64,000 bases of DNA from Halodesulfovibrio sp. Its GTDB lineage: Bacteria > Desulfobacterota > Desulfovibrionia > Desulfovibrionales > Desulfovibrionaceae. Positions within the stretch are counted from its first letter, which is position 1, and each line of letters opens with the position of its first letter. The notes below the pieces were generated by a model that was given only the letters and a program-made list of their open reading frames with translations, did not search any database and had not been told where the DNA came from. Below are positions 1-64,000 of this stretch, in pieces. Where the stretch lies: the NCBI RefSeq assembly GCF_015482765.1, contig NZ_JADMLB010000076.1, forward strand, positions 1-64,000, read 5' to 3'. The position numbers and the translations under genes were made by a program.

Positions 1-136
1 CAGCATCATATGATCTACGTTTTCGGACACTCACTTTCATCTCCTCTTTCATTCAGGATAATGGCTTAACTATGTGTCCACAAGTTTGTAGCAGGATCAC
101 TTCACAACTTGCCAAGAAACAGAGACTGAAAGAAAG

Positions 137-406
137 TTGATTACGGAACAACACGAGAACAAAGAATTTAATAAAAAAGTCTTACAGTATCTTGATATGA
201 TCGAGAGAGATGAGCGCCTTCAAGCACTTGCCAAAAAAAAGTCATTACATTCACAAAGAGCTTACTCGTCTTCATGTCGACATAAAAAAGCGACCAACAG
301 CTTAAACTTACTACTCATATTCATACCTCTTTTCTTTTCATTTTACGCCGTTACTATCACCTTTCAGTTCGCACTCTTCATTTTCCATACAAGTTGGCCG
401 TACTAA
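137..406 (+). CDS. small protein with C-terminal hydrophobic segment, unknown
   Basis: An 89-residue reading frame opening with TTG. The first half is charged and helical; residues about 58-85 are strongly hydrophobic (LLLIFIPLFFSFYAV), suggesting one or two membrane segments. It converges on the endolysin gene and ends next to it. The upstream purine run (gaaagaaag) is only a weak ribosome binding site. It may be a lysis-associated membrane protein because of its position, but no family is recognised and the start is uncertain. Confidence 0.35.
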   Translation: MITEQHENKEFNKKVLQYLDMIERDERLQALAKKKSLHSQRAYSSSCRHKKATNSLNLLLIFIPLFFSFYAVTITFQFALFIFHTSWPY

Positions 407-942
407 GCCACCTTCTCAACAAACTGCGGCAGTCCCGCTCGATCCACTTTACCACTAAGCACCTTAACGGCCTTATCGTATCGCCCGTGTTGTCCCATAT
501 CAAAATGGAACCATGACATGCCTTCGAAAGCTTCAATGCGCTGGATGAATTCAAATTCTGGCGCATTTTTATTTTTGCGAAGCTCTGCCCAGATCTCAGG
601 CGGGGTTGTGTGCTTGAACTTACAATCCATAGCGCGAAAAAACTTATGCTCGGAAAGCTCAACACCTTCGGGACAATCAAAGGGACGCCAACCGGAGAAC
701 CGGAACATATGCACAGACAAGTCATTCCATGCAGAAGCATCAAAGAAGTGCCAGTTGTTCACAGTACACACTCCGTATCGCTCTCGCAGCCGATCCAGTG
801 TTACAAGCACACGGTAATCAAACAAGCGAAACAGCTTTTCTCGAGACTGCTGATATGCCTTCCGGAACGCATCAGGCAGGAACACAGGTGGCGGTAAAAG
901 CTCCTCAATTGCGAAATGTTTCGGAATGTATGTGTTAGACAT
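403..942 (-). CDS. M15-type peptidoglycan peptidase / phage endolysin-like protein
   Basis: A 179-residue protein starting at the ATG at 942 behind a GAGGAG ribosome binding site. The LSEHKFFRAMD and SWFHFD segments match the zinc-binding H-x6-D and H-x-D pattern of M15 D-Ala-D-Ala carboxypeptidase-like endolysins. The family cleaves peptide crosslinks in peptidoglycan during lysis. It is a diverged relative of the endolysin at 32753-33190 in the second prophage: both share a DRLxERxG stretch, a GWRPFxCPxG stretch and the zinc motifs. The usual SxHxxGRAxD glycine is replaced by FF here, so activity is not certain. Confidence 0.75.
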   Translation of the reverse strand: MSNTYIPKHFAIEELLPPPVFLPDAFRKAYQQSREKLFRLFDYRVLVTLDRLRERYGVCTVNNWHFFDASAWNDLSVHMFRFSGWRPFDCPEGVELSEHKFFRAMDCKFKHTTPPEIWAELRKNKNAPEFEFIQRIEAFEGMSWFHFDMGQHGRYDKAVKVLSGKVDRAGLPQFVEKVA

Positions 943-1133
943 GATTCGTCTCCTCAACTTCTTGTCCAGTTTTGCGTAATCTGGACAAGATTTTCTAGTG
1001 ATAACAAATTAGATCGACTAAACGTAATCTCGAAAAAAGAAACTAAGGGGTCCAGAATAGCTCTTTCTGGAACGAACTTTCTGTCCACGTAATAGTTTTT
1101 GAGCTATCCGGTTACAAAACCTACGGAGATTAC

Positions 1134-1229
1134 ATGAAACAAATTCTACGCGAAGTCTTAATCAACATCTGTATCGAACTTCTCACAGACTTTATTCAAT
1201 TCCTGCTCGATCTATGCTTAAACCTCTAA
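1134..1229 (+). CDS. 31-residue hydrophobic peptide, possible type I toxin-like ORF
   Basis: A short frame (MKQILREVLINI...) preceded by a GGAG site 6 bases before the ATG. After a short charged start it is almost entirely Leu/Ile/Phe with few charges, so it could insert in a membrane. Its last codons overlap the 3' end of the convergent replication gene at 1226. Size, composition and lone position fit small membrane-active toxins of type I systems or a small lysis peptide. No antisense RNA was identified, so this is only a candidate gene. Confidence 0.35.
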   Translation: MKQILREVLINICIELLTDFIQFLLDLCLNL

Positions 1230-1864
1230 GCCCCAACTGCCAGTTGTTTTGCGGTCTCGCCAACAAGCATCGTAATCTGCGTTTTCCGTTGTTCCTGCCC
1301 TGCTGCAAGCGCGGCTTGCGCCCTTCCTGCATCACCGATCAAAGCAAGATTTTCTTGATGCGGCTTGCAATGCCCTTCGTTGGAAATAGCAGCACGTCCA
1401 GCTAATTCGCCAAAGTGTTGCACCCCTCGCCGTGCAAATGCTGCGTAGGTATTACAAAACTCTTTGCGGAACCACTTTTCGTTCGCGTCTAAAAACTCAC
1501 AACAAAACTTTGCCCAGCCGCCAAAAGCATATTCAATCACTGCCGCAGTAGTCGGGTTGTCGAAAGCTACACTGCGATAGCCACCAACACGCCGAACCGC
1601 GTTTACAACCTTGGAGGCTTCAAACTCTGCTACATCTTCAGGGCTGCCCTGAATAAGTTCGATAATCTCCGCTGGCTTTGGAAAGAACTTAGTGGCGGAA
1701 ACAGCTTCTACAAATGCGCGTAACACGTCCTCAATGTCGAACTTTGCCAGCGCAAAAAAGTACATTTTCAGCATTGGTTTTGAAGCAGCACGGTTGTGTA
1801 ATTCGCACATGCCTTTCATTCCCTCTGCAAATCTTTTGCGGTGTTCTTCGTTATTCCAGTCCAT
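1226..1864 (-). CDS. phage replication protein, P-like helicase-loader partner (putative)
   Basis: A 212-residue protein directly downstream of the O-like gene with a 2-base gap; its GGAGGG ribosome binding site lies in the end of that gene, so the two are translationally coupled. The N-terminal half is helical with a segment (FVEAVSATKFFPKPAEI) like that of phage replication proteins that vary loading cargo according to 'how much of the target has been processed' in replicative modules. The C-terminal part is Ala/Gln rich and low in complexity. Role as a P- or DnaC-type partner of the O-like initiator is inferred from position and general resemblance; no ATPase Walker motif is visible. Confidence 0.5.
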   Translation of the reverse strand: MDWNNEEHRKRFAEGMKGMCELHNRAASKPMLKMYFFALAKFDIEDVLRAFVEAVSATKFFPKPAEIIELIQGSPEDVAEFEASKVVNAVRRVGGYRSVAFDNPTTAAVIEYAFGGWAKFCCEFLDANEKWFRKEFCNTYAAFARRGVQHFGELAGRAAISNEGHCKPHQENLALIGDAGRAQAALAAGQEQRKTQITMLVGETAKQLAVGA

Positions 1865-1866
1865 GC

Positions 1867-2868
1867 TTAGCCCTCCACAAAATCGGCAAATACATCATCG
1901 TTATGCGCTGCAACGCTTGAGCCACCAGCAGGTTTAGGTGCTGCTTTCTTCTTTCCCTGTTTCGGCAAAAACGCGCCCTCTTGAATTCTGAGCATGTTAT
2001 TCACGTCTAGCAGCCAGTCGAAATAGGCAGACCAAGAGTTAACCTCGCCCATCAGGTACGGGCAGTTGTGAACGCGAGTGAAATACGTTTCCCATCCGCC
2101 GATATCACGTAATTCTGCATCGAACTTCATACGAGCGCGGATAAGCTTTTTGCGCTTGTCCGAAAGCTTGATGAGTTTCGGCAACTTTCTGCCTTCCGGC
2201 TGCTCATCCACGAGGATAGCGTTGTACATGGCTGCAACGTCAGTGAGGAACTCCTCTTCTTCCTGCGCCTTGGTTTTACCCTTCACGGCTTCAGGCTCTA
2301 AAAGTGGTTCCGGTTCGGCTGGAAGATCTACACCAGAATCGCTTGACGGTTCGGAAGGCGTTTCGCCGTATATGTCTTCTTCTCTATGTTCTATGTTATA
2401 TGCTCTATGATTCGGGGAAGGTTGTACGAGTGTTTCTGCAAAGGCTTTCGTAAAGGCTTCCTGAAAGGCTTTTGAGAGACCGTCTACCAACGCCTTAGCG
2501 CCTATTAGTAGTTCATCTTTAAGAGGACTTTCGGGCAATCCGTCATATCCTTTCTGCCAATTCGTAACTACGTTAGGACTTTCCGGCAGGTTGTAGCGTA
2601 AGAAATTAGGGAACCAAAAGAGGAGCTTCCCATCGTGCTTAACAATCCCTTGATTTAAGACTTCCTCAAAGCCTTTCGTGAAGGCTTCCAGCTCCATACC
2701 AAGCTCACAAGCAAGCCCTGGCACATTAGCCCGTAACGCGCCGAGCTGGGTTAAATCTGGATGCGTAAGCATGAAGAAAACAATTAACTTTGCATCGTTA
2801 GACAAAGCCATGAATTTGGCATCGTTCCAAATACACACGGAAATTTTACGGTAACGTCTCTTAGACAT
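1867..2868 (-). CDS. phage replication initiator, O-like winged-helix protein
   Basis: A 333-residue protein. Residues 1-100 (IWNDAKFMALSNDAKLIVFF onward) match the N-terminal winged-helix domain of phage replication proteins that bind origin DNA, including a typical NFLRYN segment. The middle is a KAF-rich helical stretch encoded by short DNA repeats, followed by an acidic linker and a conserved C-terminal domain (RARMKFDAELRDIGGWETYF) typical of such proteins. It probably recognises the phage origin and recruits replication factors with the next gene. Transcribed leftward from the operator-controlled promoter near 4.4 kb or a later one. Confidence 0.75.
   Translation of the reverse strand: MSKRRYRKISVCIWNDAKFMALSNDAKLIVFFMLTHPDLTQLGALRANVPGLACELGMELEAFTKGFEEVLNQGIVKHDGKLLFWFPNFLRYNLPESPNVVTNWQKGYDGLPESPLKDELLIGAKALVDGLSKAFQEAFTKAFAETLVQPSPNHRAYNIEHREEDIYGETPSEPSSDSGVDLPAEPEPLLEPEAVKGKTKAQEEEEFLTDVAAMYNAILVDEQPEGRKLPKLIKLSDKRKKLIRARMKFDAELRDIGGWETYFTRVHNCPYLMGEVNSWSAYFDWLLDVNNMLRIQEGAFLPKQGKKKAAPKPAGGSSVAAHNDDVFADFVEG
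2440..2471. repeat. three AAAGGCTT repeats at 12-bp spacing inside the O-like gene
   Basis: AAAGGCTT occurs at 2440, 2452 and 2464 (plus strand), exactly 12 bp apart; a related AAGGCTT is at 2681. In lambda the origin iterons lie inside gene O, so these could be initiator sites. They also encode the repeated KAF/EAF residues, so protein-level repetition is an alternative explanation. Confidence 0.4.
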
Positions 2869-2969
2869 AATTCGTTGCTCTCTGTTTGTTGCGATACGAG
2901 CGAAAAACTTGCCAACACCAAAGGATTACGGCATAATATTTTTTGCTCTTTCGCTTGTTTGTTGCGAGT

Positions 2970-3006
2970 GAAAACGAACGCTCAGTGTTCCCGCACTGGG
3001 CGTTTT
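2970..3006 (-). terminator. hairpin terminator after the 3008-3226 gene
   Basis: An inverted repeat (AACGCTCAGTG / CACTGGGCGTT) with a six-base loop lies just past the stop of the minus-strand gene at 3008 and is followed on that strand by a short T-rich stretch. It could attenuate transcription entering the replication genes. Confidence 0.5.
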
Positions 3007-3007
3007 C

Positions 3008-3226
3008 TTATGCCACTTCCCCAACATACGGACACGGAAGCCAAGAACACGGCTTCACATCCAGCGGGCAAGCTGCACAAAGCTGCTCTGCCGTTGGTTC
3101 TATGTATCGAATGGAACGCCCTTCCTGCTTCGCTTTACGCACAGCCAAACGCACACCCGAGTCAACAGACCACTCCGGCAAACAGAACACATGCAGTTCA
3201 TTTCCCTGCATGGTTACGTAACTCAC
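3008..3226 (-). CDS. small Cys-containing phage protein, unknown
   Basis: A 72-residue protein whose ATG overlaps the stop of the gene upstream (ATGA at 3223-3226), indicating translational coupling. Four Cys in the second half (LCAACPLDVKPCSWLPCP) could hold a metal or cluster. No family is recognised. The tight coupling to the 151-residue regulator upstream suggests a shared role early in the lytic cycle. Confidence 0.6.
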   Translation of the reverse strand: MSYVTMQGNELHVFCLPEWSVDSGVRLAVRKAKQEGRSIRYIEPTAEQLCAACPLDVKPCSWLPCPYVGEVA

Positions 3227-3678
3227 CCTTCCCGCTCCATTCTTACAGCGGTAACTGTTTCTTCAACTTCCACCTTCACACGTTCTGCAAGTCGTTCAAT
3301 CTCTCGCAGATCCACGCCACTGCGGATAGCTTCATGCAGCTCCATAAGCACGGGGTAATCGTCCAAACATTCACCCTCAATGCTGTCTTTATCCGGCATT
3401 GCACAACTGTTAGGCGTTACGTGCATGTCCGCACCTTCTGCCATGTAGTTAAGAATGCCTTCTGCAAGCTCATGCTCACCGGACTGTTTCAACTCGTACA
3501 CAAGCGCACGAATCCGCTGAATAGGTGAGCGAATAAAGTCCTCTGTAAAATCAGGATTACGCACTTGCCGATAAATCTGCATATGCCCAACCCCTAAAAT
3601 ACGTCCCAAAGCAGAAACCCCGAGCACGTCTTTAGCTGCGCTCATTAATTCCCAAGGCTCTAACATCGCATTACTCAT
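3223..3678 (-). CDS. phage regulatory protein with N-terminal HTH, CII-like (putative)
   Basis: A 151-residue protein. Residues about 8-36 (AKDVLGVSALGRILGVGHM) form a helix-turn-helix-like stretch, followed by acidic helices. Position between the Cro-like gene and the replication genes is where lambdoid phages keep CII. It is a sequence-position inference; the family was not firmly recognised. It is preceded by a GGGAAAAG site and followed by an overlapping small gene. Confidence 0.5.
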   Translation of the reverse strand: MSNAMLEPWELMSAAKDVLGVSALGRILGVGHMQIYRQVRNPDFTEDFIRSPIQRIRALVYELKQSGEHELAEGILNYMAEGADMHVTPNSCAMPDKDSIEGECLDDYPVLMELHEAIRSGVDLREIERLAERVKVEVEETVTAVRMEREG

Positions 3679-3756
3679 ATACTTTTCCCGTTGCCTTAAA
3701 GCTTACTCCTCGTTATGCGTAGCTGACCATAACCATTCAACAAAGGAGCAAAAAAC

Positions 3757-3966
3757 ATGGATTTTGATTCACCATTCGACTCATTTCGTACTGGCAGCAG
3801 CAAAGCACTTGAAGCTGCATACAACATCACGCTAGCCCACGCCCAGAAAACTGATAAAGCAGACTCACCAGAATACTTTTCACAGATGTTTACGAGCCTT
3901 TATGAAACAATTTCTGAGGTAGAAGCTAAAGAAACAGCCTCTACTTCAGCAGATACTCAAGAATAG
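3757..3966 (+). CDS. small acidic phage protein, unknown
   Basis: A 69-residue protein with a strong AAAGGAG site nine bases before its ATG. It is rich in Ser, Thr, Ala and Glu and has no recognisable domain. It runs against the flanking genes, and its last 26 bases overlap the minus-strand frame at 3941-4069. It may be a lysogenic-state protein, since it faces the same way as the repressor. Confidence 0.55.
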   Translation: MDFDSPFDSFRTGSSKALEAAYNITLAHAQKTDKADSPEYFSQMFTSLYETISEVEAKETASTSADTQE

Positions 3967-4069
3967 TTTTTTTAATTTCGTCCTTAGAGAACCCAATTTC
4001 TTTAAGGACGACTACAATCTCAAACAATTCTCTTCCCTTCTCACTTGTCATTTGTGAATTAAATGGCAT
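3941..4069 (-). CDS. 42-residue phage protein downstream of cro-like gene
   Basis: A short frame with a near-perfect ribosome binding site (AAGGAGGTGAAG immediately before ATG at 4067-4069). The peptide is an amphipathic helix of charged and aliphatic residues (RELFEIVVVLKEIGFSKDEI). It follows the Cro-like gene on the same strand by 65 bases, so it is probably co-transcribed from the leftward operator-controlled promoter. No family is recognised. The quality of the ribosome binding site is the main evidence. Confidence 0.55.
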   Translation of the reverse strand: MPFNSQMTSEKGRELFEIVVVLKEIGFSKDEIKKTILEYLLK

Positions 4070-4134
4070 CTTCACCTCCTTCTAATCAGTGAATACTTAT
4101 ACACACTTTAACAGTGCAGCTTTTGTGCTAAATG

Positions 4135-4362
4135 CTACAATGCGTTATCTACAGCAACTCTGCTCTGCTCGTACAAATCAGGGCGTAAATTCTGCAAAGG
4201 GATGCCAAGCTTTACATGGTAACGTAAGGCTGATTCCCCGCTTAAAGCGCAATCCCCTTTGCAGTGCCGTAAAACGATGCTGCGACTCAGATCGCAACGC
4301 CGACCAATCTCTGCATAGGAAAGCTCATTATCCCGTCGATATTGATTTAATATGTTTTCCAT
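4135..4362 (-). CDS. Cro-like helix-turn-helix protein
   Basis: A 75-residue protein starting at the ATG at 4362 (MENILNQYRRDNELSYAEIG). The HTH is residues about 14-36 (LSYAEIGRRCDLSRSIVLRH). A longer start at 4389 is ruled out because the promoter -10 (TAACAT, 4370-4375) lies between the two. The ATG is only seven bases past that -10, so the message is probably leaderless. Opposite orientation to the repressor, with the operator GTTACGCATGCGTAAC between them, marks it as the lytic regulator of the left element. Confidence 0.75.
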   Translation of the reverse strand: MENILNQYRRDNELSYAEIGRRCDLSRSIVLRHCKGDCALSGESALRYHVKLGIPLQNLRPDLYEQSRVAVDNAL

Positions 4363-4369
4363 GCTGCTA

Positions 4370-4399
4370 ATGTTACGCATGCGTAACAAAGGAAGTCAA
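4370..4399 (-). promoter_or_regulatory. leftward promoter overlapping a 16-bp operator
   Basis: On the minus strand TTGACT (4394-4399), an 18-base spacer and TAACAT (4370-4375) form a good sigma-70 promoter. The palindrome GTTACGCATGCGTAAC (4372-4387) overlaps spacer and -10. A plus-strand promoter for the repressor (TTGATT 4342-4347, 18 bases, GCTAAT 4366-4371) would start inside the same operator. Bound repressor would therefore block Cro-like expression and adjust its own. Confidence 0.75.
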
Positions 4400-4404
4400 G
4401 CGCA

Positions 4405-4935
4405 ATGTTACGACAAGTTAACAAAAAAAACGATAACTCCCACCGTATGGGAAAATACGATCAAGAAGCAGCCTACGCATGGGCACTAATCATGAATAGA
4501 ATTCAGGCATTGCGCTCTGAGGGAAAGACACTCGAAGAGATCGGCAAAATGTTGCATGTCACCCGAGCCACAGTAAGCAGATGGATTAGTGAAGATATTG
4601 GCGGAGAACGCACAACATTCGGCGACATGCTGCGTCATGCTAAGGCGTTAGACATCGATTTTAATAAATTGGCCGGCCTTCAGGAGAAAAGTTGGAACAA
4701 TGCAGACGACTATGACAAGGCACTTGGAAACGTGCTTAATGAGTTCGCTAAAGAAGACGAGCTAACTATCAGCGATCTAGCTAACAAAACTCAAATCCCT
4801 TCTAACGAAATACACGCCATATTCAATGGTGAAAAAGCAATTACTGCACGCCAACTTTACAAGATTTGCAAGGTGCTTGAAGTTAAAGCCAATATAGTTC
4901 TTAACCGTGCAATGAACATGCTGGAAAAAGAATAG
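4405..4935 (+). CDS. prophage repressor with two helix-turn-helix domains
   Basis: A 176-residue protein with an AGGAAG site ten bases before ATG. Residues about 33-60 (SEGKTLEEIGKMLHVTRATV) form one HTH and residues about 120-160 (ELTISDLANKTQIPSNEIHA) a second, Cro/CI-like one. There is no LexA-type Ser-Lys autopeptidase region, so RecA-stimulated self-cleavage is not expected; induction must use another route such as an antirepressor. Divergent from the Cro-like gene across a shared operator and followed by a lysogeny-type cargo pair, it is the probable CI of the left element. A second ATG at 4447 is a possible alternative start. Confidence 0.7.
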   Translation: MLRQVNKKNDNSHRMGKYDQEAAYAWALIMNRIQALRSEGKTLEEIGKMLHVTRATVSRWISEDIGGERTTFGDMLRHAKALDIDFNKLAGLQEKSWNNADDYDKALGNVLNEFAKEDELTISDLANKTQIPSNEIHAIFNGEKAITARQLYKICKVLEVKANIVLNRAMNMLEKE

Positions 4936-5035
4936 CGCGAAAATAAAGCAGTAGCAGAGCTTTACCGCTGGGGGGCGGAAAGCTTCAATAAATCAACAAT
5001 TGGTATGTAAGATGAGTGCACTTTTTTTAAACATA

Positions 5036-5065
5036 TTTTGCTGTGAGTACTCGCTGGCAGCAAAA
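5036..5065 (+). promoter_or_regulatory. hairpin just upstream of the cargo pair
   Basis: TTTTGCTG (5036-5043) and CAGCAAAA (5058-5065) form a perfect eight-base stem with a 14-base loop, immediately before the ribosome binding site of the 335-residue gene. It could separate repressor and cargo transcripts or control cargo translation. Confidence 0.4.
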
Positions 5066-5077
5066 TAAGGGGACTTC

Positions 5078-6085
5078 ATGCTCAAAAAAAAGCAACGAAC
5101 AATCGTTTCTCACATTGCAACTTACCAATTCTCTGGCAAATCACTCTGGTCAATCCCTAAAGACATCACCGTGCTAGGCATTGTAGAACGTCTAAAAAAA
5201 CAATTAGAACAGATTAAAGCCATTCGCTATACGGCAAAGTCTGGCACAGTAGCTTTCTTCCTTGAACAACTCGTAATCACAGATGATAACAATTTTGCAG
5301 TATTACTTTTTAGCATGTGCGATCAGAACGGTGTAGATCAAGCCACAGGCAACTTAACTGAAAAAAAAATTACAGTTCATAGAAAAAATACTGAAGAAGG
5401 CAATGCATACAGCTGCCACCTAGTACTGACCCTAAAACCAGACCCCAAGGGAATGTACTACGCATTTAGAGAATACGTCCCCGGACTTACAGATAAGTTC
5501 TTGGCAGCCATAATTAACAAGGAGAGCTCAAAATTATTAGGAAAACAATATTGCGATGATAATGGGAGAAAAAGTTTTTCATATCCGTCTATCTCTTTTA
5601 GAGCACTCCCCTCTGATCGCTTGCTGACGGACATCCAAAATGGCCGGCTTTCCTTCATTGAACTAGTAAAATCAAAACCGCATAAACAACTGGACAGAAT
5701 CACTGAACAAACAACAGAAATCAAAACATTAAAAGTCGAACTTGCCCCACAAGAAGACCTTAAGACACTTGAGCAAGGCTTAAAAAGAATTCTTCAAAAA
5801 ACTTCACCTGACGAAGCAAAATTTCGCTTTAAAGACTCAGAAAAAACCTATTCTGTGAGCGTTCGTGGTGATGAAGATATTAGCGACTTTTATTTTGCCA
5901 AAAAGAAGGAAGTGAAGGTCAGCAAAGATATAGATCAAGCATCAGATTTTTTTCATGGAGAACTGATGCACAAAATGCTTCATCTAGCAAAAGTTGAAAC
6001 AGGAATTGGGAGAGCAGCAAATGAAGCAAAAGAAAGAAGCAGTTCTTTTTCGTCCACTACTGTATCGCAACATAATACTGCCTAA
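5078..6085 (+). CDS. soluble partner of a repressor-linked two-gene module, unknown (RexA-like position)
   Basis: A 335-residue protein without signal peptide or membrane segment and without a nuclease, ATPase or NAD-binding motif that I recognise. It reads as an alpha/beta protein with a charged region around residues 195-260 (long helices, many Lys/Glu) and a Ser/Thr-rich tail. It lies directly behind the repressor in the same direction, so it should be expressed in the lysogen. The following four-helix membrane protein overlaps it by 65 bases, so the two are coupled. The layout equals lambda cI-rexA-rexB, where RexA activates the RexB channel when another phage infects. KwaB of the Kiwa system (soluble, with four-helix KwaA) is an alternative to test. 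Base composition is more AT-rich than the flanking genes. Confidence 0.6.
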   Translation: MLKKKQRTIVSHIATYQFSGKSLWSIPKDITVLGIVERLKKQLEQIKAIRYTAKSGTVAFFLEQLVITDDNNFAVLLFSMCDQNGVDQATGNLTEKKITVHRKNTEEGNAYSCHLVLTLKPDPKGMYYAFREYVPGLTDKFLAAIINKESSKLLGKQYCDDNGRKSFSYPSISFRALPSDRLLTDIQNGRLSFIELVKSKPHKQLDRITEQTTEIKTLKVELAPQEDLKTLEQGLKRILQKTSPDEAKFRFKDSEKTYSVSVRGDEDISDFYFAKKKEVKVSKDIDQASDFFHGELMHKMLHLAKVETGIGRAANEAKERSSSFSSTTVSQHNTA

Positions 6086-6632
6086 CAAAGAACTATATGA
6101 CACCTACATTCCACTCATAGCTGGTGGAGCTGCAGCGGTTTTATATTATTTTTCCAATGGCATTGCGCCACTTTGGGAACAACATGGTATCATTGCAAAC
6201 ATTCAACTAATTTTAACAATCTTGCCAGGATTTTTCATCACAGCTCTTGCTGCAATTGCAACATTCGACAAACCGACTCTTGATGGAACAATGCATGGTG
6301 ATCCCCCAAAAGTTATTTGCTCTGATTTAGACAATGAAATCCGCGAAAGAATCCTAACGCGTAGACGCTTTTTATGTTTACTTTTTGGATATCTTTCATT
6401 GGTAACTTTTCTATTATACATTTTTGGGGCAGCTCTAGACACTATAAATGAAACACTTTCTCAACTCTTAAAATCAAAGATTCACTATCAAAATCTTCTT
6501 TTGTACTTTAGAGTAACAGCCCTCTTTCTTTACATTACTTGCTTTGCTAACATAGTTACTACCACTCTTCTTGGTCTATTCTATCTATCTGATAGACTTC
6601 ATTGGTTTGAGCCTAAACCATACTCTGACTAA
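6021..6632 (+). CDS. four-helix membrane protein of the module (RexB-like position)
   Basis: A 203-residue protein starting at the ATG at 6021 behind GGGAGAG; a longer TTG start at 5994 has no such site. Four hydrophobic stretches are visible at about residues 29-48, 57-82, 117-139 and 158-189, separated by a basic cytoplasmic-type loop (ERILTRRRF). It overlaps the soluble partner by 65 bases. Four helices plus a soluble lysogeny-expressed partner fit a superinfection-exclusion effector that opens or blocks the membrane. This role is inferred from architecture; no sequence family is recognised. Confidence 0.6.
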   Translation: MKQKKEAVLFRPLLYRNIILPNKELYDTYIPLIAGGAAAVLYYFSNGIAPLWEQHGIIANIQLILTILPGFFITALAAIATFDKPTLDGTMHGDPPKVICSDLDNEIRERILTRRRFLCLLFGYLSLVTFLLYIFGAALDTINETLSQLLKSKIHYQNLLLYFRVTALFLYITCFANIVTTTLLGLFYLSDRLHWFEPKPYSD

Positions 6633-6679
6633 CGCTCCAATCCTTCATCATCGCTTTTATATTTTTTTCTAATCCAAAT

Positions 6680-6695
6680 GTTACGCACACGTAAC
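6680..6695. promoter_or_regulatory. operator OR-like site 1
   Basis: GTTACGCACACGTAAC has the same half-sites (GTTACG and CGTAAC, 4-base centre) as the operator at 4372-4387. It sits just upstream of the -35 of the rightward promoter. Confidence 0.75.
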
Positions 6696-6702
6696 ATTTT
6701 TC

Positions 6703-6732
6703 TTGACCTTCTTTGTTTCGCATGCGTAACAT
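6703..6732 (+). promoter_or_regulatory. rightward early promoter with operator in spacer and -10
   Basis: TTGACC (6703-6708), an 18-base spacer and TAACAT (6727-6732). The spacer and -10 contain GTTTCGCATGCGTAAC (6715-6730), one mismatch from the 4372 operator. The 30-bp block is nearly the same as the leftward promoter at 4370-4399, so both early promoters arose from one unit. It drives the small-gene operon from 6885 onward after a leader of about 140 bases. Confidence 0.75.
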
Positions 6733-6884
6733 ATCTTCCACGCCGCAAGAAAAAGACCAAACGCAACGCGAGCATAGCACCGTTGTTAGTCCGTCAATCT
6801 TGGGTACGCATCTGCGGCATACGCATAGTCGGTGCAATGGATGCGATTCAGCAAAAACAACACTGAGGAAAAGGGAGAAGCAGC

Positions 6885-7007
6885 ATGTATGTATCCACGC
6901 CAAAGGAATGGCCTACAACAGCCTTTATCAATCGTCTGCTTGTGGCTGGCATTCTGGCTCTTAGCTTTGCTGCCTATCTCAGCTTAGGCGAAATTTTAAC
7001 TAGGTAA
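6885..7007 (+). CDS. 40-residue single-pass membrane peptide
   Basis: First gene of the rightward early operon, with a purine-rich AAGGGAGAAG site before ATG. After a short polar start, residues about 16-36 (NRLLVAGILALSFAAYLSLG) form one transmembrane helix. It is followed after eight bases by the next gene. Small membrane peptides at the start of a phage early operon often serve exclusion or cell-takeover roles, but nothing specific can be said here. Confidence 0.55.
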   Translation: MYVSTPKEWPTTAFINRLLVAGILALSFAAYLSLGEILTR

Positions 7008-7015
7008 GGAAATCC

Positions 7016-7249
7016 ATGCAGATACGACAACACCCGCTGCCCACGGAGCTAATCCCAAAGCACACATGGATTGTTCTCAGCCAACCGACAAAGCAGATTA
7101 GAGCCATAACCGTTGAAGACAGTGAAATCGTTGACGGTAAGCACGTGATCAAAGCTTCCGGTTACGGGTTCACGGCAAAGGTATTTCCTGTTTCTAAAAT
7201 CATAAAAACTGCGGAACTAAACGCCACAAGAGGCAACGATGCCAATTGA
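7016..7249 (+). CDS. small phage early protein, unknown
   Basis: A 77-residue protein with a GGTAAGGA site. It appears as a small beta-rich domain (HTWIVLSQPTKQIRAITV, then KHVIKASGYGFTAKVFPVSK). Its last 11 bases overlap the start of the next gene. No family is recognised. Confidence 0.6.
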   Translation: MQIRQHPLPTELIPKHTWIVLSQPTKQIRAITVEDSEIVDGKHVIKASGYGFTAKVFPVSKIIKTAELNATRGNDAN

Positions 7250-7505
7250 ATGCGTAACAACCACTTGGGAATGCGAATATTGCTACAGGGAATTTGATTA
7301 CGAGGACGAATGCGAAGAGCATGAAAACGAGTGTCCACGCAATCCAAACTACAGCGAGATCACCGGCGATGCAGTAACACCTCTCTGCAAAGTTTGTGAA
7401 CACTGCACAAGGGAAGGGTATTACCGTCCTGATTGCAAAATAATGCACGCCACCTTGCCCGTTCGCGAATGCAGCATTTTTCAACCCGCACGAGATTTAA
7501 ACTAG
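7239..7505 (+). CDS. small zinc-finger early protein (C2H2-like plus Cys cluster)
   Basis: An 88-residue protein. Residues about 12-32 (CEYCYREFDYEDECEEHENE) give a C-x2-C ... H pattern like a C2H2 finger. A second set of Cys (CKVCEHC, C at residue 66, C at 78) can bind another metal. It overlaps the previous gene by 11 bases. It could bind nucleic acid or a host protein; the exact role is unknown. Confidence 0.6.
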   Translation: MPIECVTTTWECEYCYREFDYEDECEEHENECPRNPNYSEITGDAVTPLCKVCEHCTREGYYRPDCKIMHATLPVRECSIFQPARDLN

Positions 7506-7525
7506 ACCGCAGAGTCAAAGGAGCA

Positions 7526-7759
7526 ATGAACATGGTAGCAACAATCTTAAATCAAACTGGTCAACTAGAACTCTCCGGTCTTGCCGAACAGTTTCGCAGT
7601 AATCTTCACCACTCCCCCTACTACCTCGAAGTAGAATCTGTATCCGGCGTTCCAGTAGTAGCCCACTGCGACTGCTGCGGTCACCTGATCTGCGAAGGCG
7701 AACCACACACCAGCAACAACCACGGCGTATGGTGCACCCGCTGTATGCCGAAAGGGTAA
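7526..7759 (+). CDS. small zinc-ribbon early protein
   Basis: A 77-residue protein starting at the ATG at 7526 behind AAAGGAG. The C-terminal half has CDCCGHLICEGEPH and WCTRCMPKG, a four-Cys zinc ribbon. The N-terminal half is helical. It is the second of three successive tiny zinc-binding proteins. No specific family is recognised. Confidence 0.6.
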   Translation: MNMVATILNQTGQLELSGLAEQFRSNLHHSPYYLEVESVSGVPVVAHCDCCGHLICEGEPHTSNNHGVWCTRCMPKG

Positions 7760-7762
7760 GAC

Positions 7763-7960
7763 ATGGCTGAAAAGATAACAGCAGACTGGACACTTGAACT
7801 CAATGCTACGTGTCCACACTGCAAGGAAGAAGTGGATCTGCTCGAAGACTGTGATTTTTGGGAAGATAAGCCGAACAGCTTCGCCATCCTTCATTTGAAA
7901 AACCAAGAAGTCTACTGCCCTGAATGCGGCAAAACTTTTATCTGCGACTTTGACTACTAG
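7763..7960 (+). CDS. small zinc-ribbon early protein
   Basis: A 65-residue acidic protein with two CPxC knuckles (CPHCKEEVDLL and YCPECGKTFI) about 40 residues apart, a rubredoxin-type knuckle zinc ribbon. It starts three bases after the preceding gene ends. It is the third small zinc protein in this operon; acidity argues against simple DNA binding and for a protein partner. Confidence 0.6.
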   Translation: MAEKITADWTLELNATCPHCKEEVDLLEDCDFWEDKPNSFAILHLKNQEVYCPECGKTFICDFDY

Positions 7961-7968
7961 GAGACACC

Positions 7969-8235
7969 ATGCGGACACTACACGAACAACCACCGGGATA
8001 CATTGAGCCAATCCCGCAGCATATCCAGATCCAGATTAAGGAACTTGACCGCCTCAGTCTCACACCGGATCAGGCAAGCGAAGCTACAGGGATTCCGAAG
8101 CAGACTTTTGCTAAATGGCGGCATCAGGGAGAAGGTCCCAAGTATATTAAAATCGCCAACCGGATTTATTACCGACCACAGGCAATTATCAACTTCCTAG
8201 AGACTCACGAACAAGCAACTTTAGATCAACGCTAA
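7969..8235 (+). CDS. excisionase-like MerR/AlpA-type HTH protein
   Basis: An 88-residue protein. Residues about 28-80 have the typical layout of the small winged-helix excisionase family: LTPDQASEATGIPKQTFAKW, then GEGPKYIKI, then RIYYRPQAIINFLE. Members bend DNA at attachment sites or activate excision genes. It is the last gene of the rightward early operon, about 1 kb from the attachment sequence at 9291, and is closed by a strong terminator. No integrase for the left element is in the window; it should lie beyond the left edge. Confidence 0.7.
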   Translation: MRTLHEQPPGYIEPIPQHIQIQIKELDRLSLTPDQASEATGIPKQTFAKWRHQGEGPKYIKIANRIYYRPQAIINFLETHEQATLDQR

Positions 8236-8256
8236 TTGTACCCAACATCGGTACAT

Positions 8257-8304
8257 AGAAATACTCAGCCCCCGCATAGCAATATGCGGGGGCTGAGTAT
8301 TTCT
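8257..8304. terminator. 22-bp perfect-stem terminator
   Basis: Two perfectly complementary 22-base arms (8257-8278 and 8283-8304) around a GCAA loop, with the GC-rich core CAGCCCCCGCATA. It ends the rightward early operon and isolates the CoiA-like gene. Confidence 0.85.
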
Positions 8305-8383
8305 AACTATCACACATTGACTAAGAACTTTTATTGGATCTAACTGGTTATCTAACAAGATCACAACAAAGAGGGGTCATATA

Positions 8384-9148
8384 ATGCTTGTTGCTCTGAA
8401 CAATGGAAAACGAGTCTTCGCTAGCCAAGCTAAGCGCAAAGAACAATACCTGTGTCCTCATTGCCACAGCCAAGTTGTTCCACACCTCGGCACTAAGGTA
8501 ATTCATCACTTTAAGCATAAGCCAGGGGCAACCTGTACATATAAAAGTGAATCGATAGAACATCTCAAAGCAAAAGAAATAGTGTTCAAGGCATTAACAG
8601 CAAGAGGACTACAGGCTCAAGTTGAGGCTTATGTTAGCACCCTCAGTCCCTTCGGAAACCGCATTGCTGACATTTTAGTAACAAGTCCTAATGGGGCAAA
8701 AGTTGCCATTGAACTTCAAAAAACAAACATCACTGAAAATGACATCATAAAAAGATCAAAAGCATATGCCGATGCAAATATTAACTCGCTGTGGATCCCT
8801 TTCGCTCCACCTAAACTCAGTAAAGAATTAGCAGGAGAGAAGGGCTACTGCCATATCGAAAAGCTCTCAGCAACTCAGCTGATGCAATGGCTAGACAAGA
8901 TTCATCAGGACAGAGCTTGGATTTATGATCCCAGCTCACAAATGTTTTGGAAATACGAACTATCCCACCACCTTTTATATGTAGAATCAACAGACTTTGG
9001 GGGCGGATATTTCAAGCGATCCAAACGATGGCATGATGTAAGCTTTTATGGACCATACAAAATTAGTGACCTAAAAATTAAAAAAGCTAACTTAAAAAAA
9101 ATTCCTGCAACTGAATACCAGCTAGCTTCACTTATCCGCTCTGAATAG
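8384..9148 (+). CDS. CoiA-like nuclease-domain protein
   Basis: A 254-residue protein with a GAGGGG site. The N-terminus has a CPHC zinc knuckle and the HHFKHKPG motif of the competence protein CoiA family. Residues about 62-130 contain the restriction-endonuclease-like core: E in SIEHLKAKEIV, RIADILV (catalytic Asp) and VAIELQKT (E-x-Q). CoiA acts on DNA during uptake in competent Gram-positives; in phages such proteins are accessory nucleases of unknown target. It stands alone between two terminators, next to the attachment site, which is a typical place for cargo genes. Confidence 0.7.
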   Translation: MLVALNNGKRVFASQAKRKEQYLCPHCHSQVVPHLGTKVIHHFKHKPGATCTYKSESIEHLKAKEIVFKALTARGLQAQVEAYVSTLSPFGNRIADILVTSPNGAKVAIELQKTNITENDIIKRSKAYADANINSLWIPFAPPKLSKELAGEKGYCHIEKLSATQLMQWLDKIHQDRAWIYDPSSQMFWKYELSHHLLYVESTDFGGGYFKRSKRWHDVSFYGPYKISDLKIKKANLKKIPATEYQLASLIRSE

Positions 9149-9159
9149 GCACTAATTTC

Positions 9160-9250
9160 TACCCAAATTTTATACCCACGTTACCCAACTTTTCTACCCT
9201 GCCCACACTTCACCCACACTTTTGGGTATAAATAGGGTATAAAAAAAGGT
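9160..9250. repeat. ACCCA-rich repeats at the right end of the left element (possible integrase arm sites)
   Basis: ACCCA or CCCACACTT-type words occur about six times within 9160-9225 (for example CCCACACTT at 9202 and again at 9212), followed by two GGGTATA words in inverse orientation (9224-9242). They end about 45 bp from the att core. By position they fit arm-type integrase or excisionase sites of the left element; this is inference. Confidence 0.4.
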
Positions 9251-9290
9251 AGCTAGAAGCTTTTAATAACTTATAACTACCTGTATTTAC

Positions 9291-9335
9291 TGGAGCCAAC
9301 AATCGGAATTGAACCGACGGCCTACTGATTACGAA
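9291..9335. other. attachment site core (tRNA-Thr 3' end duplicate)
   Basis: A 45-bp stretch identical, but for two positions, to 52680-52724, which is the 3' half of the tRNA-Thr gene including the TGGA (CCA end complement). It is the junction between the two elements. The integrase at 9483 starts 148 bases away. The rest of the tRNA (5' half) is missing here, so this copy is not functional as a tRNA. Confidence 0.9.
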
Positions 9336-9385
9336 AAATTTGATGTGGCATAAAAACGTCATGAAGACTTGCAAAAGTAGCTGAA

Positions 9386-9413
9386 AAACCTCATTAAGAT
9401 GAAAATGAGGTTT
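9386..9413. terminator. hairpin between att and integrase
   Basis: AAACCTCATT and AATGAGGTTT form a ten-base stem with an eight-base loop and a short T run. It may stop transcription entering the integrase from the left element. Confidence 0.5.
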
Positions 9414-9443
9414 CTTACTTTTACCCCTGTTTATAATCAAAAG

Positions 9444-9471
9444 GTGGGACAGGGGTGGGACAAGTGGGACA
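9444..9471 (+). repeat. three GTGGGACA repeats, probable integrase arm sites (left arm)
   Basis: GTGGGACA occurs at 9444, 9455 and 9464, just before the integrase start. The same word occurs twice at the opposite end of the prophage (52591 and 52602), also 11 bp apart. Presence at both ends and nowhere obvious between fits arm-type sites bound by the N-terminal domain of this integrase. Confidence 0.6.
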
Positions 9472-9482
9472 GGGAGTAGGTC

Positions 9483-10769
9483 ATGAGTAAAAGATACCAC
9501 AGTGGCATTTCCGGTGTATTTTGCAGAGATCATAAGACGCGCAGACACGGTCGCAAAATGGACGTGTACTATATCATTCGTCTTAAAAAGAATGGCAAAG
9601 CTGTAGACGAAGCGCTCGGCTGGGCGAGTGACGGCTGGACCATTGAAGAAGCCGCCAGATACGTTGGCATCATCAAGAAGAACATGAAGAGCGGCATTGG
9701 CCCTCAGTCCTTCAAAGAGTTGCAGGCAGAAGCACAGGAAGAACGCGCGCTCCTTGCAGCTCAGCGTGCTGAAGAACGTAGAAAGAAGCGTATTACCCAT
9801 CTGAACTTCGAAGAAGCTGCCGCTCGCTTTATGGAATGGGCCCGTTACAATACAAAGCCCAAGACTCATGTTGGATACGAGCAGCATCTGCGCCTGCACA
9901 TCCTTCCGGAGCTCGGCCAAATGCCTCTTGCTGAGATTACCACACACGAGATCATGCGCCTGCGCGCCAAGCTTGAGAAGAAGAAGCCAACGCGAGGCCG
10001 TGGAAAAACTCTTGCCGCTTCGACCATTACGGGCTGCCTTGGCGTTGTGCGCGAAGTTTTCAACTACTGCATTGAGACCGAGGTTTCCGCGCAATACCCC
10101 GACACTAAACTGTTCACCGGTGAAAACCCAGTGAAGCATAAGAAGTTCGGCGCGGCCAAGATCCTTCCTAAGAAGGACAACCGCAACCTTCGCGTTTTGT
10201 ATGATGATGAAGTGGATGCTATTCTTCATGCTTCTCACGCCTGTAGCAACGATCAGTACCATATTACTATGATCGCGCTTCACACAGGCATGCGCGAGCA
10301 GGAAATTGTCTCCCTGCAGCGCGAACACCTTACTGCTATTGATAGACGAATTATCCATATTCTGGACTCCAAAAGCGGCACTCGTACTGTGAGCTTCCCG
10401 CCTGTATTAGATGAAATTATGCATATGCGAAAAGATGCAACGCGTAACTGGCTGTTTTCCGGCAATGGCGTTAACGGCCATAGAACTGCCGCCAGTGTTT
10501 CCCGCCAGTTCACACGTATTGCCGATGCCATCGGCCTAAACACAGGGATCAACGACAACCGGCTACGAGCTACGTTCCACACCCTACGCTCAACCTATGC
10601 GGTGCGTATGCTTGTCGGCGGTATGGATTTAGAAAACCTGCGCCTCCAACTGGGACACCGCGACATAGGCACCACAAGTAAAAACTATCTTCCACTTGTA
10701 GAAAGCTTCCGCGTGGAAAGCGTAGCCCGTGCGCATCAAAACGGATTTATCAAACGCCTGGATAAATAG
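9483..10769 (+). CDS. int: tyrosine-family phage integrase
   Basis: A 428-residue site-specific recombinase. Residues about 115-215 form the SAM-like core-binding domain; the C-terminal catalytic domain carries all conserved residues: Arg in HTGMREQEI, Lys in DSKSGTRTV, His-x-x-Arg in HTLRSTYA, His in LGHRDIGTT and the nucleophile Tyr in SKNYLPLV. The N-terminal part is basic and probably binds arm-type repeats. It catalyses integration at, and excision from, the tRNA-Thr gene. It lies just inside the left attachment core of the 43-kb prophage and abuts a convergent excisionase-like gene. Confidence 0.95.
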   Translation: MSKRYHSGISGVFCRDHKTRRHGRKMDVYYIIRLKKNGKAVDEALGWASDGWTIEEAARYVGIIKKNMKSGIGPQSFKELQAEAQEERALLAAQRAEERRKKRITHLNFEEAAARFMEWARYNTKPKTHVGYEQHLRLHILPELGQMPLAEITTHEIMRLRAKLEKKKPTRGRGKTLAASTITGCLGVVREVFNYCIETEVSAQYPDTKLFTGENPVKHKKFGAAKILPKKDNRNLRVLYDDEVDAILHASHACSNDQYHITMIALHTGMREQEIVSLQREHLTAIDRRIIHILDSKSGTRTVSFPPVLDEIMHMRKDATRNWLFSGNGVNGHRTAASVSRQFTRIADAIGLNTGINDNRLRATFHTLRSTYAVRMLVGGMDLENLRLQLGHRDIGTTSKNYLPLVESFRVESVARAHQNGFIKRLDK

Positions 10770-11198
10770 TTACGCAACACGCCCAAGACGCTGTTTAACG
10801 ATAACGCGCAAGCGTGGATTCGCTTCAAGGTATTCAAGAAGATACCCCACAGGATAACAAACGCCCTGCCCTATTTTGAAACGCACACGGGGGCCGGCGC
10901 CTCTGCTATCGTCAACAGAGACGTTAGACTTGGACACAAAATTCAGCACCCCGCGTCCAAGCTCTGTACGTTTAACAATTGGTGGCAACTGAAAAAACAA
11001 AGGACGCAGCACGTTCACCACAGGCGGCGTAGTGTCGAACACTTCGCCCCATAATTCCGATTCAACTACGAATTCCGGCATAGAAGGTGGTTCATTGCCT
11101 GTTATGATGGCTGCCTTGTAAATACGCATGTATTCCATCAACGTGTCGTAATAGGCCGTAACAAATTGTTCTTTAAGTCGATGATCAGTGTAATTCAC
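10770..11198 (-). CDS. putative excisionase-like DNA-binding protein
   Basis: A 142-residue protein with a GTG start behind AAGGGG. The C-terminal 60 residues fit the AlpA/excisionase fold: a helical turn, GAGPRVRFKIGQGVCYPVGY and a final LLEYLEANPR helix. The N-terminal 75 residues are not recognised. It meets the integrase tail to tail with no gap, the usual place for a directionality factor. Function is inferred from this fold and place. Confidence 0.5.
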   Translation of the reverse strand: MNYTDHRLKEQFVTAYYDTLMEYMRIYKAAIITGNEPPSMPEFVVESELWGEVFDTTPPVVNVLRPLFFQLPPIVKRTELGRGVLNFVSKSNVSVDDSRGAGPRVRFKIGQGVCYPVGYLLEYLEANPRLRVIVKQRLGRVA

Positions 11199-11243
11199 GT
11201 TACAATCCCCTTTTAAATGATACGTCTCCGCGGTTAAAAACGC

Positions 11244-11489
11244 CTACGCCACATTACGCACGCATTGCATTGACCCGCGTAATTCTTCCACTAACGAAAA
11301 GTGCTCCAGCCGTCTGGCCAGAACTGTAATCAACACTACTTCTTCACTTACGCCACTCACCTGCTTTGCTTCGTGGATCAGCTCTGAAACAGGAAGCTCA
11401 CCAAGCCGTTCAGCATAGGCAAACAAGTCTACCGTGGCAGCTGTGCCGCCAGAATCAGCGTCTGCATTCTTCATGGCACCCTCCATCAT
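11244..11489 (-). CDS. small phage protein, unknown
   Basis: An 81-residue acidic, Ala-rich protein whose ATG overlaps the TGA of the 27-residue peptide upstream, so the two are coupled. A helical middle (LPVSELIHEAKQVSGVSEEV) is all that can be said. Part of the leftward early operon. Confidence 0.55.
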   Translation of the reverse strand: MMEGAMKNADADSGGTAATVDLFAYAERLGELPVSELIHEAKQVSGVSEEVVLITVLARRLEHFSLVEELRGSMQCVRNVA

Positions 11490-11569
11490 AGGATTATGAT
11501 AAAACTAAGCGTCAGCCCCAGTACCAGCCCAAAAACAGCCCATTCAAATGGATCAAGCTGCGGGATCAT
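11486..11569 (-). CDS. 27-residue membrane peptide
   Basis: A very short frame with an excellent GGAGG site seven bases before ATG. After ten residues (MIPQLDPFEW) it is one hydrophobic helix (AVFGLVLGLTLSFIII). It overlaps the gene before it by 17 bases and the gene after it by ATGA, so it is embedded in a coupled operon. A membrane peptide of unknown role. Confidence 0.6.
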   Translation of the reverse strand: MIPQLDPFEWAVFGLVLGLTLSFIIIL

Positions 11570-11843
11570 GATCCCCACCTCCGGAAAGACGTTCCTTCAA
11601 GGCATTTCGCTCAGCTGAAGTCAAACAATCTGCGGCAAGCGCCCGCCTGTGCGCAGGCAAAACAGCCTTTCCGGATAGCTTCAGTAAATCTCTGTGGCGT
11701 TCGTCTATCTGCGCAAGCATTCGATTAATGCTGCTTATGTTCAGTTCGTCCTCTATGGTGATGCCCGCCTGCTTACACAAGATATTCACAGAATTGCGGA
11801 CACACTCGGCCTTACGCCGGATAATTACGGATGGATTAATCAT
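11553..11843 (-). CDS. small phage early protein, unknown
   Basis: A 96-residue helical, basic protein (RRKAECVRNSVNILCKQAGI, then KERLSGGGDHD). Its ATG overlaps the stop of the CII-like gene upstream (11840-11843), so it is translated in its wake. No family is recognised. Confidence 0.55.
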   Translation of the reverse strand: MINPSVIIRRKAECVRNSVNILCKQAGITIEDELNISSINRMLAQIDERHRDLLKLSGKAVLPAHRRALAADCLTSAERNALKERLSGGGDHDPAA

Positions 11844-12307
11844 GTTCCCTCCTGTATCGCCCTCATAGCGACAATTACTTCGCGATAGCGGGACAGCACA
11901 TCGTAGGACTCTCGGATAATTTTCTTGCTTTCCTGCTTATCGATCAGGCCGTCATTGGCGAGGGCTTTGTTTACTGCATTGTTTACGTCCCCCATTTCCT
12001 TTCCAATCTCACTGAGCAGCCGAAGCAACTCCAGTTCCGACAACCTCGGCACAAGCTCATGCCTACCCACACGCAACTCGTTCGTGTTGACGCGCAGCCA
12101 ATCCAGCAAAACATCGTTTCCAAGAATGGCGCACAATTGAGGAATGGAAGGCATATTCGGCCAATAGTTATCGTCATGGCTGAACACACGGCTTGTTTTG
12201 CTCACACTCCACCCCATTCCATGGCCAATGTCGTCACGGGTAAGCCCGCTTTCACCCAGCGCAAGGTCAAGCGCACTGGCGAAAGATAAATTTGCTAATG
12301 ATTTCAT
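11840..12307 (-). CDS. phage regulatory protein CII-type (putative)
   Basis: A 155-residue protein starting at the ATG at 12307 behind AAGGAG; upstream in-frame codons lack a site. The N-terminal domain (LALGESGLTRDDIGHGMGWS) is a helix-turn-helix like those of phage CII-type regulators, followed by a tetramerisation-like helical tail (NNAVNKALANDGLIDKQESK). It directly follows the Cro-like gene on the same strand, the lambdoid cro-cII order. Probably a transcription activator or repressor of early and lysogeny genes. Confidence 0.65.
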   Translation of the reverse strand: MKSLANLSFASALDLALGESGLTRDDIGHGMGWSVSKTSRVFSHDDNYWPNMPSIPQLCAILGNDVLLDWLRVNTNELRVGRHELVPRLSELELLRLLSEIGKEMGDVNNAVNKALANDGLIDKQESKKIIRESYDVLSRYREVIVAMRAIQEGT

Positions 12308-12400
12308 GGTGTATTCTGCTCCTTGTTTATTACCGTGGCACCATGCAGAACTATGCGGCATTCTAGGCAGCATATTGTGCAGAACAGGTGCGCGCTGCTT

Positions 12401-12709
12401 TTATGCAGCCTGCTCCACTGAATTTGGATCGCTGTCTTCTGCAAGCGCTCTATTCTTCGGCTTAGGTCCAGGAGCAATGTCACGGGCAGGAGGCAGCAAT
12501 ACTTCCGGAAGACCGGCAGCAAGAAGCTGTGCGTGGCGGTAGGACGAAACGTGCTTGCCATAAAGCATATTATGGACAGATCCACGGGAGACACCGATCG
12601 CCTTCCCGATATCGGTGAAGGTAATCTTTTTGCGTTTAAGGTAGATTTCGACCTTTTCAGTACGAGTCAAATCGGATATTAGTTCGGGAATCATGTTTCG
12701 TTGTTTCAT
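12401..12709 (-). CDS. Cro-like HTH regulator
   Basis: A 102-residue protein with an HTH at residues about 27-50 (ITFTDIGKAIGVSRGSVHNM). Start taken at the ATG at 12709 behind AAGGGG; a TTG one codon upstream is possible. It diverges from the repressor at 12806 across about 95 bases that contain operator-like inverted repeats. The tail is Pro/Lys rich. It is the probable lytic regulator of the right prophage. Confidence 0.7.
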   Translation of the reverse strand: MKQRNMIPELISDLTRTEKVEIYLKRKKITFTDIGKAIGVSRGSVHNMLYGKHVSSYRHAQLLAAGLPEVLLPPARDIAPGPKPKNRALAEDSDPNSVEQAA

Positions 12710-12714
12710 CAATT

Positions 12715-12782
12715 AACCCCTTGCGGTTATTTTTGTTTTCCATTTTCGTTTTTGTTGTTCCGTTATAACTTTGGTAAGCAGA
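12715..12782. promoter_or_regulatory. divergent control region with operator-like inverted repeats
   Basis: TAACCCCTTGCGGTTA (12715-12730) is an imperfect 7-base inverted repeat; a related pattern (TAAC-TTT-GGTAA) lies at 12768-12779, next to the palindrome GTTATAAC. These are candidate CI/Cro sites between the two regulators. Confidence 0.4.
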
Positions 12783-12805
12783 TTTTAAATCAAGGTCAAC
12801 TAATT

Positions 12806-13282
12806 TTGAATAAAGATAAAACTTTTTTCTCGCAGGATGAATTTGTCCAGCGCTTAAAAGCGTTCATGGACGCCACCCGCACGACAGGAAGCAACCTTGC
12901 TGATCATGCTGGAATAACTAAGCAAACCTTTTCTGGATATTTGAATAAGGGGCGTACTCCAGTTTGTTCTGTCATTGCCGAGTGGGTCGGCGAACTTAAC
13001 ATCAATTCAAATTGGCTGTTGACTGGGGTCGGCGAAATGTTTCTTGGGGAAGGAACAGAAGCTGCGGAACAAAAAAAAGACGAGTCTATTACAGACCCGA
13101 TTGCACAGCGCATGAAGGTAGCAGCTGATTCATTGGAGAAGGCTGGAGCATCTCCAGAATTGATTCAGCAGACGTTTTTTAAAATTTTAGAATTACAAAA
13201 TGAGCCACACACTCAGGCAGAAGAGACGTTGCGTACTCCGGCATTCGCGAATGATCGCGATCGGAGTATAAAACAACCATAG
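12806..13282 (+). CDS. CI-type prophage repressor
   Basis: A 158-residue protein; the TTG at 12806 is chosen because AAGGT precedes it and the upstream residues are not protein-like. Residues about 12-75 match the bacteriophage CI HTH family: FVQRLKAFMDATRTTGSNLA, GITKQTFSGYLNKGR, and INSNWLLTGVGEMFLGEG. The rest is a Glu-rich linker and helical tail; there is no Ser/Lys peptidase domain, so relief of repression probably needs the antirepressor encoded at 41582-42376. It should hold the right prophage silent. Confidence 0.75.
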   Translation: MNKDKTFFSQDEFVQRLKAFMDATRTTGSNLADHAGITKQTFSGYLNKGRTPVCSVIAEWVGELNINSNWLLTGVGEMFLGEGTEAAEQKKDESITDPIAQRMKVAADSLEKAGASPELIQQTFFKILELQNEPHTQAEETLRTPAFANDRDRSIKQP

Positions 13283-13373
13283 ACTTTAATATGTGTCCCT
13301 GCCCACGCGCCCGCTGCAAATTAGGGAGGGCTAGGTGCTGTAGGTGGAGACAGTAAAGGGGGAGGAAAGTAAT

Positions 13374-14078
13374 ATGAAACGCTTTCTTATTATTTCCTGT
13401 TTTGTAAGTTTGTTATTTATTGTTGGCTGTGGAGCTAAACCAGGCTCAAGCACGTATGACTACGCTGCACCTAATATTGAGCACATCAAAAACAAAAAAA
13501 CTATTAATATGCCTTTTGCAAAAGCATGGGACAAACTTGTTGGTCAACTCTCAGAGAGTTACTTTGTAATTAATAACATCGACAAAGAATCACGTATTAT
13601 CAATATATCTTTTTCAAGCAACAACGCAGGAAAATATATTGACTGTGGCACAAGCCACAGAACAACCACTCGATACAAAGAAGACACCCGCAGCTACACC
13701 TACCCTGTAGCTGAATCTTCCCAGTACTCTCTTGAACTTGGTGCAAACGGCTTCTACGAGGCAAAGTCTGATGTTACAAGAAATTGTAACTTAGAAGGCC
13801 GAATAAACCTTTACCTTGCACCAATCTCAAAAAACAAAACACAATATTCAGTCAATATACGCTATGTGCTTAAAAACAATGTTACACAAAGCATTAGATA
13901 TGAGCACACAAACAATCCTGCATTCATTATAGATCGTACAACACTGCAACGCACTATAACAGAAGCTTTTTCAACAAATGAAAAGTACCAACGCACCGCC
14001 CAAGAGAACGATAAATTCTTTACCTTATCATGCGGTTCAAAAGGTACACTTGAACAAAAGCTCCTTGATTTATTGTAA
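13374..14078 (+). CDS. prophage lipoprotein, unknown
   Basis: A 234-residue protein starting at the ATG at 13374 behind GGGGGAGGAAAG. It has a lipoprotein signal peptide with lipobox FIVGC (Cys about residue 19). The mature part is about 215 residues, with a beta-rich domain and four Cys. It faces the same way as the repressor and lies right behind it, so it may be made in the lysogen. Surface lipoproteins of this kind often block phage receptors (lysogenic conversion); this is inference. It ends in a strong bidirectional terminator. Confidence 0.6.
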   Translation: MKRFLIISCFVSLLFIVGCGAKPGSSTYDYAAPNIEHIKNKKTINMPFAKAWDKLVGQLSESYFVINNIDKESRIINISFSSNNAGKYIDCGTSHRTTTRYKEDTRSYTYPVAESSQYSLELGANGFYEAKSDVTRNCNLEGRINLYLAPISKNKTQYSVNIRYVLKNNVTQSIRYEHTNNPAFIIDRTTLQRTITEAFSTNEKYQRTAQENDKFFTLSCGSKGTLEQKLLDLL

Positions 14079-14146
14079 TCCATCTTCTCTATCAAGCTTA
14101 GAGATAGTCGCCTTGGTATTTTAAAGTGAATCATGTTCGTTGAACA

Positions 14147-14192
14147 TGACAATAAAAAAACCCGCTAAACAAGCGGGTTTTTTTTATTGTCA
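14147..14192. terminator. bidirectional terminator
   Basis: CCCGCT / AGCGGG stem (14161-14166, 14172-14177) flanked by an A7 run and a T8 run, extended by TGACAAT / ATTGTCA. It serves both the lipoprotein gene and the convergent subtilase gene. Confidence 0.85.
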
Positions 14193-14196
14193 TTAG

Positions 14197-16530
14197 TTAA
14201 ACTCTAATTTTAGCACGATCTCTTAAACGGATCTCAACCAGCTCTGGAACTCTTTCCCTAATAGTCTGGTACAGTGGTAATGATTTATTTTTCAACTCAA
14301 TACTTACTACACAAGCATAAGTCAGATGAGAAGGACGTGCCTTATCATAATACCAATCAGATCTAGCCTGAGCATGAATATCAATCATTGGATCTTTCAA
14401 TGACGAAAATCTTTTAAACCCCGTCCAGTAATGCTTCGCGGTATCCCAAACACCATGATTTCTGCGCTGCTCCTCCGTCAGATGAACATTTTTCTTCTTA
14501 GGAGACTCAGTTTTTGGTAACCGATTATCTTTTATGGTTCCCTTTTCCACTAACTGCGCAAATTGATTTGGGTCATCAGACCTGTTGATGGTTTTTGTCC
14601 TATTCTCTTTCTTACAGAAGTAGGTAAAAACATCACAATTCGGCCTAAAGTATATTTGTGCCCCGCCTAAAGTATATTCATCTGGCATATTAGATGCTAC
14701 GTCAGTTGCATAAACAAGCGTCCATGAAAGCCGCACACTTCCGCGTTCTGCGATGTCACTATAAAATGGGATTTGAAGTGCTGTATGTTTACCCAACGGC
14801 AACTCGCCATTATACAATAGCGTCACATGCCCCTGTGTACATAACATCATATCCTCAACACTAGAGGTTAACGCTCCCCATCCCCACTGAGGGGTCCAAC
14901 CATCTCGAAAACCCTTATGTATCATCAAAGCTTTGGCCGTTTGTGGGGTCATTGAACTAGAGTCATCAGCTCGATACAACAGCTGCCCAGCTACACTTGC
15001 AGCTAACGGTGCAGAAAAGCTGGTACCACAAGTTAAGGTGCACGCCCCTCCTCCACCTGCTTTAAAAACCTCAAACATCTGCCCTGAATCCCCGCCAAAC
15101 AAGTGAACATCAGGTTTAATAGCATTTCCGGAACGGCCTGGTCCAACACTACTATAAGATGCTTTTACTGGATTACCATCTGCATCCAAAATATACGCTC
15201 CAACACCTAATGCGTTTACAGCGTCTGCAGGAGGTTGGATCCTATCATTGGGGGCTGCATAACGCCCACTATTGCCGACAGCTACAACAAAGAGAACATC
15301 GTGCTCGTATGCAAGTCTGTCCAAGGTTGAAGTAAACAAATCTATTTCATCATCTTCAACAGGTTTGTCAGGGCCAAAACTTAAAACATACGTTTTTATA
15401 TCCGCATTTTCATTTGATACAACAGTTTCTTCAATCAGCTTTACCAACTGATATGCACCTAAATCCGGCGGAAGCTCTGGATCATAAGGTTCTGGAAGAA
15501 CCCGAAAAGATTTTACATCAAACTGAGGCTCTTCTGTAATGGAGCTTGGCTTATCACCGTACAACACGGTGCCACACACACCTGTTCCATGCTGCAACGA
15601 TTCATCTGTTACCGGAGAGTTTGTAAGTTCGACAGGAACAACCCATTTAGCCAAGTGTGGAATTGTCAGGTCAACTCCGCCGTCAAAAACACCAACCGTT
15701 GGCCGATCACCTACACGAAACATGCTAGACCTTGGAAGATCTGAAGCTGGTATTTCTCCCTCATAGGTTGCTCTAGATTTTGAAAGCCTGGGCATAGGGC
15801 GGATGGAGCGCACTGGGTTAAATTCCGCCAACGTTTCAAATAAATCACTTGTAGCTTGAACTGGAACAAAGCGAGGGGTATTTATCCCTCCTCCCATTAC
15901 CCAATTAAACAACTTTCGGGGATAAGAATCTGTATTCACAACATCAAATAGTTTATCTTGAAAATCTGCCCACTCCCCTTCTCTCATAGGGTGAACGATC
16001 AATTCCAAAATATTACTCTCCAACTGATCTAAGTTAATCAACTTAGACTCTGGGGGAACAATCAGTATTTGATTAATCTTTTGCAGCCCTTTTCTCTCTT
16101 CTTCAGTCGTAAAAGAATTCTCCCGAAGAGTTGTAACGGCCTGCTCTAACTTAGCTACAGGAGCTTTAAAATAAAGCCTGCGGGCCTGTTTTTTTTGTGG
16201 CAACGGCTTTTCATCACGAGTCGTTTGGTCTATTTTTATTGACCCAACAAAGTCCCACCCTGCTTTATCAAAATACCCTTTGGGAAAATAGCTTTTAGCA
16301 ATATATTTGTGGTCAATATCAACCGAAAAAAATACCCCTGAATCCAGCCTTCTCATATCTGGAATTTGAGAAGCCAGCTCAATAGTATCTTCTAGCTGCG
16401 GGAGAAGTCTTTCGCGAGCTTCGTCAAAAGTCCAAACTTCCTCTGGCGGAACCCCTGCGCTACTGTGCGGGACTTGGTGACTTAAAACCTCAGCCTTCCC
16501 TAAAATTGGAAAATATTCAGACGAACTCAC
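14197..16530 (-). CDS. ietS: subtilisin-like serine protease of an IetAS-type pair
   Basis: A 777-residue S8-family protease. The triad is complete: Asp about 281 (VGVFDGGVD), His about 314 (LQHGTGVCG) and Ser about 504 (CGTSFSAPLAA), with the oxyanion Asn region VAVGNSG. There is no signal peptide, so it acts in the cytoplasm. About 270 residues precede the protease domain and 230 follow it. It starts 15 bases after the AAA+ ATPase gene. An AAA+ ATPase next to a cytoplasmic subtilase is the IetAS system, first described as a plasmid stability pair and later as an anti-phage system. Composition is AT-rich compared with structural genes. Confidence 0.8.
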   Translation of the reverse strand: MSSSEYFPILGKAEVLSHQVPHSSAGVPPEEVWTFDEARERLLPQLEDTIELASQIPDMRRLDSGVFFSVDIDHKYIAKSYFPKGYFDKAGWDFVGSIKIDQTTRDEKPLPQKKQARRLYFKAPVAKLEQAVTTLRENSFTTEEERKGLQKINQILIVPPESKLINLDQLESNILELIVHPMREGEWADFQDKLFDVVNTDSYPRKLFNWVMGGGINTPRFVPVQATSDLFETLAEFNPVRSIRPMPRLSKSRATYEGEIPASDLPRSSMFRVGDRPTVGVFDGGVDLTIPHLAKWVVPVELTNSPVTDESLQHGTGVCGTVLYGDKPSSITEEPQFDVKSFRVLPEPYDPELPPDLGAYQLVKLIEETVVSNENADIKTYVLSFGPDKPVEDDEIDLFTSTLDRLAYEHDVLFVVAVGNSGRYAAPNDRIQPPADAVNALGVGAYILDADGNPVKASYSSVGPGRSGNAIKPDVHLFGGDSGQMFEVFKAGGGGACTLTCGTSFSAPLAASVAGQLLYRADDSSSMTPQTAKALMIHKGFRDGWTPQWGWGALTSSVEDMMLCTQGHVTLLYNGELPLGKHTALQIPFYSDIAERGSVRLSWTLVYATDVASNMPDEYTLGGAQIYFRPNCDVFTYFCKKENRTKTINRSDDPNQFAQLVEKGTIKDNRLPKTESPKKKNVHLTEEQRRNHGVWDTAKHYWTGFKRFSSLKDPMIDIHAQARSDWYYDKARPSHLTYACVVSIELKNKSLPLYQTIRERVPELVEIRLRDRAKIRV

Positions 16531-16545
16531 TAGATCCTCCTCAAG

Positions 16546-17661
16546 CTAACTCAACAATCGTTGTATTGATGTATGTGAAATGCCAAGCAATTGCCCAAGC
16601 TTTCGATATGTAAAATACCTACTATCAAAATCACGCGCGAACTGAGCAAACTGCTTTAAATCCTTTTTCGATATACCTTTATCGAAAAGCTCTTTTTCTA
16701 ACTCATAAAGAATTGCTTTCTTGGGACTATACCCCTCAACAACCTCTCCTATCCTCACCCTACGTACAAATTCTTCTATATCTGCCCCACTAGCCCCCAC
16801 CAACGCAGAAGCTGCTAAATTCATTATTTTTTCAGTACGCTTTCTGTTTGGATAGTAATGCGTCAAAATATCTAACCTTGCTTTATAATTAGGTAAAGGT
16901 ATTTCTAACCATGTAGAAAATCTTCTTTGAAATGCAAGGTCTACTTGTTCCGGCATATTTGTAGCCGCGATAACAACAGACTGTTCTGGCCAATTTTCTA
17001 TTTCCTGAAGCAAAACGGTTACAACACGCCTCATCTCTCCAACATCACCGTCATCCCCCCTCTGATAACCCAAGGCGTCAAACTCATCTAACAAAAGGAC
17101 ACATGGCTCTATTTTTGCCCTGTCTAACACTTTTTTTATATTCTGGCCTGTTTGACCTAAATAGCTTGTAACTATTGCAGCAAGATTTACTACCATAAAA
17201 GGAACATTTAATTCTGAGGCAATTGCACGGGCCAAAGATGTCTTTCCAGTGCCCGGCTTCCCAACAAGAGCCAAGCTTGACGGAACTTTGATCCCAGCCT
17301 TACGCAATTCTTCAGCAGCCTTACGTTCTTTTATAAATCGGTAAATTTTTTGAGAAATATCTTCAGAAAAGATTGGTAACGGAGCCTTTCCACCTACGTC
17401 CTCTCGGTCAATAAGTTCTAGTCCTGAATCCTGATCCCTTGGAATATCCCCAACAGAGTTAAAGTGCCGAACAGCGCCAACTCCACCAGCTGAGGAAATC
17501 GCATAAGAAAGTTCGTTCGCTAAATCTGGATTCTCTTTACGTATCTTTGACAAACTACGCCTTAACACCATCAACAGTTCATTGTCGGGGCGTCGAGCAG
17601 CAAGCGCAGCTATGTTTTTCAGCAGTACATGTTCTTGTGTCATAGCACCCTTTTGTAACAT
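16546..17661 (-). CDS. ietA: AAA+ ATPase of an IetAS-type pair
   Basis: A 371-residue AAA+ protein. Walker A is GKPGTGKTS (about residues 133-141), Walker B LLLDEFDAL, sensor ATNMPEQV and an Arg-finger region FQRRFSTW. About 110 residues precede the ATPase domain and a small HTH-like C-terminus (YRKLGQLLGISHTSIQRLLS) ends the protein, suggesting DNA sensing. It is the first gene of the two-gene operon and probably unfolds or gates substrate for the subtilase next to it. Belongs to the FtsH/spastin-like branch by general look. Confidence 0.8.
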   Translation of the reverse strand: MLQKGAMTQEHVLLKNIAALAARRPDNELLMVLRRSLSKIRKENPDLANELSYAISSAGGVGAVRHFNSVGDIPRDQDSGLELIDREDVGGKAPLPIFSEDISQKIYRFIKERKAAEELRKAGIKVPSSLALVGKPGTGKTSLARAIASELNVPFMVVNLAAIVTSYLGQTGQNIKKVLDRAKIEPCVLLLDEFDALGYQRGDDGDVGEMRRVVTVLLQEIENWPEQSVVIAATNMPEQVDLAFQRRFSTWLEIPLPNYKARLDILTHYYPNRKRTEKIMNLAASALVGASGADIEEFVRRVRIGEVVEGYSPKKAILYELEKELFDKGISKKDLKQFAQFARDFDSRYFTYRKLGQLLGISHTSIQRLLS

Positions 17662-17756
17662 TTTTTTTTATTGGTCAATGAAGTTTACAAATTAGAAATT
17701 TATTCTTTATATTCAGCATAATAAAAACGTAACCACTTGGAACATTATTATCAAAA

Positions 17757-17782
17757 AACAAAAAAAAAGCCTTAATGGCTTC
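17757..17782 (-). terminator. small terminator upstream of the IetAS operon
   Basis: On the minus strand AAGCC-ATTAA-GGCTT is followed by T9. It isolates the IetAS-type pair from transcription of genes to its right. The rest of 17661-17940 is AT-rich with no gene seen. Confidence 0.6.
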
Positions 17783-17940
17783 TATAATAACATTGACAAT
17801 GAATGGCAGAAAAATAATCTGGAACTAATTTCAACTAATCAAAAAAGCATAAAAATTTTCAGCCATTGCCTACGCCCGCAAACTTTTATAGCCTACCATT
17901 TAATCAGCCATCTAAAACATAAAAAAGTAATAATTTAAAT

Positions 17941-18174
17941 ATGAAAAGCCTCATTGATGAAATCAAAAAATATCCGACTAAGGGCGCTGTGTTAACTTCT
18001 GTAACTAAAAGCAAAGAAAGTACTGATCAAACCCTTGCACTATGGTTTCACTGGATTACAAAGGATAAAAAGGAGGCTCGTTACCTACTGAAAGCAGATA
18101 TAAACTACGCACAAAAAAATGCAAAAACCTTAAATTATATAGCTTTTACCAAATTCAAAATAGAAAACATCTAA
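17941..18174 (+). CDS. small basic protein, unknown
   Basis: A 77-residue Lys-rich protein in an AT-rich stretch. No clear ribosome binding site precedes the ATG (taataatttaaat). No family is recognised. It stands alone between the IetAS-type pair and a convergent HTH-like gene, so it may be a remnant of earlier cargo. Confidence 0.35.
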   Translation: MKSLIDEIKKYPTKGAVLTSVTKSKESTDQTLALWFHWITKDKKEARYLLKADINYAQKNAKTLNYIAFTKFKIENI

Positions 18175-18186
18175 CCATTTCATCTC

Positions 18187-18525
18187 TCAGATTTTACAAA
18201 CTGCAATCCACCTCTTCCCCCTCTCCGTAATCACATACCGCTTTCTTCCCTGGTCATCACACACGATACGAATAAGATCTTTGCCCAGCAAAGACTCAAC
18301 CGTTCGAGCTGGCATTCCTTTATCTACATTCAGCTGCATCATAATCAGGTTGCAACTCTGCTGTACTCGCCTATAGATGGCTTGTACCTTGTCGGCCTCC
18401 CAATAACGGTCCTTATCAAAACAGACTTCAATCTTACGCTTGCCATCTTGCGGCAAGCCAAGACGAAGCGTTACACCTTTATCTAGCAGGTATTTTACAG
18501 GGTCATATAAAAACGGGCTTTTCAT
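18187..18525 (-). CDS. winged-helix-like small protein
   Basis: A 112-residue protein starting at the ATG at 18525. The C-terminal half (LLGKDLIRIVCDDQGRKRYV, then TERGKRW) resembles a winged helix with a beta-hairpin wing, as in small marker-type regulators. Role unknown. A bidirectional terminator (18549-18587) overlaps its upstream region. Confidence 0.5.
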   Translation of the reverse strand: MKSPFLYDPVKYLLDKGVTLRLGLPQDGKRKIEVCFDKDRYWEADKVQAIYRRVQQSCNLIMMQLNVDKGMPARTVESLLGKDLIRIVCDDQGRKRYVITERGKRWIAVCKI

Positions 18526-18548
18526 ATCACAACCGTAACTTAAAATAC

Positions 18549-18587
18549 AAAAAAGCGTTACAGACACGAGCCTGCAACGCTTTTTTT
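18549..18587. terminator. bidirectional terminator
   Basis: A6 GCGTT-a-CAG ... CTG-c-AACGC T7. It separates the winged-helix-like gene from the membrane-protein gene upstream. Confidence 0.75.
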
Positions 18588-18608
18588 GTACAGTAAAAAA
18601 TTTAACAG

Positions 18609-18950
18609 CTAGGTGAGTAACCTTATTAGTATGTATGCGGTAAAAACTCCTCCTGTTATCCCCAGCAATCTAAATATTTTTTTGTGCTGTTCTGTACATT
18701 TATTTTTGATCAACAAGGCGCTGATACTACCAAGAACCAGACTCAAAGGGGTAACTACTGAAAACCAATAATCCAAAAAGTCTGATGAGTAATCGGTAGT
18801 AACCTCCTCCATAGAACGACCTTGCATCCATTCATAGTAGCATGGAGAATTTAATGGCACGATAGCGTAAACAAAAATAGCTACATAAATGTAACATAAG
18901 CCAACAGTTGCGAAAGCAAACAGCAGCCAGTCTGTTGTCTTATTGTTCAT
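18609..18950 (-). CDS. three-helix membrane protein, unknown
   Basis: A 113-residue protein with hydrophobic segments at about residues 8-32, 62-82 and 92-111. The loop between helices 1 and 2 is acidic (MEEVTTDYSSDFLDYW) and probably external. No family is recognised. It is single-gene cargo with its own terminator. Confidence 0.55.
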   Translation of the reverse strand: MNNKTTDWLLFAFATVGLCYIYVAIFVYAIVPLNSPCYYEWMQGRSMEEVTTDYSSDFLDYWFSVVTPLSLVLGSISALLIKNKCTEQHKKIFRLLGITGGVFTAYILIRLLT

Positions 18951-19127
18951 AGCACCACCTCAAGAAAAGAAGATCTAGTAGCCTGTTTTAATTTTGAATG
19001 AAGAGACATACTCATCAAGTAACTTCTCTCATGAAATTCATGAAAAAATAACTATCGATTGATCTAATTTAGCACAAAAATTTTCTCACCCCTTTTATTT
19101 TGAAAAATATAGTTCCCTGTTTTTCCA

Positions 19128-19907
19128 TTAAAAATTTCCATCAATCATCATTTCTCTAGGAACTAGCTTTCGTGCATCTTCCAATAGCTTGGAATTTTCT
19201 GGATACTCTAATTTGTAATTCCACAGCTCATGAGCTGCCTCTTCGTAGATCTTCTTCGCTTCAGAAGACTTTAAAAAATCAGTGGTGCGCAAAGTTGGGA
19301 GCCTTCTCATAGCCTGTGCACAGGCTTGCTCCAGCTCTTCGCAATATGGCAAGTCGCTTTTAGCAGCACCAAACTCCTTATGAGCATAACGAGTGCTTAA
19401 GTCTGGGTACGGAGTATATCCGGACTTATTCCATTTCTTGCTATTCAGCTTAAGCCGCCCAACAGCTCCACCACAACATAAATCTTTCTGGCCATACACA
19501 ACTCGGGAAACTCCAGTAAAAAACATCATGCCGGTACACATGGCGCACGGCTCCAAGGTGGTATAAATCGTATAGTCAGGAAGAATAGATAGCCCTTTGT
19601 TAGCCGCTAAGTACTGCGTCATTAAACGCACAGCACTATGCTGGGTATTGTTTTGTGTTTCGTACACGCTATCTCTAGCATGACAAACAATACGATTTTC
19701 AGGAGAAACCAGCACAGAACCAATATTGTACCCGCGTATTTTCTGGTTTGATTCCTGCCAATCACTTAAAACAAGCGAATAAGCAGCAAGCATACAAATA
19801 CGATCGCGTTCCAGTTGCTGCGGAGTATGAGCATTGGCAGTTATAGCACTGGTGCTCAACAGAACTAACACCATGCTGACCAGAAACAACCGCGTCACAG
19901 CCTTCAT
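19128..19907 (-). CDS. secreted deaminase-fold protein lacking the catalytic Glu
   Basis: A 259-residue protein starting at the ATG at 19907 behind GGAGGG. A Sec signal peptide with cleavage after ANA (residues 1-26) is clear. The mature part follows the nucleoside/tRNA deaminase fold: GYNIGSVLVS, the first zinc site QHSAVRLM, and the second zinc site LEPCAMC. In active members the first motif is HAE; here it reads H-S-A, so the proton-shuttling Glu is Ala while all three zinc ligands remain. The C-terminal 85 residues are a helical extension. Export plus loss of Glu argues against a normal metabolic deaminase; a binding or decoy role is possible. Confidence 0.7.
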   Translation of the reverse strand: MKAVTRLFLVSMVLVLLSTSAITANAHTPQQLERDRICMLAAYSLVLSDWQESNQKIRGYNIGSVLVSPENRIVCHARDSVYETQNNTQHSAVRLMTQYLAANKGLSILPDYTIYTTLEPCAMCTGMMFFTGVSRVVYGQKDLCCGGAVGRLKLNSKKWNKSGYTPYPDLSTRYAHKEFGAAKSDLPYCEELEQACAQAMRRLPTLRTTDFLKSSEAKKIYEEAAHELWNYKLEYPENSKLLEDARKLVPREMMIDGNF

Positions 19908-20119
19908 ACAACCCTCCACGTTTTAATAATGCATTGAAGAGTACAAAATTTATAAAAGCAGCCACAATGATAACAACTTGTGCTTACTGGCAAAGAAAAG
20001 CTCTAAAAAATACAACAACCTGCTCATACGCCCCAGTAGCAAAGAGGTTCCTGCCTATACTCATTGAAGAGGCTTCTCTTAGGATTTACACTTTTAGAAA
20101 ATACAATAAGGAGAAAAAC

Positions 20120-20320
20120 ATGAAATACGTTCAAATTTCTGCAAGTGCCTGCTCTGGAAATGACGACCATTTTCTCCCAAAAAAAGTTATATGTGAAGCA
20201 TGTCTTAGTTATATCATGAACAACCCCGAGCAACATATTATCTCTTGTGAAGCTGCTGGAACTCCAGCACCGGATCAAAAATGTCAGTTCAAAATTGCTG
20301 ACAATTGTGCCTCCCGATAA
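20120..20320 (+). CDS. small Cys-rich protein, unknown
   Basis: A 66-residue protein with an AAGGAG site before ATG. Five Cys (C12, C25, C28, C43, C55 approximately) could bind a metal. It is oppositely oriented to its neighbours. No family is recognised. Confidence 0.5.
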   Translation: MKYVQISASACSGNDDHFLPKKVICEACLSYIMNNPEQHIISCEAAGTPAPDQKCQFKIADNCASR

Positions 20321-20366
20321 GCACTATCAACTCAGTGAAGCAACGGAAGACATTTCGTTGCTTCTT

Positions 20367-20699
20367 TTATGCTTCATCCACAGCAAAATATTCTTCCCCG
20401 CCATAATGAACAGCCAAGTAAAAATGCACTGCTAACAGCGCACGTACTGGCAACAGCAGCTTACTCTTTTGGGCGCATAGGCAGATCATGTTGGCGAGGA
20501 AATAGAGATCTGCTTTTTGCTTGTCTTCACCTTCCTGATACATCCAGTCGTGGATATTGCAGGCGCTGGAAATACTTGCTCCGAGTAAGTGTTCCGGAAC
20601 AAGTTTACCGATCAAGCCTTCTGGACCGCAGCCGTTACAAATTTGCTGTTTTAATTCTTCCGATGCTTCTAGGTAGGTTGCAGGTGCGAGTAATTTCAT
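20367..20699 (-). CDS. phage tail-associated phospholipase A2-like protein (putative)
   Basis: A 110-residue protein that carries CNGCGPEG followed by SACNIHDWMYQEG and KADLYFLANM. A Gly-rich loop ahead of a C-x2-HD-x-x-Y helix is the calcium-loop and His-Asp active-site pattern of phospholipase A2. It is the last gene of the leftward structural operon, next to the fibre and fibre-chaperone genes, so it may help membrane passage or be a late accessory. The Trp-Met after HD differs from the classic HDxCY. Confidence 0.5.
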   Translation of the reverse strand: MKLLAPATYLEASEELKQQICNGCGPEGLIGKLVPEHLLGASISSACNIHDWMYQEGEDKQKADLYFLANMICLCAQKSKLLLPVRALLAVHFYLAVHYGGEEYFAVDEA

Positions 20700-20702
20700 A
20701 AC

Positions 20703-21320
20703 TTACTCCGGATTCGTAAAGGTCACTGTAATTGCCTCAACCGCTCCTATGGTCGTGCATGCTTCCAACGCATCCTGAAACGCCAAGCGCTGCCCTGTGG
20801 CGTGCCCTGCAAGGACTGACCATGCTTGTGTGTTGTTTTCAATACGCTGCGCCAGTTCAAGCACATCCATGTTTCTAGCACTGGCGATCGCACGAACAAG
20901 TGGTGCTGCTGCCTGCGGATCTGCAAGAAGCGCTTTTGCTTCTTCGCGTTGCGTATCCCACGTTTGCCGCTCCATTTCTGAATATTCCACGCCGTGCGCC
21001 ATTAAGAATGCATTGTGGGCATCACGGATCTCTGCCTGCTTGGCTGCCTTTACCTGCTCCAATGTTGGCGGCTGTGGCGGCGTGATTTCCGCTTCTAAGC
21101 GATCTTTTTCCGCCTGCCATGCATCAACATAGGGCTGCACTTCAAGCGTTGAAACAGGCGCAGTTGAGATGCCGCCATCCGGTGTAAGCAGTTCAATGTG
21201 TCCCTGTTCACCGTCAAACTGAATGGCGTGCAGTCCTTCATCAAAAGCAAAGTCCGGAAGGTGCAAGGCTTCGCCGTTTACCAATACCAACTTATCTGCA
21301 GCAACAACTGTAATGTGCAT
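20703..21320 (-). CDS. tail fibre assembly-like protein
   Basis: A 205-residue protein. The middle has the repeated pattern of phage tail-fibre assembly proteins (PPTLEQVKAAKQAEIRDAHN, then MERQTWDTQREEAKALL). It directly follows the fibre gene. It probably helps folding or attachment of the fibre at 21329-21958 and is a common target of adaptive variation. Confidence 0.7.
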   Translation of the reverse strand: MHITVVAADKLVLVNGEALHLPDFAFDEGLHAIQFDGEQGHIELLTPDGGISTAPVSTLEVQPYVDAWQAEKDRLEAEITPPQPPTLEQVKAAKQAEIRDAHNAFLMAHGVEYSEMERQTWDTQREEAKALLADPQAAAPLVRAIASARNMDVLELAQRIENNTQAWSVLAGHATGQRLAFQDALEACTTIGAVEAITVTFTNPE

Positions 21321-21328
21321 GATGGCTC

Positions 21329-21958
21329 CTATAGATACATAATGAAGTACACGCCGATGTATGGCGGTTTGTTTTCGTGTGCATGGGAACTACCAGCACC
21401 GCCGGTGGATGTGCTGGCGGCAAAGATAGATGCAGAATCATCAAGGTTAGTAAAATGCTTATTGGTACGGATGCTAACGCCTCGGGAGTGTGAGTGGCTC
21501 GGCATTTGAGCGGCTGACAAGGTTACAGTACTGGCACCGCCTGTTGCACCTTTGCCGTAGGAACCACCTGCACCAACGATGAAGCGATTTTGCATGTTCG
21601 GCGTACCAACACTTCTGCCGTCCGGCGAAAGGTAAGTGCGCCCGTCACAGCAGCCCCATTCAAGCATGGGTTCACCTGTAACCATGCTCAACGGCCTGCC
21701 GGCTGAATCAATGGTGCCCCAGAAAGAAACAATCTCTCCGGAGACTCTGCCGCCGCCAGTACCGCCAAGCGCCTGCCATTCTACAGGGCTTACATCCACC
21801 AGCTGCCACATGGTGTTGTCATCTGCTTGCAGGGCAATTTTATGCAAGTGCGTAGCATCAAGCCCTGTGGCTGCCTCGCGTGCTTCCTTGGTGGCGTACT
21901 CCCGAAAGTGGATTATGTGGTTCTGATCGCCCTTGATGTCTCTGTGGAATCCGCTCAT
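21329..21958 (-). CDS. short tail fibre / collar-domain protein
   Basis: A 209-residue protein. The end holds a phage tail collar domain: GWxxCDGRxY-like WGCCDGRTYLSPDG, NRFIVGAGG, then MPSHSHSRG and HAHENKPPYIGV, where the His pairs bind metal in collar fibres. The N-terminus probably docks onto the tail tip protein encoded just upstream. Receptor-binding role inferred. Confidence 0.75.
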   Translation of the reverse strand: MSGFHRDIKGDQNHIIHFREYATKEAREAATGLDATHLHKIALQADDNTMWQLVDVSPVEWQALGGTGGGRVSGEIVSFWGTIDSAGRPLSMVTGEPMLEWGCCDGRTYLSPDGRSVGTPNMQNRFIVGAGGSYGKGATGGASTVTLSAAQMPSHSHSRGVSIRTNKHFTNLDDSASIFAASTSTGGAGSSHAHENKPPYIGVYFIMYL

Positions 21959-24670
21959 TTAAAACACCTCCATAAGCTGCAGCACTTCACCGGACTCTGC
22001 TGTGTACATCAGCGGCTCAAATCCGGATTGATCTTCTTTGATCACGCGCAGCGGCCTGATTGTTCCTGTGCCCATCACGTCTGGGTCGTACAAAACCTCT
22101 GTCACTGCGCCGTCTGCTGGGTTGTCCGTATGGCTTACAGCTATGCGGTAAAAGTTTTTATCTTCAATGCCTCGCAGCGTTACCTGCGTGTCGCGCGTGG
22201 TGCCGTAAAGCTGCCACGGCGTTACGCCAGCGCCCACTTTGCGGATGAAAATGCGCCATGTAATGGCGTTTCCCTGCCAAGAAAGGTGCACCAGCTTTTT
22301 ATGCAGCCCGTCTTCATCTACGGCCTGAACGCTGCACGCCAAGTTACGTGCGCCAATCACTCCGGCGTCACCGTCCACCGTTGGCAGATCTCCATTGTCG
22401 GCATAGATCTCTTCTGCGTATTCAACGCCGGTAATCTCAACTCTGTTTTTACTGGTGCGACGGATGGTAGAAACGCGGAATAGATGCAGCGCATCGTTTG
22501 CTTTGCCTACAGTGGCAACGCTGCCTACCTGCGGCGCAGCGCTTAGTGCTTCTGCTAAATTAAGCTGCGTGGTCACGGTGTCTTCAGCCACAGGGGTAAT
22601 GTCCACCATGTCGATTTTTTCCTGCCCGCTAGCATTCTGAACGCCGCCGTGCTTCACCTGCAGGGAATACGGTGTGTTCTTTTTCAGCGTTACCGGCTGG
22701 GTAAGCGTAACTTGTGTTGCGGAGCTGCCGCGTACTCTTGCAGATTCGCCCCAGTTCCAGTCACGAACAACGGCCTGAATCACATGCCCGGGCTGAACGC
22801 TTGCAGCATCCACAGACATGGTGCGCTTGATGGTGCGGGTAATGAATCTGTTGCAGTTCAGCCTGTAGCCTGCGTAACGCCATGCACTGTCGAAATCGTT
22901 ACACACAGCTAAGGTGATCTTTGCTGTAGACGGCAGCCGAGTTGTCAGCTGATGAAAATGCGGGCTGTGTCGCCGTAGAATCTGTCTGCCTTTTTCCGGA
23001 TGGAACCACGTAACCTCAACGGCTTCTGCCCGATCTTTAACAGGCAGGTAGTCAATGGAGGTGGACCCGAGCAGCGAATTTGAATCTGCAGCAATGAAAG
23101 ACTGGTCTGGCAGCAGCACTGGTCTGTCAGAAATCACACCGTAACGGGTGCCGCGTGGAATGACACGAAACCGCCCGAAGCGCCCAAGCTCATCCCACGC
23201 ACTGGCAAGATCTGTCTGCGTATCCCAATACATGTTGGAGGTGATGCCGAGCTGCTCACACCATTCTGCAGCAACGGCAAACTCATCCACGATGAGGCGC
23301 TTTTCAGAAAGTCCGGCACCGAATCGCGGATGCGTGGCAAGCTCCAGTGCCATCCATGCAGGATTGGTCAGGCTGCGCTCAACAAGCCCGCCGTTACCGT
23401 CCGGAAGCTGCGCTGTGGCACGCTTGGCATTGCAGGTAATGCGGTAGCTGTCGAAAGAGCCGGAAAACTGATCTGTGGCCAACCCTTTAAGCGCAAAGCA
23501 TGCTGTATAGGGATGTCTGAAGTCATCCGGAACAATTTCCTGTACGTATTCCCACCACACATCATTTACGTAGCGGGTTGCATCTGAAGGCGGCTGCGCT
23601 GCCAGTTTTACACGATACCTGTGCTGTCCTTTAGGCAGATCAAACCGCCAGAACTTACGCAAAGCAGTACGCTGTGCACCGCTGACAGTTTGCGTTGCAA
23701 GGCGCTGCCAGTTCTCTGTGCCATGCGGAGCACGCTCGAGCGCAATCTGCACACTGGTGGTGCTGAATCCGCCATTGTCGTTGGCGTAGTAAAGACCGGA
23801 CGGGCAGGATAATCCAAAGCCCACAGCCTGAATGGCATCACCTTCGCCGTTAAAATATGTCCAGTCGCTGTGCGTGATCTTCATAGAAACAGGCCGCTCG
23901 TAAATGCCGTCCTGAAAACCTTTAAGCGCGGTCTGGTTTGCTGTGCCGGCAGTGGTTTCAATGGTCACGCCTTTGTACTGATCAACAGGCATGCCGCGAA
24001 TACAAAAATTGGAAAGCTCCAGTTCGCCTTCACCAACGGCGTACAAGGCGTTTATGTACTGCTTATCACCGTCTGTGCTGATGTACTGGGAAAGCTTGAA
24101 GGGAAGAATGTTTTTGCATTCACCCTGAACGATGGCAACGGGCGAACCGTTCCGGCTGGGATTGGATGCCCGCCATGAATACGTCGGGGAGTCTTCTGTG
24201 ATGTTCTTGTTGGTAAAGGTGGGCTTATCCGGCGGCAGAATAGCATTTACAAGCATAGAGCCTGCCATGCCCACAACCGCTGTGGTTATGCCTGCAACAG
24301 CAGAAACACTGCCCGCGCCGATTGTTCCCGCTTTGAGTAGTGAGGCTGCATACCATTGCCCTGTGTACGCTGCCACAACAGCGACTGCCACCATTGCAAT
24401 AAGCTTGAGCGGATTCTTACCACCGCCACCTCCACCGCGTGGAGCTACACGAAACAGCACCGCATCGTTCGGCTTTACGCGATACAGTTCCGCTTCAAAG
24501 TCGGTCACGTCATGTCCGTTCACAGAGCAGATCACATCAAGCCCGCAAGGAACATCTATGCGTTCCGGAACAAGATCGTGCAGACTCATTCCTGCCTGCC
24601 ACGGCACAGCCTGCTTCACACAAGAAAGTGGATCTACGAAGTTCAGCTGTTCATACACTAGAACATTCAT
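21959..24670 (-). CDS. tail tip host-specificity protein, J-like
   Basis: A 903-residue protein. The start is a ubiquitin-like segment followed by a Gly-rich and two hydrophobic stretches (about 95-165) seen in the tail tip protein J family (TipJ). A central region with many Trp and Arg motifs and a fibronectin-III-like C-terminal domain follow. Its ATG overlaps the NlpC-like gene end by four bases. It forms the central tip that contacts the host. Somewhat shorter than lambda J (1132 residues), the C-terminal receptor part being short and apparently complemented by a separate collar fibre. Confidence 0.85.
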   Translation of the reverse strand: MNVLVYEQLNFVDPLSCVKQAVPWQAGMSLHDLVPERIDVPCGLDVICSVNGHDVTDFEAELYRVKPNDAVLFRVAPRGGGGGGKNPLKLIAMVAVAVVAAYTGQWYAASLLKAGTIGAGSVSAVAGITTAVVGMAGSMLVNAILPPDKPTFTNKNITEDSPTYSWRASNPSRNGSPVAIVQGECKNILPFKLSQYISTDGDKQYINALYAVGEGELELSNFCIRGMPVDQYKGVTIETTAGTANQTALKGFQDGIYERPVSMKITHSDWTYFNGEGDAIQAVGFGLSCPSGLYYANDNGGFSTTSVQIALERAPHGTENWQRLATQTVSGAQRTALRKFWRFDLPKGQHRYRVKLAAQPPSDATRYVNDVWWEYVQEIVPDDFRHPYTACFALKGLATDQFSGSFDSYRITCNAKRATAQLPDGNGGLVERSLTNPAWMALELATHPRFGAGLSEKRLIVDEFAVAAEWCEQLGITSNMYWDTQTDLASAWDELGRFGRFRVIPRGTRYGVISDRPVLLPDQSFIAADSNSLLGSTSIDYLPVKDRAEAVEVTWFHPEKGRQILRRHSPHFHQLTTRLPSTAKITLAVCNDFDSAWRYAGYRLNCNRFITRTIKRTMSVDAASVQPGHVIQAVVRDWNWGESARVRGSSATQVTLTQPVTLKKNTPYSLQVKHGGVQNASGQEKIDMVDITPVAEDTVTTQLNLAEALSAAPQVGSVATVGKANDALHLFRVSTIRRTSKNRVEITGVEYAEEIYADNGDLPTVDGDAGVIGARNLACSVQAVDEDGLHKKLVHLSWQGNAITWRIFIRKVGAGVTPWQLYGTTRDTQVTLRGIEDKNFYRIAVSHTDNPADGAVTEVLYDPDVMGTGTIRPLRVIKEDQSGFEPLMYTAESGEVLQLMEVF

Positions 24671-25080
24671 CCCACGAACCTCCAGAAGCTGTGCACGAAC
24701 TTAGCCCACGGGGCAGCATCAATACGCGCTGTATGCACGCCGTTTTTCTTCTGCACATGCACAAACACACCGTTGCCCAGATACACGCCAAAATGGTTGC
24801 ACACTTTGGGCATGACCGTTGCCATTGCCACAAGGCAAGGCACTTCAGGCGATTCAATGCGTTCCCATAACGGGGAAACAGACGCAGATTCATAGAGCTT
24901 GGCAACAAGACTGTAGTTGTCCGGATGTTCTGTGTAGTCCGGAACAGTAACGCCAAAGTAGTCGAAAACAGCCATAACAAAGCCCCAGCAGTCGAACTGA
25001 TGAATGCCGTGGTTATCAAGTTCACCGCGCCCTGCAGGAACATACCGGCTGTTACACAACATACGCAGTCCGCTATCCAT
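24667..25080 (-). CDS. tail tip NlpC/P60-type protein, K-like
   Basis: A 137-residue cysteine peptidase domain. Cys in FDCWGFVM and His in NHFGVYLG are the NlpC/P60 catalytic pair. Lambda K has the same fold and place; it cleaves peptidoglycan or takes part in tail tip assembly. Overlaps the L-like gene by eight bases. Confidence 0.8.
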   Translation of the reverse strand: MDSGLRMLCNSRYVPAGRGELDNHGIHQFDCWGFVMAVFDYFGVTVPDYTEHPDNYSLVAKLYESASVSPLWERIESPEVPCLVAMATVMPKVCNHFGVYLGNGVFVHVQKKNGVHTARIDAAPWAKFVHSFWRFVG

Positions 25081-25960
25081 ACACGCCTCCCTGCTCCACA
25101 GTGGGGAATGCTCCTATGTACTCACTGCGGTTGTAATCTGTTCTGCACATGGCAAGGGTGTGGTTGCACACAGCGTAAAATGGACACTGAGTTGAGGTAC
25201 GCCAGTGGCAGAAGTCACGATTGATGGAACGGGCAGGAATGGGCGCTGTACCCACATCATCAATGCCCAGTTTGATCTCACATTTATCCATCGGCGCGGG
25301 CAGGCTTATGCCGTCGTCCACAAAATGCCATTCCCCCACAGGCTCGGGATCATCAAGAAGCCCTGTGTTCACCACTAGGAGCTGCACTTTGACAAACTCG
25401 TTGCCGTGCTGTTTGCGCCACGCATCAAGCTGCTCCAGATACGGCTGCATAATACCGCCGCCGTTACCTATGGAGAGGGACAAACCGCGAGTCTCGTACG
25501 AATCCGACTCCTCAATATCCCCCGGTAAAAAGTCCAGCGCTTGCCACAGGCCGCCATGTTCTGCCAACGCGCAAAAGGGTTTGCCTGCCTCAAGGCTGGC
25601 AACGTAAATCCGGTACTGGGTGTTTGGCAGCGCAGCATATGTGCTGGAAGCTGCCGAAATAAACGTTTCCACGGTGTGCCATGTACCGCCTTGCAGCTGC
25701 TGAAAAAGAATTGATCCGGTAAATTCTCCGGTGATGGACACAGCCACATAGTCAGCATCGGTGTTGGTGATGCTCAGCACGTCTCCTGCCACGCTGACAG
25801 TTTGCTGCACGCCTTTGTTTTCGGGATACACAAGAGAATGCGGGTTACGGGCAAGGCGAATTTCTTCACCGTCCGGAAGTGTGAGTTTGGCAAGCAATAC
25901 ATAGCTGTGTTCAGAGTGTGTGCGGTTGCGTTCAATACACTGGGATAAGCTCGGCATCAC
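25073..25960 (-). CDS. minor tail protein L-like, C-terminal Cys cluster
   Basis: A 295-residue tail tip protein. The last 60 residues hold four Cys (DFCHW, TQCPF, AVCNH, AMCRTD) ahead of YIGAFP, matching the C-terminal domain of lambda L that binds an iron-sulfur cluster. The N-terminal two-thirds are beta-rich. It links the M-like ring to the tip complex. Confidence 0.8.
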   Translation of the reverse strand: MMPSLSQCIERNRTHSEHSYVLLAKLTLPDGEEIRLARNPHSLVYPENKGVQQTVSVAGDVLSITNTDADYVAVSITGEFTGSILFQQLQGGTWHTVETFISAASSTYAALPNTQYRIYVASLEAGKPFCALAEHGGLWQALDFLPGDIEESDSYETRGLSLSIGNGGGIMQPYLEQLDAWRKQHGNEFVKVQLLVVNTGLLDDPEPVGEWHFVDDGISLPAPMDKCEIKLGIDDVGTAPIPARSINRDFCHWRTSTQCPFYAVCNHTLAMCRTDYNRSEYIGAFPTVEQGGVYG

Positions 25961-26316
25961 GTCACCTCGTTCACGGCTTTAATGACAACTGTCACCTGCG
26001 CATAGTCGGGGAGCTTTGCAATGGGACTCCACTTAATAGGCTCTTCACCGGAAAAACGGGCTTCCCATAATTCTCCGGTAAAAGGATCTGTCCATAAAAA
26101 CAGCTTTGCTCTGTGGTATTTTTGAAATGCCCGTAGCGTTGCAAGGTGCGTCTTATGCATCCAGTTCCATGTAAGAGTCACAGGCATGCAACGCGGCGCA
26201 GCAAACTGCGGTCTTGCAGCATCATCACCGCTTTGGAATTCATCTTCGAGCAGCGGATCACGAACACCGGAAGGACACGTTGAAGGGAACGGAAGACTGT
26301 TCGGCCAGTTGTACAT
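25957..26316 (-). CDS. minor tail protein M-like
   Basis: A 119-residue protein between tape measure and L-like genes. LFLWTDPFTGELWEARFSGE and the Trp-rich segment TLTWNWMHKTHLAT match phage minor tail protein M. Its ends overlap both neighbours by one to four bases, showing tight coupling. Confidence 0.75.
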   Translation of the reverse strand: MYNWPNSLPFPSTCPSGVRDPLLEDEFQSGDDAARPQFAAPRCMPVTLTWNWMHKTHLATLRAFQKYHRAKLFLWTDPFTGELWEARFSGEEPIKWSPIAKLPDYAQVTVVIKAVNEVT

Positions 26317-28838
26317 TACCTGTTACCTCCCAAGCTATCGCGCATGCCGTTTGTATTGTTCTTGTAGCCGCGCATCCACATGTCACACACCCAGCGTTCT
26401 CCATCAAAGAAGGATTCTTCTTGGCTCACTTCAGATTTCACGCCGTCTTCGTTGGTAATGTGAATGTTGATCTGCGGGGCAGCAGGGGCAGAATTACGCA
26501 TGCGCTCGTAGCTTGCATTCTGTTCGCGGGTAAGAACCCGTTCGCCTACTTCGGCAATTATGGGAACTTCTCCTGGGCGAAGCACCATGCCGCCGGAATG
26601 GTAGCGATCGGCTCCGGAGAAAAGAGACATGGGAACACTGCGGGTAAAGGTGGAGGACTGTCCCACAAGCCCGCCTGTATGCAGTCCGGTCACAAGACCA
26701 TTGCCCATGTTGTAGCCGCCACCTGTTCCGGTGGAAGAGCCAAGAGCGCCGCCTACATTGTTACCGCCTCCGGATTTCATGAACGAATCAAACAAGCCGC
26801 CCAGACCGTCAATCAACGGTTGCGTCACATAAATGCGCATGAGCGAACGGATGATGGAGTTCGCCATATTTTCAAAATTCACTTCGGCACCGCGCGCCAT
26901 TTCACCCATTGCATCCCCCACGGTGGAAGCAACGGTTTCGCTTACCTGCTGCATGGAGCCTGTGCTGTCATCCCACGCTGCAGCAGCTTCTTTGGCAGCT
27001 TTTTTATGCGCGCTGGCTATGGCTCTTGCCTGACGTTTTGCAGCCTGTTCAAAGGCTCTATCCATTGCAGCGTCACGGTCAGAAAGAACAGAATCCATGT
27101 TGTTCAGGTCATAAGCGTAGGAAGAATTGCTCGGAATGTTCAGCTTTGACCAAAGGGTTTCAGCTCCGGCAAGAGCGACGTTTACAGGGTTATCCTTGGT
27201 GCCTTTAGGTGTTGCGCTGCTGCCGCCAGTTATGGCATCGGGCTTCTTTTCCACTGGCTGCAAGTTTTCATACTGCTTGGCAGCCAAAGCCAGTCGCTGT
27301 TCTTCCTGTTGTAATTTGAGCGCATCAATCTTCTTTGTGATCTCAACGATCTTGCCCTGCAGCATGTCCTGATCATTTCTGTAATAGGAGCTGTTGCTGA
27401 ACTTGCGGTATTTCTCCCGCTCGATCTCCAACTGCTGAATCTGTCCCTGAAGGCTCTTACGTTCTGCAACCAGTGCAGCCAGTTCCTTGTCATCAGAGCC
27501 TGCCCATTCACCAAAGGAGATTGTGCCGTCTTTGTAGGCAGCATGTCCTTTGGAAAACTTGTCCGCAGCATCCACGGTAGTGGCAAGCAGCATGGCAACG
27601 GCTGCGCCTTTTGGGCCGAACAGCATACCGCCGATTAAGCCCATGCCGGTGGATTCTTTCATCCAGTCCGGAAGCGAATGGAAGATACTTAAAATGTCTC
27701 CCGTATGCGTCACAACGGAAGAGAGAACCACGCTTACGTCTTCACCCCAGCCGACAACCTCAGTCCTGTTGTTGCCCACCCAAGTTGTGAGCTGACTCAT
27801 GCTATCTTTAATTGTGGGGAGCAGCTCAGTGCCTAAATCAACCAGCGTGTTGGCAAGCTGATTCTTAAGAGCATCTTCCATTGCTTGAGAAGTGGTAAGC
27901 CAGCGCTGCCACGCAGCATTGCTACCACCAACGCCTTGTTCCACTGCGGAAATATTTTTTTCAAGCGTCTGGAAGGAATTGGAGAACAGCGCGTTCAGGG
28001 CAATAAGTGCTTCAGAGCTTTCAAACACTTTGCCAAGCGCAATGTTGGACTTTTCAGATTCTTCTTTAACGGCACGCAGCGCACCGACAAAGCCCTTGTC
28101 TGCCACCAGCGCTTTACCGGAGGCATAGCCGATTTTGCTGAGCAGCTTTTGCATGTTCTCAGTCGGCTTGTACAAGCCCATGAGTACGGCTTTGTATTGT
28201 GTGGCAGCCTGCGCAGTGCTTCCTGCTGTCTGGGTAACGTGGGCAAGTGCACCGCCAAGTTCGGAAGTATTCAGCCCCAAGGCATGGGACAATGTGGAAA
28301 GGTCGCCCATCACAGGTACCAGTTCCGCAAAACTGGTTTGACCTGCCTTCTCAATGGAAAAGAGCAGATCACTAGCCTGTACAGCGTTTTTAATTTCACC
28401 GCCAAAGCCTGCCATAGTTTTTGTCAGGGCTTTTACAACATCATCCTGCGCAGTATGGGCAGCCTTGGCAGATTTTGCGGAAGTAACCAGTACTTCCATT
28501 GCCTTGGCAGGGTCTGTCACACCTGCAGAGATAACTTGGTAGTACCCGCGCATGAGCTGGGTTGCGTTTCCAAGCTCCGGAGGCAGGCTCATGATCTCGG
28601 AACGGATGGTGCCAAGGTCGCGGCTTGTGACCTTGCTCATGTCTGTAAGCGCAGTCTCAAAAGCTTTGGTCTGCTGGTAGACTTCCACACCGCCAAGCCC
28701 CACGCCGAGACCTGCAAGGGCAGAATTTAAGCTGAAGATTTTACGCTTCAGGCTCTCCACCTGCATACCGGTTTTACGGAAAACGCCTGTGGCTGTGTCC
28801 TTTGCGGAAATGACAATGCGGGTGGCTACGGTACTCAT
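26316..28838 (-). CDS. tail tape measure protein
   Basis: An 840-residue protein. Residues about 75-330 match the core of phage tail tape measure proteins (LMRGYYQVISAGVTDPAKAM, then SELGGALAHVTQTAGSTAQA). A hydrophobic stretch at about 397-425 is the predicted membrane-insertion segment, and a coiled coil runs at about 450-520. The C-terminus is Gly/Ser-rich. It sets the tail length and is injected ahead of DNA. Its start overlaps the chaperone extension by four bases. Confidence 0.9.
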   Translation of the reverse strand: MSTVATRIVISAKDTATGVFRKTGMQVESLKRKIFSLNSALAGLGVGLGGVEVYQQTKAFETALTDMSKVTSRDLGTIRSEIMSLPPELGNATQLMRGYYQVISAGVTDPAKAMEVLVTSAKSAKAAHTAQDDVVKALTKTMAGFGGEIKNAVQASDLLFSIEKAGQTSFAELVPVMGDLSTLSHALGLNTSELGGALAHVTQTAGSTAQAATQYKAVLMGLYKPTENMQKLLSKIGYASGKALVADKGFVGALRAVKEESEKSNIALGKVFESSEALIALNALFSNSFQTLEKNISAVEQGVGGSNAAWQRWLTTSQAMEDALKNQLANTLVDLGTELLPTIKDSMSQLTTWVGNNRTEVVGWGEDVSVVLSSVVTHTGDILSIFHSLPDWMKESTGMGLIGGMLFGPKGAAVAMLLATTVDAADKFSKGHAAYKDGTISFGEWAGSDDKELAALVAERKSLQGQIQQLEIEREKYRKFSNSSYYRNDQDMLQGKIVEITKKIDALKLQQEEQRLALAAKQYENLQPVEKKPDAITGGSSATPKGTKDNPVNVALAGAETLWSKLNIPSNSSYAYDLNNMDSVLSDRDAAMDRAFEQAAKRQARAIASAHKKAAKEAAAAWDDSTGSMQQVSETVASTVGDAMGEMARGAEVNFENMANSIIRSLMRIYVTQPLIDGLGGLFDSFMKSGGGNNVGGALGSSTGTGGGYNMGNGLVTGLHTGGLVGQSSTFTRSVPMSLFSGADRYHSGGMVLRPGEVPIIAEVGERVLTREQNASYERMRNSAPAAPQINIHITNEDGVKSEVSQEESFFDGERWVCDMWMRGYKNNTNGMRDSLGGNR

Positions 28839-29170
28839 GCGGTGTCCTCATCCGTTTTCACATTTTGCAAAGTATGCAACTCAAGACCTCGGAGAATGCG
28901 ATACGTAGGCGGGGTCAGCTCAATTTCAAGCAGTTCAGCAACAGCTTTTACGGCGGTCATATCAAGCCCTGTGCGTACGCCGAAGCTGATTCGCCACTGG
29001 GTCTGGATCTCAAGCCACAGCGTCCACGCATCGTGGCACTGGGGCAGGAGTTCGGGAGCATCCAGCATGTAGCTGCAAGCCGGACACTCCCTGCCGCCGT
29101 GGGTTTTGCGGCACTGCTTGCAATATTCTGTACGGTCTGGGTTTGTAAAAAACTCCCAGACCGCTATGCA
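28835..29170 (-). CDS. tail assembly chaperone frameshift extension (T-like), with zinc knuckles
   Basis: After a -1 slip at 29170-29176 the frame stays open from the G-like gene to 28835, adding 111 residues and giving a product of about 213. The new region carries two knuckles, YCKQC and ECPAC, so it can fold a zinc ribbon, then a helical part (TGLDMTAVKAVAELLEIEL). A stand-alone start at 29068 is possible but would cut away the knuckles. In lambda G and GT, made in a fixed ratio, coat the tape measure for tail assembly; this is the same arrangement. Confidence 0.75.
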   Translation of the reverse strand, partial: CIAVWEFFTNPDRTEYCKQCRKTHGGRECPACSYMLDAPELLPQCHDAWTLWLEIQTQWRISFGVRTGLDMTAVKAVAELLEIELTPPTYRILRGLELHTLQNVKTDEDTA

Positions 29171-29475
29171 TTTTTTACAAGCGCCTCAATCACCTCAATG
29201 GGCACTGCTGCGGAATACTGCTCAGTAACTGAAGCAAGCACCATCAGTTCCCTGTTGGGCAGCTCATCAAAATTGGTCACAATCTGCGGGTACAGATCTT
29301 TTAAAACCCACTCCATGTAATCCTGCACCGCCTGCACGGCATCATCGTTATCTTTCTCTTTCTGCATGGTTTTGCGGCGTGCGTTCAGTTCCAGAATCTG
29401 GGAACGGGTCATGGATTTCACATCCACTTCAAATTCACCCACAACAACTACAAGCTGCTTTGCTTCACTCATCAC
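29164..29475 (-). CDS. tail assembly chaperone (G-like)
   Basis: A 103-residue acidic helical protein between the tail tube and tape measure genes, the fixed place of the siphophage tail chaperone. It ends ...EALVKNA just after the slippery run. ATG is preceded by GGATGTTGTG, a modest site. It is made both alone and as the first part of a frameshift fusion. Confidence 0.75.
   Translation of the reverse strand: MMSEAKQLVVVVGEFEVDVKSMTRSQILELNARRKTMQKEKDNDDAVQAVQDYMEWVLKDLYPQIVTNFDELPNRELMVLASVTEQYSAAVPIEVIEALVKNA
29170..29176 (-). promoter_or_regulatory. programmed -1 frameshift slippery site
   Basis: On the minus strand the codons GTA AAA AAT contain the heptamer A-AAA-AAT, followed two codons later by the zero-frame stop (GCA TAG). 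The -1 frame is open for 111 codons into the downstream frame. This is the place where lambda and many other siphophages frameshift. Confidence 0.75.
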
Positions 29476-29482
29476 AACATCC

Positions 29483-30433
29483 TTATGTCAGGCTGTAGGT
29501 TTCAACGTCATTGGTTACAGAAACGCGGATGGCATCGCTTGAAGGATTGCTGGCAAAACCTTGGAAGGAGTAACTCTCCTTAATGCCTTTGGGGCCTTCA
29601 ATGGATGGTGATGCACGGTTGATCTTGGCTTCTGTCAGTTCGATTAGCAGCTTGGTTGCGCCCAAAACGTACTCAACGGCAAAGCTCACAGTGGCGTTGT
29701 CAGCCCCTTTTTGCAGCAGGGTCTTGTCCGTAAACAGTGCTGTGATGTTGCCGGAGATACCCAGAATGCCTTCTGCAAGGCTGCCGCGTTCGCCGCCACC
29801 GCCAACACAAAACGAGTCACCATCAAGCCCGCAATCCAAGTTCAAGGAGAACTCAGTAATGCGGTTTGAAAGTGCGCCATCATCCATTTTGATGGTTGCC
29901 TGAAAGTTCTGGAACTGCTGAGAGGCAAGCACAGTTGGAGCCGCAACAGCAGCCGCTGCATTACTTGTTTCACCTGCGCCCATAAGCCCGATGTCCGCTG
30001 TTACTTCACCCTCGGAGCTTACAGAAAGTGCAAGGCTGGAGGCTTTAATGCCGTAGCCCAGCATGTAGGAAGTGACTTCCGGAAATTGCTTTTCCACCCA
30101 GATGGATGGCTGCGTGTCACTTGGCGTAAAAACATGCTTGTAGTTGTCTCCATCTGCACTGGTGGCAGGCAGTCCGAACAAGGCAATGAGCCAGATAGGG
30201 AAGGTCTGCGCATCGACTGGCACAACAATGTTGCCGGAGTAATCTGTGTTGCCCGCACTTGGCGCAGAAGGACTTCTGCTGCCGGTGATCACACTGGAAG
30301 TGTTCAACGTGCGGGATGCCCCTGCGGAAATACTAACGCGCGGCATAACCGTGCCTTTTGCACCTGCACCAGCCTTGTATGCGTTCTCAAATCCGGCAAC
30401 GACCTTGGCGCTGCTTCCTTTTGCCTGTGCCAT
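29483..30433 (-). CDS. major tail tube protein
   Basis: A 316-residue beta-rich protein (IVVPVDAQTFPIWLIALFGL, then LALSVSSEGEVTADIGLMGA) typical of phage tail tube subunits that stack as rings. It lies between the terminator protein and the tail chaperone. Start ATG follows AAGGGAGAAC. Confidence 0.8.
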   Translation of the reverse strand: MAQAKGSSAKVVAGFENAYKAGAGAKGTVMPRVSISAGASRTLNTSSVITGSRSPSAPSAGNTDYSGNIVVPVDAQTFPIWLIALFGLPATSADGDNYKHVFTPSDTQPSIWVEKQFPEVTSYMLGYGIKASSLALSVSSEGEVTADIGLMGAGETSNAAAAVAAPTVLASQQFQNFQATIKMDDGALSNRITEFSLNLDCGLDGDSFCVGGGGERGSLAEGILGISGNITALFTDKTLLQKGADNATVSFAVEYVLGATKLLIELTEAKINRASPSIEGPKGIKESYSFQGFASNPSSDAIRVSVTNDVETYSLT

Positions 30434-30472
30434 AAAGTTCTCCCTTGATATTGTTGGTAAAACCCTTGTTTG

Positions 30473-30600
30473 CTAGATTGAGACAAATCTGTGCAGTGCA
30501 AGGCGCAAGATAAAGTCAGGGGCGAAGCATAGTTCAACCTATGTGAGTATCTGACTTTATCGAAGCAACGCCGCAATGTGCGGGTTTGTCATCAATCTAG
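30473..30600. repeat. 128-bp MITE-like palindromic element
   Basis: The two ends are inverted copies: CTAGATTGAGACAAA at 30473 and CTAGATTGATGACAAA read on the other strand from 30600. The inner arms GATAAAGTCAG (30509-30519) and CTGACTTTATC (30551-30561) are perfect, with a smaller hairpin CATAG/CTATG at the tip. The right end overlaps the stop codon of the tail terminator gene. No coding capacity. It fits a small non-autonomous element or phage RNA-processing structure. Confidence 0.55.
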
Positions 30601-31050
30601 TCCGTTTCCACCAATGCAGGTGGAGCCGGTAACAGTTACGCTCAGTTCTCTGTACAGCAGGGGAAAGTCGGCAAGCTCATACAGATCAGTTACTTCACCA
30701 ATGTAAAAACCGTCTTCCCCGTCCTGCAGAGCTTGCAGAGTCAGGGAACCAAAATTTGTAGCAAGCTGCTTTAAGCCCGCCAGTTCATCATTTTCAAAAC
30801 GTTCATCATGCACTGCCAAGATCACCCGCACTGAGCTTGCATGCTCTGCAATACGCCCGAACTTTCCACTCTCCGGAACAAGGGCAATCAGCGGGCAATC
30901 TTCCTCACGCGGCAGCGCTGCCATGTTTACCCCCTGCATAATGCGCAAGGGCTGCTCGTATTCTGCCTGCGCCCAAGCATTAAGCGCTGCATGGTTACGC
31001 AATGCAGCGGCAAAACTTTCAATTATCTTCCAACTGGTAGCAGAGGCCAT
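30592..31050 (-). CDS. tail terminator / minor tail protein U-like
   Basis: A 152-residue protein between the Z-like and tail tube genes. FRxVRxxLAVHDER-like and LTLQALQDGEDGFYIGEVTD match the size and position of tail terminator proteins, which cap the tail tube. Sequence recognition is weak. Its stop lies inside the palindromic element at 30473-30600. Confidence 0.55.
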   Translation of the reverse strand: MASATSWKIIESFAAALRNHAALNAWAQAEYEQPLRIMQGVNMAALPREEDCPLIALVPESGKFGRIAEHASSVRVILAVHDERFENDELAGLKQLATNFGSLTLQALQDGEDGFYIGEVTDLYELADFPLLYRELSVTVTGSTCIGGNGLD

Positions 31051-31781
31051 ACGCTTCCCTTTGATTTTTGAATGATCTTGTAAATGCGCTTCTCAACAAT
31101 CATCGGCAGCTCAGGATTCAGCAGCTCAAAGACCGGATCAATAATCGGACGCTCCGGCTGCTCGAGCACGGTGGTGGATTTACTCAGCGGAACACCTGCC
31201 GCCCAGAATGCGCGCCGCATTCTGTCTGTTACGGGCTGCCTGCCTCTGAAACCTAAAATGTCATCCGAGCCACGCTTGCCGGATTGCACAGCATCTGCCC
31301 ACTTAGCGGCAGAAGGAGTTAAAAAGCCGATTCGTACAGCCTGTGTTTCCGGATAAAACTTGTAGCGCACAGCATTTGCCAAGCTGCCTTGAAAAGCATG
31401 TTCACGCCCGCGCCGTCCCCATACCTTCCATCTTGTCATGTGCCGTTGTCGTGTGCCGCCTTTTGCCTCGTACCGTTTCTGCTTTTTGGTTTTGCGCTTC
31501 AGCGCAAGCCTTGTGTAATCGTGTGATGTTCCAGAAAGGCTGTTTACTCGTCCGAGCAAATCCATTCGTCGGTACTGGCGCATCAAAGAAATCTTGCGGT
31601 TGGACTGCGGAGGGCTGCCCCCTGCATAGATGGCGTTGCTGATAGCAATCTTGTATCGCCATCCAACATGGCGCAGCGCTCTGCCAAACTCGCTGGGGAA
31701 ATGCTTTGCAAGCCATTCCATCTGCCCCTGTGCTTCATCTTCAACTTTGCACAGGGCAACGCTGCCGTGGAGCTTTGCCAT
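31023..31781 (-). CDS. head-tail / tail completion protein, Z-like (putative)
   Basis: A 252-residue basic protein (KRKTKKQKRYEAKGGTRQRH) between the connector and tail terminator genes. Position is that of lambda Z or HK97 gp10, which complete the tail and join it to the head. It overlaps its neighbour on the downstream side by 28 bases. Family assignment is by synteny. Confidence 0.5.
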   Translation of the reverse strand: MAKLHGSVALCKVEDEAQGQMEWLAKHFPSEFGRALRHVGWRYKIAISNAIYAGGSPPQSNRKISLMRQYRRMDLLGRVNSLSGTSHDYTRLALKRKTKKQKRYEAKGGTRQRHMTRWKVWGRRGREHAFQGSLANAVRYKFYPETQAVRIGFLTPSAAKWADAVQSGKRGSDDILGFRGRQPVTDRMRRAFWAAGVPLSKSTTVLEQPERPIIDPVFELLNPELPMIVEKRIYKIIQKSKGSVWPLLPVGR

Positions 31782-32140
31782 TACAGCCCGCCAAGGCGCG
31801 TATCTGTTACCAGCGCCAGCATGTACCCGATGAACTTGCCGTTCACAGGTCTGCCGATAGGTTTAAAATCCTGCATGGTGAATTTGGTACCGATGCTGTC
31901 TGTTACAGTCACTTTTGCACCAAGCCCTGCAGGCAGATCTGTCCCAACCACACGCGCAATAAACCAGCTTGTTTCATCACGCCTGCGGTAGTCACGCACC
32001 CAGTTGGGAGCATCGGGGACAGAGCTTATGATCATGTTGATCGTGGCATCTGTACTGTTCTGCGTAAGCGTCACAGTTTCCCCGTGCTCCTCAATCAGGA
32101 TGGCAAGGTCACGCTGCTGTATCTCAAAAAGTTCGTTCAT
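31781..32140 (-). CDS. head-tail connector protein, FII-like (putative)
   Basis: A 119-residue protein (HGETVTLTQNSTDATINMII, RRRDETSWFIARVVGTDLP). Small beta-barrel proteins of this type close the neck. Its ends touch the neighbouring genes. Recognition rests mainly on size and place. Confidence 0.5.
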   Translation of the reverse strand: MNELFEIQQRDLAILIEEHGETVTLTQNSTDATINMIISSVPDAPNWVRDYRRRDETSWFIARVVGTDLPAGLGAKVTVTDSIGTKFTMQDFKPIGRPVNGKFIGYMLALVTDTRLGGL

Positions 32141-32148
32141 GGCGCTGC

Positions 32149-32337
32149 CTATTCAGAGTCGAAAGTAATTCCGTTCTCTTCAAAGATTTCGTCTGTAGAT
32201 CTAGCTTCACGGCGCAGCTGCGCAATGTCTGCCGCTGTCACTTCGTCGTTGTCCAAGGCATCCAGCAAAGCCTTAACAGCGGGAACACCCACCTTGGAGG
32301 TCAAATCAAGAACGAGATGCAAGTCTTGCTTCTTCAT
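32149..32337 (-). CDS. small helical protein, unknown
   Basis: A 62-residue acidic helical protein (VKALLDALDNDEVTAADIAQ) between the lipoprotein and connector genes, overlapping the lipoprotein by 32 bases. In similar phages a small gene lies at the lysis/head border. No family recognised. Confidence 0.55.
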   Translation of the reverse strand: MKKQDLHLVLDLTSKVGVPAVKALLDALDNDEVTAADIAQLRREARSTDEIFEENGITFDSE

Positions 32338-32743
32338 ACAAAGCTCCTTCCTTTAGCTTCTGGTATTCATCCTTGGCATCGGACAAAGCCTTTCGCAGCA
32401 TGCCAAGCTCTTGTCGTACGGTGGGCAGCATGTCTATCAGCGTCTGCTTTATGCCCTGTGCCTCAGCATCTTTGCCTTGCGCCTCAAGCTGCACGTACTG
32501 CTCAAGCAGATTGATGGCGCTTTCACGCACAGCATCAAAGGCGTGTCCAGCAACGCGGATCTGCAACAACTGCTTCTTGGAGATCCGGTCATGCTTGTAG
32601 GCAATGGAGGCAGATGTAATCACGCCGTCATGCGCCACGGTCAGCATCTTGATTGTGGTTTCAGTGTTCTTTGCAAAATCCTCACAGCCTGTAAGCGGCA
32701 GGCAAAAGGCAACAACCAGAGCACATGCAACAAGTCGTTTCAT
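32306..32743 (-). CDS. lysis-cassette lipoprotein, possible outer spanin
   Basis: A 145-residue protein with lipobox LPLTGC (Cys about residue 20), followed by a long helical coiled-coil domain rich in Gln, Glu and Ala. It directly follows holin and endolysin, where the outer-membrane spanin subunit is expected. It lacks a C-terminal transmembrane helix, so it is not a unimolecular spanin; no inner spanin was recognised in the cassette. The length is more than most Rz1 proteins. Confidence 0.5.
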   Translation of the reverse strand: MKRLVACALVVAFCLPLTGCEDFAKNTETTIKMLTVAHDGVITSASIAYKHDRISKKQLLQIRVAGHAFDAVRESAINLLEQYVQLEAQGKDAEAQGIKQTLIDMLPTVRQELGMLRKALSDAKDEYQKLKEGALYEEARLASRS

Positions 32744-32752
32744 GGCTGTCTC

Positions 32753-33190
32753 CTATGGATAAATTTTTAAGATACCGCGTGCTGTATTGAAATTGCGGGT
32801 ATCAAAATGGAACCAGTCCACCTTCATTTCTATACAGGTAATGAACTGGTAGGCTCCGTCTTCCGGATTCGCCAAAACATGCGCGCGTACTTCCTCAGCT
32901 GCGCAGTGCTTGAACATGATGTCTCCGGCTCGACCGAACTTGTGTGTAGACCACTCAGCACCCACAGGGCAGGCAAACGGACGCCAGCCACGAAACTGAT
33001 TAGAGCCACCCCAGTACCAGTCATTCATAATGGCAGTGCCAAACCGTTCCTGCAGGCGGTCAAGCGTCCACAGCATACGCGGGTCAAACAGCCCCCATCC
33101 GGTTGCTTCGGAAAGCACGGAATATTCGTACTTGGGCAGCAGCTCATACAGCGCAAAACGGTCTGTTCTGTATCCAGTTAAATTCTTCAT
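32753..33190 (-). CDS. endolysin, M15-type peptidoglycan peptidase
   Basis: A 145-residue protein starting at the ATG at 33190, behind GGGAG and overlapping the holin stop (ATGA). It has WSTHKFGRAGDIMF and KVDWFHFDTR: the H-x6-D and H-x-D zinc-binding pattern of M15 peptidases is intact. No signal peptide, so the holin next to it must release it. It is related to the protein at 403-942 of the left element. Confidence 0.85.
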   Translation of the reverse strand: MKNLTGYRTDRFALYELLPKYEYSVLSEATGWGLFDPRMLWTLDRLQERFGTAIMNDWYWGGSNQFRGWRPFACPVGAEWSTHKFGRAGDIMFKHCAAEEVRAHVLANPEDGAYQFITCIEMKVDWFHFDTRNFNTARGILKIYP

Positions 33191-33651
33191 TTGGAATCTC
33201 CCTGCGGCAAATCGCATTCGTGTAAACAGTCGCGGTAGCTTCTCAACCGTTCCCGTACACCTTTGGGAATAGGCACCCCGAAAAAGGAAAGATGCTCAAT
33301 GCAGCTCAGCGCCTCAGTCATGCACAGGTAGGCAATGGTTATGTCGCGCAACGGTAAAAACGTTCCCAGGGCACCAAGCGAATATTCAGCAAGCCCCATC
33401 ACCACTACGGTCATCACATACAGCACAATCTTCATTGCTCCGGCTCTGAACTTGCGACCGGAAAGGCTTTTGCCGTCCCACGCACGCTTGAATCCAAGGA
33501 TAAAATCCAGCGCCCACAATGCAGTCAGCGCATACACAAGCGGAACAGAGCCACCGAACACAGCAGCCGCACCTGCAGCAAACACAGAAAAAATACTCTT
33601 CACATCCATGTTGCTGCCCATTTCCTGTAGGTAATTCGTCAAATCCTGCAT
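33187..33651 (-). CDS. phage holin
   Basis: A 154-residue protein with about three or four hydrophobic segments (FSVFAAGAAAVFGGSVPLVY, then VLYVMTVVVMGLAEYSLG and IAYLCMTEALSCIEHLSFFG). The FILGFKRAWDGKSLSGRKFR segment matches the phage holin family 4 (toxin secretion/phage lysis holins). It forms inner-membrane holes that let the endolysin out. It overlaps the endolysin by four bases. Confidence 0.85.
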   Translation of the reverse strand: MQDLTNYLQEMGSNMDVKSIFSVFAAGAAAVFGGSVPLVYALTALWALDFILGFKRAWDGKSLSGRKFRAGAMKIVLYVMTVVVMGLAEYSLGALGTFLPLRDITIAYLCMTEALSCIEHLSFFGVPIPKGVRERLRSYRDCLHECDLPQGDSK

Positions 33652-33667
33652 TGTGTCTCCTTGTGCC

Positions 33668-33712
33668 CTGCCCGACCGATCAAAGGGGGGGGAAGATGCA
33701 GTCGGACAGGGG
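33668..33712. terminator. hairpin between major capsid and holin genes
   Basis: CCCTGcCCGAC (33668-33678) and GTCGGaCAGGG (33701-33711) form a stem of about ten pairs around a G8-containing loop. No long T run follows, so it may be a processing or attenuating hairpin between the capsid and lysis genes. Confidence 0.45.
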
Positions 33713-33732
33713 TTTTGCGGAGGATCAGTACA

Positions 33733-34728
33733 TTACTGAATGCCTGTGATCAATAAACCGCAGCGACGGGAGATATCGCTGAGGACTTTGTCTGTTTCAG
33801 GATCTGTGGAACGCAACAGCTTTGCATCCACATCGTGGCGAACACGGATAATGTCCGCGCGGTTTGCGTCTTCGCGGTAATCTTCAACAACAAATTCTTC
33901 CTTGGCACCTTCGTTCCAGATAAAGGTACGACCGATGCAAGGAGTAACCACCTGCGAATCCTGCGAGGCAGTAAGGCACAGCAACGCACGCTCATCAGTC
34001 CAGATGCCGTCAAGCTGCGGTTCCTTTTTCGCATTGGCGCTGTTGAACAAAGCACCCGCCACAACAATGTTGATTTCAAGATAGGTTTCAAGGTGCGTCA
34101 GGGTAATATTCCCTGTCTTCTTGGTATCTGGGAAAATGTAATGGATGGCGTCCTTAACCGCTTTGCAGTTAAGCAGGTTCATGTACTGCGCCCAGCTCAC
34201 CTCAAGTGTGTTCGGACTAACCCCGCGAGAACGCATGTCTACAATGCCTGTGTTCACATCCTTCTTCGGATCTGCGGTCTCACGGTCAGACCACGGCGCA
34301 GCTGCTGCCTGAGTCGGAAAGTTGTTGGTGTCCATAAGCTTGTTGGCAACACGAATTTCGTGTGCATGCTGCACTTTGCCCATGGTCAGTTTGGTAACCG
34401 TCTCTTCCATGTCCAGAACATCTTTGTAGACAGCCGCATTGCGATCATCCACCGGCCCTTCCAGACCATGTTCACGGGTGCGGAAGTTCCCCTGTTCAAA
34501 TTCTTCAAATGCGCGGTTGTAAGCACCGCTGGAAGTACGGTTGGTGTCCGCTGTGTTGTACAGGGACTTCAAAGGCATTACCGGATACGTTCCGGAATCG
34601 CGGTTAACCCAGCAATACGGCATAAGCCTTGTTGCCACGTAGCCGGAGTGCTCTGCCTGATTAAGCACATCCTCTGTGATCATGGCGCTCAGGTCTTCGC
34701 GTGGTAAAAATCGTCCAGTAGGTCGCAT
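33733..34728 (-). CDS. major capsid protein (E family)
   Basis: A 331-residue protein similar to the lambda E-type major capsid family: YNRAFEEFEQGNFRTREHGL, KVQHAHEIRVANKLMDTNNF and a C-terminal SDISRRCGLLITG. It follows the decoration gene with a 40-base gap. It forms the icosahedral shell. Confidence 0.85.
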   Translation of the reverse strand: MRPTGRFLPREDLSAMITEDVLNQAEHSGYVATRLMPYCWVNRDSGTYPVMPLKSLYNTADTNRTSSGAYNRAFEEFEQGNFRTREHGLEGPVDDRNAAVYKDVLDMEETVTKLTMGKVQHAHEIRVANKLMDTNNFPTQAAAAPWSDRETADPKKDVNTGIVDMRSRGVSPNTLEVSWAQYMNLLNCKAVKDAIHYIFPDTKKTGNITLTHLETYLEINIVVAGALFNSANAKKEPQLDGIWTDERALLCLTASQDSQVVTPCIGRTFIWNEGAKEEFVVEDYREDANRADIIRVRHDVDAKLLRSTDPETDKVLSDISRRCGLLITGIQ

Positions 34729-34766
34729 AGTGTTTTCCTTATGGTGCGGATAATGCGGTCAAAAAA

Positions 34767-35153
34767 TTACACAGTCACAGGAAGGCACGCACCGTTAGGA
34801 GCAACCTCCACGCCGTCGCCGTCTGCCTTTGCCACGGTAAGCGCAACGCCCACCTTGTAGTACGTTCCCGCATCCGTCGGCAGCATGCTCACTTTGCCCT
34901 CGGCTGCTGCATACACATCAGCTCCGGCGTTAATGGCTGCACTGGCAATCATGATCTGTGTTCCAGGCTTGTTGTACAAAGCAATGGTAGCGCGCGGATC
35001 ATCAAACGGGGAATCAAACACAGTGCCTATTCCCGCAGTATCTGCCCCTGCCACCACGCACACGCCGCTGTCATGCTTAACGCGCAGGTTTTCCGTTAAC
35101 CGCTCCGCAACGGGAAGAGTCACATAGCCAAGATCTTTGTAGCCCATACTCAT
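34767..35153 (-). CDS. capsid decoration protein, D-like / cement
   Basis: A 128-residue Ala/Gly/Val-rich beta protein (GGIGTVFDSP-like GIGTVFDSPFDDPRATIALY). Size and position between protease and capsid genes match capsid cement proteins that lock the expanded shell. AAAGGAG precedes the ATG. Confidence 0.7.
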   Translation of the reverse strand: MSMGYKDLGYVTLPVAERLTENLRVKHDSGVCVVAGADTAGIGTVFDSPFDDPRATIALYNKPGTQIMIASAAINAGADVYAAAEGKVSMLPTDAGTYYKVGVALTVAKADGDGVEVAPNGACLPVTV

Positions 35154-35180
35154 GAGTCGTCTCCTTTGTTCCGCGCTGCG

Positions 35181-35693
35181 CTAGCGGTTAAGCCACTGCT
35201 GATACACTTCAGAATGAGCGCGCGCCATTGTGCGAATGGCAGTGCCCTTTTCAACGCCTTCAGCCTTCATGTGGTCATTTACAAGCTTCATAAAGTCAGG
35301 CTTTGCGCCACCGCCTGCACCGTCCGGTTTCTTCTCTTCACCTTTGGCTTCCACACCGTCGCCAAGGGTACTTTCCATACTGGCAAGAGCATCTGCCTTG
35401 CCATCCTGCATGGCTGTCACCATCTGCTTGTAAATGTCGTGTGCAGGATCACCTCCTTCAATGGCTTTCAGCGCAAGCTCTGTGCCTGCACCGGCTTTAA
35501 TAATTTCCACAACACGGCTGCGTTCTGTTTTCGTTGCCTCTTCAGCTGCTTTTTCCAATGCCTTGGCATCAACAGCAGCTTCGCCAACAATCTGTTCCAC
35601 CAGCGAAGGCGCGTGTACTTTCAAACCTTCCACGGTCAGGGCTGCATAGGTAATGCTCTGCTCTGCCGCTTGCTTTACTGCTTCAGTTCCCAT
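35181..35693 (-). CDS. capsid scaffold protein from internal start (Nu3-like)
   Basis: In frame inside the protease gene lies ATG (35691-35693) with AAGGAG six bases upstream (35700-35705). The 170-residue product (MGTEAVKQAAEQSITYAAL...) equals the C-terminal scaffold domain. Lambda makes Nu3 from gene C in the same way. Quality of the ribosome binding site inside a coding region is the evidence. Confidence 0.75.
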   Translation of the reverse strand: MGTEAVKQAAEQSITYAALTVEGLKVHAPSLVEQIVGEAAVDAKALEKAAEEATKTERSRVVEIIKAGAGTELALKAIEGGDPAHDIYKQMVTAMQDGKADALASMESTLGDGVEAKGEEKKPDGAGGGAKPDFMKLVNDHMKAEGVEKGTAIRTMARAHSEVYQQWLNR

Positions 35694-36527
35694 TGTGTTC
35701 TCCTTAACGTTTGCAGCGAGCTGCCCTGCCAAATTCAGGGCAAACTCCAAGTCGCCTATATGGTCAACAAGGCCAGCGGACAGAGCCTGCTTGCCTGTAA
35801 AAATTTTGCCGTCTGCCATTGCCGGATGCACCGCGTTCACGTCTAAGCCTCTGTGTTCAGCCACAGCCTCAACAAAGGTGTCGTACGCTGCCTGCAAATG
35901 TCCCTGGAGGTACGTCAGGGAATCATCCGTAAGGCTCTCGCGCATGGCAGCCTTGTAGGCTCCGGCTTTAATGATGGTGCGCTTAACGCCCCGTGTCTCA
36001 TCCTTGGCTGTTTCGTCATAGTGTGTGGTAAAAACGCCAATGGAGCCGACAACGGCAGACTTGGTGGAAACTATTGCGGTGGCGGAGCTGGCAACCCAAT
36101 ATGCAGCGCTGCACATGGTGGCATCTGTGTAGGCAACAATGGGCTTAATGCTGCGACCGCGCGAAATTGTGCCGGACAATTCGTCCAATCCGGCAAGAGT
36201 TCCGCCCGGGCTGTCCACATCAAGCAACACGGCCTTCACAGCATCGTTTGCCAATGCATGGCTGATATGCTTGCCAAGGGTTTTGCAGGAGCAGCCGCCG
36301 CACATCTCTTCAAATGCGTCCAGCCTGCGCCCCATCACGCCGTACAGGTTAATGACGGCAATACCGTTGAGCGTTTCGTACGGTTCATCATCACGATTGC
36401 TGCGTTTACTGGAACCGGTAAACGCCAACGGATTGCCCTGTGCGTGCGCTTCCACCACTTCGCAAATAGCTTCCAGTTTCTCAGGTAAAATGGCGAAGAG
36501 TTCGCCTTGTAAAATTTTAAGACTCAT
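35181..36527 (-). CDS. head maturation protease, SppA/S49-type (C-like)
   Basis: A 448-residue protein starting at the ATG at 36527, overlapping the portal end. The protease domain (residues about 50-270) has the S49 Ser in TMCSAAYWVASSA and the Lys in the following region, with DVDSPGGTLAGL. The C-terminal 170 residues are a helical, acidic scaffold domain rich in Ala, Glu and Lys. As in lambda C, the protease matures the head and the C-terminal part is also made alone (see 35181-35693). Confidence 0.85.
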   Translation of the reverse strand: MSLKILQGELFAILPEKLEAICEVVEAHAQGNPLAFTGSSKRSNRDDEPYETLNGIAVINLYGVMGRRLDAFEEMCGGCSCKTLGKHISHALANDAVKAVLLDVDSPGGTLAGLDELSGTISRGRSIKPIVAYTDATMCSAAYWVASSATAIVSTKSAVVGSIGVFTTHYDETAKDETRGVKRTIIKAGAYKAAMRESLTDDSLTYLQGHLQAAYDTFVEAVAEHRGLDVNAVHPAMADGKIFTGKQALSAGLVDHIGDLEFALNLAGQLAANVKENTMGTEAVKQAAEQSITYAALTVEGLKVHAPSLVEQIVGEAAVDAKALEKAAEEATKTERSRVVEIIKAGAGTELALKAIEGGDPAHDIYKQMVTAMQDGKADALASMESTLGDGVEAKGEEKKPDGAGGGAKPDFMKLVNDHMKAEGVEKGTAIRTMARAHSEVYQQWLNR

Positions 36528-38028
36528 CCTCTTCCTCACTGTTTGCTGTTCCTTCACTTCCCGTTTCTTTGACTGGCGGTCTCAAACTTACGCCGTACTT
36601 TTCTTCCAGATCCTGCAAGTGCTTCAGCTCTTTTGCGCGCTGCTCAGTTTCCACACGCCAGTCTTTGCCGTCCCTGCCGTACACGTCCTTCAACGAAGTC
36701 GTATTGCTGTTCAAACCAATCACATCAGCTTCAGCCGCTTTCTTGCGGTCAATCTGGCGCATCGGCTGCGGCAAAAATTCAGCGGAGTAATACGCATCAA
36801 TGTTGGCAATAAAATGCTCGGAGGAAGTAACAGGAAGGAGCGAGCGAAGGCACATTTCGTACAGCATCCACGCCATTACAGGCGCATTAAAGGCACGGTT
36901 AAGAATAGTGTGCTCGTAGGCGGCAACCTCTTCAGCCTTTTCAAAGCTCGCTTTGCTGGCAGAGTAAGAGGCTTGGTACTTGCGCAGAATATTTTCCTGC
37001 CCGCGCACAGTACCAACGCCAATACGGTCATGAATCATGCTGGTAAGATCTGTCAGATTCTGGGGAGCTGCCGTGTGAGAAAACCAGTCCATGGACTCAC
37101 CCTTAAGCCCCTGCAGAATGGTGCCGTTATCCGTCTGGATAATGCGGTCTTCAATGTCCAAATTCTTATTCGCGCCCATAGCGCCCTGCCCCACGGCGTT
37201 AATAAAGCCCACGTACAGGTTGCGCACTACAGCGCCCACCAGCACGGCGTCGCTCATGTCGTTTGCGTCACGCAGGGTTTTAATAAGGGTCGCGTAAATA
37301 GAATCCTGCTTGTACTCGGCAACGTTTCGCACATCGCATGTAAGCAGCAGCTTGGGCAGCCCTGTTTTTGGATCACGTATAGCTACCCGATCATAGCAAT
37401 CGGTCGTATTGCCAACAGGTCGGTCAGGTTTTCGGATAAATGCATGGGTAGGTTCGCCGTATTTTCCAATTTCAATACCGTCAAAAACTTCTCCGGTAGC
37501 ATCAGAAGGCGTCCCCAAACGGGTAGGACAAACAGGCAGCAGCGCAAGCCCAAGCGGACGCAGCGCATCACTGCGTACAACAGCCTGAGAAAGTCCGATG
37601 CCGAAGATCTTCCACTGAAAGTATTGCAGCGCCTGCAAGGCATAAAAGTTCAACCGCCGCTGGGCATCGCACCACAGGTGCACACCAAGCCCCCAGCGGT
37701 TAAACATCTGATTCGCGCGTTGTTCAAAAAGCTCCGCCCATGCTGTGTCTTTGCCAAGCCATTCAGCACGGGGAGTAAAGGAAGGAGTAAGCCCGATGCC
37801 GACAGTCTCAATAAGACCGCCTTCAACAACACCGTGCCCCATAGAATCGTTCGTGTAGAGATCAAGCGCCCGTTCCACAACGCGGGCTTTTTCCCGCTCT
37901 GCCATACGTTCGCTAATAACCGTTGTCACATAGTTAGCCATGGTGCCTTGAATACTGGCACCACTACGGCGAACGGTTTTCCCGTATGAACGCTTACGGG
38001 AGAATGCGCGATTGGCCTGCCCACGCAT
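36517..38028 (-). CDS. portal protein (lambda B family)
   Basis: A 503-residue protein. GMVEGGLIETVGIGLTPSF-like text (VVEGGLIETVGIGLTPSFTP), FNRWGLGVHLWCDAQRR and a C-terminal AYYSAEFLPQPMRQIDRKK match phage lambda-type portal proteins, which form the dodecameric DNA gate at one capsid vertex. gpW-like gene is just upstream. Confidence 0.9.
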   Translation of the reverse strand: MRGQANRAFSRKRSYGKTVRRSGASIQGTMANYVTTVISERMAEREKARVVERALDLYTNDSMGHGVVEGGLIETVGIGLTPSFTPRAEWLGKDTAWAELFEQRANQMFNRWGLGVHLWCDAQRRLNFYALQALQYFQWKIFGIGLSQAVVRSDALRPLGLALLPVCPTRLGTPSDATGEVFDGIEIGKYGEPTHAFIRKPDRPVGNTTDCYDRVAIRDPKTGLPKLLLTCDVRNVAEYKQDSIYATLIKTLRDANDMSDAVLVGAVVRNLYVGFINAVGQGAMGANKNLDIEDRIIQTDNGTILQGLKGESMDWFSHTAAPQNLTDLTSMIHDRIGVGTVRGQENILRKYQASYSASKASFEKAEEVAAYEHTILNRAFNAPVMAWMLYEMCLRSLLPVTSSEHFIANIDAYYSAEFLPQPMRQIDRKKAAEADVIGLNSNTTSLKDVYGRDGKDWRVETEQRAKELKHLQDLEEKYGVSLRPPVKETGSEGTANSEEEDES

Positions 38029-38031
38029 GCC

Positions 38032-38256
38032 CTACCCCCTACGAGGAACAGGGTTAAAGCCGCGCTGCAGCAAGTTGCCCTTTTCAGCTGCCTGCTCTGC
38101 AAGCAGCTCACGGCGCACCGCCATAATATCGCGAATGTTGTGGCTCTTCTGCGTAAAGCCATCCACGCTGTATTCAGAGCCGCGTCGTAACGCCTGCTCC
38201 AGCGCATCTTCTGTTTTTTCAGCTGTAAGAGAATCAGGAAGGATTTGTTCGGACAT
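38032..38256 (-). CDS. head-tail joining protein, gpW-like
   Basis: A 74-residue protein starting at the ATG at 38256 behind GCGAGG. ALEQALRRGSEYSVDGFTQK resembles lambda gpW. Lies just before the portal gene as W does before B. It is the first structural gene after the cargo island; the large terminase gene, expected beside it, is 7.4 kb away. Confidence 0.7.
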   Translation of the reverse strand: MSEQILPDSLTAEKTEDALEQALRRGSEYSVDGFTQKSHNIRDIMAVRRELLAEQAAEKGNLLQRGFNPVPRRG

Positions 38257-38387
38257 AGCCACCTCGCATGGTCATTGTGTGAAATTCACGAATGACCATA
38301 CGATGGCGGTAAAAATTATGTCGATAGATTGGACGTAGTAAATGTCTAGAGGTGGAAAATGTCTTGATAGCTATTTACAAACAAAGA

Positions 38388-39245
38388 CTAGCTCGTTTCT
38401 AGAACTTCAGAAAGATCTACAGGGAAAAATTTCGACAACCCAATCCAACCAATCATAGTTCCAGCCTCTGAAATAACACATCGAGTAATACGGCTATCAT
38501 TCGAAAGTAAAAAGACTGCTAGTGTTGAAGTGAGCTTCTTCTCTTCAAGGTATCTTCGCACATTAACTGGTGACAATTTTTTTATATCATCCAGCTGCTT
38601 CAAAAACTCAGGGATCATTTCAACGTGGGACATATTCGCCATCTGGAACGCACCAACGCCAGCCATATATGTCCTATCTCGCTCTGTTATATCTACAGGT
38701 AGGGAAATATGCTCGAGAAAAACTCTACAAAACTCTTCAATATAATCAAGAGTTGCACCTGGGATACTTACTTTTCTAACAAAAACATAAAGAGCTAGAA
38801 ATTCAACATGACGGGCAGACAATTTAGGGAGAAGTTCAAGCGCTTCATTGGCTACAAGCTCTGTTAAATCAGAAGTGTCCTTCTTAAGATTTAAAATAAA
38901 AACATCACATAAAAGTTCAAAGTTACTTTTTTCTCCCTTTTGCGCAGCTGCTTTTGTCATTTGTTGTAACTGAAACTGAACATTAGGCTCAGCAAACCGT
39001 TGTGCATCTATCTCTTCTTTATGTTCCTCAAGCAGGCTAAACAACTGCCTCGTAACCTCACCTAATCGCTGATCTATCGTTTCTCTCGCATCCGCAAGCA
39101 ACTTAGGGAAATTTGCATCAAAAAGAAGATTAACAATTCGTTCAACGTCCGCAAAGCTCATCCCATGATAGTGATTTTCTATATTGCCTTTTGCTTGATT
39201 GGCAACAGCACCGCTACCAACCTCCATTTTCTGATCCCCAACCAT
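38388..39245 (-). CDS. LPO_1073/Vpar_1526-type protein
   Basis: A 285-residue protein. The N-terminal text VGDQKMEVGSGAVANQAKGN followed by YHGMSFADVERI is the hallmark of this uncharacterised family, which has a short Gly/Asn repeat domain and an all-helical remainder. It probably oligomerises through the repeat. It lies directly behind a one-helix membrane protein that ends in a related repeat, so the two likely interact. AT-rich and flanked by structural genes, this looks like phage-borne accessory, possibly defence, cargo. Function of the family is not known. Confidence 0.7.
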   Translation of the reverse strand: MVGDQKMEVGSGAVANQAKGNIENHYHGMSFADVERIVNLLFDANFPKLLADARETIDQRLGEVTRQLFSLLEEHKEEIDAQRFAEPNVQFQLQQMTKAAAQKGEKSNFELLCDVFILNLKKDTSDLTELVANEALELLPKLSARHVEFLALYVFVRKVSIPGATLDYIEEFCRVFLEHISLPVDITERDRTYMAGVGAFQMANMSHVEMIPEFLKQLDDIKKLSPVNVRRYLEEKKLTSTLAVFLLSNDSRITRCVISEAGTMIGWIGLSKFFPVDLSEVLETS

Positions 39246-39422
39246 TTACTTCTCCCCTTTATTATTCAGAATATCACGCCCTGCCTGATTCGCAGTGCTA
39301 TTGTCCCCAACAACCATAGACTGACTAGAAGAACGCCGTTTAAACAAAGCTACAACAACTGTTAAAGCAAAAACGCCAATACCTGAAAATATCCATTCAT
39401 AATTCTTCGATATAAAATCTAA
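39246..39422 (-). CDS. small single-helix membrane protein with VGDNSTANQAGRDI tail
   Basis: Residues after the Met at about 39422 give a membrane helix (IFSGIGVFALTVVVALFKRR) and then SMVVGDNSTANQAGRDI, a repeat like that starting the next protein. It ends one base before that gene begins. An upstream start at 39464 would add 14 residues, with weaker support. The shared repeat suggests that it anchors its partner at the membrane. Confidence 0.55.
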   Translation of the reverse strand, partial: LDFISKNYEWIFSGIGVFALTVVVALFKRRSSSQSMVVGDNSTANQAGRDILNNKGEK

Positions 39423-39491
39423 CATCACGACCTTCTTTAAAAGCATTAACTCCGCAATGGACATAGGAAAACGACAAAATTAAATTCTTTT

Positions 39492-40526
39492 TTATGATGC
39501 TTTTTTAAGAAAAGGAACTTTCACAATTAAATCGAATGAAGTGTTTGCATGCGAAATTCCATGCACTTTAAACTTCCTATGATTGCACGCCACACAACCA
39601 CCTTTCAGGCAAGCACGAACTACATTCAAAACAGTTCTATTTTCAAAAGTATCTATTCTAATTCTGTAAGTTTTTTGGCATTTACAGCAAGTGACAAGAA
39701 TTTCTGAAAAAAAAGAAGCATAAAGTCTCCCGAATTTATTACTTCGATCATCCAGAACCTTAACTTTGCTCGTTATCACGTCTTTTTTGACGTTTTTATT
39801 GGGGGGATGAGCAGCTTTTTTTTGTTTTTTCCTTGGTGGTTGTTGCAGTGCCACCCTTTCCCTTTTTTCTTTTTTCCATATCTGCTTCGCTTCACAAAAA
39901 TCTTGTGCACATAAAAAAGTTGTTCGGGTTTGATAGTATATTGACACCTCCCAAACACCTTTCCGGACACCTTTAGCAAAGCATATATAATCACGAACAT
40001 TCCCACATACGAACATTGGAATCTTTTTCTTTTTACATACATAAAATGACAAATTAACGTTGCCGAGCTTTCCGTGCAGTTTATACAGCCCACCATCTTT
40101 ATAAACATCTGAAAGAAAAAAAGGTTGCCACCCTTCTTGTTGCCATTGAATTGGCCTTACTACTTCTTTATTTGTTCTATCTCCAACAGGAGCAGGCACA
40201 TAATGTTTTCCAAACGTATCCCCCATTGATGTACAAGGATGTTTTGGCCATGGCGGGCCCAATTCATCAAAAAAGACTCGCCCTCCATTTGGGGACTGAT
40301 AGAAAAAAACTGCTGCGCCACACACAGGACAACGGGCATTTGGGATTGTATAAGATTCATAAATAGGTCGAATAGGTGAAATGCCAAACAACTGGTAGCA
40401 GCTCTTGGTTTGCACCTCCGGCTGACTCCTCCGTACAGGACTTACAGTAGCCCTACTCCGACTCCCCCATTTAGAAGTGCACCACCCACATGTACAATCC
40501 GGCCTATGATTATATCCCCTACCCAC
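39492..40526 (-). CDS. multi-zinc-knuckle protein, unknown
   Basis: A 344-residue protein with Cys groups at the N-terminus (CTCGWC), the middle (RCPVCGAAVFFYQSPNGGRV ... HPC) and the C-terminus (CCKCQ ... CVAC). The central domain, CPxCGxxVFFYxxxxGGRVFFD then LGPPWPKHPC, is a recurring module of unknown function seen in accessory bacterial genes. A basic linker (about 225-260, PRKKQKKAAHPPNKN) separates it from the tail. It may bind nucleic acid. AT-rich like other genes of the island. Confidence 0.5.
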   Translation of the reverse strand: MGRGYNHRPDCTCGWCTSKWGSRSRATVSPVRRSQPEVQTKSCYQLFGISPIRPIYESYTIPNARCPVCGAAVFFYQSPNGGRVFFDELGPPWPKHPCTSMGDTFGKHYVPAPVGDRTNKEVVRPIQWQQEGWQPFFLSDVYKDGGLYKLHGKLGNVNLSFYVCKKKKIPMFVCGNVRDYICFAKGVRKGVWEVSIYYQTRTTFLCAQDFCEAKQIWKKEKRERVALQQPPRKKQKKAAHPPNKNVKKDVITSKVKVLDDRSNKFGRLYASFFSEILVTCCKCQKTYRIRIDTFENRTVLNVVRACLKGGCVACNHRKFKVHGISHANTSFDLIVKVPFLKKAS

Positions 40527-40911
40527 GCAGCACCTACCTCTTAAATTAACTAAAATTTATATTTACACAGACAACCAATACCATGCTGCTTATCATACTA
40601 TAATAGATTATAAATTAATTATATCGTCCTAAACTTAATAGAGTATTTCAGTCGAAAACATATGTAAGTAACTGCTAGACACGCTCAAGAAAGAAAGTCC
40701 TCTCATCATCAGCTGAGAGGACTTTCCATACCACCCTGTCAAACTACGCTTCTAAAGCATCACAGCAAAGAGCATCAAAATTTATCCTACAAATGATGCA
40801 CGATGTTTCAATTGGGTTAAAAAGGAGTGCTCCCGCTTATCCTTGACACCACACGCTTCACAGCATATCTGTTAAACAGCTAACCGAGAAACAGTTAACA
40901 GGCTTGTACGT
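40527..40911. other. AT-rich intergenic stretch with a 13-bp hairpin
   Basis: No gene seen. It contains the perfect stem GAAAGTCCTCTCA / TGAGAGGACTTTC (40693-40705, 40714-40726) and, at the right edge, operator-like repeats for the HigBA pair. The AT-rich left half probably holds the promoter of the zinc-knuckle gene. Confidence 0.6.
40870..40901. promoter_or_regulatory. HigA operator-like repeats
   Basis: CTGTTAAACAG (40870-40880) and CAGTTAACAG (40892-40901) are inverted-repeat copies upstream of higB; antitoxins of this family repress their own operon at such sites. Confidence 0.5.
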
Positions 40912-41196
40912 ATGAAACTTGAATTCGCATGTAAAGAAACTGCCAAGCTCTACCAGACAGGGAAGACTAAAGTTTTTCAAAGCATTGTTAAGGTTGCTCT
41001 GCGCAAACTTGATATGATTGAAGCTGCTGCGACGTTAAACGACCTTAAGGCTCCTCCGGGGAACAGGTTAGAAGCACTTCGGGGAAACCGATCTGGACAG
41101 CACAGCATCCGCATCAACAATCAATGGCGCATCTGTTTTTGCTGGGACGAACGCACCAACACAGCAGCGCAGATTGAAATTGTCGACTACCACTAA
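40912..41196 (+). CDS. higB: HigB-type mRNA-cleaving toxin
   Basis: A 94-residue RelE/HigB-family toxin. RKLDMIEAAATLNDLKAPPG, LEALRGNRSGQHSIRINNQW and RICFCWDE match HigB, a ribosome-dependent endoribonuclease. It precedes its antitoxin by 15 bases, the reversed order typical of higBA. Stabilises the prophage or defends against other phages. Confidence 0.9.
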   Translation: MKLEFACKETAKLYQTGKTKVFQSIVKVALRKLDMIEAAATLNDLKAPPGNRLEALRGNRSGQHSIRINNQWRICFCWDERTNTAAQIEIVDYH

Positions 41197-41211
41197 CCGC
41201 GTGAGGTGAGT

Positions 41212-41514
41212 ATGCGTATAAAAACACATCCAGGCGAAATTCTGCGCGAAGAATTTATGCAGCCGTGGAACATTTCGGCCAACAAGCTTTCCGGCTTCCT
41301 GCGCGTGCCGCTCTCTCGTATTACTGAAATCGTAAACGAGAAGCGCAGCGTAACAGCAGACACTGCAATACGGCTTGCAAAGTTCTTCGGCACCAGTCCT
41401 GAGTTTTGGCTCAACCTGCAAACGCAGCATGACCTTTCCAAAGCACAGGCAAAACACCTTGCAGAACTAAACTCCATTCCAAGCTGTGAATCTGTAGGCG
41501 CATGTCAGCAGTAA
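41212..41514 (+). CDS. higA: HigA-type antitoxin
   Basis: A 100-residue HTH protein (THPGEILREEFMQPWNISAN, SRITEIVNEKRSVTADTAIR, GTSPEFWLNLQTQHDL), a typical HigA/VapI-like antitoxin. Start at the ATG at 41212 behind GAGG. It neutralises HigB and represses the operon. Followed by a bidirectional terminator. Confidence 0.9.
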   Translation: MRIKTHPGEILREEFMQPWNISANKLSGFLRVPLSRITEIVNEKRSVTADTAIRLAKFFGTSPEFWLNLQTQHDLSKAQAKHLAELNSIPSCESVGACQQ

Positions 41515-41534
41515 AAATCGGCTTGTTCTCCCAC

Positions 41535-41567
41535 AAAAAAAAGCGGCTCCTAAGAGCCGCTTTTCAT
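41535..41567. terminator. bidirectional terminator
   Basis: AAGCGGCTC / GAGCCGCTT stem with A and T runs on both sides, between higA and the convergent antirepressor gene. Confidence 0.85.
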
Positions 41568-41581
41568 TTCTTTCACACAAC

Positions 41582-42376
41582 CTACGCTGCGCGTTCTACA
41601 ATTTGTTCCTTCACGTAGAAAAAGTAGTAATTGCTTTTCTGATACGGAAGAATTTTTCTTGCTTCACGCGCCCAAGAGTGATGTCCGGGGATATCCTGTA
41701 TCCCTTTCATGAAGCACCACTTTTCGAAACGCTTATACAGGTGCTTACTTTGTACTCGGTACTTTGAAGCTCTGTTTGTTGCTGGCTCTAGTTTATCGCA
41801 AGCCAACCACTCTTCAACCATTTGGTAGATTTGACCACTACGGTGCAATGGAGTCTTACTGAGCATCGCAGGTCTTGCACCAACCATCGCAGCATATTTT
41901 GTGAAGTAGTAATCAATCCGCTCAGGGGTATTGTCGTCCATCTTTGCAGCCTGCAAAGCGCAGCTCAAAACTTGGGAACGCACATGCGGCTTCAAATGCA
42001 ATACTTCATCAGGCAACTGAGTGTGATCCAGTTCGCAAGGTTCTTCCTCACGTTCTATAGTGTAGGTTCCGTTCTTTCTAAGCGCTGGGAGCACTTCACT
42101 CACTACCCAGTCTTCAAACCGTTCAGCTTCAGGGAGACGGGAACGGAAAATGAGACGATACAGATCGCGTTCAGGGATAATTTTCATTTTCTGCATGCCG
42201 CCAGCCGAAGGGGTCTCCATTTCATCGACCCCTTTGCAATGCATACGGATTGCATCCGCAGAACGGGCATATCCCAACACCTCTGCTACATCTTTCCCCA
42301 CAAACCATATTTCGCCATCACGTAACAACGTTCTTACGGTATTCATACCAAAATCAAAATGTACTAAATCAGACAT
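41582..42376 (-). CDS. BRO-type phage antirepressor
   Basis: A 264-residue protein. Residues 1-110 are a BRO-N domain (FDFGMNTVRTLLRDGEIWFV, DVAEVLGY, ADAIRMHCKG, LYRLIFRSRLPEAERFEDWV). The C-terminal region is a separate basic helical domain (SKHLYKRFEKWCFMKGIQDI). Such proteins bind and inactivate phage repressors. Neither repressor in the window has a self-cleavage domain, so this is a probable inducer. GGAGGG precedes its ATG, and TATAAT (minus, 42400-42405) lies about 25 bases upstream with a GTGCG-N9-CGCAC repeat. Confidence 0.85.
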   Translation of the reverse strand: MSDLVHFDFGMNTVRTLLRDGEIWFVGKDVAEVLGYARSADAIRMHCKGVDEMETPSAGGMQKMKIIPERDLYRLIFRSRLPEAERFEDWVVSEVLPALRKNGTYTIEREEEPCELDHTQLPDEVLHLKPHVRSQVLSCALQAAKMDDNTPERIDYYFTKYAAMVGARPAMLSKTPLHRSGQIYQMVEEWLACDKLEPATNRASKYRVQSKHLYKRFEKWCFMKGIQDIPGHHSWAREARKILPYQKSNYYFFYVKEQIVERAA

Positions 42377-42399
42377 AAACCCTCCGGAAAGGTTTTCGC

Positions 42400-42424
42400 A
42401 TTATAGTGCGTATCTAACCCGCAC
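42400..42424 (-). promoter_or_regulatory. possible antirepressor promoter with inverted repeat
   Basis: TATAAT on the minus strand at 42400-42405 abuts the inverted repeat GTGCG-N9-CGCAC (42406-42424). No good -35 is visible at the proper distance, so activation may be needed. Confidence 0.4.
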
Positions 42425-42513
42425 TTGTGCATACAAAGTATCAACAATTGATATATTCATTACACACAGCGGAGAACTTGGTGAAGTTAAAATAGAAAAA
42501 AGTACAACGTAAC

Positions 42514-42780
42514 TTAATTCACTTTTGTAACTTGACTCTTTAGTACTATTTCAGTCGGGCAGGAATTAAGCACCCCAAAGCTGCCAAACTGCGCTTCTAA
42601 TGCATCACTAAGCTTTTCCATCTTGCCTTCTGCATCATTGCAGAGGGCATCAAGAACAAAACCTGCAAGAGAAGCGTGATCTTTGTCACTGCTTTGCAGA
42701 ACCTCAGCATACGCTTGAATTGGGTAAAGAATGTCGTTGAGATGGCTCATAAGAGCCGCGGGAGTGGTTGATTTAGGCAT
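42514..42780 (-). CDS. small leader protein upstream of antirepressor, icd-like position
   Basis: An 88-residue helical acidic protein (YPIQAYAEVLQSSDKDHASL). Its ribosome binding site AAGGAGG is five bases from ATG and overlaps the target of the antisense RNA encoded just upstream. In P1, P7 and P4-type systems a small ORF (icd/orfX) sits between c4 and the antirepressor gene and must be translated for antirepressor to be expressed. The sequence itself is not recognised. Confidence 0.6.
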   Translation of the reverse strand: MPKSTTPAALMSHLNDILYPIQAYAEVLQSSDKDHASLAGFVLDALCNDAEGKMEKLSDALEAQFGSFGVLNSCPTEIVLKSQVTKVN

Positions 42781-42788
42781 GGTGCCTC

Positions 42789-42809
42789 CTTGTTCTCGGT
42801 TGTTTCAAG
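42789..42809 (-). promoter_or_regulatory. c4-type target sequence over the leader ORF ribosome binding site
   Basis: On the minus strand CTTGAAACAAC-CGA-GAACAAG, where the last AAG begins AAGGAGG. It is complementary in two blocks (11 and 7 bases) to the antisense segment of the RNA at 42827-42908. Confidence 0.75.
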
Positions 42810-42814
42810 ACCTG

Positions 42815-42908
42815 AAAATAAAAAATGTCGGGAGCTTGAAACAACGCGAACAAGTGCGCCCTGCAAACTTTTCCCATACGGGTATTGTATGGCTTGCAGA
42901 CTCCCGAC
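42815..42908 (-). ncRNA. c4-like antisense RNA with its own terminator
   Basis: Read on the minus strand from 42908: GTCGGGAG, then an inner hairpin (CTGCAA...TTGCAG enclosing CCATAC...GTATGG), then the antisense blocks CTTGTTC-GC-GTTGTTTCAAG (42854-42835), then CTCCCGAC which closes the outer stem, then ATTTTTTATTTT. It is thus a structured RNA of 80-90 bases ending in an intrinsic terminator. The blocks can pair with the ribosome binding site region 20 bases downstream of its end. Structure, antisense target, small ORF and antirepressor are the same set as the c4 immunity RNA of phages P1, P7, P4 and N15. Confidence 0.8.
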
Positions 42909-43002
42909 AAAATAGAGGCAAATTAATTTTGGATACACCTTTCCCAAGGAACGTCTGGAAAAAAGGCATAAAAAAGCCACTGCTGACGGGAGCGGTTAGC
43001 CG

Positions 43003-43036
43003 CTTGTTCTTAGGTGTGTTTCAAGCACCTTTTTTT
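43003..43036. other. second c4-target-like sequence and plus-strand terminator
   Basis: On the minus strand CTTGAAAC ... GAACAAG recurs (43025-43003), upstream of the c4-like RNA. On the plus strand AGGTG...CACCT followed by T7 (43012-43037) forms a short terminator. It could be a second pairing site for the antisense RNA. Confidence 0.5.
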
Positions 43037-43100
43037 ATTAAGCATGGATGTTGTTGGGGTGTCAAGGAGGAGGCAAAATTACAACCATACGACCATTGGA

Positions 43101-44969
43101 CTATGAAGTAATGTTACGTATTGCTTCCTCAATTAATTTGTAAGGGTTATCATCCTTTGAAATCACAATTGGAAAGCCTTTAACATCAATAATTGGGCTT
43201 TTCAAACCTACAACCAACTTACTATCCGAAACTTCATACGTAAAAAGAGATGCCTTTTCAGGAGAAAGCCTCTTCGCCATTTGTGCGGCTTCTTGAGCAT
43301 TAGTAATATTAGAAAGCCTATTCACAACGGCTGGCACAACATTCAAAAGCATATCTTGCATTGATTCGGCTTCATCAATAAGGACACCTTTAGCAGCAAA
43401 CTTCACAGCATCATACAAATCACCATACTGTGCTTTAACCTTATCTATTGAAAGAGCTGAAGCTTTTTCTATCTCTTGAAGCACACGGTTAATTTTATCA
43501 CTGTTACCTTCAGCTGTGCCATCCAAATAATAAGACTCTATAGCTCCTTTTCGTAAAACAAAGCAACCAACGCAAGTTAGCGTCGTTAATAACTTTTCCA
43601 ATCGACTCTTGATGATAAGGAAAGCTCCTCCCGCCATCGCTCTTAGCTCTTCATCGGGAATACAAAATAAACTACAAAATGCAGCTCGCCTTTTTTCTTT
43701 TTCAATATCCTTTGCGTCTTCCTGCTCGCCTGACCAATATGCATGTTGACATGCGTATTGCTTAATATCATCCCAATTTGTGGCAACCAGTTTCTTAAAA
43801 TCATCCAACACTTTTTTTGCCAATTGATGACAAGAATCATGACCATCTTTTGCAAGCTCTTGATCAAGCTCTGGCTGATCTGAAAGCATATGAAGAGCAA
43901 ATTTTGAACTATCGACAAGCGTATCAGGGTCAGTAAGAACAATGCATTTTTTACCCATCAAATTAAACAGCTTAACAGAGGAAAGCAGTTCATCATTACC
44001 TAATACAGGTAAAACGTAAGATCCTGTTGCCTCGATATGAAAGTCGAAATGCCCCGACAAAAAATTAACAAAATATTCATCAGAAATCCCCTCCACTAAA
44101 AAAGGTTTGGAGGCAAACAAAGCTGCTTTGTGACCATGCCGCAATCTTGCTAATAAATTTTGTACCTTCCTACCCTTGAGCACTTCATGCTCTGGGTCAA
44201 TTTGTAACGGCAGGGCATAAGCAGAATTACAAAAAATCAATGATGACAAATCATCCCTAGTGCGCAAAGAAAACATTTCTGCTGAGTGTGTCGCCTGAAT
44301 AATTATCTTCTTGTAACTGTTTTCTGTTGGGTATCCAGCTACCCGACTAATTTCATTTTGCAAAAACAATTGAAGTTGAGGATGCAATGAAACTTCTGGC
44401 TCATCTAAAAAAAGCACTCCAATGTCATCATCATACAATCTAGCCAATAGACATACAACGTGAAGTAAACCAGAAGCTTCACGTCCCGCAGAATATTCTT
44501 TTGCTTCTGGGTCACTACTTGTACTAAAAAAAATTTTTAAAGAGCCTGTGTCCCAGTTAACGGTAACTTCACGCTGCAACAACTTTCTTAACCTTTCCTG
44601 AACTTTAAGCCGAATATCTGGTCTGGAAGAAAATGTTAAAAAACCACCATTTAACGTCTCTATTTGGTGCTGCCGAACAACATCTTTCTTGTACGCAAAC
44701 TGTGCGCCATCATAGTTTATACGTCCATTACGCTGACCATCACAGTCAGCTCGATAAGACTCAAACTGTCCTACTCTTCCTGCTGATACAAACACGACCT
44801 TCTTACTACAAAAAATAGAACCTAAAGCCTGTTGCATCCCCCTCATTAATTGAGTTTTTCCACTACCATTAGGTCCAAGAATAGTTGTAATTCCTGACCT
44901 AATCAAAAGCTCGGTCTTTACACCAAACCGCATGCAATTTATTTCTATTGGAAATTCCATAGTTATCAC
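43101..44969 (-). CDS. OLD-family ATPase-nuclease
   Basis: A 622-residue protein. Walker A is ILGPNGSGKTQL (about residues 31-40), the ABC-type signature region EYSAGREASGLLH, and Walker B VLFLDEPEVSLHP. The C-terminal Toprim nuclease part has FLVEGISDEYF (catalytic Glu) and IVLTDPDTLVD (Asp-x-Asp). This is the OLD organisation; P2 Old blocks lambda growth by nuclease action. No Gabija-type helicase (GajB) is beside it, so it is a stand-alone class. AT-rich. Likely anti-phage cargo. Confidence 0.8.
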   Translation of the reverse strand: MITMEFPIEINCMRFGVKTELLIRSGITTILGPNGSGKTQLMRGMQQALGSIFCSKKVVFVSAGRVGQFESYRADCDGQRNGRINYDGAQFAYKKDVVRQHQIETLNGGFLTFSSRPDIRLKVQERLRKLLQREVTVNWDTGSLKIFFSTSSDPEAKEYSAGREASGLLHVVCLLARLYDDDIGVLFLDEPEVSLHPQLQLFLQNEISRVAGYPTENSYKKIIIQATHSAEMFSLRTRDDLSSLIFCNSAYALPLQIDPEHEVLKGRKVQNLLARLRHGHKAALFASKPFLVEGISDEYFVNFLSGHFDFHIEATGSYVLPVLGNDELLSSVKLFNLMGKKCIVLTDPDTLVDSSKFALHMLSDQPELDQELAKDGHDSCHQLAKKVLDDFKKLVATNWDDIKQYACQHAYWSGEQEDAKDIEKEKRRAAFCSLFCIPDEELRAMAGGAFLIIKSRLEKLLTTLTCVGCFVLRKGAIESYYLDGTAEGNSDKINRVLQEIEKASALSIDKVKAQYGDLYDAVKFAAKGVLIDEAESMQDMLLNVVPAVVNRLSNITNAQEAAQMAKRLSPEKASLFTYEVSDSKLVVGLKSPIIDVKGFPIVISKDDNPYKLIEEAIRNITS

Positions 44970-45032
44970 CTATTTTTTTACATTATGAGAAACCAAACTC
45001 TTCTCTGTCAATATTTGGCACTCAACATCTGA

Positions 45033-45077
45033 TAATTAAAAATTATAACTTGATAATCATATTTTCATTTTTAATTA
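45033..45077. promoter_or_regulatory. AT-rich inverted repeat between OLD and Phd genes
   Basis: TAATTAAAAAT (45033-45043) and ATTTTTAATTA (45067-45077) form an 11-bp inverted repeat in the divergent promoter region, a possible operator for the Phd-like antitoxin. Confidence 0.4.
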
Positions 45078-45107
45078 TATATTTTTACAAACTATATTGA
45101 GCACCTA

Positions 45108-45341
45108 ATGCTAAAAAACACCGCCACCATCACAGAACTCCAAAACTCCCCACTGAAAACAGTCCAGAAAGGCAACGGCTCCCCTGTCGCTATTCTGGAG
45201 AACGGGGAAACGGTCTTTTATTGCGTCCCTGCCAAGGCTTGGGAAGCACTTATGGAGCAGCTTGAAGATGCAGATCTCGCACGAATTGCAAAAGGGCGGG
45301 AAAACGAACCGACCGTTGCGGTAACACTTGATGAAATTTAA
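45108..45341 (+). CDS. Phd/YefM-family antitoxin, orphan
   Basis: A 77-residue protein: ITELQNSPLKTVQKGNGSPV, AILENGETVFYCVPAKAWEA match the DNA-binding N-terminus of Phd/RelB-type antitoxins. No toxin follows: a strong terminator begins five bases after the stop and the next gene is on the other strand. Either the toxin was lost or the antitoxin serves as an anti-addiction or autorepressor gene. Confidence 0.75.
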   Translation: MLKNTATITELQNSPLKTVQKGNGSPVAILENGETVFYCVPAKAWEALMEQLEDADLARIAKGRENEPTVAVTLDEI

Positions 45342-45345
45342 GCAA

Positions 45346-45383
45346 AATTAATGGCAAACAGTGGGTACTGTTTGCCATTAATT
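45346..45383. terminator. 17-bp perfect-stem terminator-like hairpin
   Basis: Two complementary 17-base arms (45346-45362, 45367-45383) around GGGT; core GGCAAACAGT / ACTGTTTGCC. It closes the orphan antitoxin gene and marks the right edge of the cargo island. Confidence 0.75.
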
Positions 45384-45460
45384 CACGTTGTATAATTAAT
45401 TTTTAAACGTGCGATAACCTGTTTAATTTTCTGAATAAATGCACTTTTCAACTAAACAGA

Positions 45461-45709
45461 CTAAGCCACGTCAACACTCTTGAAACAATGTCCGCATTTT
45501 TCGCATTTGTGATACCTCTCGTGGACGTTTTCGTACCAACCCATACTTCGGGTCACCTTGCACCTTTCAGCGCCGCAAACGGGACATACGGCTCCTTTTT
45601 TTGCATTGAAGTCCACAGCCTTTGCTTTACTCACCTCGCGCATAATCTTGCGGAAGGTTTCTTTCGGAAGATTATGCAAATCCGCTATGCATTTCTTGTT
45701 ATCTTGCAT
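45461..45709 (-). CDS. zinc-ribbon protein, Ogr/Delta-like (putative late regulator)
   Basis: An 82-residue protein with CPVCGAERCKVTRSMGWYENVH-like layout in two parts: CPVCGAERC and HKCEKCGHCFKS. Two CxxC knuckles about 30 residues apart resemble small zinc-binding activators of phage late genes. It overlaps the large terminase end by 11 bases, so it belongs to the late operon. The activator role is not proven. Confidence 0.5.
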   Translation of the reverse strand: MQDNKKCIADLHNLPKETFRKIMREVSKAKAVDFNAKKGAVCPVCGAERCKVTRSMGWYENVHERYHKCEKCGHCFKSVDVA

Positions 45710-47678
45710 TTGGGTTAATCCTCCCCAGCCGTTTCATACGGCCATTAAAGGCTTTAGGCTGCCCCTGCACAACAGGCGCTTCCACTTTCGGGGTTACTAC
45801 GTTCCAGTACGGCTGATCCAGTGTAACCAGTGCAGGCATCCAGTCTGCGTGGGCGCAGGCCGCTGCGTACACTTCGCAGTCCAGCAGGTGGTTGTTGGCG
45901 CTTTTAGCGCGCCATGCAACAGTTCCGTTTTCTTTTTCCACCCGCTCCTCCGCTGTCATCTGGGTAAAATACCGCTCGTCCGTATCCTTGTGTAGCCACA
46001 TGGGCTGCCGTGCATCTTCACCAATCCGTGCGGAAAAAATAGTGTCCTTCAGGTCGTTGGTGTCCAAGGTGTACAAGCCAATCTTGTCCTGCCCTGCTGC
46101 CGCATCCAGCGGGTTAAGCTGCATGCGCGATGCGCGAACTGTCAGCTGCTGCGTTCTGGAAGCACCCTTGATGCCGGTAACAACGTTGTCAGGAAAACCA
46201 CGACTCGGAAGCGTCACAAGCCAGTTTTTCACCTCGTCCGTCTTTGACCAGCCCTCAATTTCGGTTTCACCGCCACCGATGTCGATGCCCGCGCGCCAGA
46301 TCGGATAACGCACATTTGTCCGGCTCACATGCGGGAAGGTAGTGTTGAACAGCAGCTCTTCCACGTCCTGCCATGAATCAAGCCAACCGTACTGAATGAG
46401 GAATGATTCACGGGTTCGCATCCAGCCGCGCACGGTAAACCAAAAGCCCGCCATCTGCATATCAATGCCGCAAGTTAAGGCAAGCACGCCTTCCGGCACC
46501 ACCATCGCCTCGCAGTCTGGGCGCACCATCTTGCGCAGCACATCCGCGTCCGTCTGCACTGCCTGCACCTTGTACGGCATGGCTTTGTGGTCGTTGTCAT
46601 ACTTACGCAGCAGCTTAGGGTCGCCGCTGTTGTACGCCTTGAACCAGTCAGACATCACCTTGGAGAGTTTCACAAAAGGAGAAACCCAGCTCGGGAAGTG
46701 GTAGCCCACTTTTGTGGGGCGCTCTATTTCGCGTTCCGCATGCATGTCACCGCCGCGCACAGCCAAATCACGCATGTGGTCGTTCCACAGCGCACCGCAT
46801 TTCTCGCAGCGATAACGGGCTAAATCCTGCACCAGAATACGCTGCGGGTCGCTTATGGTTTCCATTCTGCCATCGCAGTGCGGGCAGGTTTCAGCATCAG
46901 GAAAGCCCTGCCAACCGCAGCTTTTACACAGGCGCGGCACAACAATGTTCTTGTCGGTCATTACCTGCCTATGTCCGCAAAGCTCAATCGGACAACGCGC
47001 CCGCACTTGGTAAATCACCTGTGCGTCATGCTTCAGCCCGCGCCATATGGAAGAATTCTTTTCGCTTCCGCGCGGCTTGGAATAACGCATGGTCTTTGCT
47101 TCATCCCCATAGGAGATCTGGCGTTCCATCATGGTCTGCACTGCATACGGTGCGTAGGCGTCCTCTTCATCCAAGCCAAGATCACGCATAGTCACGGAAG
47201 ACATGGAAGCTTCAGAGTGTGAATACATGCCGTAAATGGTGGAGCCTTTAAATCGAACCTGCCCCTTGTTCACGGTTTCCCCGTCGGAAAGCATTCTGCG
47301 CAGCTCACTGGAAGCCAGAATATGGCGCGCTATCTTCTCGTCCATTACGCGTTTCAGGTTTTCCCTGTCCGGCATACCAAGCCCTGCAGGAGCAGGAGAA
47401 CGGTATTGGTTTGCAAGCAGGCAGTCATAGGCAATGGAAGTTTTAGCAACCTGCGAAGTACCGCAAATGATGATCTCGCGTACTTCCGGTCTGTCCCACA
47501 TGTCCATGATGTGCTTTGCCCAGGGAATGATGTCGTGCCGAAAGTTCTGCCCCTTAAACGGGCCGGTAACGAGGAAGAAGTGCCTGCGGGAAAAGTCATA
47601 CGTAGAAAGCCATTCCCGAACCACAAGCACCTGCTTTTCTCCTTCACGCAGTTCAAAAGGCGGTGGTAAATACGTCAT
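45699..47678 (-). CDS. terminase large subunit, GpA family
   Basis: A 659-residue packaging motor. Walker A-like CGTSQVAKTS (about residues 73-82), acidic DLGLDEEDAYA, and a nuclease part with GIDMQMAGFW and AGIDIGGGETE match lambda GpA-type terminases. A zinc-binding insert is visible (CKSCGW, CPHCDG, CEKCGALW). It translocates DNA and cuts it into the prohead. Start overlaps the small-subunit stop by one base. Confidence 0.9.
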   Translation of the reverse strand: MTYLPPPFELREGEKQVLVVREWLSTYDFSRRHFFLVTGPFKGQNFRHDIIPWAKHIMDMWDRPEVREIIICGTSQVAKTSIAYDCLLANQYRSPAPAGLGMPDRENLKRVMDEKIARHILASSELRRMLSDGETVNKGQVRFKGSTIYGMYSHSEASMSSVTMRDLGLDEEDAYAPYAVQTMMERQISYGDEAKTMRYSKPRGSEKNSSIWRGLKHDAQVIYQVRARCPIELCGHRQVMTDKNIVVPRLCKSCGWQGFPDAETCPHCDGRMETISDPQRILVQDLARYRCEKCGALWNDHMRDLAVRGGDMHAEREIERPTKVGYHFPSWVSPFVKLSKVMSDWFKAYNSGDPKLLRKYDNDHKAMPYKVQAVQTDADVLRKMVRPDCEAMVVPEGVLALTCGIDMQMAGFWFTVRGWMRTRESFLIQYGWLDSWQDVEELLFNTTFPHVSRTNVRYPIWRAGIDIGGGETEIEGWSKTDEVKNWLVTLPSRGFPDNVVTGIKGASRTQQLTVRASRMQLNPLDAAAGQDKIGLYTLDTNDLKDTIFSARIGEDARQPMWLHKDTDERYFTQMTAEERVEKENGTVAWRAKSANNHLLDCEVYAAACAHADWMPALVTLDQPYWNVVTPKVEAPVVQGQPKAFNGRMKRLGRINPNAR

Positions 47679-48448
47679 CAGGCTGCCTCCTTCGGTAATA
47701 CCCAGTAACGGGCTAAAATGGCTTCCACAGCTTCCGGCTCAATGTCAGCACCCAGCAGCTCAAGCACGTCTTCCGCTGCTTCACGGCTGGCATCTTCACG
47801 GTTCAGTTCAAACTCTTCCCATGCCTCGCGCATTTCTTCCGTAAACCACTGCCCGCTGCCGAACTTGTTCAAGGCTTCTGTCAGCCCCTTGCGGAACAGA
47901 TCCACAAGCTCAGCCTTGCGGGAAAATATGTGCTGGCTCAGTGCATCCGCACGCACTTTCTCGCCGTGCACTAGTTCCGCCACACGCTCCGCCTGTTCCA
48001 GATCTCCGCCCAGCATGGCAAGAATGGTGTCCGCTTCCGCCACAAGCCATGAGCTTAAAAACAGCTTCATAGACATCCACCTGTCCGCAAGCTCACGCTC
48101 AACCGTCACGGTCTGGGTATACAGGCCGCGCTCACGCATAAAAGCAAAATGCTCGCGACGCTCTTTCATTTCCAAGCCGCTAATCTGGCGCTTCAGCTTT
48201 TGCTCATGCAGTCCAGGCGTTACTTTTTCCTCTGCCGGCTGTTCAGGTTCCGGTGTCGGGTCCACTTTTTTGGCAAGGTGAACGCGAGCAAACTGGTCAA
48301 CCGTACGCTGGGCAAACCCGCCCTTTCTACGTTCCACCAGTTTCCTGTCGTCAATGGCTTTGCGCAGAGTGTTGTAGGCAATCTTCCAGCCCTTGCTTTG
48401 CAAATACGTGTGAACCTGATTCACGTTTTCAAAAAATTCGCCTGCCAT
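47678..48448 (-). CDS. terminase small subunit-like DNA-binding protein
   Basis: A 256-residue protein just upstream of the large subunit. The N-terminal part is an HTH-like domain (QVHTYLQSKGWKIAYNTLRK) followed by long acidic helices (AELVDLFRKGLTEALNKFGS). It is in the place and of the kind of terminase small subunits that recognise the packaging site. It ends abutting the large subunit and begins one base after the primase stop. Confidence 0.7.
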   Translation of the reverse strand: MAGEFFENVNQVHTYLQSKGWKIAYNTLRKAIDDRKLVERRKGGFAQRTVDQFARVHLAKKVDPTPEPEQPAEEKVTPGLHEQKLKRQISGLEMKERREHFAFMRERGLYTQTVTVERELADRWMSMKLFLSSWLVAEADTILAMLGGDLEQAERVAELVHGEKVRADALSQHIFSRKAELVDLFRKGLTEALNKFGSGQWFTEEMREAWEEFELNREDASREAAEDVLELLGADIEPEAVEAILARYWVLPKEAA

Positions 48449-48449
48449 C

Positions 48450-49661
48450 TTACGCTGCCTCCTTGCCGCTCGGCTGTGTTGCCGCCGCTTCCCGCAATTT
48501 TCTATCTCTCTCGCCCTCTACCTTCCGCAAAACTTCCTCAGGCAATCCTGCACAAAACCAGTCCCACACGTTCATTCCGCTGCGGGGCAGATCCCCTGCA
48601 TCCTTGCCTGCCGCTTTAGGTACAGGCCACCGAACCGTGTGCGGGTATTCCACCTGCCATGCAAACTGCCCGTGTGCATCCGCGTTAAACTTCCAGCTGT
48701 TTTTCTCGCCCGCTGTGTCCGCGTCCATGGCGTTAATAATCAGCTCAGCTTCAAGCAGCAGTTTATGCGCCCCGTCGTCCGGTCTGTTGGAAGCGCCGCC
48801 AATGGCCATCACGCTTACGCCAAAGTGACCAAGCTCCTGCCATATCAAAATCGCATCACGTACCGTCTCAACAATCACCCATATCTTGGAATCCTGCTTG
48901 CCGAAAACGTAGTACTGGGAACTCCCTCCGGTAATCTGCAAATAGCTTGGCAAGCCATCAACGCCTGCGTTCTCGCAGCGTATGTGCATGCGCGCTATGC
49001 GGTACTGGCTGCCGTCAAACCTGTAGCCGCAAAAAACAAACCCTTTCGGCAGCCGTATGCACCGCTCGTTGCCCTTGGCATTCCGCTGCATGGGCAAACC
49101 CCAGTGTGTCACCTTGCGGTAGGCAACCTCTCCACGCTCACCTGCTGCGGAAAACCAGCCAATCTTGGCAGCCTTGGCAACCGCAGGCGTAATACCCCAG
49201 TCTTTTAGACGGGCAAGCTGCTCTTCGTTACGCTGCAACGCGTCCACGCATTCGTTCACAAACTCCAGCGCTTTCGTACTCCATCGCTCCGGCGGCATAT
49301 CGTAGGCTCTTGGCTTCCACTTCGGCTGCTCAGCTGCAACAAACGCTTTGCGCTCTCTGGGCTTAAAGTGCACAGAATCGTCAAGGTACGTGGAAACAAA
49401 CTCAAGATATCCTTGCCCGTCGTCATACGCCCGACCGTTCACCGCATTGAAAATGCCCACCAAATCGGTCCATTCACCGCAGCTGTGGCACCTGCCAATG
49501 TCTTTCGAGGGGTAGTAAAAAAAAGCTCCTCCAGGGGTTCCCTCCTTGTGAAACGGACAATTCGCAGGAATCCTTTCGCCATGAAGCGGCTTATCGTCGA
49601 CAAGTATGCTTCTCGCAATCCGTTCTCTGTCCGCAAATTGAAGCTGCATAGCAACGCCCAT
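48450..49661 (-). CDS. phage DNA primase (CHC2 zinc finger and Toprim)
   Basis: A 403-residue protein. The zinc finger has CPFHKEG and RCHSCG; the Toprim region has VIVETVRDAILI and IINAMDADTAG (acidic metal-binding residues). It makes RNA primers for phage replication. Partner helicase is encoded upstream at 50003, but separately, across a 340-base AT-rich gap with repeats. The C-terminus is extended. Confidence 0.85.
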   Translation of the reverse strand: MGVAMQLQFADRERIARSILVDDKPLHGERIPANCPFHKEGTPGGAFFYYPSKDIGRCHSCGEWTDLVGIFNAVNGRAYDDGQGYLEFVSTYLDDSVHFKPRERKAFVAAEQPKWKPRAYDMPPERWSTKALEFVNECVDALQRNEEQLARLKDWGITPAVAKAAKIGWFSAAGERGEVAYRKVTHWGLPMQRNAKGNERCIRLPKGFVFCGYRFDGSQYRIARMHIRCENAGVDGLPSYLQITGGSSQYYVFGKQDSKIWVIVETVRDAILIWQELGHFGVSVMAIGGASNRPDDGAHKLLLEAELIINAMDADTAGEKNSWKFNADAHGQFAWQVEYPHTVRWPVPKAAGKDAGDLPRSGMNVWDWFCAGLPEEVLRKVEGERDRKLREAAATQPSGKEAA

Positions 49662-50002
49662 ATTAAACTCCTTTCAATCTCACTCGGCGGTCTTTTCATC
49701 GAACTAGAGGCAACTCTATTTCTCTAAATAAACTCTATCTGCGCAAACCCTGATTTTCAGAAGACTTTTCGCCAAAAATAGAAAAAAAGAGTTTTTTGGA
49801 GCCACCAAGAGAAATTTTAAAAAAAACGATTCTTATTATTTTTCTTCTTTTCCCCCTTTTTTTTATTTCTCTCTTTTCCTTCTTTCTTTTTCTATAACTC
49901 TAGATAAAGAAAAGAAAAGAAATAAAAAAAGGGGTTTAGAAGATAGATTTGCTCACAGAGTTGATCTAGAGTTTTATGCAACTCTAGAGTTTTTTTGGAG
50001 CA
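49662..50002. other. AT-rich, strand-biased region with AACTCTA repeats
   Basis: No gene. AACTCTA occurs at 49712, 49731, 49896 and 49980, and inverted at 49967-49973; TCTAGAGTT...AACTCTAGA forms a hairpin (49965-49988) followed by T7 on the plus strand. A pyrimidine-rich block (about 49840-49890) and a purine-rich block (49905-49935) form an imperfect inverted repeat. Between primase and helicase and upstream of terminase genes, it may be the replication origin or packaging site. Confidence 0.55.
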
Positions 50003-51718
50003 TCACTGCTTCTCATTTTGGAATTCAGGACGTAAACTCACACCATAAAAGAACGCATAATTAGTTGTTTTCTTTGTAATTCCATCACGTCGAACAAGGT
50101 CAGAAACAAAACTGCTAAAGACTGGAATCGCTTTTTCCGGTTTGTCCTTTTCTTGCACACAAAACGCCTTAAAAGCGCTAAAAAGTGGCTTAACTTGGTT
50201 TTTTTGATTTTCTCCTAAAATGCACCTCATTTTAAGAAATTCACCAATAACATCAGCGTCTTCAATGTATTCTTTGGTGTATTCCTGCACTTCTGCGGGA
50301 GGCGTCAAATCCATTCCATTTAGGTACATTCTTGCGCCATTTACGACATAAGAGAGAATCGCCGGACCAGCGTTTTTTAGTTTATTTTCAATGACATTCA
50401 TGGGTTTTCCCATGTAAATGTGTTTTTCCTCATTGACCATTTTTGCGTCATTCACAAAACGCGCTGTGAACGGAATTATGCGTAAACGATCCATAAAAGC
50501 ATGGTCACCGCCATGTGCTCGCGGAATGTAGTTTGTGTGCAAAAACAGCTTGCAAGGCATGCGAATTTCAGTGGGCGCTTCGTACAATCCGCGCACAACA
50601 GTCGTGTCTGCTCCCGTCACAAGTTTAATCCTGTCCATGCTGAATTTACTCCCTTTCTTCGCCTCACTGGCTACAGCCATGCGTTTATCTCGCATAGCAA
50701 TCCAAAACGGATCCTCGTTATTCTGCATCTTTCCTTCCAGCAACAATTCCGTGCGCAAAGTGGCTGCGTAATCCCCAAGCACGTCACAAATGGCATTGAA
50801 GAACATAGACTTGCCATTGTTCCCCAACGGGCCAAATGCCGCATAAAATTCCTTATGCGTAAGCAGCCCTGTTGCCGCATAACCAATCACCTTTCGTACG
50901 TAAGACATAAGCCCGTGCGACCCGCACAGCAGCTTGAAAACCATGTCAGAAAAGAACGGATCTCGGGCATGCAATCCCACATATGGATAGGGAGATCGCT
51001 GGCGGATAAACATCTTCGGATCTGGAGGATAGAGCTTGCCTGTTTCCAGATCCACATAGCCGTTCTGTGCTGCCAATAACGTCGGATACCTGTCCCATTC
51101 CTCTCCTGACATCGCCATGGATTCTTCTCCTACAACTGCTGTGCGCATTACCGATGTTCGGCGTGCGCTGCCGCGCAACGATTTCGCTCTGGATGTAAAA
51201 GCCTTATGCAGAGACTTTGCTTCAGTAAGCTTGCCTTCCTGTACGGTCTTGGGGTTCATCACCACCTTCCACTGCTTCTTGGCTGCGCTGTCATAATGTT
51301 CAGCAAGGTTCATTACCTCCCTGCCAAAATCACTCACAGCATCAGGCCGCCATACTCCGTCAAATCGCCACCATTCTCCGGCTTTTTTATCAAAGCAGAA
51401 CTTCCCCCTCTTTGCGTTCAAAAGCATCTCCAGATCGCCCAGCTCGTTCCTGTGCATGTAGTGTGAAAGCTGCTTTATGGAGTACGTTTTGGGCTTCTCT
51501 TCCTTCGGCGCTAAGCCCTGCCAAATGGCATACGAAGGCGGCGGTGTTTCCCTGTTCACATCAAGCTTGTCAGGAAACTTCCTACGCGCTTCATCCCACG
51601 CGGCCTGTTCTTCCTCCTTTACCTGCTGGGTAATCAGCACACGCAACTCATCGCGCGTCATTTCAGAAAGATGTTTCTCTTTGATATCTTCCAACGAAAT
51701 TTTCGGAGTCTTAGGCAT
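50003..51718 (-). CDS. phage replicative helicase, P4/D5 type SF3
   Basis: A 571-residue protein starting at the ATG at 51718 behind GGAGG. The N-terminal half is a D5_N-type domain; the SF3 helicase has Walker A GPLGNNGKSMFF, followed by DPFWIAMRDKRMAVASEAKK and a LFLHTNYIPRAH sensor. It unwinds DNA at the phage origin. A primase domain is encoded separately by the next gene, so together they equal P4 alpha-like activity. Confidence 0.85.
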   Translation of the reverse strand: MPKTPKISLEDIKEKHLSEMTRDELRVLITQQVKEEEQAAWDEARRKFPDKLDVNRETPPPSYAIWQGLAPKEEKPKTYSIKQLSHYMHRNELGDLEMLLNAKRGKFCFDKKAGEWWRFDGVWRPDAVSDFGREVMNLAEHYDSAAKKQWKVVMNPKTVQEGKLTEAKSLHKAFTSRAKSLRGSARRTSVMRTAVVGEESMAMSGEEWDRYPTLLAAQNGYVDLETGKLYPPDPKMFIRQRSPYPYVGLHARDPFFSDMVFKLLCGSHGLMSYVRKVIGYAATGLLTHKEFYAAFGPLGNNGKSMFFNAICDVLGDYAATLRTELLLEGKMQNNEDPFWIAMRDKRMAVASEAKKGSKFSMDRIKLVTGADTTVVRGLYEAPTEIRMPCKLFLHTNYIPRAHGGDHAFMDRLRIIPFTARFVNDAKMVNEEKHIYMGKPMNVIENKLKNAGPAILSYVVNGARMYLNGMDLTPPAEVQEYTKEYIEDADVIGEFLKMRCILGENQKNQVKPLFSAFKAFCVQEKDKPEKAIPVFSSFVSDLVRRDGITKKTTNYAFFYGVSLRPEFQNEKQ

Positions 51719-51770
51719 CACGTACCTCCACGGTAAGAATAAGAAAGAGAACCACATATTGCCTACGCAT

Positions 51771-51935
51771 GTGAATGCAGTATGGTTGAGCACGCCATCT
51801 CTTCAGTCCGACCAGCTGGAGGGGCTTCGTGCGTTGCCCTCTCTTCCGGACAACGTGCGAAACAACATTGAGAGCGCGGTTCAGCGCATACAAAATGCAT
51901 CTCGAATCGTATTGGGAATGGTTCACCATAAGTAG
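51771..51935 (+). CDS. possible 54-residue protein divergent from helicase
   Basis: A GTG-started frame (WLSTPSLQSDQLEGLRALPS ...) that reads as a plausible amphipathic helix (NNIESAVQRIQNASRIVL). It lacks a clear ribosome binding site. It may encode a small regulator divergent from the helicase operon, or be the trace of an older gene. Confidence 0.3.
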   Translation: MNAVWLSTPSLQSDQLEGLRALPSLPDNVRNNIESAVQRIQNASRIVLGMVHHK

Positions 51936-52590
51936 CTGCTGAACCTCAAAGCGAAGCGGCTCATCCGGAACATGGTGCTCCAAGTTCCCCAAGCGCAGAT
52001 CCGCGCTCTCTTCATAATGAAGCGTATAGATTGGGCACGACACAGCACTAGCTGAGTGAGTCATATAGATAGCCGCATTCGCAAAAACGCTATCCGGCCT
52101 CTTAGCCTGATGAATCAAATCACCAGATAAGCGGTTAGTCCCATGAGCCAAGCTGTTAGCCCTGCGAGCTGACCTCTTAGCCAAATGATTAAGTTGCCCT
52201 CTCGGCCAAACTTTCTCTGGACGCAGAATACGGTCATTTTGAATGGAAAAAACTGTCGAAACCCGCGCCAGAAGCACGTTTTTCAAATTTTCAGAAATTC
52301 CCCAACCACCACTCCGCAAACGCCACGCGCCTACGCTGACCCCTGTGAGATCAACCTCCCGAAAGAACCTACGCTCTCCTGCTGGCAAGATGGCCTCTGC
52401 TTGGTGATCCTTAGAGTTTTTGTCGTTTTCTTGAAAACAGGGGGAGGGGATAAAGATGGAAAACACGACCGGAGAGTCGAACGCTCCCATACGGTCGCGC
52501 ACGACATGAATGAAGGATGCCGCTAGCGCGGCGACAGGTGTATAGATGCTGCTGAATAATCGTTGGTGGATTACTCGCAGTGATAACTTG
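51936..52590. other. non-coding right end of prophage
   Basis: No supported gene. It holds four related 10-bp words (52098-52182), described separately, and probably the promoter of the leftward replication and late operon. The long minus-strand frame across it runs into the att core and tRNA and is not protein-like. Confidence 0.5.
52098..52182 (-). repeat. helically phased iterons upstream of the helicase gene
   Basis: Plus-strand words CCTCTTAGCC (52098), GCGGTTAGTC (52131), GCTGTTAGCC (52152) and CCTCTTAGCC (52173) are spaced 33, 21 and 21 bp, close to whole helical turns. On the minus strand this is three degenerate 21-bp repeats with core GGCTAA. Candidate origin or regulator sites. 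Confidence 0.5.
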
Positions 52591-52609
52591 GTGGGACAGG
52601 GGTGGGACA
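52591..52609 (+). repeat. two GTGGGACA repeats, probable integrase arm sites (right arm)
   Basis: GTGGGACA at 52591 and 52602, 11 bp apart, matching the three copies next to the integrase gene at the other prophage end. Confidence 0.6.
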
Positions 52610-52679
52610 AAACGAGAGTTGGACGCAAAAAAGGGTTCGCACCACACGCTAAAATGTGACGTAAACCCTTGTAATATCT

Positions 52680-52755
<76 letters not shown>

Positions 52756-52834
52756 TTATGTGCGGAAAGATTTTTATCGTAAGCAGATTTAGTGGTCAAG
52801 TAAAAGAACCTTACATTTGTATAGGATATCAAAC

Positions 52835-53392
52835 TTATTCTGTCTGTCCCCATACCTGACAACGCTTGCCTGTTGATGGAGTTGATAGATCAATATCAAT
52901 TTTTACAGACGAAAGATATTTCACACTCTCAGCAGTTAACAAAATGTTTTCAATAACAAAGCATCCATGCTTCTCGCAACGCATATCAAACTCTTGATGC
53001 TCGCTGCCATGACCGCCAATTCCACATGCATCTATCAGTACAAATGACGGTGTTGCGGCTAACAACGCATCCAATGCATCACTGGTTAAAAAAGTATTTT
53101 GCTGCCCATATTCATCAGTCCCATAACCACAACGGTCTAAGACACCAGTATATAATACTACGGCCTTTCCTTTTAGATCAAATTTTCCAAAGTCAGCGAC
53201 AGTGGGCATACCTTCTCTACATTCAAAAACTACTACATCAACTTTATATGAACTACATTGCGGTTGTGCGGTGTAGCAATCTAAGTGAGTCCCTATGTGC
53301 CCAAAGGCATTCACCGAGTCTGATTGCTTCTTTGCCCACAGATATGCAGGATGATTCTCTGAAATATCTATGTGCAAGGGATGATTCTTCAT
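52835..53392 (-). CDS. cyclase family protein (kynurenine formamidase-like)
   Basis: A 185-residue metal hydrolase of the cyclase family. The metal-binding motif FGHIGTHLDCY is present; the later IDACGIGGHGSEHQEFD carries the additional His and Glu ligands. Relatives are kynurenine formamidase and polyketide-type cyclases; the substrate cannot be told here. Slightly shorter than typical members (about 210). First chromosomal gene beyond the prophage. Confidence 0.8.
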   Translation of the reverse strand: MKNHPLHIDISENHPAYLWAKKQSDSVNAFGHIGTHLDCYTAQPQCSSYKVDVVVFECREGMPTVADFGKFDLKGKAVVLYTGVLDRCGYGTDEYGQQNTFLTSDALDALLAATPSFVLIDACGIGGHGSEHQEFDMRCEKHGCFVIENILLTAESVKYLSSVKIDIDLSTPSTGKRCQVWGQTE

Positions 53393-53586
53393 CTCTTACT
53401 CCTTACGAAATAAAAATCTATTCATGCGATTATAAAAGGTTGTGAATTGTGTGCAGAAGAGTTGTTATCTCCCTCTATGGCTTTGATCAAGCTTCGCAGA
53501 GTAAAAGTTCTACCCCCTATAAAATAGACCGAAGTAAACTGGGCATGCTATCCTTGCAGAACATTTATACTGAAAGGAGATTTTTC

Positions 53587-53937
53587 ATGGCTAACCAAGA
53601 TTATCCTGGCGTCTGCATGTCATGTTCTTCAGAAGAATGCCAAGTTGTAGCGCCCGATATTCAAGCTGTACGGGAACGCGTTAAACATGATCCGATTGCC
53701 GGATACACCAAGAACGTTGTAAACAACCTTACAACTGCAATGGGTGATAAATTTAAAGATGAGTATGAAGCATTCTTAGCCTTTGACATTGTTAAAGCAG
53801 CAATTGTCATGGGACTAAAAAATGGACAGAAAATTGATTTCAGCGGCTTCGGAGAATTCACGGTTACCAACGTGAACGGTGAAAAAACTGTTTCGTTCAA
53901 ACCAGCTCCAAGTCTTACAGCTGTTATTAAAGAATAA
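53587..53937 (+). CDS. HU/IHF-like DNA-binding protein with N-terminal Cys extension
   Basis: A 116-residue protein starting at the ATG at 53587 behind AAAGGAG. Residues about 60-116 follow the HU fold (IVKAAIVMGLKNGQKIDFSG, FGEFTV, SFKPAPSLTAVI). The N-terminal 20 residues contain three Cys (CMSCSSEECQV), unlike classical HU. Probably a nucleoid protein or local regulator. Ends at a GGCGGC/GCCGCC terminator. Confidence 0.65.
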   Translation: MANQDYPGVCMSCSSEECQVVAPDIQAVRERVKHDPIAGYTKNVVNNLTTAMGDKFKDEYEAFLAFDIVKAAIVMGLKNGQKIDFSGFGEFTVTNVNGEKTVSFKPAPSLTAVIKE

Positions 53938-53960
53938 ACACCCTGCTTGAGTCAGCATAT

Positions 53961-53993
53961 AAAAAGGCGGCACCACCCGGTAGCCGCCTTTTT
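53961..53993 (+). terminator. terminator after HU-like gene
   Basis: AAAAAGGCGGC / GCCGCCTTTTT stem around an 11-base loop. Confidence 0.85.
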
Positions 53994-54022
53994 GCAACAG
54001 ACTCATCTTCATATAGCTTCAT

Positions 54023-54053
54023 AAAAAAAGTCGAATATCCGACGATATTCGAC
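54023..54053 (-). terminator. terminator after gntR gene
   Basis: GTCGAATATC-GTCG-GATATTCGAC followed by T7 on the minus strand, right after the regulator gene stop. Confidence 0.85.
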
Positions 54054-54059
54054 CCTCTT

Positions 54060-54743
54060 TTACTCAAATCCAACTTCCTTTTCACATAAAGCAAGTGGAG
54101 TAATTTTGGACACGCGCTTTTCGTATGCAATCTTTGAATTGTAAATATGCCTACGGGCAAGGTCATTTAATACTCCAAGGTCTTTTTTCCTCAAAGCATC
54201 AATAAATTCAAAATGCTCTTCTCCTGATTGGATAATATTTTCTCGCTTATCCCATGCAGCAAAACGTGTAATGTAAAGCTTAATGTGCAAATCTGTAATG
54301 ATTTCGAGCAACGGAATATTATCTGCCCGTTTGTAGATAATATTATGAAACTCCGTATTCAGTCTGCTTAACTCTTCAATACTTGCGGTATCCACACTAT
54401 CAAGGAATTTCTGGGCTATTGTTTGCAACCCTTCAAAATCTTCCTCCCGCATATTGTTCAAAGCAAGGCTGTATGCAAAGCGCTCAAGATTAATACGGAT
54501 ATCAAAAACATCGCTTATCTCTTTCATAGAAAGACTGACAACGCGCGCGCCTTTGTATCGCTTAATTTCAAGAAGCCCTTTGCTCTCGAGTGTTTTGAAG
54601 GCATCACGAATTACGTGACGCTTAACGGAAAACCTATCTGCCATGTCTGTTTCACCAAGGCGCTCCCTTGGTAACAGCTGACCCGAAAGAATAAGATCTT
54701 CCAAGTGATCAGCTACACGCTGGCTAGGTGGACAGTCCTTCAT
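54060..54743 (-). CDS. GntR-family regulator, FCD/FadR-type
   Basis: A 227-residue protein. The winged-helix domain is residues 5-70 (SQRVADHLEDLILSGQLLPR, ETDMADRFSVKRHVIRDAFK, LESKGLLEIKRYKGARVVSL); the FCD helical domain follows (DIRINLERFAYSLALN, LNTEFHNIIYKRADN, EEHFEFIDALRKKDL), with metal- or acid-binding residues. It is divergent from the TRAP-TAXI operon and most likely responds to the transported acid. Palindromes at 54895-54921 are its probable operators. Confidence 0.85.
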   Translation of the reverse strand: MKDCPPSQRVADHLEDLILSGQLLPRERLGETDMADRFSVKRHVIRDAFKTLESKGLLEIKRYKGARVVSLSMKEISDVFDIRINLERFAYSLALNNMREEDFEGLQTIAQKFLDSVDTASIEELSRLNTEFHNIIYKRADNIPLLEIITDLHIKLYITRFAAWDKRENIIQSGEEHFEFIDALRKKDLGVLNDLARRHIYNSKIAYEKRVSKITPLALCEKEVGFE

Positions 54744-54894
54744 ACCAAATTCCTACCATTACTATCTTTTAGAAAAACCACCATAAAAAAGGCGGTCTGG
54801 ATAATACCCAACTTTCCACAAAAGGGAAGACGCTGAGTAAAATATCTAGCATCCTATGTCCAGCTATCGTACAATTGATGTCTAACAATTCATA

Positions 54895-54921
54895 CAACAA
54901 AATTGTTGACAATCTTGTCAA
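54895..54921. promoter_or_regulatory. palindromic operator(s) and promoter between GntR and TRAP genes
   Basis: CAACAAAATTGTTG (54895-54908) and TTGACAATCTTGTCAA (54906-54921) are adjacent palindromes of GntR operator type. TTGACA (54906-54911) also serves as a -35. Repression by the GntR protein is expected. Confidence 0.65.
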
Positions 54922-54986
54922 GCCCTGACATTCAACTTTCAACAATCTGTTCTTTCTACATTTTACTACTAACAAGGAGTGTGACT

Positions 54987-55985
54987 GTGCGTAAATTCTG
55001 TTCTCTCGTTATCATTGCTGCGTTATTGACCATGAGCATTCCTGCTATGGCTCAGAACAATAAGCGTCTCATAATTGCTACTGCCACCACAGGTGGAACA
55101 TATTACCCTGTTGGTGTTGGCATCGGCACTCTTATCAGCTTAAAACTTGCCAAAAATGATGGTATCACTGCTACTGCAATCAACTCCGCAGGCTCCGGTG
55201 AAAACATTGAAATGCTCAATAACAGTGAGGCTCACTTTGCTATCCTGCAATCACTGTTTGGCCTTCAGGCTTCCCGCGGTAAAGGCTTCTACGAAGGAAA
55301 GCCTGTAGACTCCTTCCGCTCAGTCACAATGCTCTGGCCTAATGTTGAACATTTTGCCCTGATGAATGAATACGTAAAAACCGGAACTGTTGCCGATCTT
55401 GCGGAACTGACAGAGCGCTTCTCTATCGGCAAACGAGGCAGTGGCACGGAAGGCTCCGGTAGGGCTTTATTGAACGTGCTTAACATTGACCCAAACAAGC
55501 TGAAACTCGAATTCTTGGGTTACACCCCTTCAACACAAGCTATGCTGGATAACCGTATTGCAGGTGCAAACATTCCTGCCGGTGTTCCTGCAGCAGCTAT
55601 TACTCAACTGTTTGCCATGAGCCACGGCAAGGCTACCGTACTTGATTTTTCTGACGAGCAGCTTGCCCACATCCAGAAAGAATTTCCAATTTGGTACCGT
55701 TATGTAATCCCTGCGAAAACATACCCTGGCCAAGAAAAAGATATCCGCACAATTGCACAGCCAAACTTCCTTGCAGTACGTGCCGACCTTCCTGATGAAG
55801 TTGTCTACAAGGTTACCAAAACCATTTATGAGAATCTCAACTTCCTCGGCACCATCCACTCCGCAACAAAAAATATGAAGCTGGATAACGCACTGTATGG
55901 CCTGCCTGTTCCTTTGCATCCGGGCGCAGTAAAATATTACCTAGAAGTTGGCGTAGAAATTCCAGAACGCTTAATTGCAAAATAA
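54987..55985 (+). CDS. TRAP transporter solute-binding protein, TAXI family
   Basis: A 332-residue protein with a GTG start behind AAGGAG. Signal peptide of about 23 residues ends AMA. The TAXI signature TTGGTYYPVGVGIG follows, then the SGENIEMLNNSE and GSGTEGSGRALL segments that bind the ligand. It captures a small organic acid in the periplasm and delivers it to the fused permease encoded downstream. Confidence 0.9.
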   Translation: MRKFCSLVIIAALLTMSIPAMAQNNKRLIIATATTGGTYYPVGVGIGTLISLKLAKNDGITATAINSAGSGENIEMLNNSEAHFAILQSLFGLQASRGKGFYEGKPVDSFRSVTMLWPNVEHFALMNEYVKTGTVADLAELTERFSIGKRGSGTEGSGRALLNVLNIDPNKLKLEFLGYTPSTQAMLDNRIAGANIPAGVPAAAITQLFAMSHGKATVLDFSDEQLAHIQKEFPIWYRYVIPAKTYPGQEKDIRTIAQPNFLAVRADLPDEVVYKVTKTIYENLNFLGTIHSATKNMKLDNALYGLPVPLHPGAVKYYLEVGVEIPERLIAK

Positions 55986-56013
55986 AAAATCCACAGTCAT
56001 CTACCAATAACAG

Positions 56014-56056
56014 CTGTGGAGCAGTTCTTAACGAAGAGCTGCTCCACAGATTTTTG
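56014..56056 (+). terminator. partial terminator between binding protein and permease
   Basis: CTGTGGAGCAG / CTGCTCCACAG stem with inner TCTT/AAGA pairing and ATTTTT. Such hairpins let binding protein be made in excess of permease. The remaining 260 bases to the permease gene hold no gene that I can see. Confidence 0.7.
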
Positions 56057-56314
56057 ATGGCACCGCTATTACGGCCTTCACTTTTGCTTAGCACAATGTT
56101 GGGTTGAATTTTTATATTTCAACCTTTTCTTATGCATACTTTCACGCTGCTCTGCTTCTTTGTACATAGGCACTATGAGCAAAACAATTCTTGCACGTGC
56201 ATTGAAGCCATTACCTGCCATTAACATCGATGTCTTCTATGCAGCATAACAATGGTATGTACTACTGATTGCTGTGATTCACACAGCTCAAACGTTATTG
56301 AATAAGGTTCTGAT

Positions 56315-58408
56315 ATGGGATTGTTTAGAAAAAAGGGAGTCAAAGCAACTGAAGACTCCGGTGAGGTAATGGTCAGCACACGCGAGTTGACCGGTCGCCC
56401 TGCTGTTGTTTTTTATTGCTTGTGTATTGTGGCAAGCGTATTCCACATACTTACAAACACTGTCTGGCTTATGCCGGAAATCCATAGAAACGCCCTGCAC
56501 TTTGCGTTCTTTGTGCCACTTGCTTTTATGATCTACCCGTTCAACAGCAATTGTCTGGATAAAAAACCGTATTTAGACTGGACACTAGCGATTCTCAGTA
56601 TCATCTGTGGACTGTACCTTGTATTCTTTGAAGACGCGCTACATGCCCGTAATGAACAAATGATAGGGCTTGATATCTTTTTTGCCGGTCTGACCTTATT
56701 GCTTATGCTTGAAATTGCGCGACGCGCAGCCGGTAAGATTATTCCATTGCTTGCTGTTTTCTTTTTAAGCTACGCCCTGTACTGGGGACAGTTCCTTTCA
56801 GGTAACTGGAACTTTCCGGGTGTAACGCTTTCACGAGTTTTATACAGGATGTACTTTGCACCTGATGGAATATTCGGAAGCATTGCAACCATATCGGCTT
56901 CTTACGTATTTTTGTTTGTGCTTTTCGGATCTTTCCTTGTTAAATCAGGAGCGGGTGATTTTATCATAAAACTCGCTATATCACTTGTCGGACGCAGCGT
57001 GGGTGGCCCTGCTAAAATGGCCGTATTCTCCAGCGGACTTATGGGGTCTGTCTCTGGCAGTGCTGTTGCAAACACAGTAAGTACCGGCTCCATTACAATT
57101 CCAATGATGAAGCGTACCGGATTCAGCCCGAAATTTGCTGCTGCTGTTGAAGCTGCCGCAAGTACTGGCGGCCAGATTATGCCCCCGATTATGGGCGCAG
57201 GTGCCTTTGTTATGGCGCAGTGGACACAGATTTCGTATCTTAAAATTGTTGCAATTTCCTTTATCCCAGCAATCCTTTACTTCGTCAGCGTAATCTTCTT
57301 TGTTCACTCACGCGCTCGAAGTGAGGGATTACAGCCAACAGCAGAAGAAAATATTCCACGTTTCTTTGATGTTCTCAAAGAGGGCTGGCCATTTTTTATT
57401 CCTATCGGCGTCCTCATTACCCTTATGAGCATTGGCTACACCCCTACATACGCTGCGTGCTGTGCAATTGCTGCGATCATTGGTGCAAGCTGGCTGACAA
57501 AGAATCACCGTATGGGGCTTATGGACATCATCGATGCTCTGGCTCTCGGCGGGAAAAACATGGTTGCTACAGCTATCATCCTGCTCTGTTCAGGCGTTGT
57601 TATCGGAATCGTATTGTTAGTAAGCCTTGGAGTAAAATTCTCAATGCTTATCTCAACGGTTGCCGGCTCCAGCCTGCTGGTTACTATCGGCCTTGTAGGT
57701 GTAGCATCGCTTATCCTTGGGATGGGACTCCCTGTTACAGCATCCTACATCATTCTTGCCACTCTTAGTGCACCGTTCTTAGTAAACCTTATTAAACTTC
57801 GATATGTTCTTGCGGTTAAACCTCAATTCATTGAGTCCATGGGGCTAAGTCTCGATATGATTTCTGACCCGACCGCCGCCGGAGCATTGTTTGCCATTGT
57901 CAGCACACAAGTTCCAACAGAACATGCAACCATATTCCTGCTGGCAGCTCACCTGCTTATATTCTGGTACTCACAGTCAGCAAACGTTACGCCGCCAGTA
58001 TGCCTTGCCGCATACACAGCCGCAGGAATTGCTAAATCAGACCCATTTCAAACAGGCATGCATGCCTTTAAACTCGCAAGCGGCCTTTTTATTATCCCGA
58101 TCATGTTTGTATATGAACCGGCAATTCTCTTCTTAGGCCCGCTTTGGCAAACAGTACTGACCATCGGCATCATTCTGCTGGCACTCTTCTGTACAGCAGT
58201 ATCATTGGAAGGAGTATATATCCGTCGACTCCACCCTCTGTTACGGCTTGCATTCGGTGGAACTGCAATATTGCTATACGTTCTGCCGGAGCTTCAATGC
58301 TGGATAGGTGTCGGTATCTTTGCTATCCTCACAGGAATACTGAAATATACCAATGCATTTTCAATAGAAGAAGCCTTGGACGACTCCACACTGACAGAAG
58401 CAGCCTAA
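56315..58408 (+). CDS. TRAP transporter fused permease (DctQM type)
   Basis: A 697-residue membrane protein. The first part (about 30-190) is the small DctQ-like subunit of four or five helices; the rest is the DctM-like subunit with GGQIMPPIMGAGAFVM and PTEHATIFLLAAHL regions typical of the TAXI-linked fused permeases. It imports the ligand with sodium ions. Confidence 0.9.
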   Translation: MGLFRKKGVKATEDSGEVMVSTRELTGRPAVVFYCLCIVASVFHILTNTVWLMPEIHRNALHFAFFVPLAFMIYPFNSNCLDKKPYLDWTLAILSIICGLYLVFFEDALHARNEQMIGLDIFFAGLTLLLMLEIARRAAGKIIPLLAVFFLSYALYWGQFLSGNWNFPGVTLSRVLYRMYFAPDGIFGSIATISASYVFLFVLFGSFLVKSGAGDFIIKLAISLVGRSVGGPAKMAVFSSGLMGSVSGSAVANTVSTGSITIPMMKRTGFSPKFAAAVEAAASTGGQIMPPIMGAGAFVMAQWTQISYLKIVAISFIPAILYFVSVIFFVHSRARSEGLQPTAEENIPRFFDVLKEGWPFFIPIGVLITLMSIGYTPTYAACCAIAAIIGASWLTKNHRMGLMDIIDALALGGKNMVATAIILLCSGVVIGIVLLVSLGVKFSMLISTVAGSSLLVTIGLVGVASLILGMGLPVTASYIILATLSAPFLVNLIKLRYVLAVKPQFIESMGLSLDMISDPTAAGALFAIVSTQVPTEHATIFLLAAHLLIFWYSQSANVTPPVCLAAYTAAGIAKSDPFQTGMHAFKLASGLFIIPIMFVYEPAILFLGPLWQTVLTIGIILLALFCTAVSLEGVYIRRLHPLLRLAFGGTAILLYVLPELQCWIGVGIFAILTGILKYTNAFSIEEALDDSTLTEAA

Positions 58409-58418
58409 CAGGATACCC

Positions 58419-59642
58419 ATGACATACCCTCTATTCTATGATGTTGAACAAACATTTGAGACCTCTCAGATTGATGATATTGCAAAGACCGTTGACGCGG
58501 TCTTTGCTTCTTTTTCCTGTCCAAATGATGCAAAAGGTAAACGTGTAGGCATCACCGTCGGCTCCCGTGGAATCGACCGTATTGTGCCTTTACTCGTCGC
58601 GGTAGTTGGAAATCTCAAAAAATTGGGTCTGAAGCCTTTCATTATCCCTTCAATGGGATCACACGGTGGCTCCACGGCAGAAGGCCAAACAGCGATTCTC
58701 AATAAACTGGGGATTACTGAAGAGTCAGCCGGTTGCCCTATTGTGTCCTCTATTGAAACGGTCAGCCTTGGGCGACTGGATGAGGGTCCAGAAGTTTTTG
58801 TAGCAAAAGATGCTCTAGAAGCTGACTATGTTTTCGTAATGAACAGAGTTAAACCCCACACACTGTTCCACGGCGAAGTTGAATCAGGACTATGTAAAAT
58901 GCTGGCTATCGGTCTTGGCAAACCACGCGGAGCAGATAATCTGCACAACTTCCCGCTTGAAAAAGTCATCAAGCCTGCAGCCTTACGTATCTTAGACAAT
59001 ATCAACCTGCTTGCCGGTCTAGCCGTTGTAGAAAATGCTGTAGAAAAGCTACACTCCATCAAGCTGTGTACTACAGAAGAAGTCGTAAAAACGGATTCCT
59101 CTTTGCTTGCAGTATCCTCCGCTATTCTTCCGCGTATTCCCGTTGATTCACTTGATCTACTCATCATTGATGAAATGGGAAAAAACATCAGTGGAACAGG
59201 AATGGACACCAATGTTATCGGGGCGTGGAGACGTATGGCAGGTGACCGTACACCAGAATACAAAACACTCGCTGTCCTTGATCTTACTCCCCAATCACAA
59301 GGAAATGCACACGGAATCGGCATGGCAGATCTTATTCCACAACGTCTTGCCAATAAAATCGACACCGCCGCAACGTATGCAAACTCTCTTACAACCGGCG
59401 TATGGGCAAGTGGCAGAATTCCGATAACCTTATCTTCAGATAAAGCAGTTATTGATGCTGCACTGGCCAAAGCTCCTGAAAACATACGTGCTGTACGCAT
59501 AACAAACACACTCTCTCTTCAACATTTTTGGGCTACCGAAGCCGTCTTTGACGACCTCAGAACAGCCAATGCCACAGTGCATTCAGATCGCGTACATGCT
59601 CTTACATTTTCTAATACAGGAGTTTTACAACAATTTGCGTAA
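58419..59642 (+). CDS. LarA-like nickel-pincer-type isomerase/racemase
   Basis: A 407-residue protein of the lactate racemase family (DUF2088). IIPSMGSHGGSTAEGQ and NRVKPHTLFHGEVESGL carry the characteristic His residues; family members use a nickel pincer cofactor to move hydride between C-OH and C=O. It begins ten bases after the permease, so the transported acid is probably its substrate. Without adjacent larBCE biosynthesis genes, the cofactor would have to come from elsewhere in the genome. Confidence 0.75.
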   Translation: MTYPLFYDVEQTFETSQIDDIAKTVDAVFASFSCPNDAKGKRVGITVGSRGIDRIVPLLVAVVGNLKKLGLKPFIIPSMGSHGGSTAEGQTAILNKLGITEESAGCPIVSSIETVSLGRLDEGPEVFVAKDALEADYVFVMNRVKPHTLFHGEVESGLCKMLAIGLGKPRGADNLHNFPLEKVIKPAALRILDNINLLAGLAVVENAVEKLHSIKLCTTEEVVKTDSSLLAVSSAILPRIPVDSLDLLIIDEMGKNISGTGMDTNVIGAWRRMAGDRTPEYKTLAVLDLTPQSQGNAHGIGMADLIPQRLANKIDTAATYANSLTTGVWASGRIPITLSSDKAVIDAALAKAPENIRAVRITNTLSLQHFWATEAVFDDLRTANATVHSDRVHALTFSNTGVLQQFA

Positions 59643-59801
59643 GTTCCCGTCTTGCGCGGGGTATTTCCCATAACCACAAGACGATAATACTCAAACTAAG
59701 CTCTCTCCTACTGCTATAGTCATATTAGACACACATAGCTGCAGCGTTATTCCGGCATATTCACGCCAGAATTTACGCAACGCTGCCAAGGAGCGAGACA
59801 C

Positions 59802-60059
59802 ATGATTAAAAAACTTATTCTACTTACGGGATGCTTCATGCTGTTTGCATCACTTACGGCATGTACTGCAGGAAGCTATCCACAATATAACTATCATAGA
59901 AATCCATGGTATACTTCATACGACTATAACAACCATTACTACATTAATTACCACAAACACGGACACCATCATCACCACCATCATCATGGTGGGCATCAGC
60001 ATGGACATCATGGCGGCGGACATCATGGTGGCCACCATGGCGGGCATCACCATAGATAG
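59802..60059 (+). CDS. histidine-rich lipoprotein
   Basis: An 85-residue protein. The lipobox LTAC is at residues 18-21. The mature 65 residues contain more than 25 His, mainly as HHHH and HGGH, with Tyr/Asn-rich N-terminal part. It should bind Ni, Zn or Cu in the periplasm. AAGGAG precedes the ATG. It follows the putative nickel-dependent LarA-like gene after 160 bases and is followed by a terminator, so it is its own unit. Confidence 0.7.
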   Translation: MIKKLILLTGCFMLFASLTACTAGSYPQYNYHRNPWYTSYDYNNHYYINYHKHGHHHHHHHHGGHQHGHHGGGHHGGHHGGHHHR

Positions 60060-60093
60060 CCCTCTTGCAGTCATCTACTAAAAAATGTTTAAG

Positions 60094-60135
60094 AAAGGCC
60101 AGTATGATCATCACATGTCATGCTGGCTTTTCTTT
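60094..60135 (+). terminator. terminator after His-rich lipoprotein
   Basis: AAAGGCCAGTATGA / TCATGCTGGCTTTT stem with T-rich end. Confidence 0.75.
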
Positions 60136-60224
60136 AGACTCCAACGCAATATATACTTTCCTCAATACGTAACTATTTTATTGTATTCATTAACCAAATG
60201 GATTCAAAACGTAGAGAGGAACAT

Positions 60225-61619
60225 ATGCCCCTTCATAATCACAAGGCTAACATTGACGACCTGTTCACAGTAGAAGCTATGGCAAAGCCCTTGAACGTCC
60301 ATAAAATTTCCCGAAAAGAACGAAATCCAGAAGCCGTCTATCAAATGATCCACGATGAATTACTATTGGACGGCAATGCTCGCCAAAATATGGCGACATT
60401 CTGCTCAACCTGGGTAGAACGTGAAGTCCAAGATCTCATGCAGGAATGCATTGATAAGAATATGATAGATAAAGACGAATATCCGCAGACTGCTGAAATA
60501 GAATCCAGATGCGTCTCTATGCTTGCTAATCTTTGGAACGCAAAAGAATGCGGCGACGACCCAACATGTTCCCCTGCAATTGGTTGTTCTACCACTGGCT
60601 CCAGTGAAGCAGCCATGCTGGGCGGTATGGCGCTGAAATGGAAATGGAAAGCGCGCCGTCAGTCAGCAGGAAAGCCATACGATAAGCCAAATCTTGTCTG
60701 CGGCCCTGTTCAAGTCTGTTGGCATAAATTTGCCCGCTATTGGGAAATAGAGCTTAGAGAAGTCCCCATGCAGGAAGGCACCTACATGTCTTCTCCTGAA
60801 GATGTTATTGCTCGTTGCGATGAAAACACAATAGGTGTGGTACAAACGCTTGGAACGACCTTTACAGGGCATTACGAGCCCATTGAAGAAGTTCATGCAG
60901 CGCTTGATACATTACAGCAAGAAACTGGACTTGATATCCCTATGCATATTGATGCAGCAAGCGGTGGTTTTGTTGCCCCCTTTATGCATCCGGAAATCAA
61001 ATGGGACTTCCGACTCCCGCGTGTAAAATCCATCAATTCCTCAGGACATAAATTCGGTCTCGCACCGTTAGGTTGCGGCTGGGTTGTCTGGGCAACAGAA
61101 AACGATCTCCCTGAAGATCTTGTTTTCCGCGTAAATTACCTTGGTGGGCAAATGCCTACATTCGCTCTGAACTTCTCCCGTCCGGGAGGCGAAGTCATCG
61201 CACAATACTACAATCTGCTAAGATTAGGATTTGAGGGATATATTAAAGTACAAGAATCCTGTTTTGCAGCAGCGCAATATTTTGCAGCCGGGCTTGAACA
61301 ATTCAAGATGTTCGACTTCCTGAACAATAGCTCAAAGGGGCTCCCGCTTATCTGCTGGAAGTTTAAAGACTCAGTATCCCCACCATTCAGTCTCTATCAA
61401 CTTTCAGATGCACTCAGAGAGCGTGGATGGCTTATCCCGACGTATACTCTGCCACCAGATTGCGAAAAAACAGTTGTCCAACGTATTGTAGTGCGTCACG
61501 GAACAAGCGTTGATTTGCTCCACTTGCTCTTAAAAGACTTTAGCGAAGTAATCGCAGAACTAAACGAAAATCCACCATGTGCGCCTGATAAAGAACGAAA
61601 GTCGTTTAACCATTCATAG
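60225..61619 (+). CDS. gadB: glutamate decarboxylase
   Basis: A 464-residue PLP enzyme starting at the ATG at 60225 behind GAGAGG. INSSGHKFG carries the PLP-binding Lys; GCSTTGSSEAAMLGG, HIDAASGGFVAPF and NFSRPGG are the family signatures. It removes carboxyl from glutamate to give GABA and consumes a proton, so it supports acid tolerance. No antiporter gene is adjacent. Confidence 0.9.
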   Translation: MPLHNHKANIDDLFTVEAMAKPLNVHKISRKERNPEAVYQMIHDELLLDGNARQNMATFCSTWVEREVQDLMQECIDKNMIDKDEYPQTAEIESRCVSMLANLWNAKECGDDPTCSPAIGCSTTGSSEAAMLGGMALKWKWKARRQSAGKPYDKPNLVCGPVQVCWHKFARYWEIELREVPMQEGTYMSSPEDVIARCDENTIGVVQTLGTTFTGHYEPIEEVHAALDTLQQETGLDIPMHIDAASGGFVAPFMHPEIKWDFRLPRVKSINSSGHKFGLAPLGCGWVVWATENDLPEDLVFRVNYLGGQMPTFALNFSRPGGEVIAQYYNLLRLGFEGYIKVQESCFAAAQYFAAGLEQFKMFDFLNNSSKGLPLICWKFKDSVSPPFSLYQLSDALRERGWLIPTYTLPPDCEKTVVQRIVVRHGTSVDLLHLLLKDFSEVIAELNENPPCAPDKERKSFNHS

Positions 61620-61629
61620 CCTAACAACA

Positions 61630-61661
61630 AAAAAACGCCGGAGTCTCCTCCGGCGTTTTTA
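61630..61661. terminator. bidirectional terminator
   Basis: ACGCCGGAG / CTCCGGCGT flanked by A and T runs, between gad and the convergent AOR-family gene. Confidence 0.85.
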
Positions 61662-61682
61662 TTTTCATGCGACTTCAGTTTG

Positions 61683-63407
61683 CTAAACTTTTGCATCCTG
61701 AAGTTCTTTTGCTGTAAAGTCCCATTTCACATTGTGAGGTGGAAGAGCTTCTTCTGTGAACCAACGTGGAAGCTGGTCATCTTTTTCAGTGAAGCCGGCA
61801 CGACGGTTAAAGTCGAGCTCATCCTGAAGAGCACCCACGCCGAGGTTCACAACGTCATCAACGCTGTACTCGGAGCCAAGAAGGCCGGATACGAGTTTAG
61901 CCATGCAAGGTACACCGCGCTCGTCATCGAGAACCGCGAATGCTACAAAGAGGCAAAGACCGAGAGAGTCAACTGCTGCGGTTGCAATCTGAAGGTTTTT
62001 AGAAACTTCAAGGTTGCCGTCTTTACCGTGACCATCGATATCACCACCGCACTTCAATACGTTCTGACATACAGCGTAACCGGCAGTATGGTCAGCACCC
62101 ATTGGAGTAGTTGCATAGGTAACACCAACACCTTTTACAGCACGAGGGTCGTATGCAGGCATGGACTGGTTTTTAACAGTCGGGATACGGTCTACACCAA
62201 AAGCAGCAGCAGTAAAGCCTGCGCCGTTACCAAGGATGCGACCTACTGGATCACCGGTACCAACTTTTCTGAGGTACTCAAGTGCAGCTGGGCCATCACC
62301 CCATGCGATAAGGCCGCCTTCCATTGCCATTGCAAGAGAGCTAGCCATTTCAATGGTGTCCATACCAATTTCATCACAGGTACGGTCCATTGTTGCAATC
62401 AAATCGAGATCGTCGATAAGAAGGTGTGCGCCAAAGCCCCAGATGGTTTCGTATTCAAAACCAGTGGTCAGCATTTTACCATTTTTATCGTTGTAAACCT
62501 GTGAACACTGGATGATACAACCAGTGTGACAACCGTGGGAAACTTTACCTTCACGTTTGGTGATGGTGTCTGCCATGGTTTCACCGGAAATTTTTTCTAC
62601 GTTGTCAAAACGACCGGTACGGAAGTTTTTAGTAGGAAGTGCACCTGCTTCGTTAATGATGTTAACGAGAATTGCAGTACCATACGCAGGAAGACCTTCG
62701 CTGGTTACTGGGTGGCTACGGAGAATGTCAGTCCATTCTTTACGGGCAGCTTTAAAGCCTTCTTCGTCACCCATAACAGCTTTGCCTTTGATTTCCGGAT
62801 CAAGAATAATAGATTTAACTTTCTTGGAACCGAGAACAGCACCCATACCACCACGACCGGCTGAACGGGTAGGGAGCCCTTCAGGGTCGGAGAACTGAAT
62901 GGTTGCAGCCTGCATGCAATGTTCGCCAGCAGGACCACAAAGACAAGTCACGGCTTTCTTACCGAACTCTTCCTGCAATTTTTCCTGTGCAGGATAGTTG
63001 TGCATGCCCACGATTTCTGTTGCTGAAGAAAATTTTACTTCACCGTCGGTGATAAAGATGTTGGTAAAATCAGCACCCTCTTCCGGCTTATCTTCAAGGA
63101 TAATAGCCTGAAGCTTCATCTTACCCATCTGGTTTGCAAACTGGCCACCAGAGTTACTTTCTTTAATACCACCAGTAAGCGGAGATTTTGCGCCTACGGA
63201 AACACGACCAGAGTTTGCAGCGTTGGTGCAAGCAAGGACGCCGGAAGCAAAAACAAGTTTGTTTTCAGCGGAAAGAGCGTGACAGTCAGCAGGTACTTCT
63301 TTGTTAACAACGCGGGAAGTTAAAGCACGTCCCCCAAGACCAGCATATTCTCCAAGCTCTTCAAAAGCATATTCCTGAGTACGAGTATTGATTCTAAGAA
63401 TTCTCAT
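61683..63407 (-). CDS. aldehyde:ferredoxin oxidoreductase family enzyme
   Basis: A 574-residue tungsten-pterin enzyme. N-terminal pterin-binding domain shows GEYAGLGGRALTSR and NSGRVSVGAKSPLTGG. The iron-sulfur ligands are in CHTGCIIQC and the later DSLGLC. It oxidises an aldehyde with ferredoxin or another acceptor. AAGGAG precedes the ATG. No ferredoxin or MoaD-like gene is adjacent in the window, though upstream is cut. Confidence 0.9.
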   Translation of the reverse strand: MRILRINTRTQEYAFEELGEYAGLGGRALTSRVVNKEVPADCHALSAENKLVFASGVLACTNAANSGRVSVGAKSPLTGGIKESNSGGQFANQMGKMKLQAIILEDKPEEGADFTNIFITDGEVKFSSATEIVGMHNYPAQEKLQEEFGKKAVTCLCGPAGEHCMQAATIQFSDPEGLPTRSAGRGGMGAVLGSKKVKSIILDPEIKGKAVMGDEEGFKAARKEWTDILRSHPVTSEGLPAYGTAILVNIINEAGALPTKNFRTGRFDNVEKISGETMADTITKREGKVSHGCHTGCIIQCSQVYNDKNGKMLTTGFEYETIWGFGAHLLIDDLDLIATMDRTCDEIGMDTIEMASSLAMAMEGGLIAWGDGPAALEYLRKVGTGDPVGRILGNGAGFTAAAFGVDRIPTVKNQSMPAYDPRAVKGVGVTYATTPMGADHTAGYAVCQNVLKCGGDIDGHGKDGNLEVSKNLQIATAAVDSLGLCLFVAFAVLDDERGVPCMAKLVSGLLGSEYSVDDVVNLGVGALQDELDFNRRAGFTEKDDQLPRWFTEEALPPHNVKWDFTAKELQDAKV

Positions 63408-63565
63408 TAGGTAACTCCTTGTATTGCTCCGGTTTTTTCCGGTAAATAAATCAAGATAGGAGTATAGAAGTAAGTCGAAACAAACTTTCTCTCAATCAGG
63501 AAAAAGTAGAAAAGCAATAAGGCATTCCCTTAACACACTCTATTTATTGCATATTGGTTGAGCGC

Positions 63566-64000
63566 TTAAACAGTCGTTAATCCACAACGAATAGCGTACT
63601 TTGTGAGCTCTGCGATATTGGTATACTTGGTCTTTTGCATAATCTGTCTACGATGGGTCTCAACAGTCTTCACACTAATACACAGCTGCTCAGCCACTTC
63701 TTTTGTGCTGTTACCTTCCGCAATCAACTTAAGTACTTCACTCTCTCTTGCAGAAAGAGCCACTTCTTCATCCTGAGGATTCCGTAAGGTTCCGATATAA
63801 TCCATCACAACAGAATCTCTCAAAGGCTGGCTCAAGCAAACTTCCCCCTTCATTGCAGAACGCACTGCATGTGCCAACTCGTCGAAACAACAATCTTTAA
63901 GCAAAAAGCCATACGCGTTTGTTTTGAGTATCTCTCGCACAAATTGTGTGTCCTTGTGCATCGACAAAGCTATGATACGCACATCAGGGTATTCCTGAGT
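63566..64000 (-). CDS. NarL/LuxR-type response regulator (5' end outside window)
   Basis: The frame runs beyond 64000 (preceding residues YPDVRIIALSMH), so the GTG at 63982 is not the start. The receiver's C-terminal part has ALSMHKDT and the Lys in GFLLKD. The LuxR HTH follows: SARESEVLKLIAEGNSTKEV and CISVKTVETHRRQIMQKT. A sensor kinase partner is not in the window. Confidence 0.9.
   Translation of the reverse strand, partial: TQEYPDVRIIALSMHKDTQFVREILKTNAYGFLLKDCCFDELAHAVRSAMKGEVCLSQPLRDSVVMDYIGTLRNPQDEEVALSARESEVLKLIAEGNSTKEVAEQLCISVKTVETHRRQIMQKTKYTNIAELTKYAIRCGLTTV

Follow-up and report, generated by a model that had tools for sequence, protein, structure and literature searches.

The DNA analysed here, a 64-kb stretch of a Halodesulfovibrio sp. 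contig that we call the window, probably carries a prophage immunity unit in which an antisense RNA of the sRNA-Xcc1 family (Rfam RF02221) works like c4 of phages P1 and P7 and CI of phage P4. The RNA is complementary to a site at the start of a small open reading frame (ORF88) that precedes an antirepressor gene (BRO), and to a second copy of that site in its own leader. The elements of the locus, in the direction of transcription, are:

43060..43065, minus strand: putative -35 element TTGACA, identical in three genus relatives
43037-43045, minus strand: conserved ATGCTTAAT covering the -10 region, identical in three genus relatives
43013..43029, minus strand: leader hairpin GGTG-a1-CACC presenting a1 (CTTGAAACA, 43017-43025), which co-varies with a' and a2
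43003..43009, minus strand: b1 (GAACAAG), leader copy of the b target, which co-varies with b' and b2
42991..43004, minus strand: putative antiterminator hairpin AGCGG-CTAA-CCGCT, whose 5' arm begins within b1
42970..42995, minus strand: putative terminator hairpin CCGCTCC-CGTCA-GCAGTGG followed by C and T6, mutually exclusive with the antiterminator
42818..42909, minus strand: sRNA-Xcc1-family antisense RNA
42848..42854, minus strand: b' (CTTGTTC) in the P3 loop, from sequence and alignment
42835..42845, minus strand: a' (GTTGTTTCAAG) between P3 and the closing stem, from sequence and alignment
42799..42809, minus strand: a2 target (CTTGAAACAAC), exact complement of a'
42789..42795, minus strand: b2 target (GAACAAG), exact complement of b', overlapping the Shine-Dalgarno (SD) sequence
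42785..42791, minus strand: SD sequence AAGGAGG of the 88-residue ORF, from sequence
42514..42780, minus strand: ORF88, in the icd position, a predicted helical hairpin with homologues in the relatives G007, G004 and G001
41582..42376, minus strand: Bro-N antirepressor (BRO; Pfam E 1.5e-23; PHROG anti-repressor Ant E 1.9e-47)

The RNA belongs to the sRNA-Xcc1 family

The initial annotation predicted a minus-strand RNA of 80-90 bases, closed by a stem and followed by a T-rich run, and our analysis bears this out: the RNA at 42818-42909 (-) is a three-way junction of ~92 nt, whose ends on the minus strand, GTCGGGAG...CTCCCGAC, form the closing stem and lead into T6, and whose fold of -34.8 kcal/mol (z = -4.46) was equalled in stability by none of 200 shuffles. 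The proposed check with the Rfam C4 covariance model (RF01695) turned out otherwise, as this model found no match at E <= 1 in 42700-43150 and C4 was therefore rejected as the family of the RNA; as a control, the same model recovered P1 c4 itself at 68.8 bits. Instead, RF02221 was the sole Rfam family in that interval, matching over the whole model (1-87) with 55.9 bits (E 2.6e-7), above the curated cut-off of 53, so that the RNA is a member of an existing family. The RNA is the only RF02221 match in its own genome. Alignment and fold both reveal the architecture of the family, with a closing stem, a P2 with its ATACAATACCC core and a P3, and covariation of the closing stem and its pairs was seen over 93 distinct rows of an alignment that, being fitted to the model, leans towards it.

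In earlier papers sRNA-Xcc1 appears as an integron- or island-encoded RNA linked to virulence, with targets predicted in the host, or as one that may regulate symE (PMC2996969, PMC12189769, PMC11701678, PMC12444791, PMC8780938), and one report annotates C4 and sRNA-Xcc1 as separate RNAs (PMC12189769). The literature searched, which comprised the matches listed and left most subscription papers outside, yielded no antirepressor role for sRNA-Xcc1.

Complementary sites at the SD sequence and in the leader

Blocks b' and a' are exact complements of b2 (7 nt) and a2 (11 nt), respectively, and together form two colinear blocks of 18 pairs, confirming the earlier observation of two such blocks in a target that overlaps the AAGGAGG of the 88-residue ORF. 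When the downstream 100 nt were dinucleotide-shuffled 3000 times, no shuffle reached 18 pairs (maximum 15); each 11-mer of a block occurs a single time in the window. On the minus strand downstream of the sRNA the order is CTTGAAACAAC..GAACAAGGAGG, then the ATG of ORF88. The inverted repeats of the locus were also found as I3, I7 and I13 in the inverted-repeat listing.

Missing from the initial annotation was the leader upstream of the RNA, in which 43003-43025 constitutes a second copy of the target blocks (a1b1) with 16 pairs to the sRNA (4 of 3000 shuffles reach 16), followed behind b1 by a terminator-like hairpin. The putative promoter ahead of it rests on conservation in four genomes, because a strict consensus sigma-70 promoter scan reported no site at TTGACA/ATGCTTAAT; similarly, a strict terminator scan did not report the imperfect stem at 42970..42995 (-). 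We also observed that the a1 hairpin, at 43012-43030, reads as a plus-strand terminator by virtue of a window-specific T-run that is absent in the three relatives.

The unit is carried by three relatives of the genus (G004, G007 and G001), with the following versions of the two sites:

Window: a site CTTGAAACA, b site GAACAAG
G004: a site CTTCAAACA, b site CAACAAG
G007: a site CTTAGAACA, b site TACATAG
G001: a site CTTGAAACA, b site CACACAA

In every genome a' and b' complement the local a and b sites, and the leader and SD copies agree, the sole exception lying in G004, where a single a2 base forms a G-U pair. Outside the blocks the RNA scaffold is nearly constant across the window and the three relatives. 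On the basis of these three relatives, the three sites (sRNA blocks, a1b1 and a2b2) change together, and the compensatory changes that the initial annotation had looked to in related prophages are present, the blocks varying while complementarity is kept. A search for relatives across 149 genomes, including the window's own, found 29 with an RF02221 match (20 above the cut-off), one of which, G008, has 13 sRNA-Xcc1 copies; no close DNA relative of the unit appeared in the phage collection at E <= 0.1.

Downstream pairing across the family

Loci were gathered from the 149-genome search, from core-motif scans of 84,980 species genomes (69 stretches) and of IMG/VR (at least 120 stretches) and from the genus-relative set, the core motif selecting the P2 core and not complementarity. 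Of 18 sampled loci, 17 matched RF02221 at the gathering cut-off, with L061 as the exception. A covariance model built from 41 sequences gave 98, 118 and 44 matches, 260 in total (for IMG/VR among the matches listed), which were reduced to 213 unique and 210 usable sequences (3 truncated rows dropped) and then to 154 clusters at 80% identity, the window RNA falling within the cluster of a relative.

We scored pairing as the number of pairs, in up to two blocks, between the trimmed RNA loops and the downstream 100 nt. Over the 154 clusters the cognate mean was 11.98 pairs versus 8.29 for noncognate combinations, and the best permutation mean of 10,000 was 8.86; at least 12 pairs were reached by 108/154 clusters versus 3.85% of noncognate pairings. 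The 46 clusters below 12 pairs, 38 of them below 11, speak against the immunity-unit reading. An ORF follows b2 in 98 of the 108 well-paired clusters, starting at a median of 9 nt beyond b2, and an SD-like core, identified by a short-word rule, begins within b2 in 84 of them. Duplex energy, calculated with the closing stem not fully trimmed, also separated cognate from noncognate combinations (-22.4 versus -17.5 kcal/mol), but was noisy, with 4/154 cognates ranked first, and was dropped for the two-block count.

Some copies stand in arrays. Tandem sRNA-Xcc1 copies occur on contigs 3, 4 and 26 of G008 (L231-L234), where 5 of the 13 copies stand immediately ahead of a further copy or unit and lack both a strong leader match and an SD-proximal target before an ORF of their own, and the remaining 8 have a leader match or an SD-proximal target. 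In Neisseria weixii (L094, 4610-5651) two sRNA-Xcc1 and two C4 RNAs are interleaved along about 1 kb of a single strand, and in Xylella fastidiosa De Donno the sRNA-Xcc1, isrK and C4 matches adjoin on one strand within about 400 nt (PMC12189769), as if an isrK-like leader came before the C4 RNA. A candidate orphan RNA is found in Xanthomonas melonis (L043, 5691-5775), where sRNA-Xcc1 has 16 pairs to an a1b1 leader and only 5 downstream. When the low-scoring (orphan) RNAs were compared with the targets of other loci, no excess of matches was seen (15 found, 18.3 expected).

Genes that follow the RNA

First ORFs were scanned for 88 complete cases plus ORF88 (n = 89), 10 of the 98 being cut by locus ends and left out. 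Pfam domains were Bro-N in 17, Phage_pRha in 14, AntA in 10, KilA-N in 8, P22_AR_N in 4, ORF6N in 2 and SymE in 1, counts that do not add up to a protein total as one protein may match several domains; PHROG 373 (anti-repressor) matched 32/89. Among the domains recognised in first ORFs, those of antirepressors or Rha prevail. Where the first ORF was shorter than 130 aa (29 units), 16 had a further ORF, 100 aa or longer, within 350 nt, with Bro-N in 3 and P22_AR_N, AntA and SymE in 1 each.

Annotated phages gave a similar picture. An RF02221 RNA stands directly before ant of Aaphi23, the anti-repressor gene Ant of Pmp3 and the KilA-N gene of phage 4316, within the annotated anti-repressor CDS of Smp131 and in a unit of PDP110P1 that lacks annotation. 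Four of these five score at least 11 in downstream pairing; Smp131 scores 9 by the rule, and by eye its GTAAGAAC and GTCAACAGGAG are seen to lie further apart. Among 5426 complete E. coli genomes, 374 match the PDP110P1 unit, with at least 80% of it covered in 341, and the 10 of 375 records listed carry an antirepressor annotation under it. We considered 24B_1 of Phi24B as an experimental member and rejected it, since this 20-nt RNA originates at a different locus, lom-vb_24B_43 (PMC4426718, PMC10732415). Antirepressors are frequent partners of sRNA-Xcc1, and they are not the sole ones, because symE also follows this RNA, both among our ORFs and in Xanthomonas integrons, where a cassette with sRNA-Xcc1 upstream of the toxin gene symE is reported to be more widespread than any other and to occur in 13 species (PMC12444791).

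In the window, the gene after the 88-residue ORF is indeed a BRO antirepressor, as first annotated, and the two are separated by 137 nt. ORF88 matched no Pfam, PHROG or PADLOC family; its homologues share 59% (G007), 56-58% (G004) and 38% (G001) identity, and its structure model is a helical hairpin (mean pLDDT 72). ORF88 and BRO are kept together in G004, with 56% identity for BRO. In G007 the RNA and ORF88 are retained and the 4.4 kb that follow contain no BRO match, and the G001 contig ends too soon to show whether BRO follows. Given the 137-nt gap and the situation in G007, calling the locus a complete circuit was an overstatement. A private BRO promoter noticed by eye (TATAAT and a GTGCG..CGCAC dyad before BRO) was dropped, as it is not conserved in G004.

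These data bear on a reading in which RNA and ORF88 form a pair akin to a type I toxin-antitoxin system, with ORF88 as the effector, perhaps a toxin, and BRO a mere neighbour. The G007 locus would suit such a pair, as would the symE cassettes (PMC12444791), the small unclassified ORFs that follow many Desulfovibrionaceae units and the annotation of P1 icd as a cell-division inhibitor. We nevertheless think it unlikely, since the recognised first-ORF domains are mostly antirepressor or Rha domains, G004 retains ORF88 (58% identity) along with BRO, and ORF88 is without a Pfam family. Control of an antirepressor by the RNA, with ORF88 as the intervening small ORF, is the reading that we prefer.

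The placement of the locus away from a regulatory region, within cargo, was part of the initial annotation and agrees with our analysis in so far as genes for portal (36517-38028) and terminase (45699-47678) lie on either side of the unit. Immediately upstream of it, 43101-44969 (-) encodes an AAA ATPase with an OLD-like TOPRIM domain (PADLOC best matches GajA/Old), likely a defence-type cargo gene. Downstream of BRO, on the opposite strand, a HigB-like toxin gene and then an HTH gene (40912-41514, +) are likely a toxin-antitoxin pair. Other neighbours are a Phd/YefM-like antitoxin ORF (45108-45341, +; below the Pfam cut-off) and, between the portal and the other cargo genes, an ORF pair at 38388-39464 (-) of 285 aa (phrog_19542) and 72 aa, the latter with a weak PADLOC match to PDC-M43A (E 5.4e-6).

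The leader as a candidate attenuator

Leader copies of the target are common in the family. For 149 clusters 180 nt of upstream sequence were available, and RNA and leader form at least 13 pairs in 110 of them, versus 2.8% of noncognate combinations. When at least 12 pairs were required downstream and at least 11 in the leader, the latter a lax limit that 19% of noncognate pairs reach, both sites were found in 98 clusters, the downstream site only in 6, the leader site only in 34 and neither in 11. For hairpins we used the 125 clusters with at least 12 leader pairs together with the window and one relative (127 leaders). A hairpin with a T-run follows b1 in 97/127 (mononucleotide shuffles: mean 7.35, maximum 12 in 20 rounds), the other 30 having no terminator by the rule used. 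A competing stem that shares the 5' arm of the terminator exists in 74 of the 97 (shuffled mean 46.6, maximum 56 in 100 rounds in which the intervening stretch was shuffled), with at least 4 pairs in 58 (shuffled 18.3, maximum 26) and a start within b1 in 62 (shuffled 27.7, maximum 39); the background of short stems is high, and the excess over shuffles is clear.

Blocking a1 and b1 in folding predictions raised the median probability of the terminator in the 97 leaders from 0.28 to 0.89 (0.23 with a1 alone blocked), with a rise of more than 0.2 in 51 leaders and a fall in 4, and the P1 leader went from 0.55 to 0.999. For the window leader, blocking only a1 and b1 left the probability at 0.03, another hairpin then abutting the T-run, and blocking 3 further bases as well raised it from 0.05 to 0.93. 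The terminator-like hairpins after b1 suggest antisense-controlled attenuation, with the window leader, as judged from its predicted folds, a candidate attenuator.

Alternatively, a1b1 could serve as a sponge or decoy, titrating the RNA and setting a threshold, with no role in attenuation. The 34 of 149 clusters with a leader score of at least 11 (a score that noncognate pairs also reach in 19% of cases) and no strong a2b2 would be in keeping with this, and for Gifsy-1 of Salmonella the idea has been raised that the leader RNA IsrK might inactivate the complementary STnc1160 RNA, an idea that a co-expression test did not support (PMC4825925). The terminator-like hairpin directly after b1 in most leaders, the competing stems in excess of the shuffled control and the dependence of the predicted terminator on blocking of a1b1, but not of a1 alone, make the decoy doubtful in our view and favour attenuation.

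A model for the locus

Taken together, the pairing and its covariation support a c4-type class of mechanism for the window locus. We propose that a single leader transcript starts near 43030 (-) and would run through a1b1, the sRNA, a2b2 and ORF88, possibly into BRO, and that the sRNA would be freed from it by processing or termination. Through the P3 loop (b') and the single strand that follows (a'), the sRNA would pair in trans with a2b2 and cover the SD sequence, silencing ORF88 and, by polarity or coupling, BRO, whose silencing would keep the prophage in lysogeny and provide sequence-specific immunity. Pairing of the sRNA with b1 would open the antiterminator hairpin and favour the intrinsic terminator, and the sRNA would thereby also limit its own transcript.

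Since leader elements, target and sRNA all fit into about 250 nt of a single strand, the blocks a', b', a1b1 and a2b2 might instead be alternative folds of one transcript that acts in cis and releases no free RNA. This is decidedly unlikely: the closing stem co-varies (in an alignment fitted to the model), and family members are reported as discrete RNAs, in X. campestris as a species of ~100 nt on Northern blots whose mapped ends give 88 nt (PMC2996969), and in Xylella as transcripts detected from the homologues (PMC12189769). That the locus is a set of chance inverted repeats, or the plus-strand terminator that the hairpin and T-run at 43012-43030 score as, with no regulatory RNA at all, is scarcely credible when none of 3000 shuffles reaches the window pairing, the blocks co-vary in relatives and the plus-strand T-run is absent from all three.

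An immunity unit with a trans-acting sRNA, our preferred reading, would give a testable function to an Rfam family of unclear function. Current accounts take sRNA-Xcc1 for a virulence RNA, or one carried in vesicles, with targets in host and plant, or else make it a symE partner, whereas its phage genomic signature points to antirepressor control. More broadly, and tentatively, sRNA-Xcc1 may form a second class of immunity RNA for phage antirepressors, spread across the proteobacteria and equipped with an attenuator under antisense control; its tandem arrays and integron-borne copies, the latter as reported for Xanthomonas (PMC12444791), might be stores of immunity specificities directed in trans against incoming phages. 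For the target copies in the leader, annotated as putative sites in P1, antisense-controlled attenuation offers a concrete hypothesis, and the four natural specificities on one scaffold in one genus (the window and three relatives with distinct b sites) are a ready set for a comparison of heteroimmunity.

Comparison with known systems

By score the window RNA is a member of the same family as the Xanthomonas sRNA-Xcc1, which is expressed as an ~88-nt RNA (PMC2996969). P4 offers a precedent for the proposed attenuation and is alike in its described arrangement: CI is an antisense RNA with complementary sites up- and downstream, seqA and seqC, through which it brings about transcription termination (PMC4825925, PMC10111431), but P4 silences its own replication genes. 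The isrK-orf45-anrP locus of Gifsy-1 likewise has a short leader RNA that extends to a Rho-independent terminator, read-through to a small ORF and an antirepressor gene, and a processed RNA of ~80 nt, but IsrK is reported as activating anrP (PMC4825925); the isrK model had no match at E <= 0.1 in the five phage loci.

The closest parallel in layout is with P1 and P7. The c4-icd-ant arrangement named in the initial annotation holds for gene order and not for RNA family: the window RNA has no C4 model match at E <= 1, the RF02221 P2 core ATACAATACCC..GGGGAA is absent from the P1 c4 sequence, and in many RF02221 loci, unlike c4, the antirepressor itself is the first ORF. c4 is processed by RNase P (PMC5320573), and c4-a1b1 is tabulated as an element in Weinberg 2010 (PMC2864571). 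As in P1 and P7, the promoter comes first, the b block lies at the ribosome-binding site and a small ORF precedes the antirepressor. In the P1 record icd is annotated as a cell-division inhibitor that is apparently required for ant expression. P1 also shows polarity of icd on ant. The annotated P1 order of a1, b1 (both putative), c4, a2, b2, icd and ant1 is that of the window, and the P1 leader continues after b1 with GCGG-CCGC-GCGG-TATTTTT, in the same arrangement.
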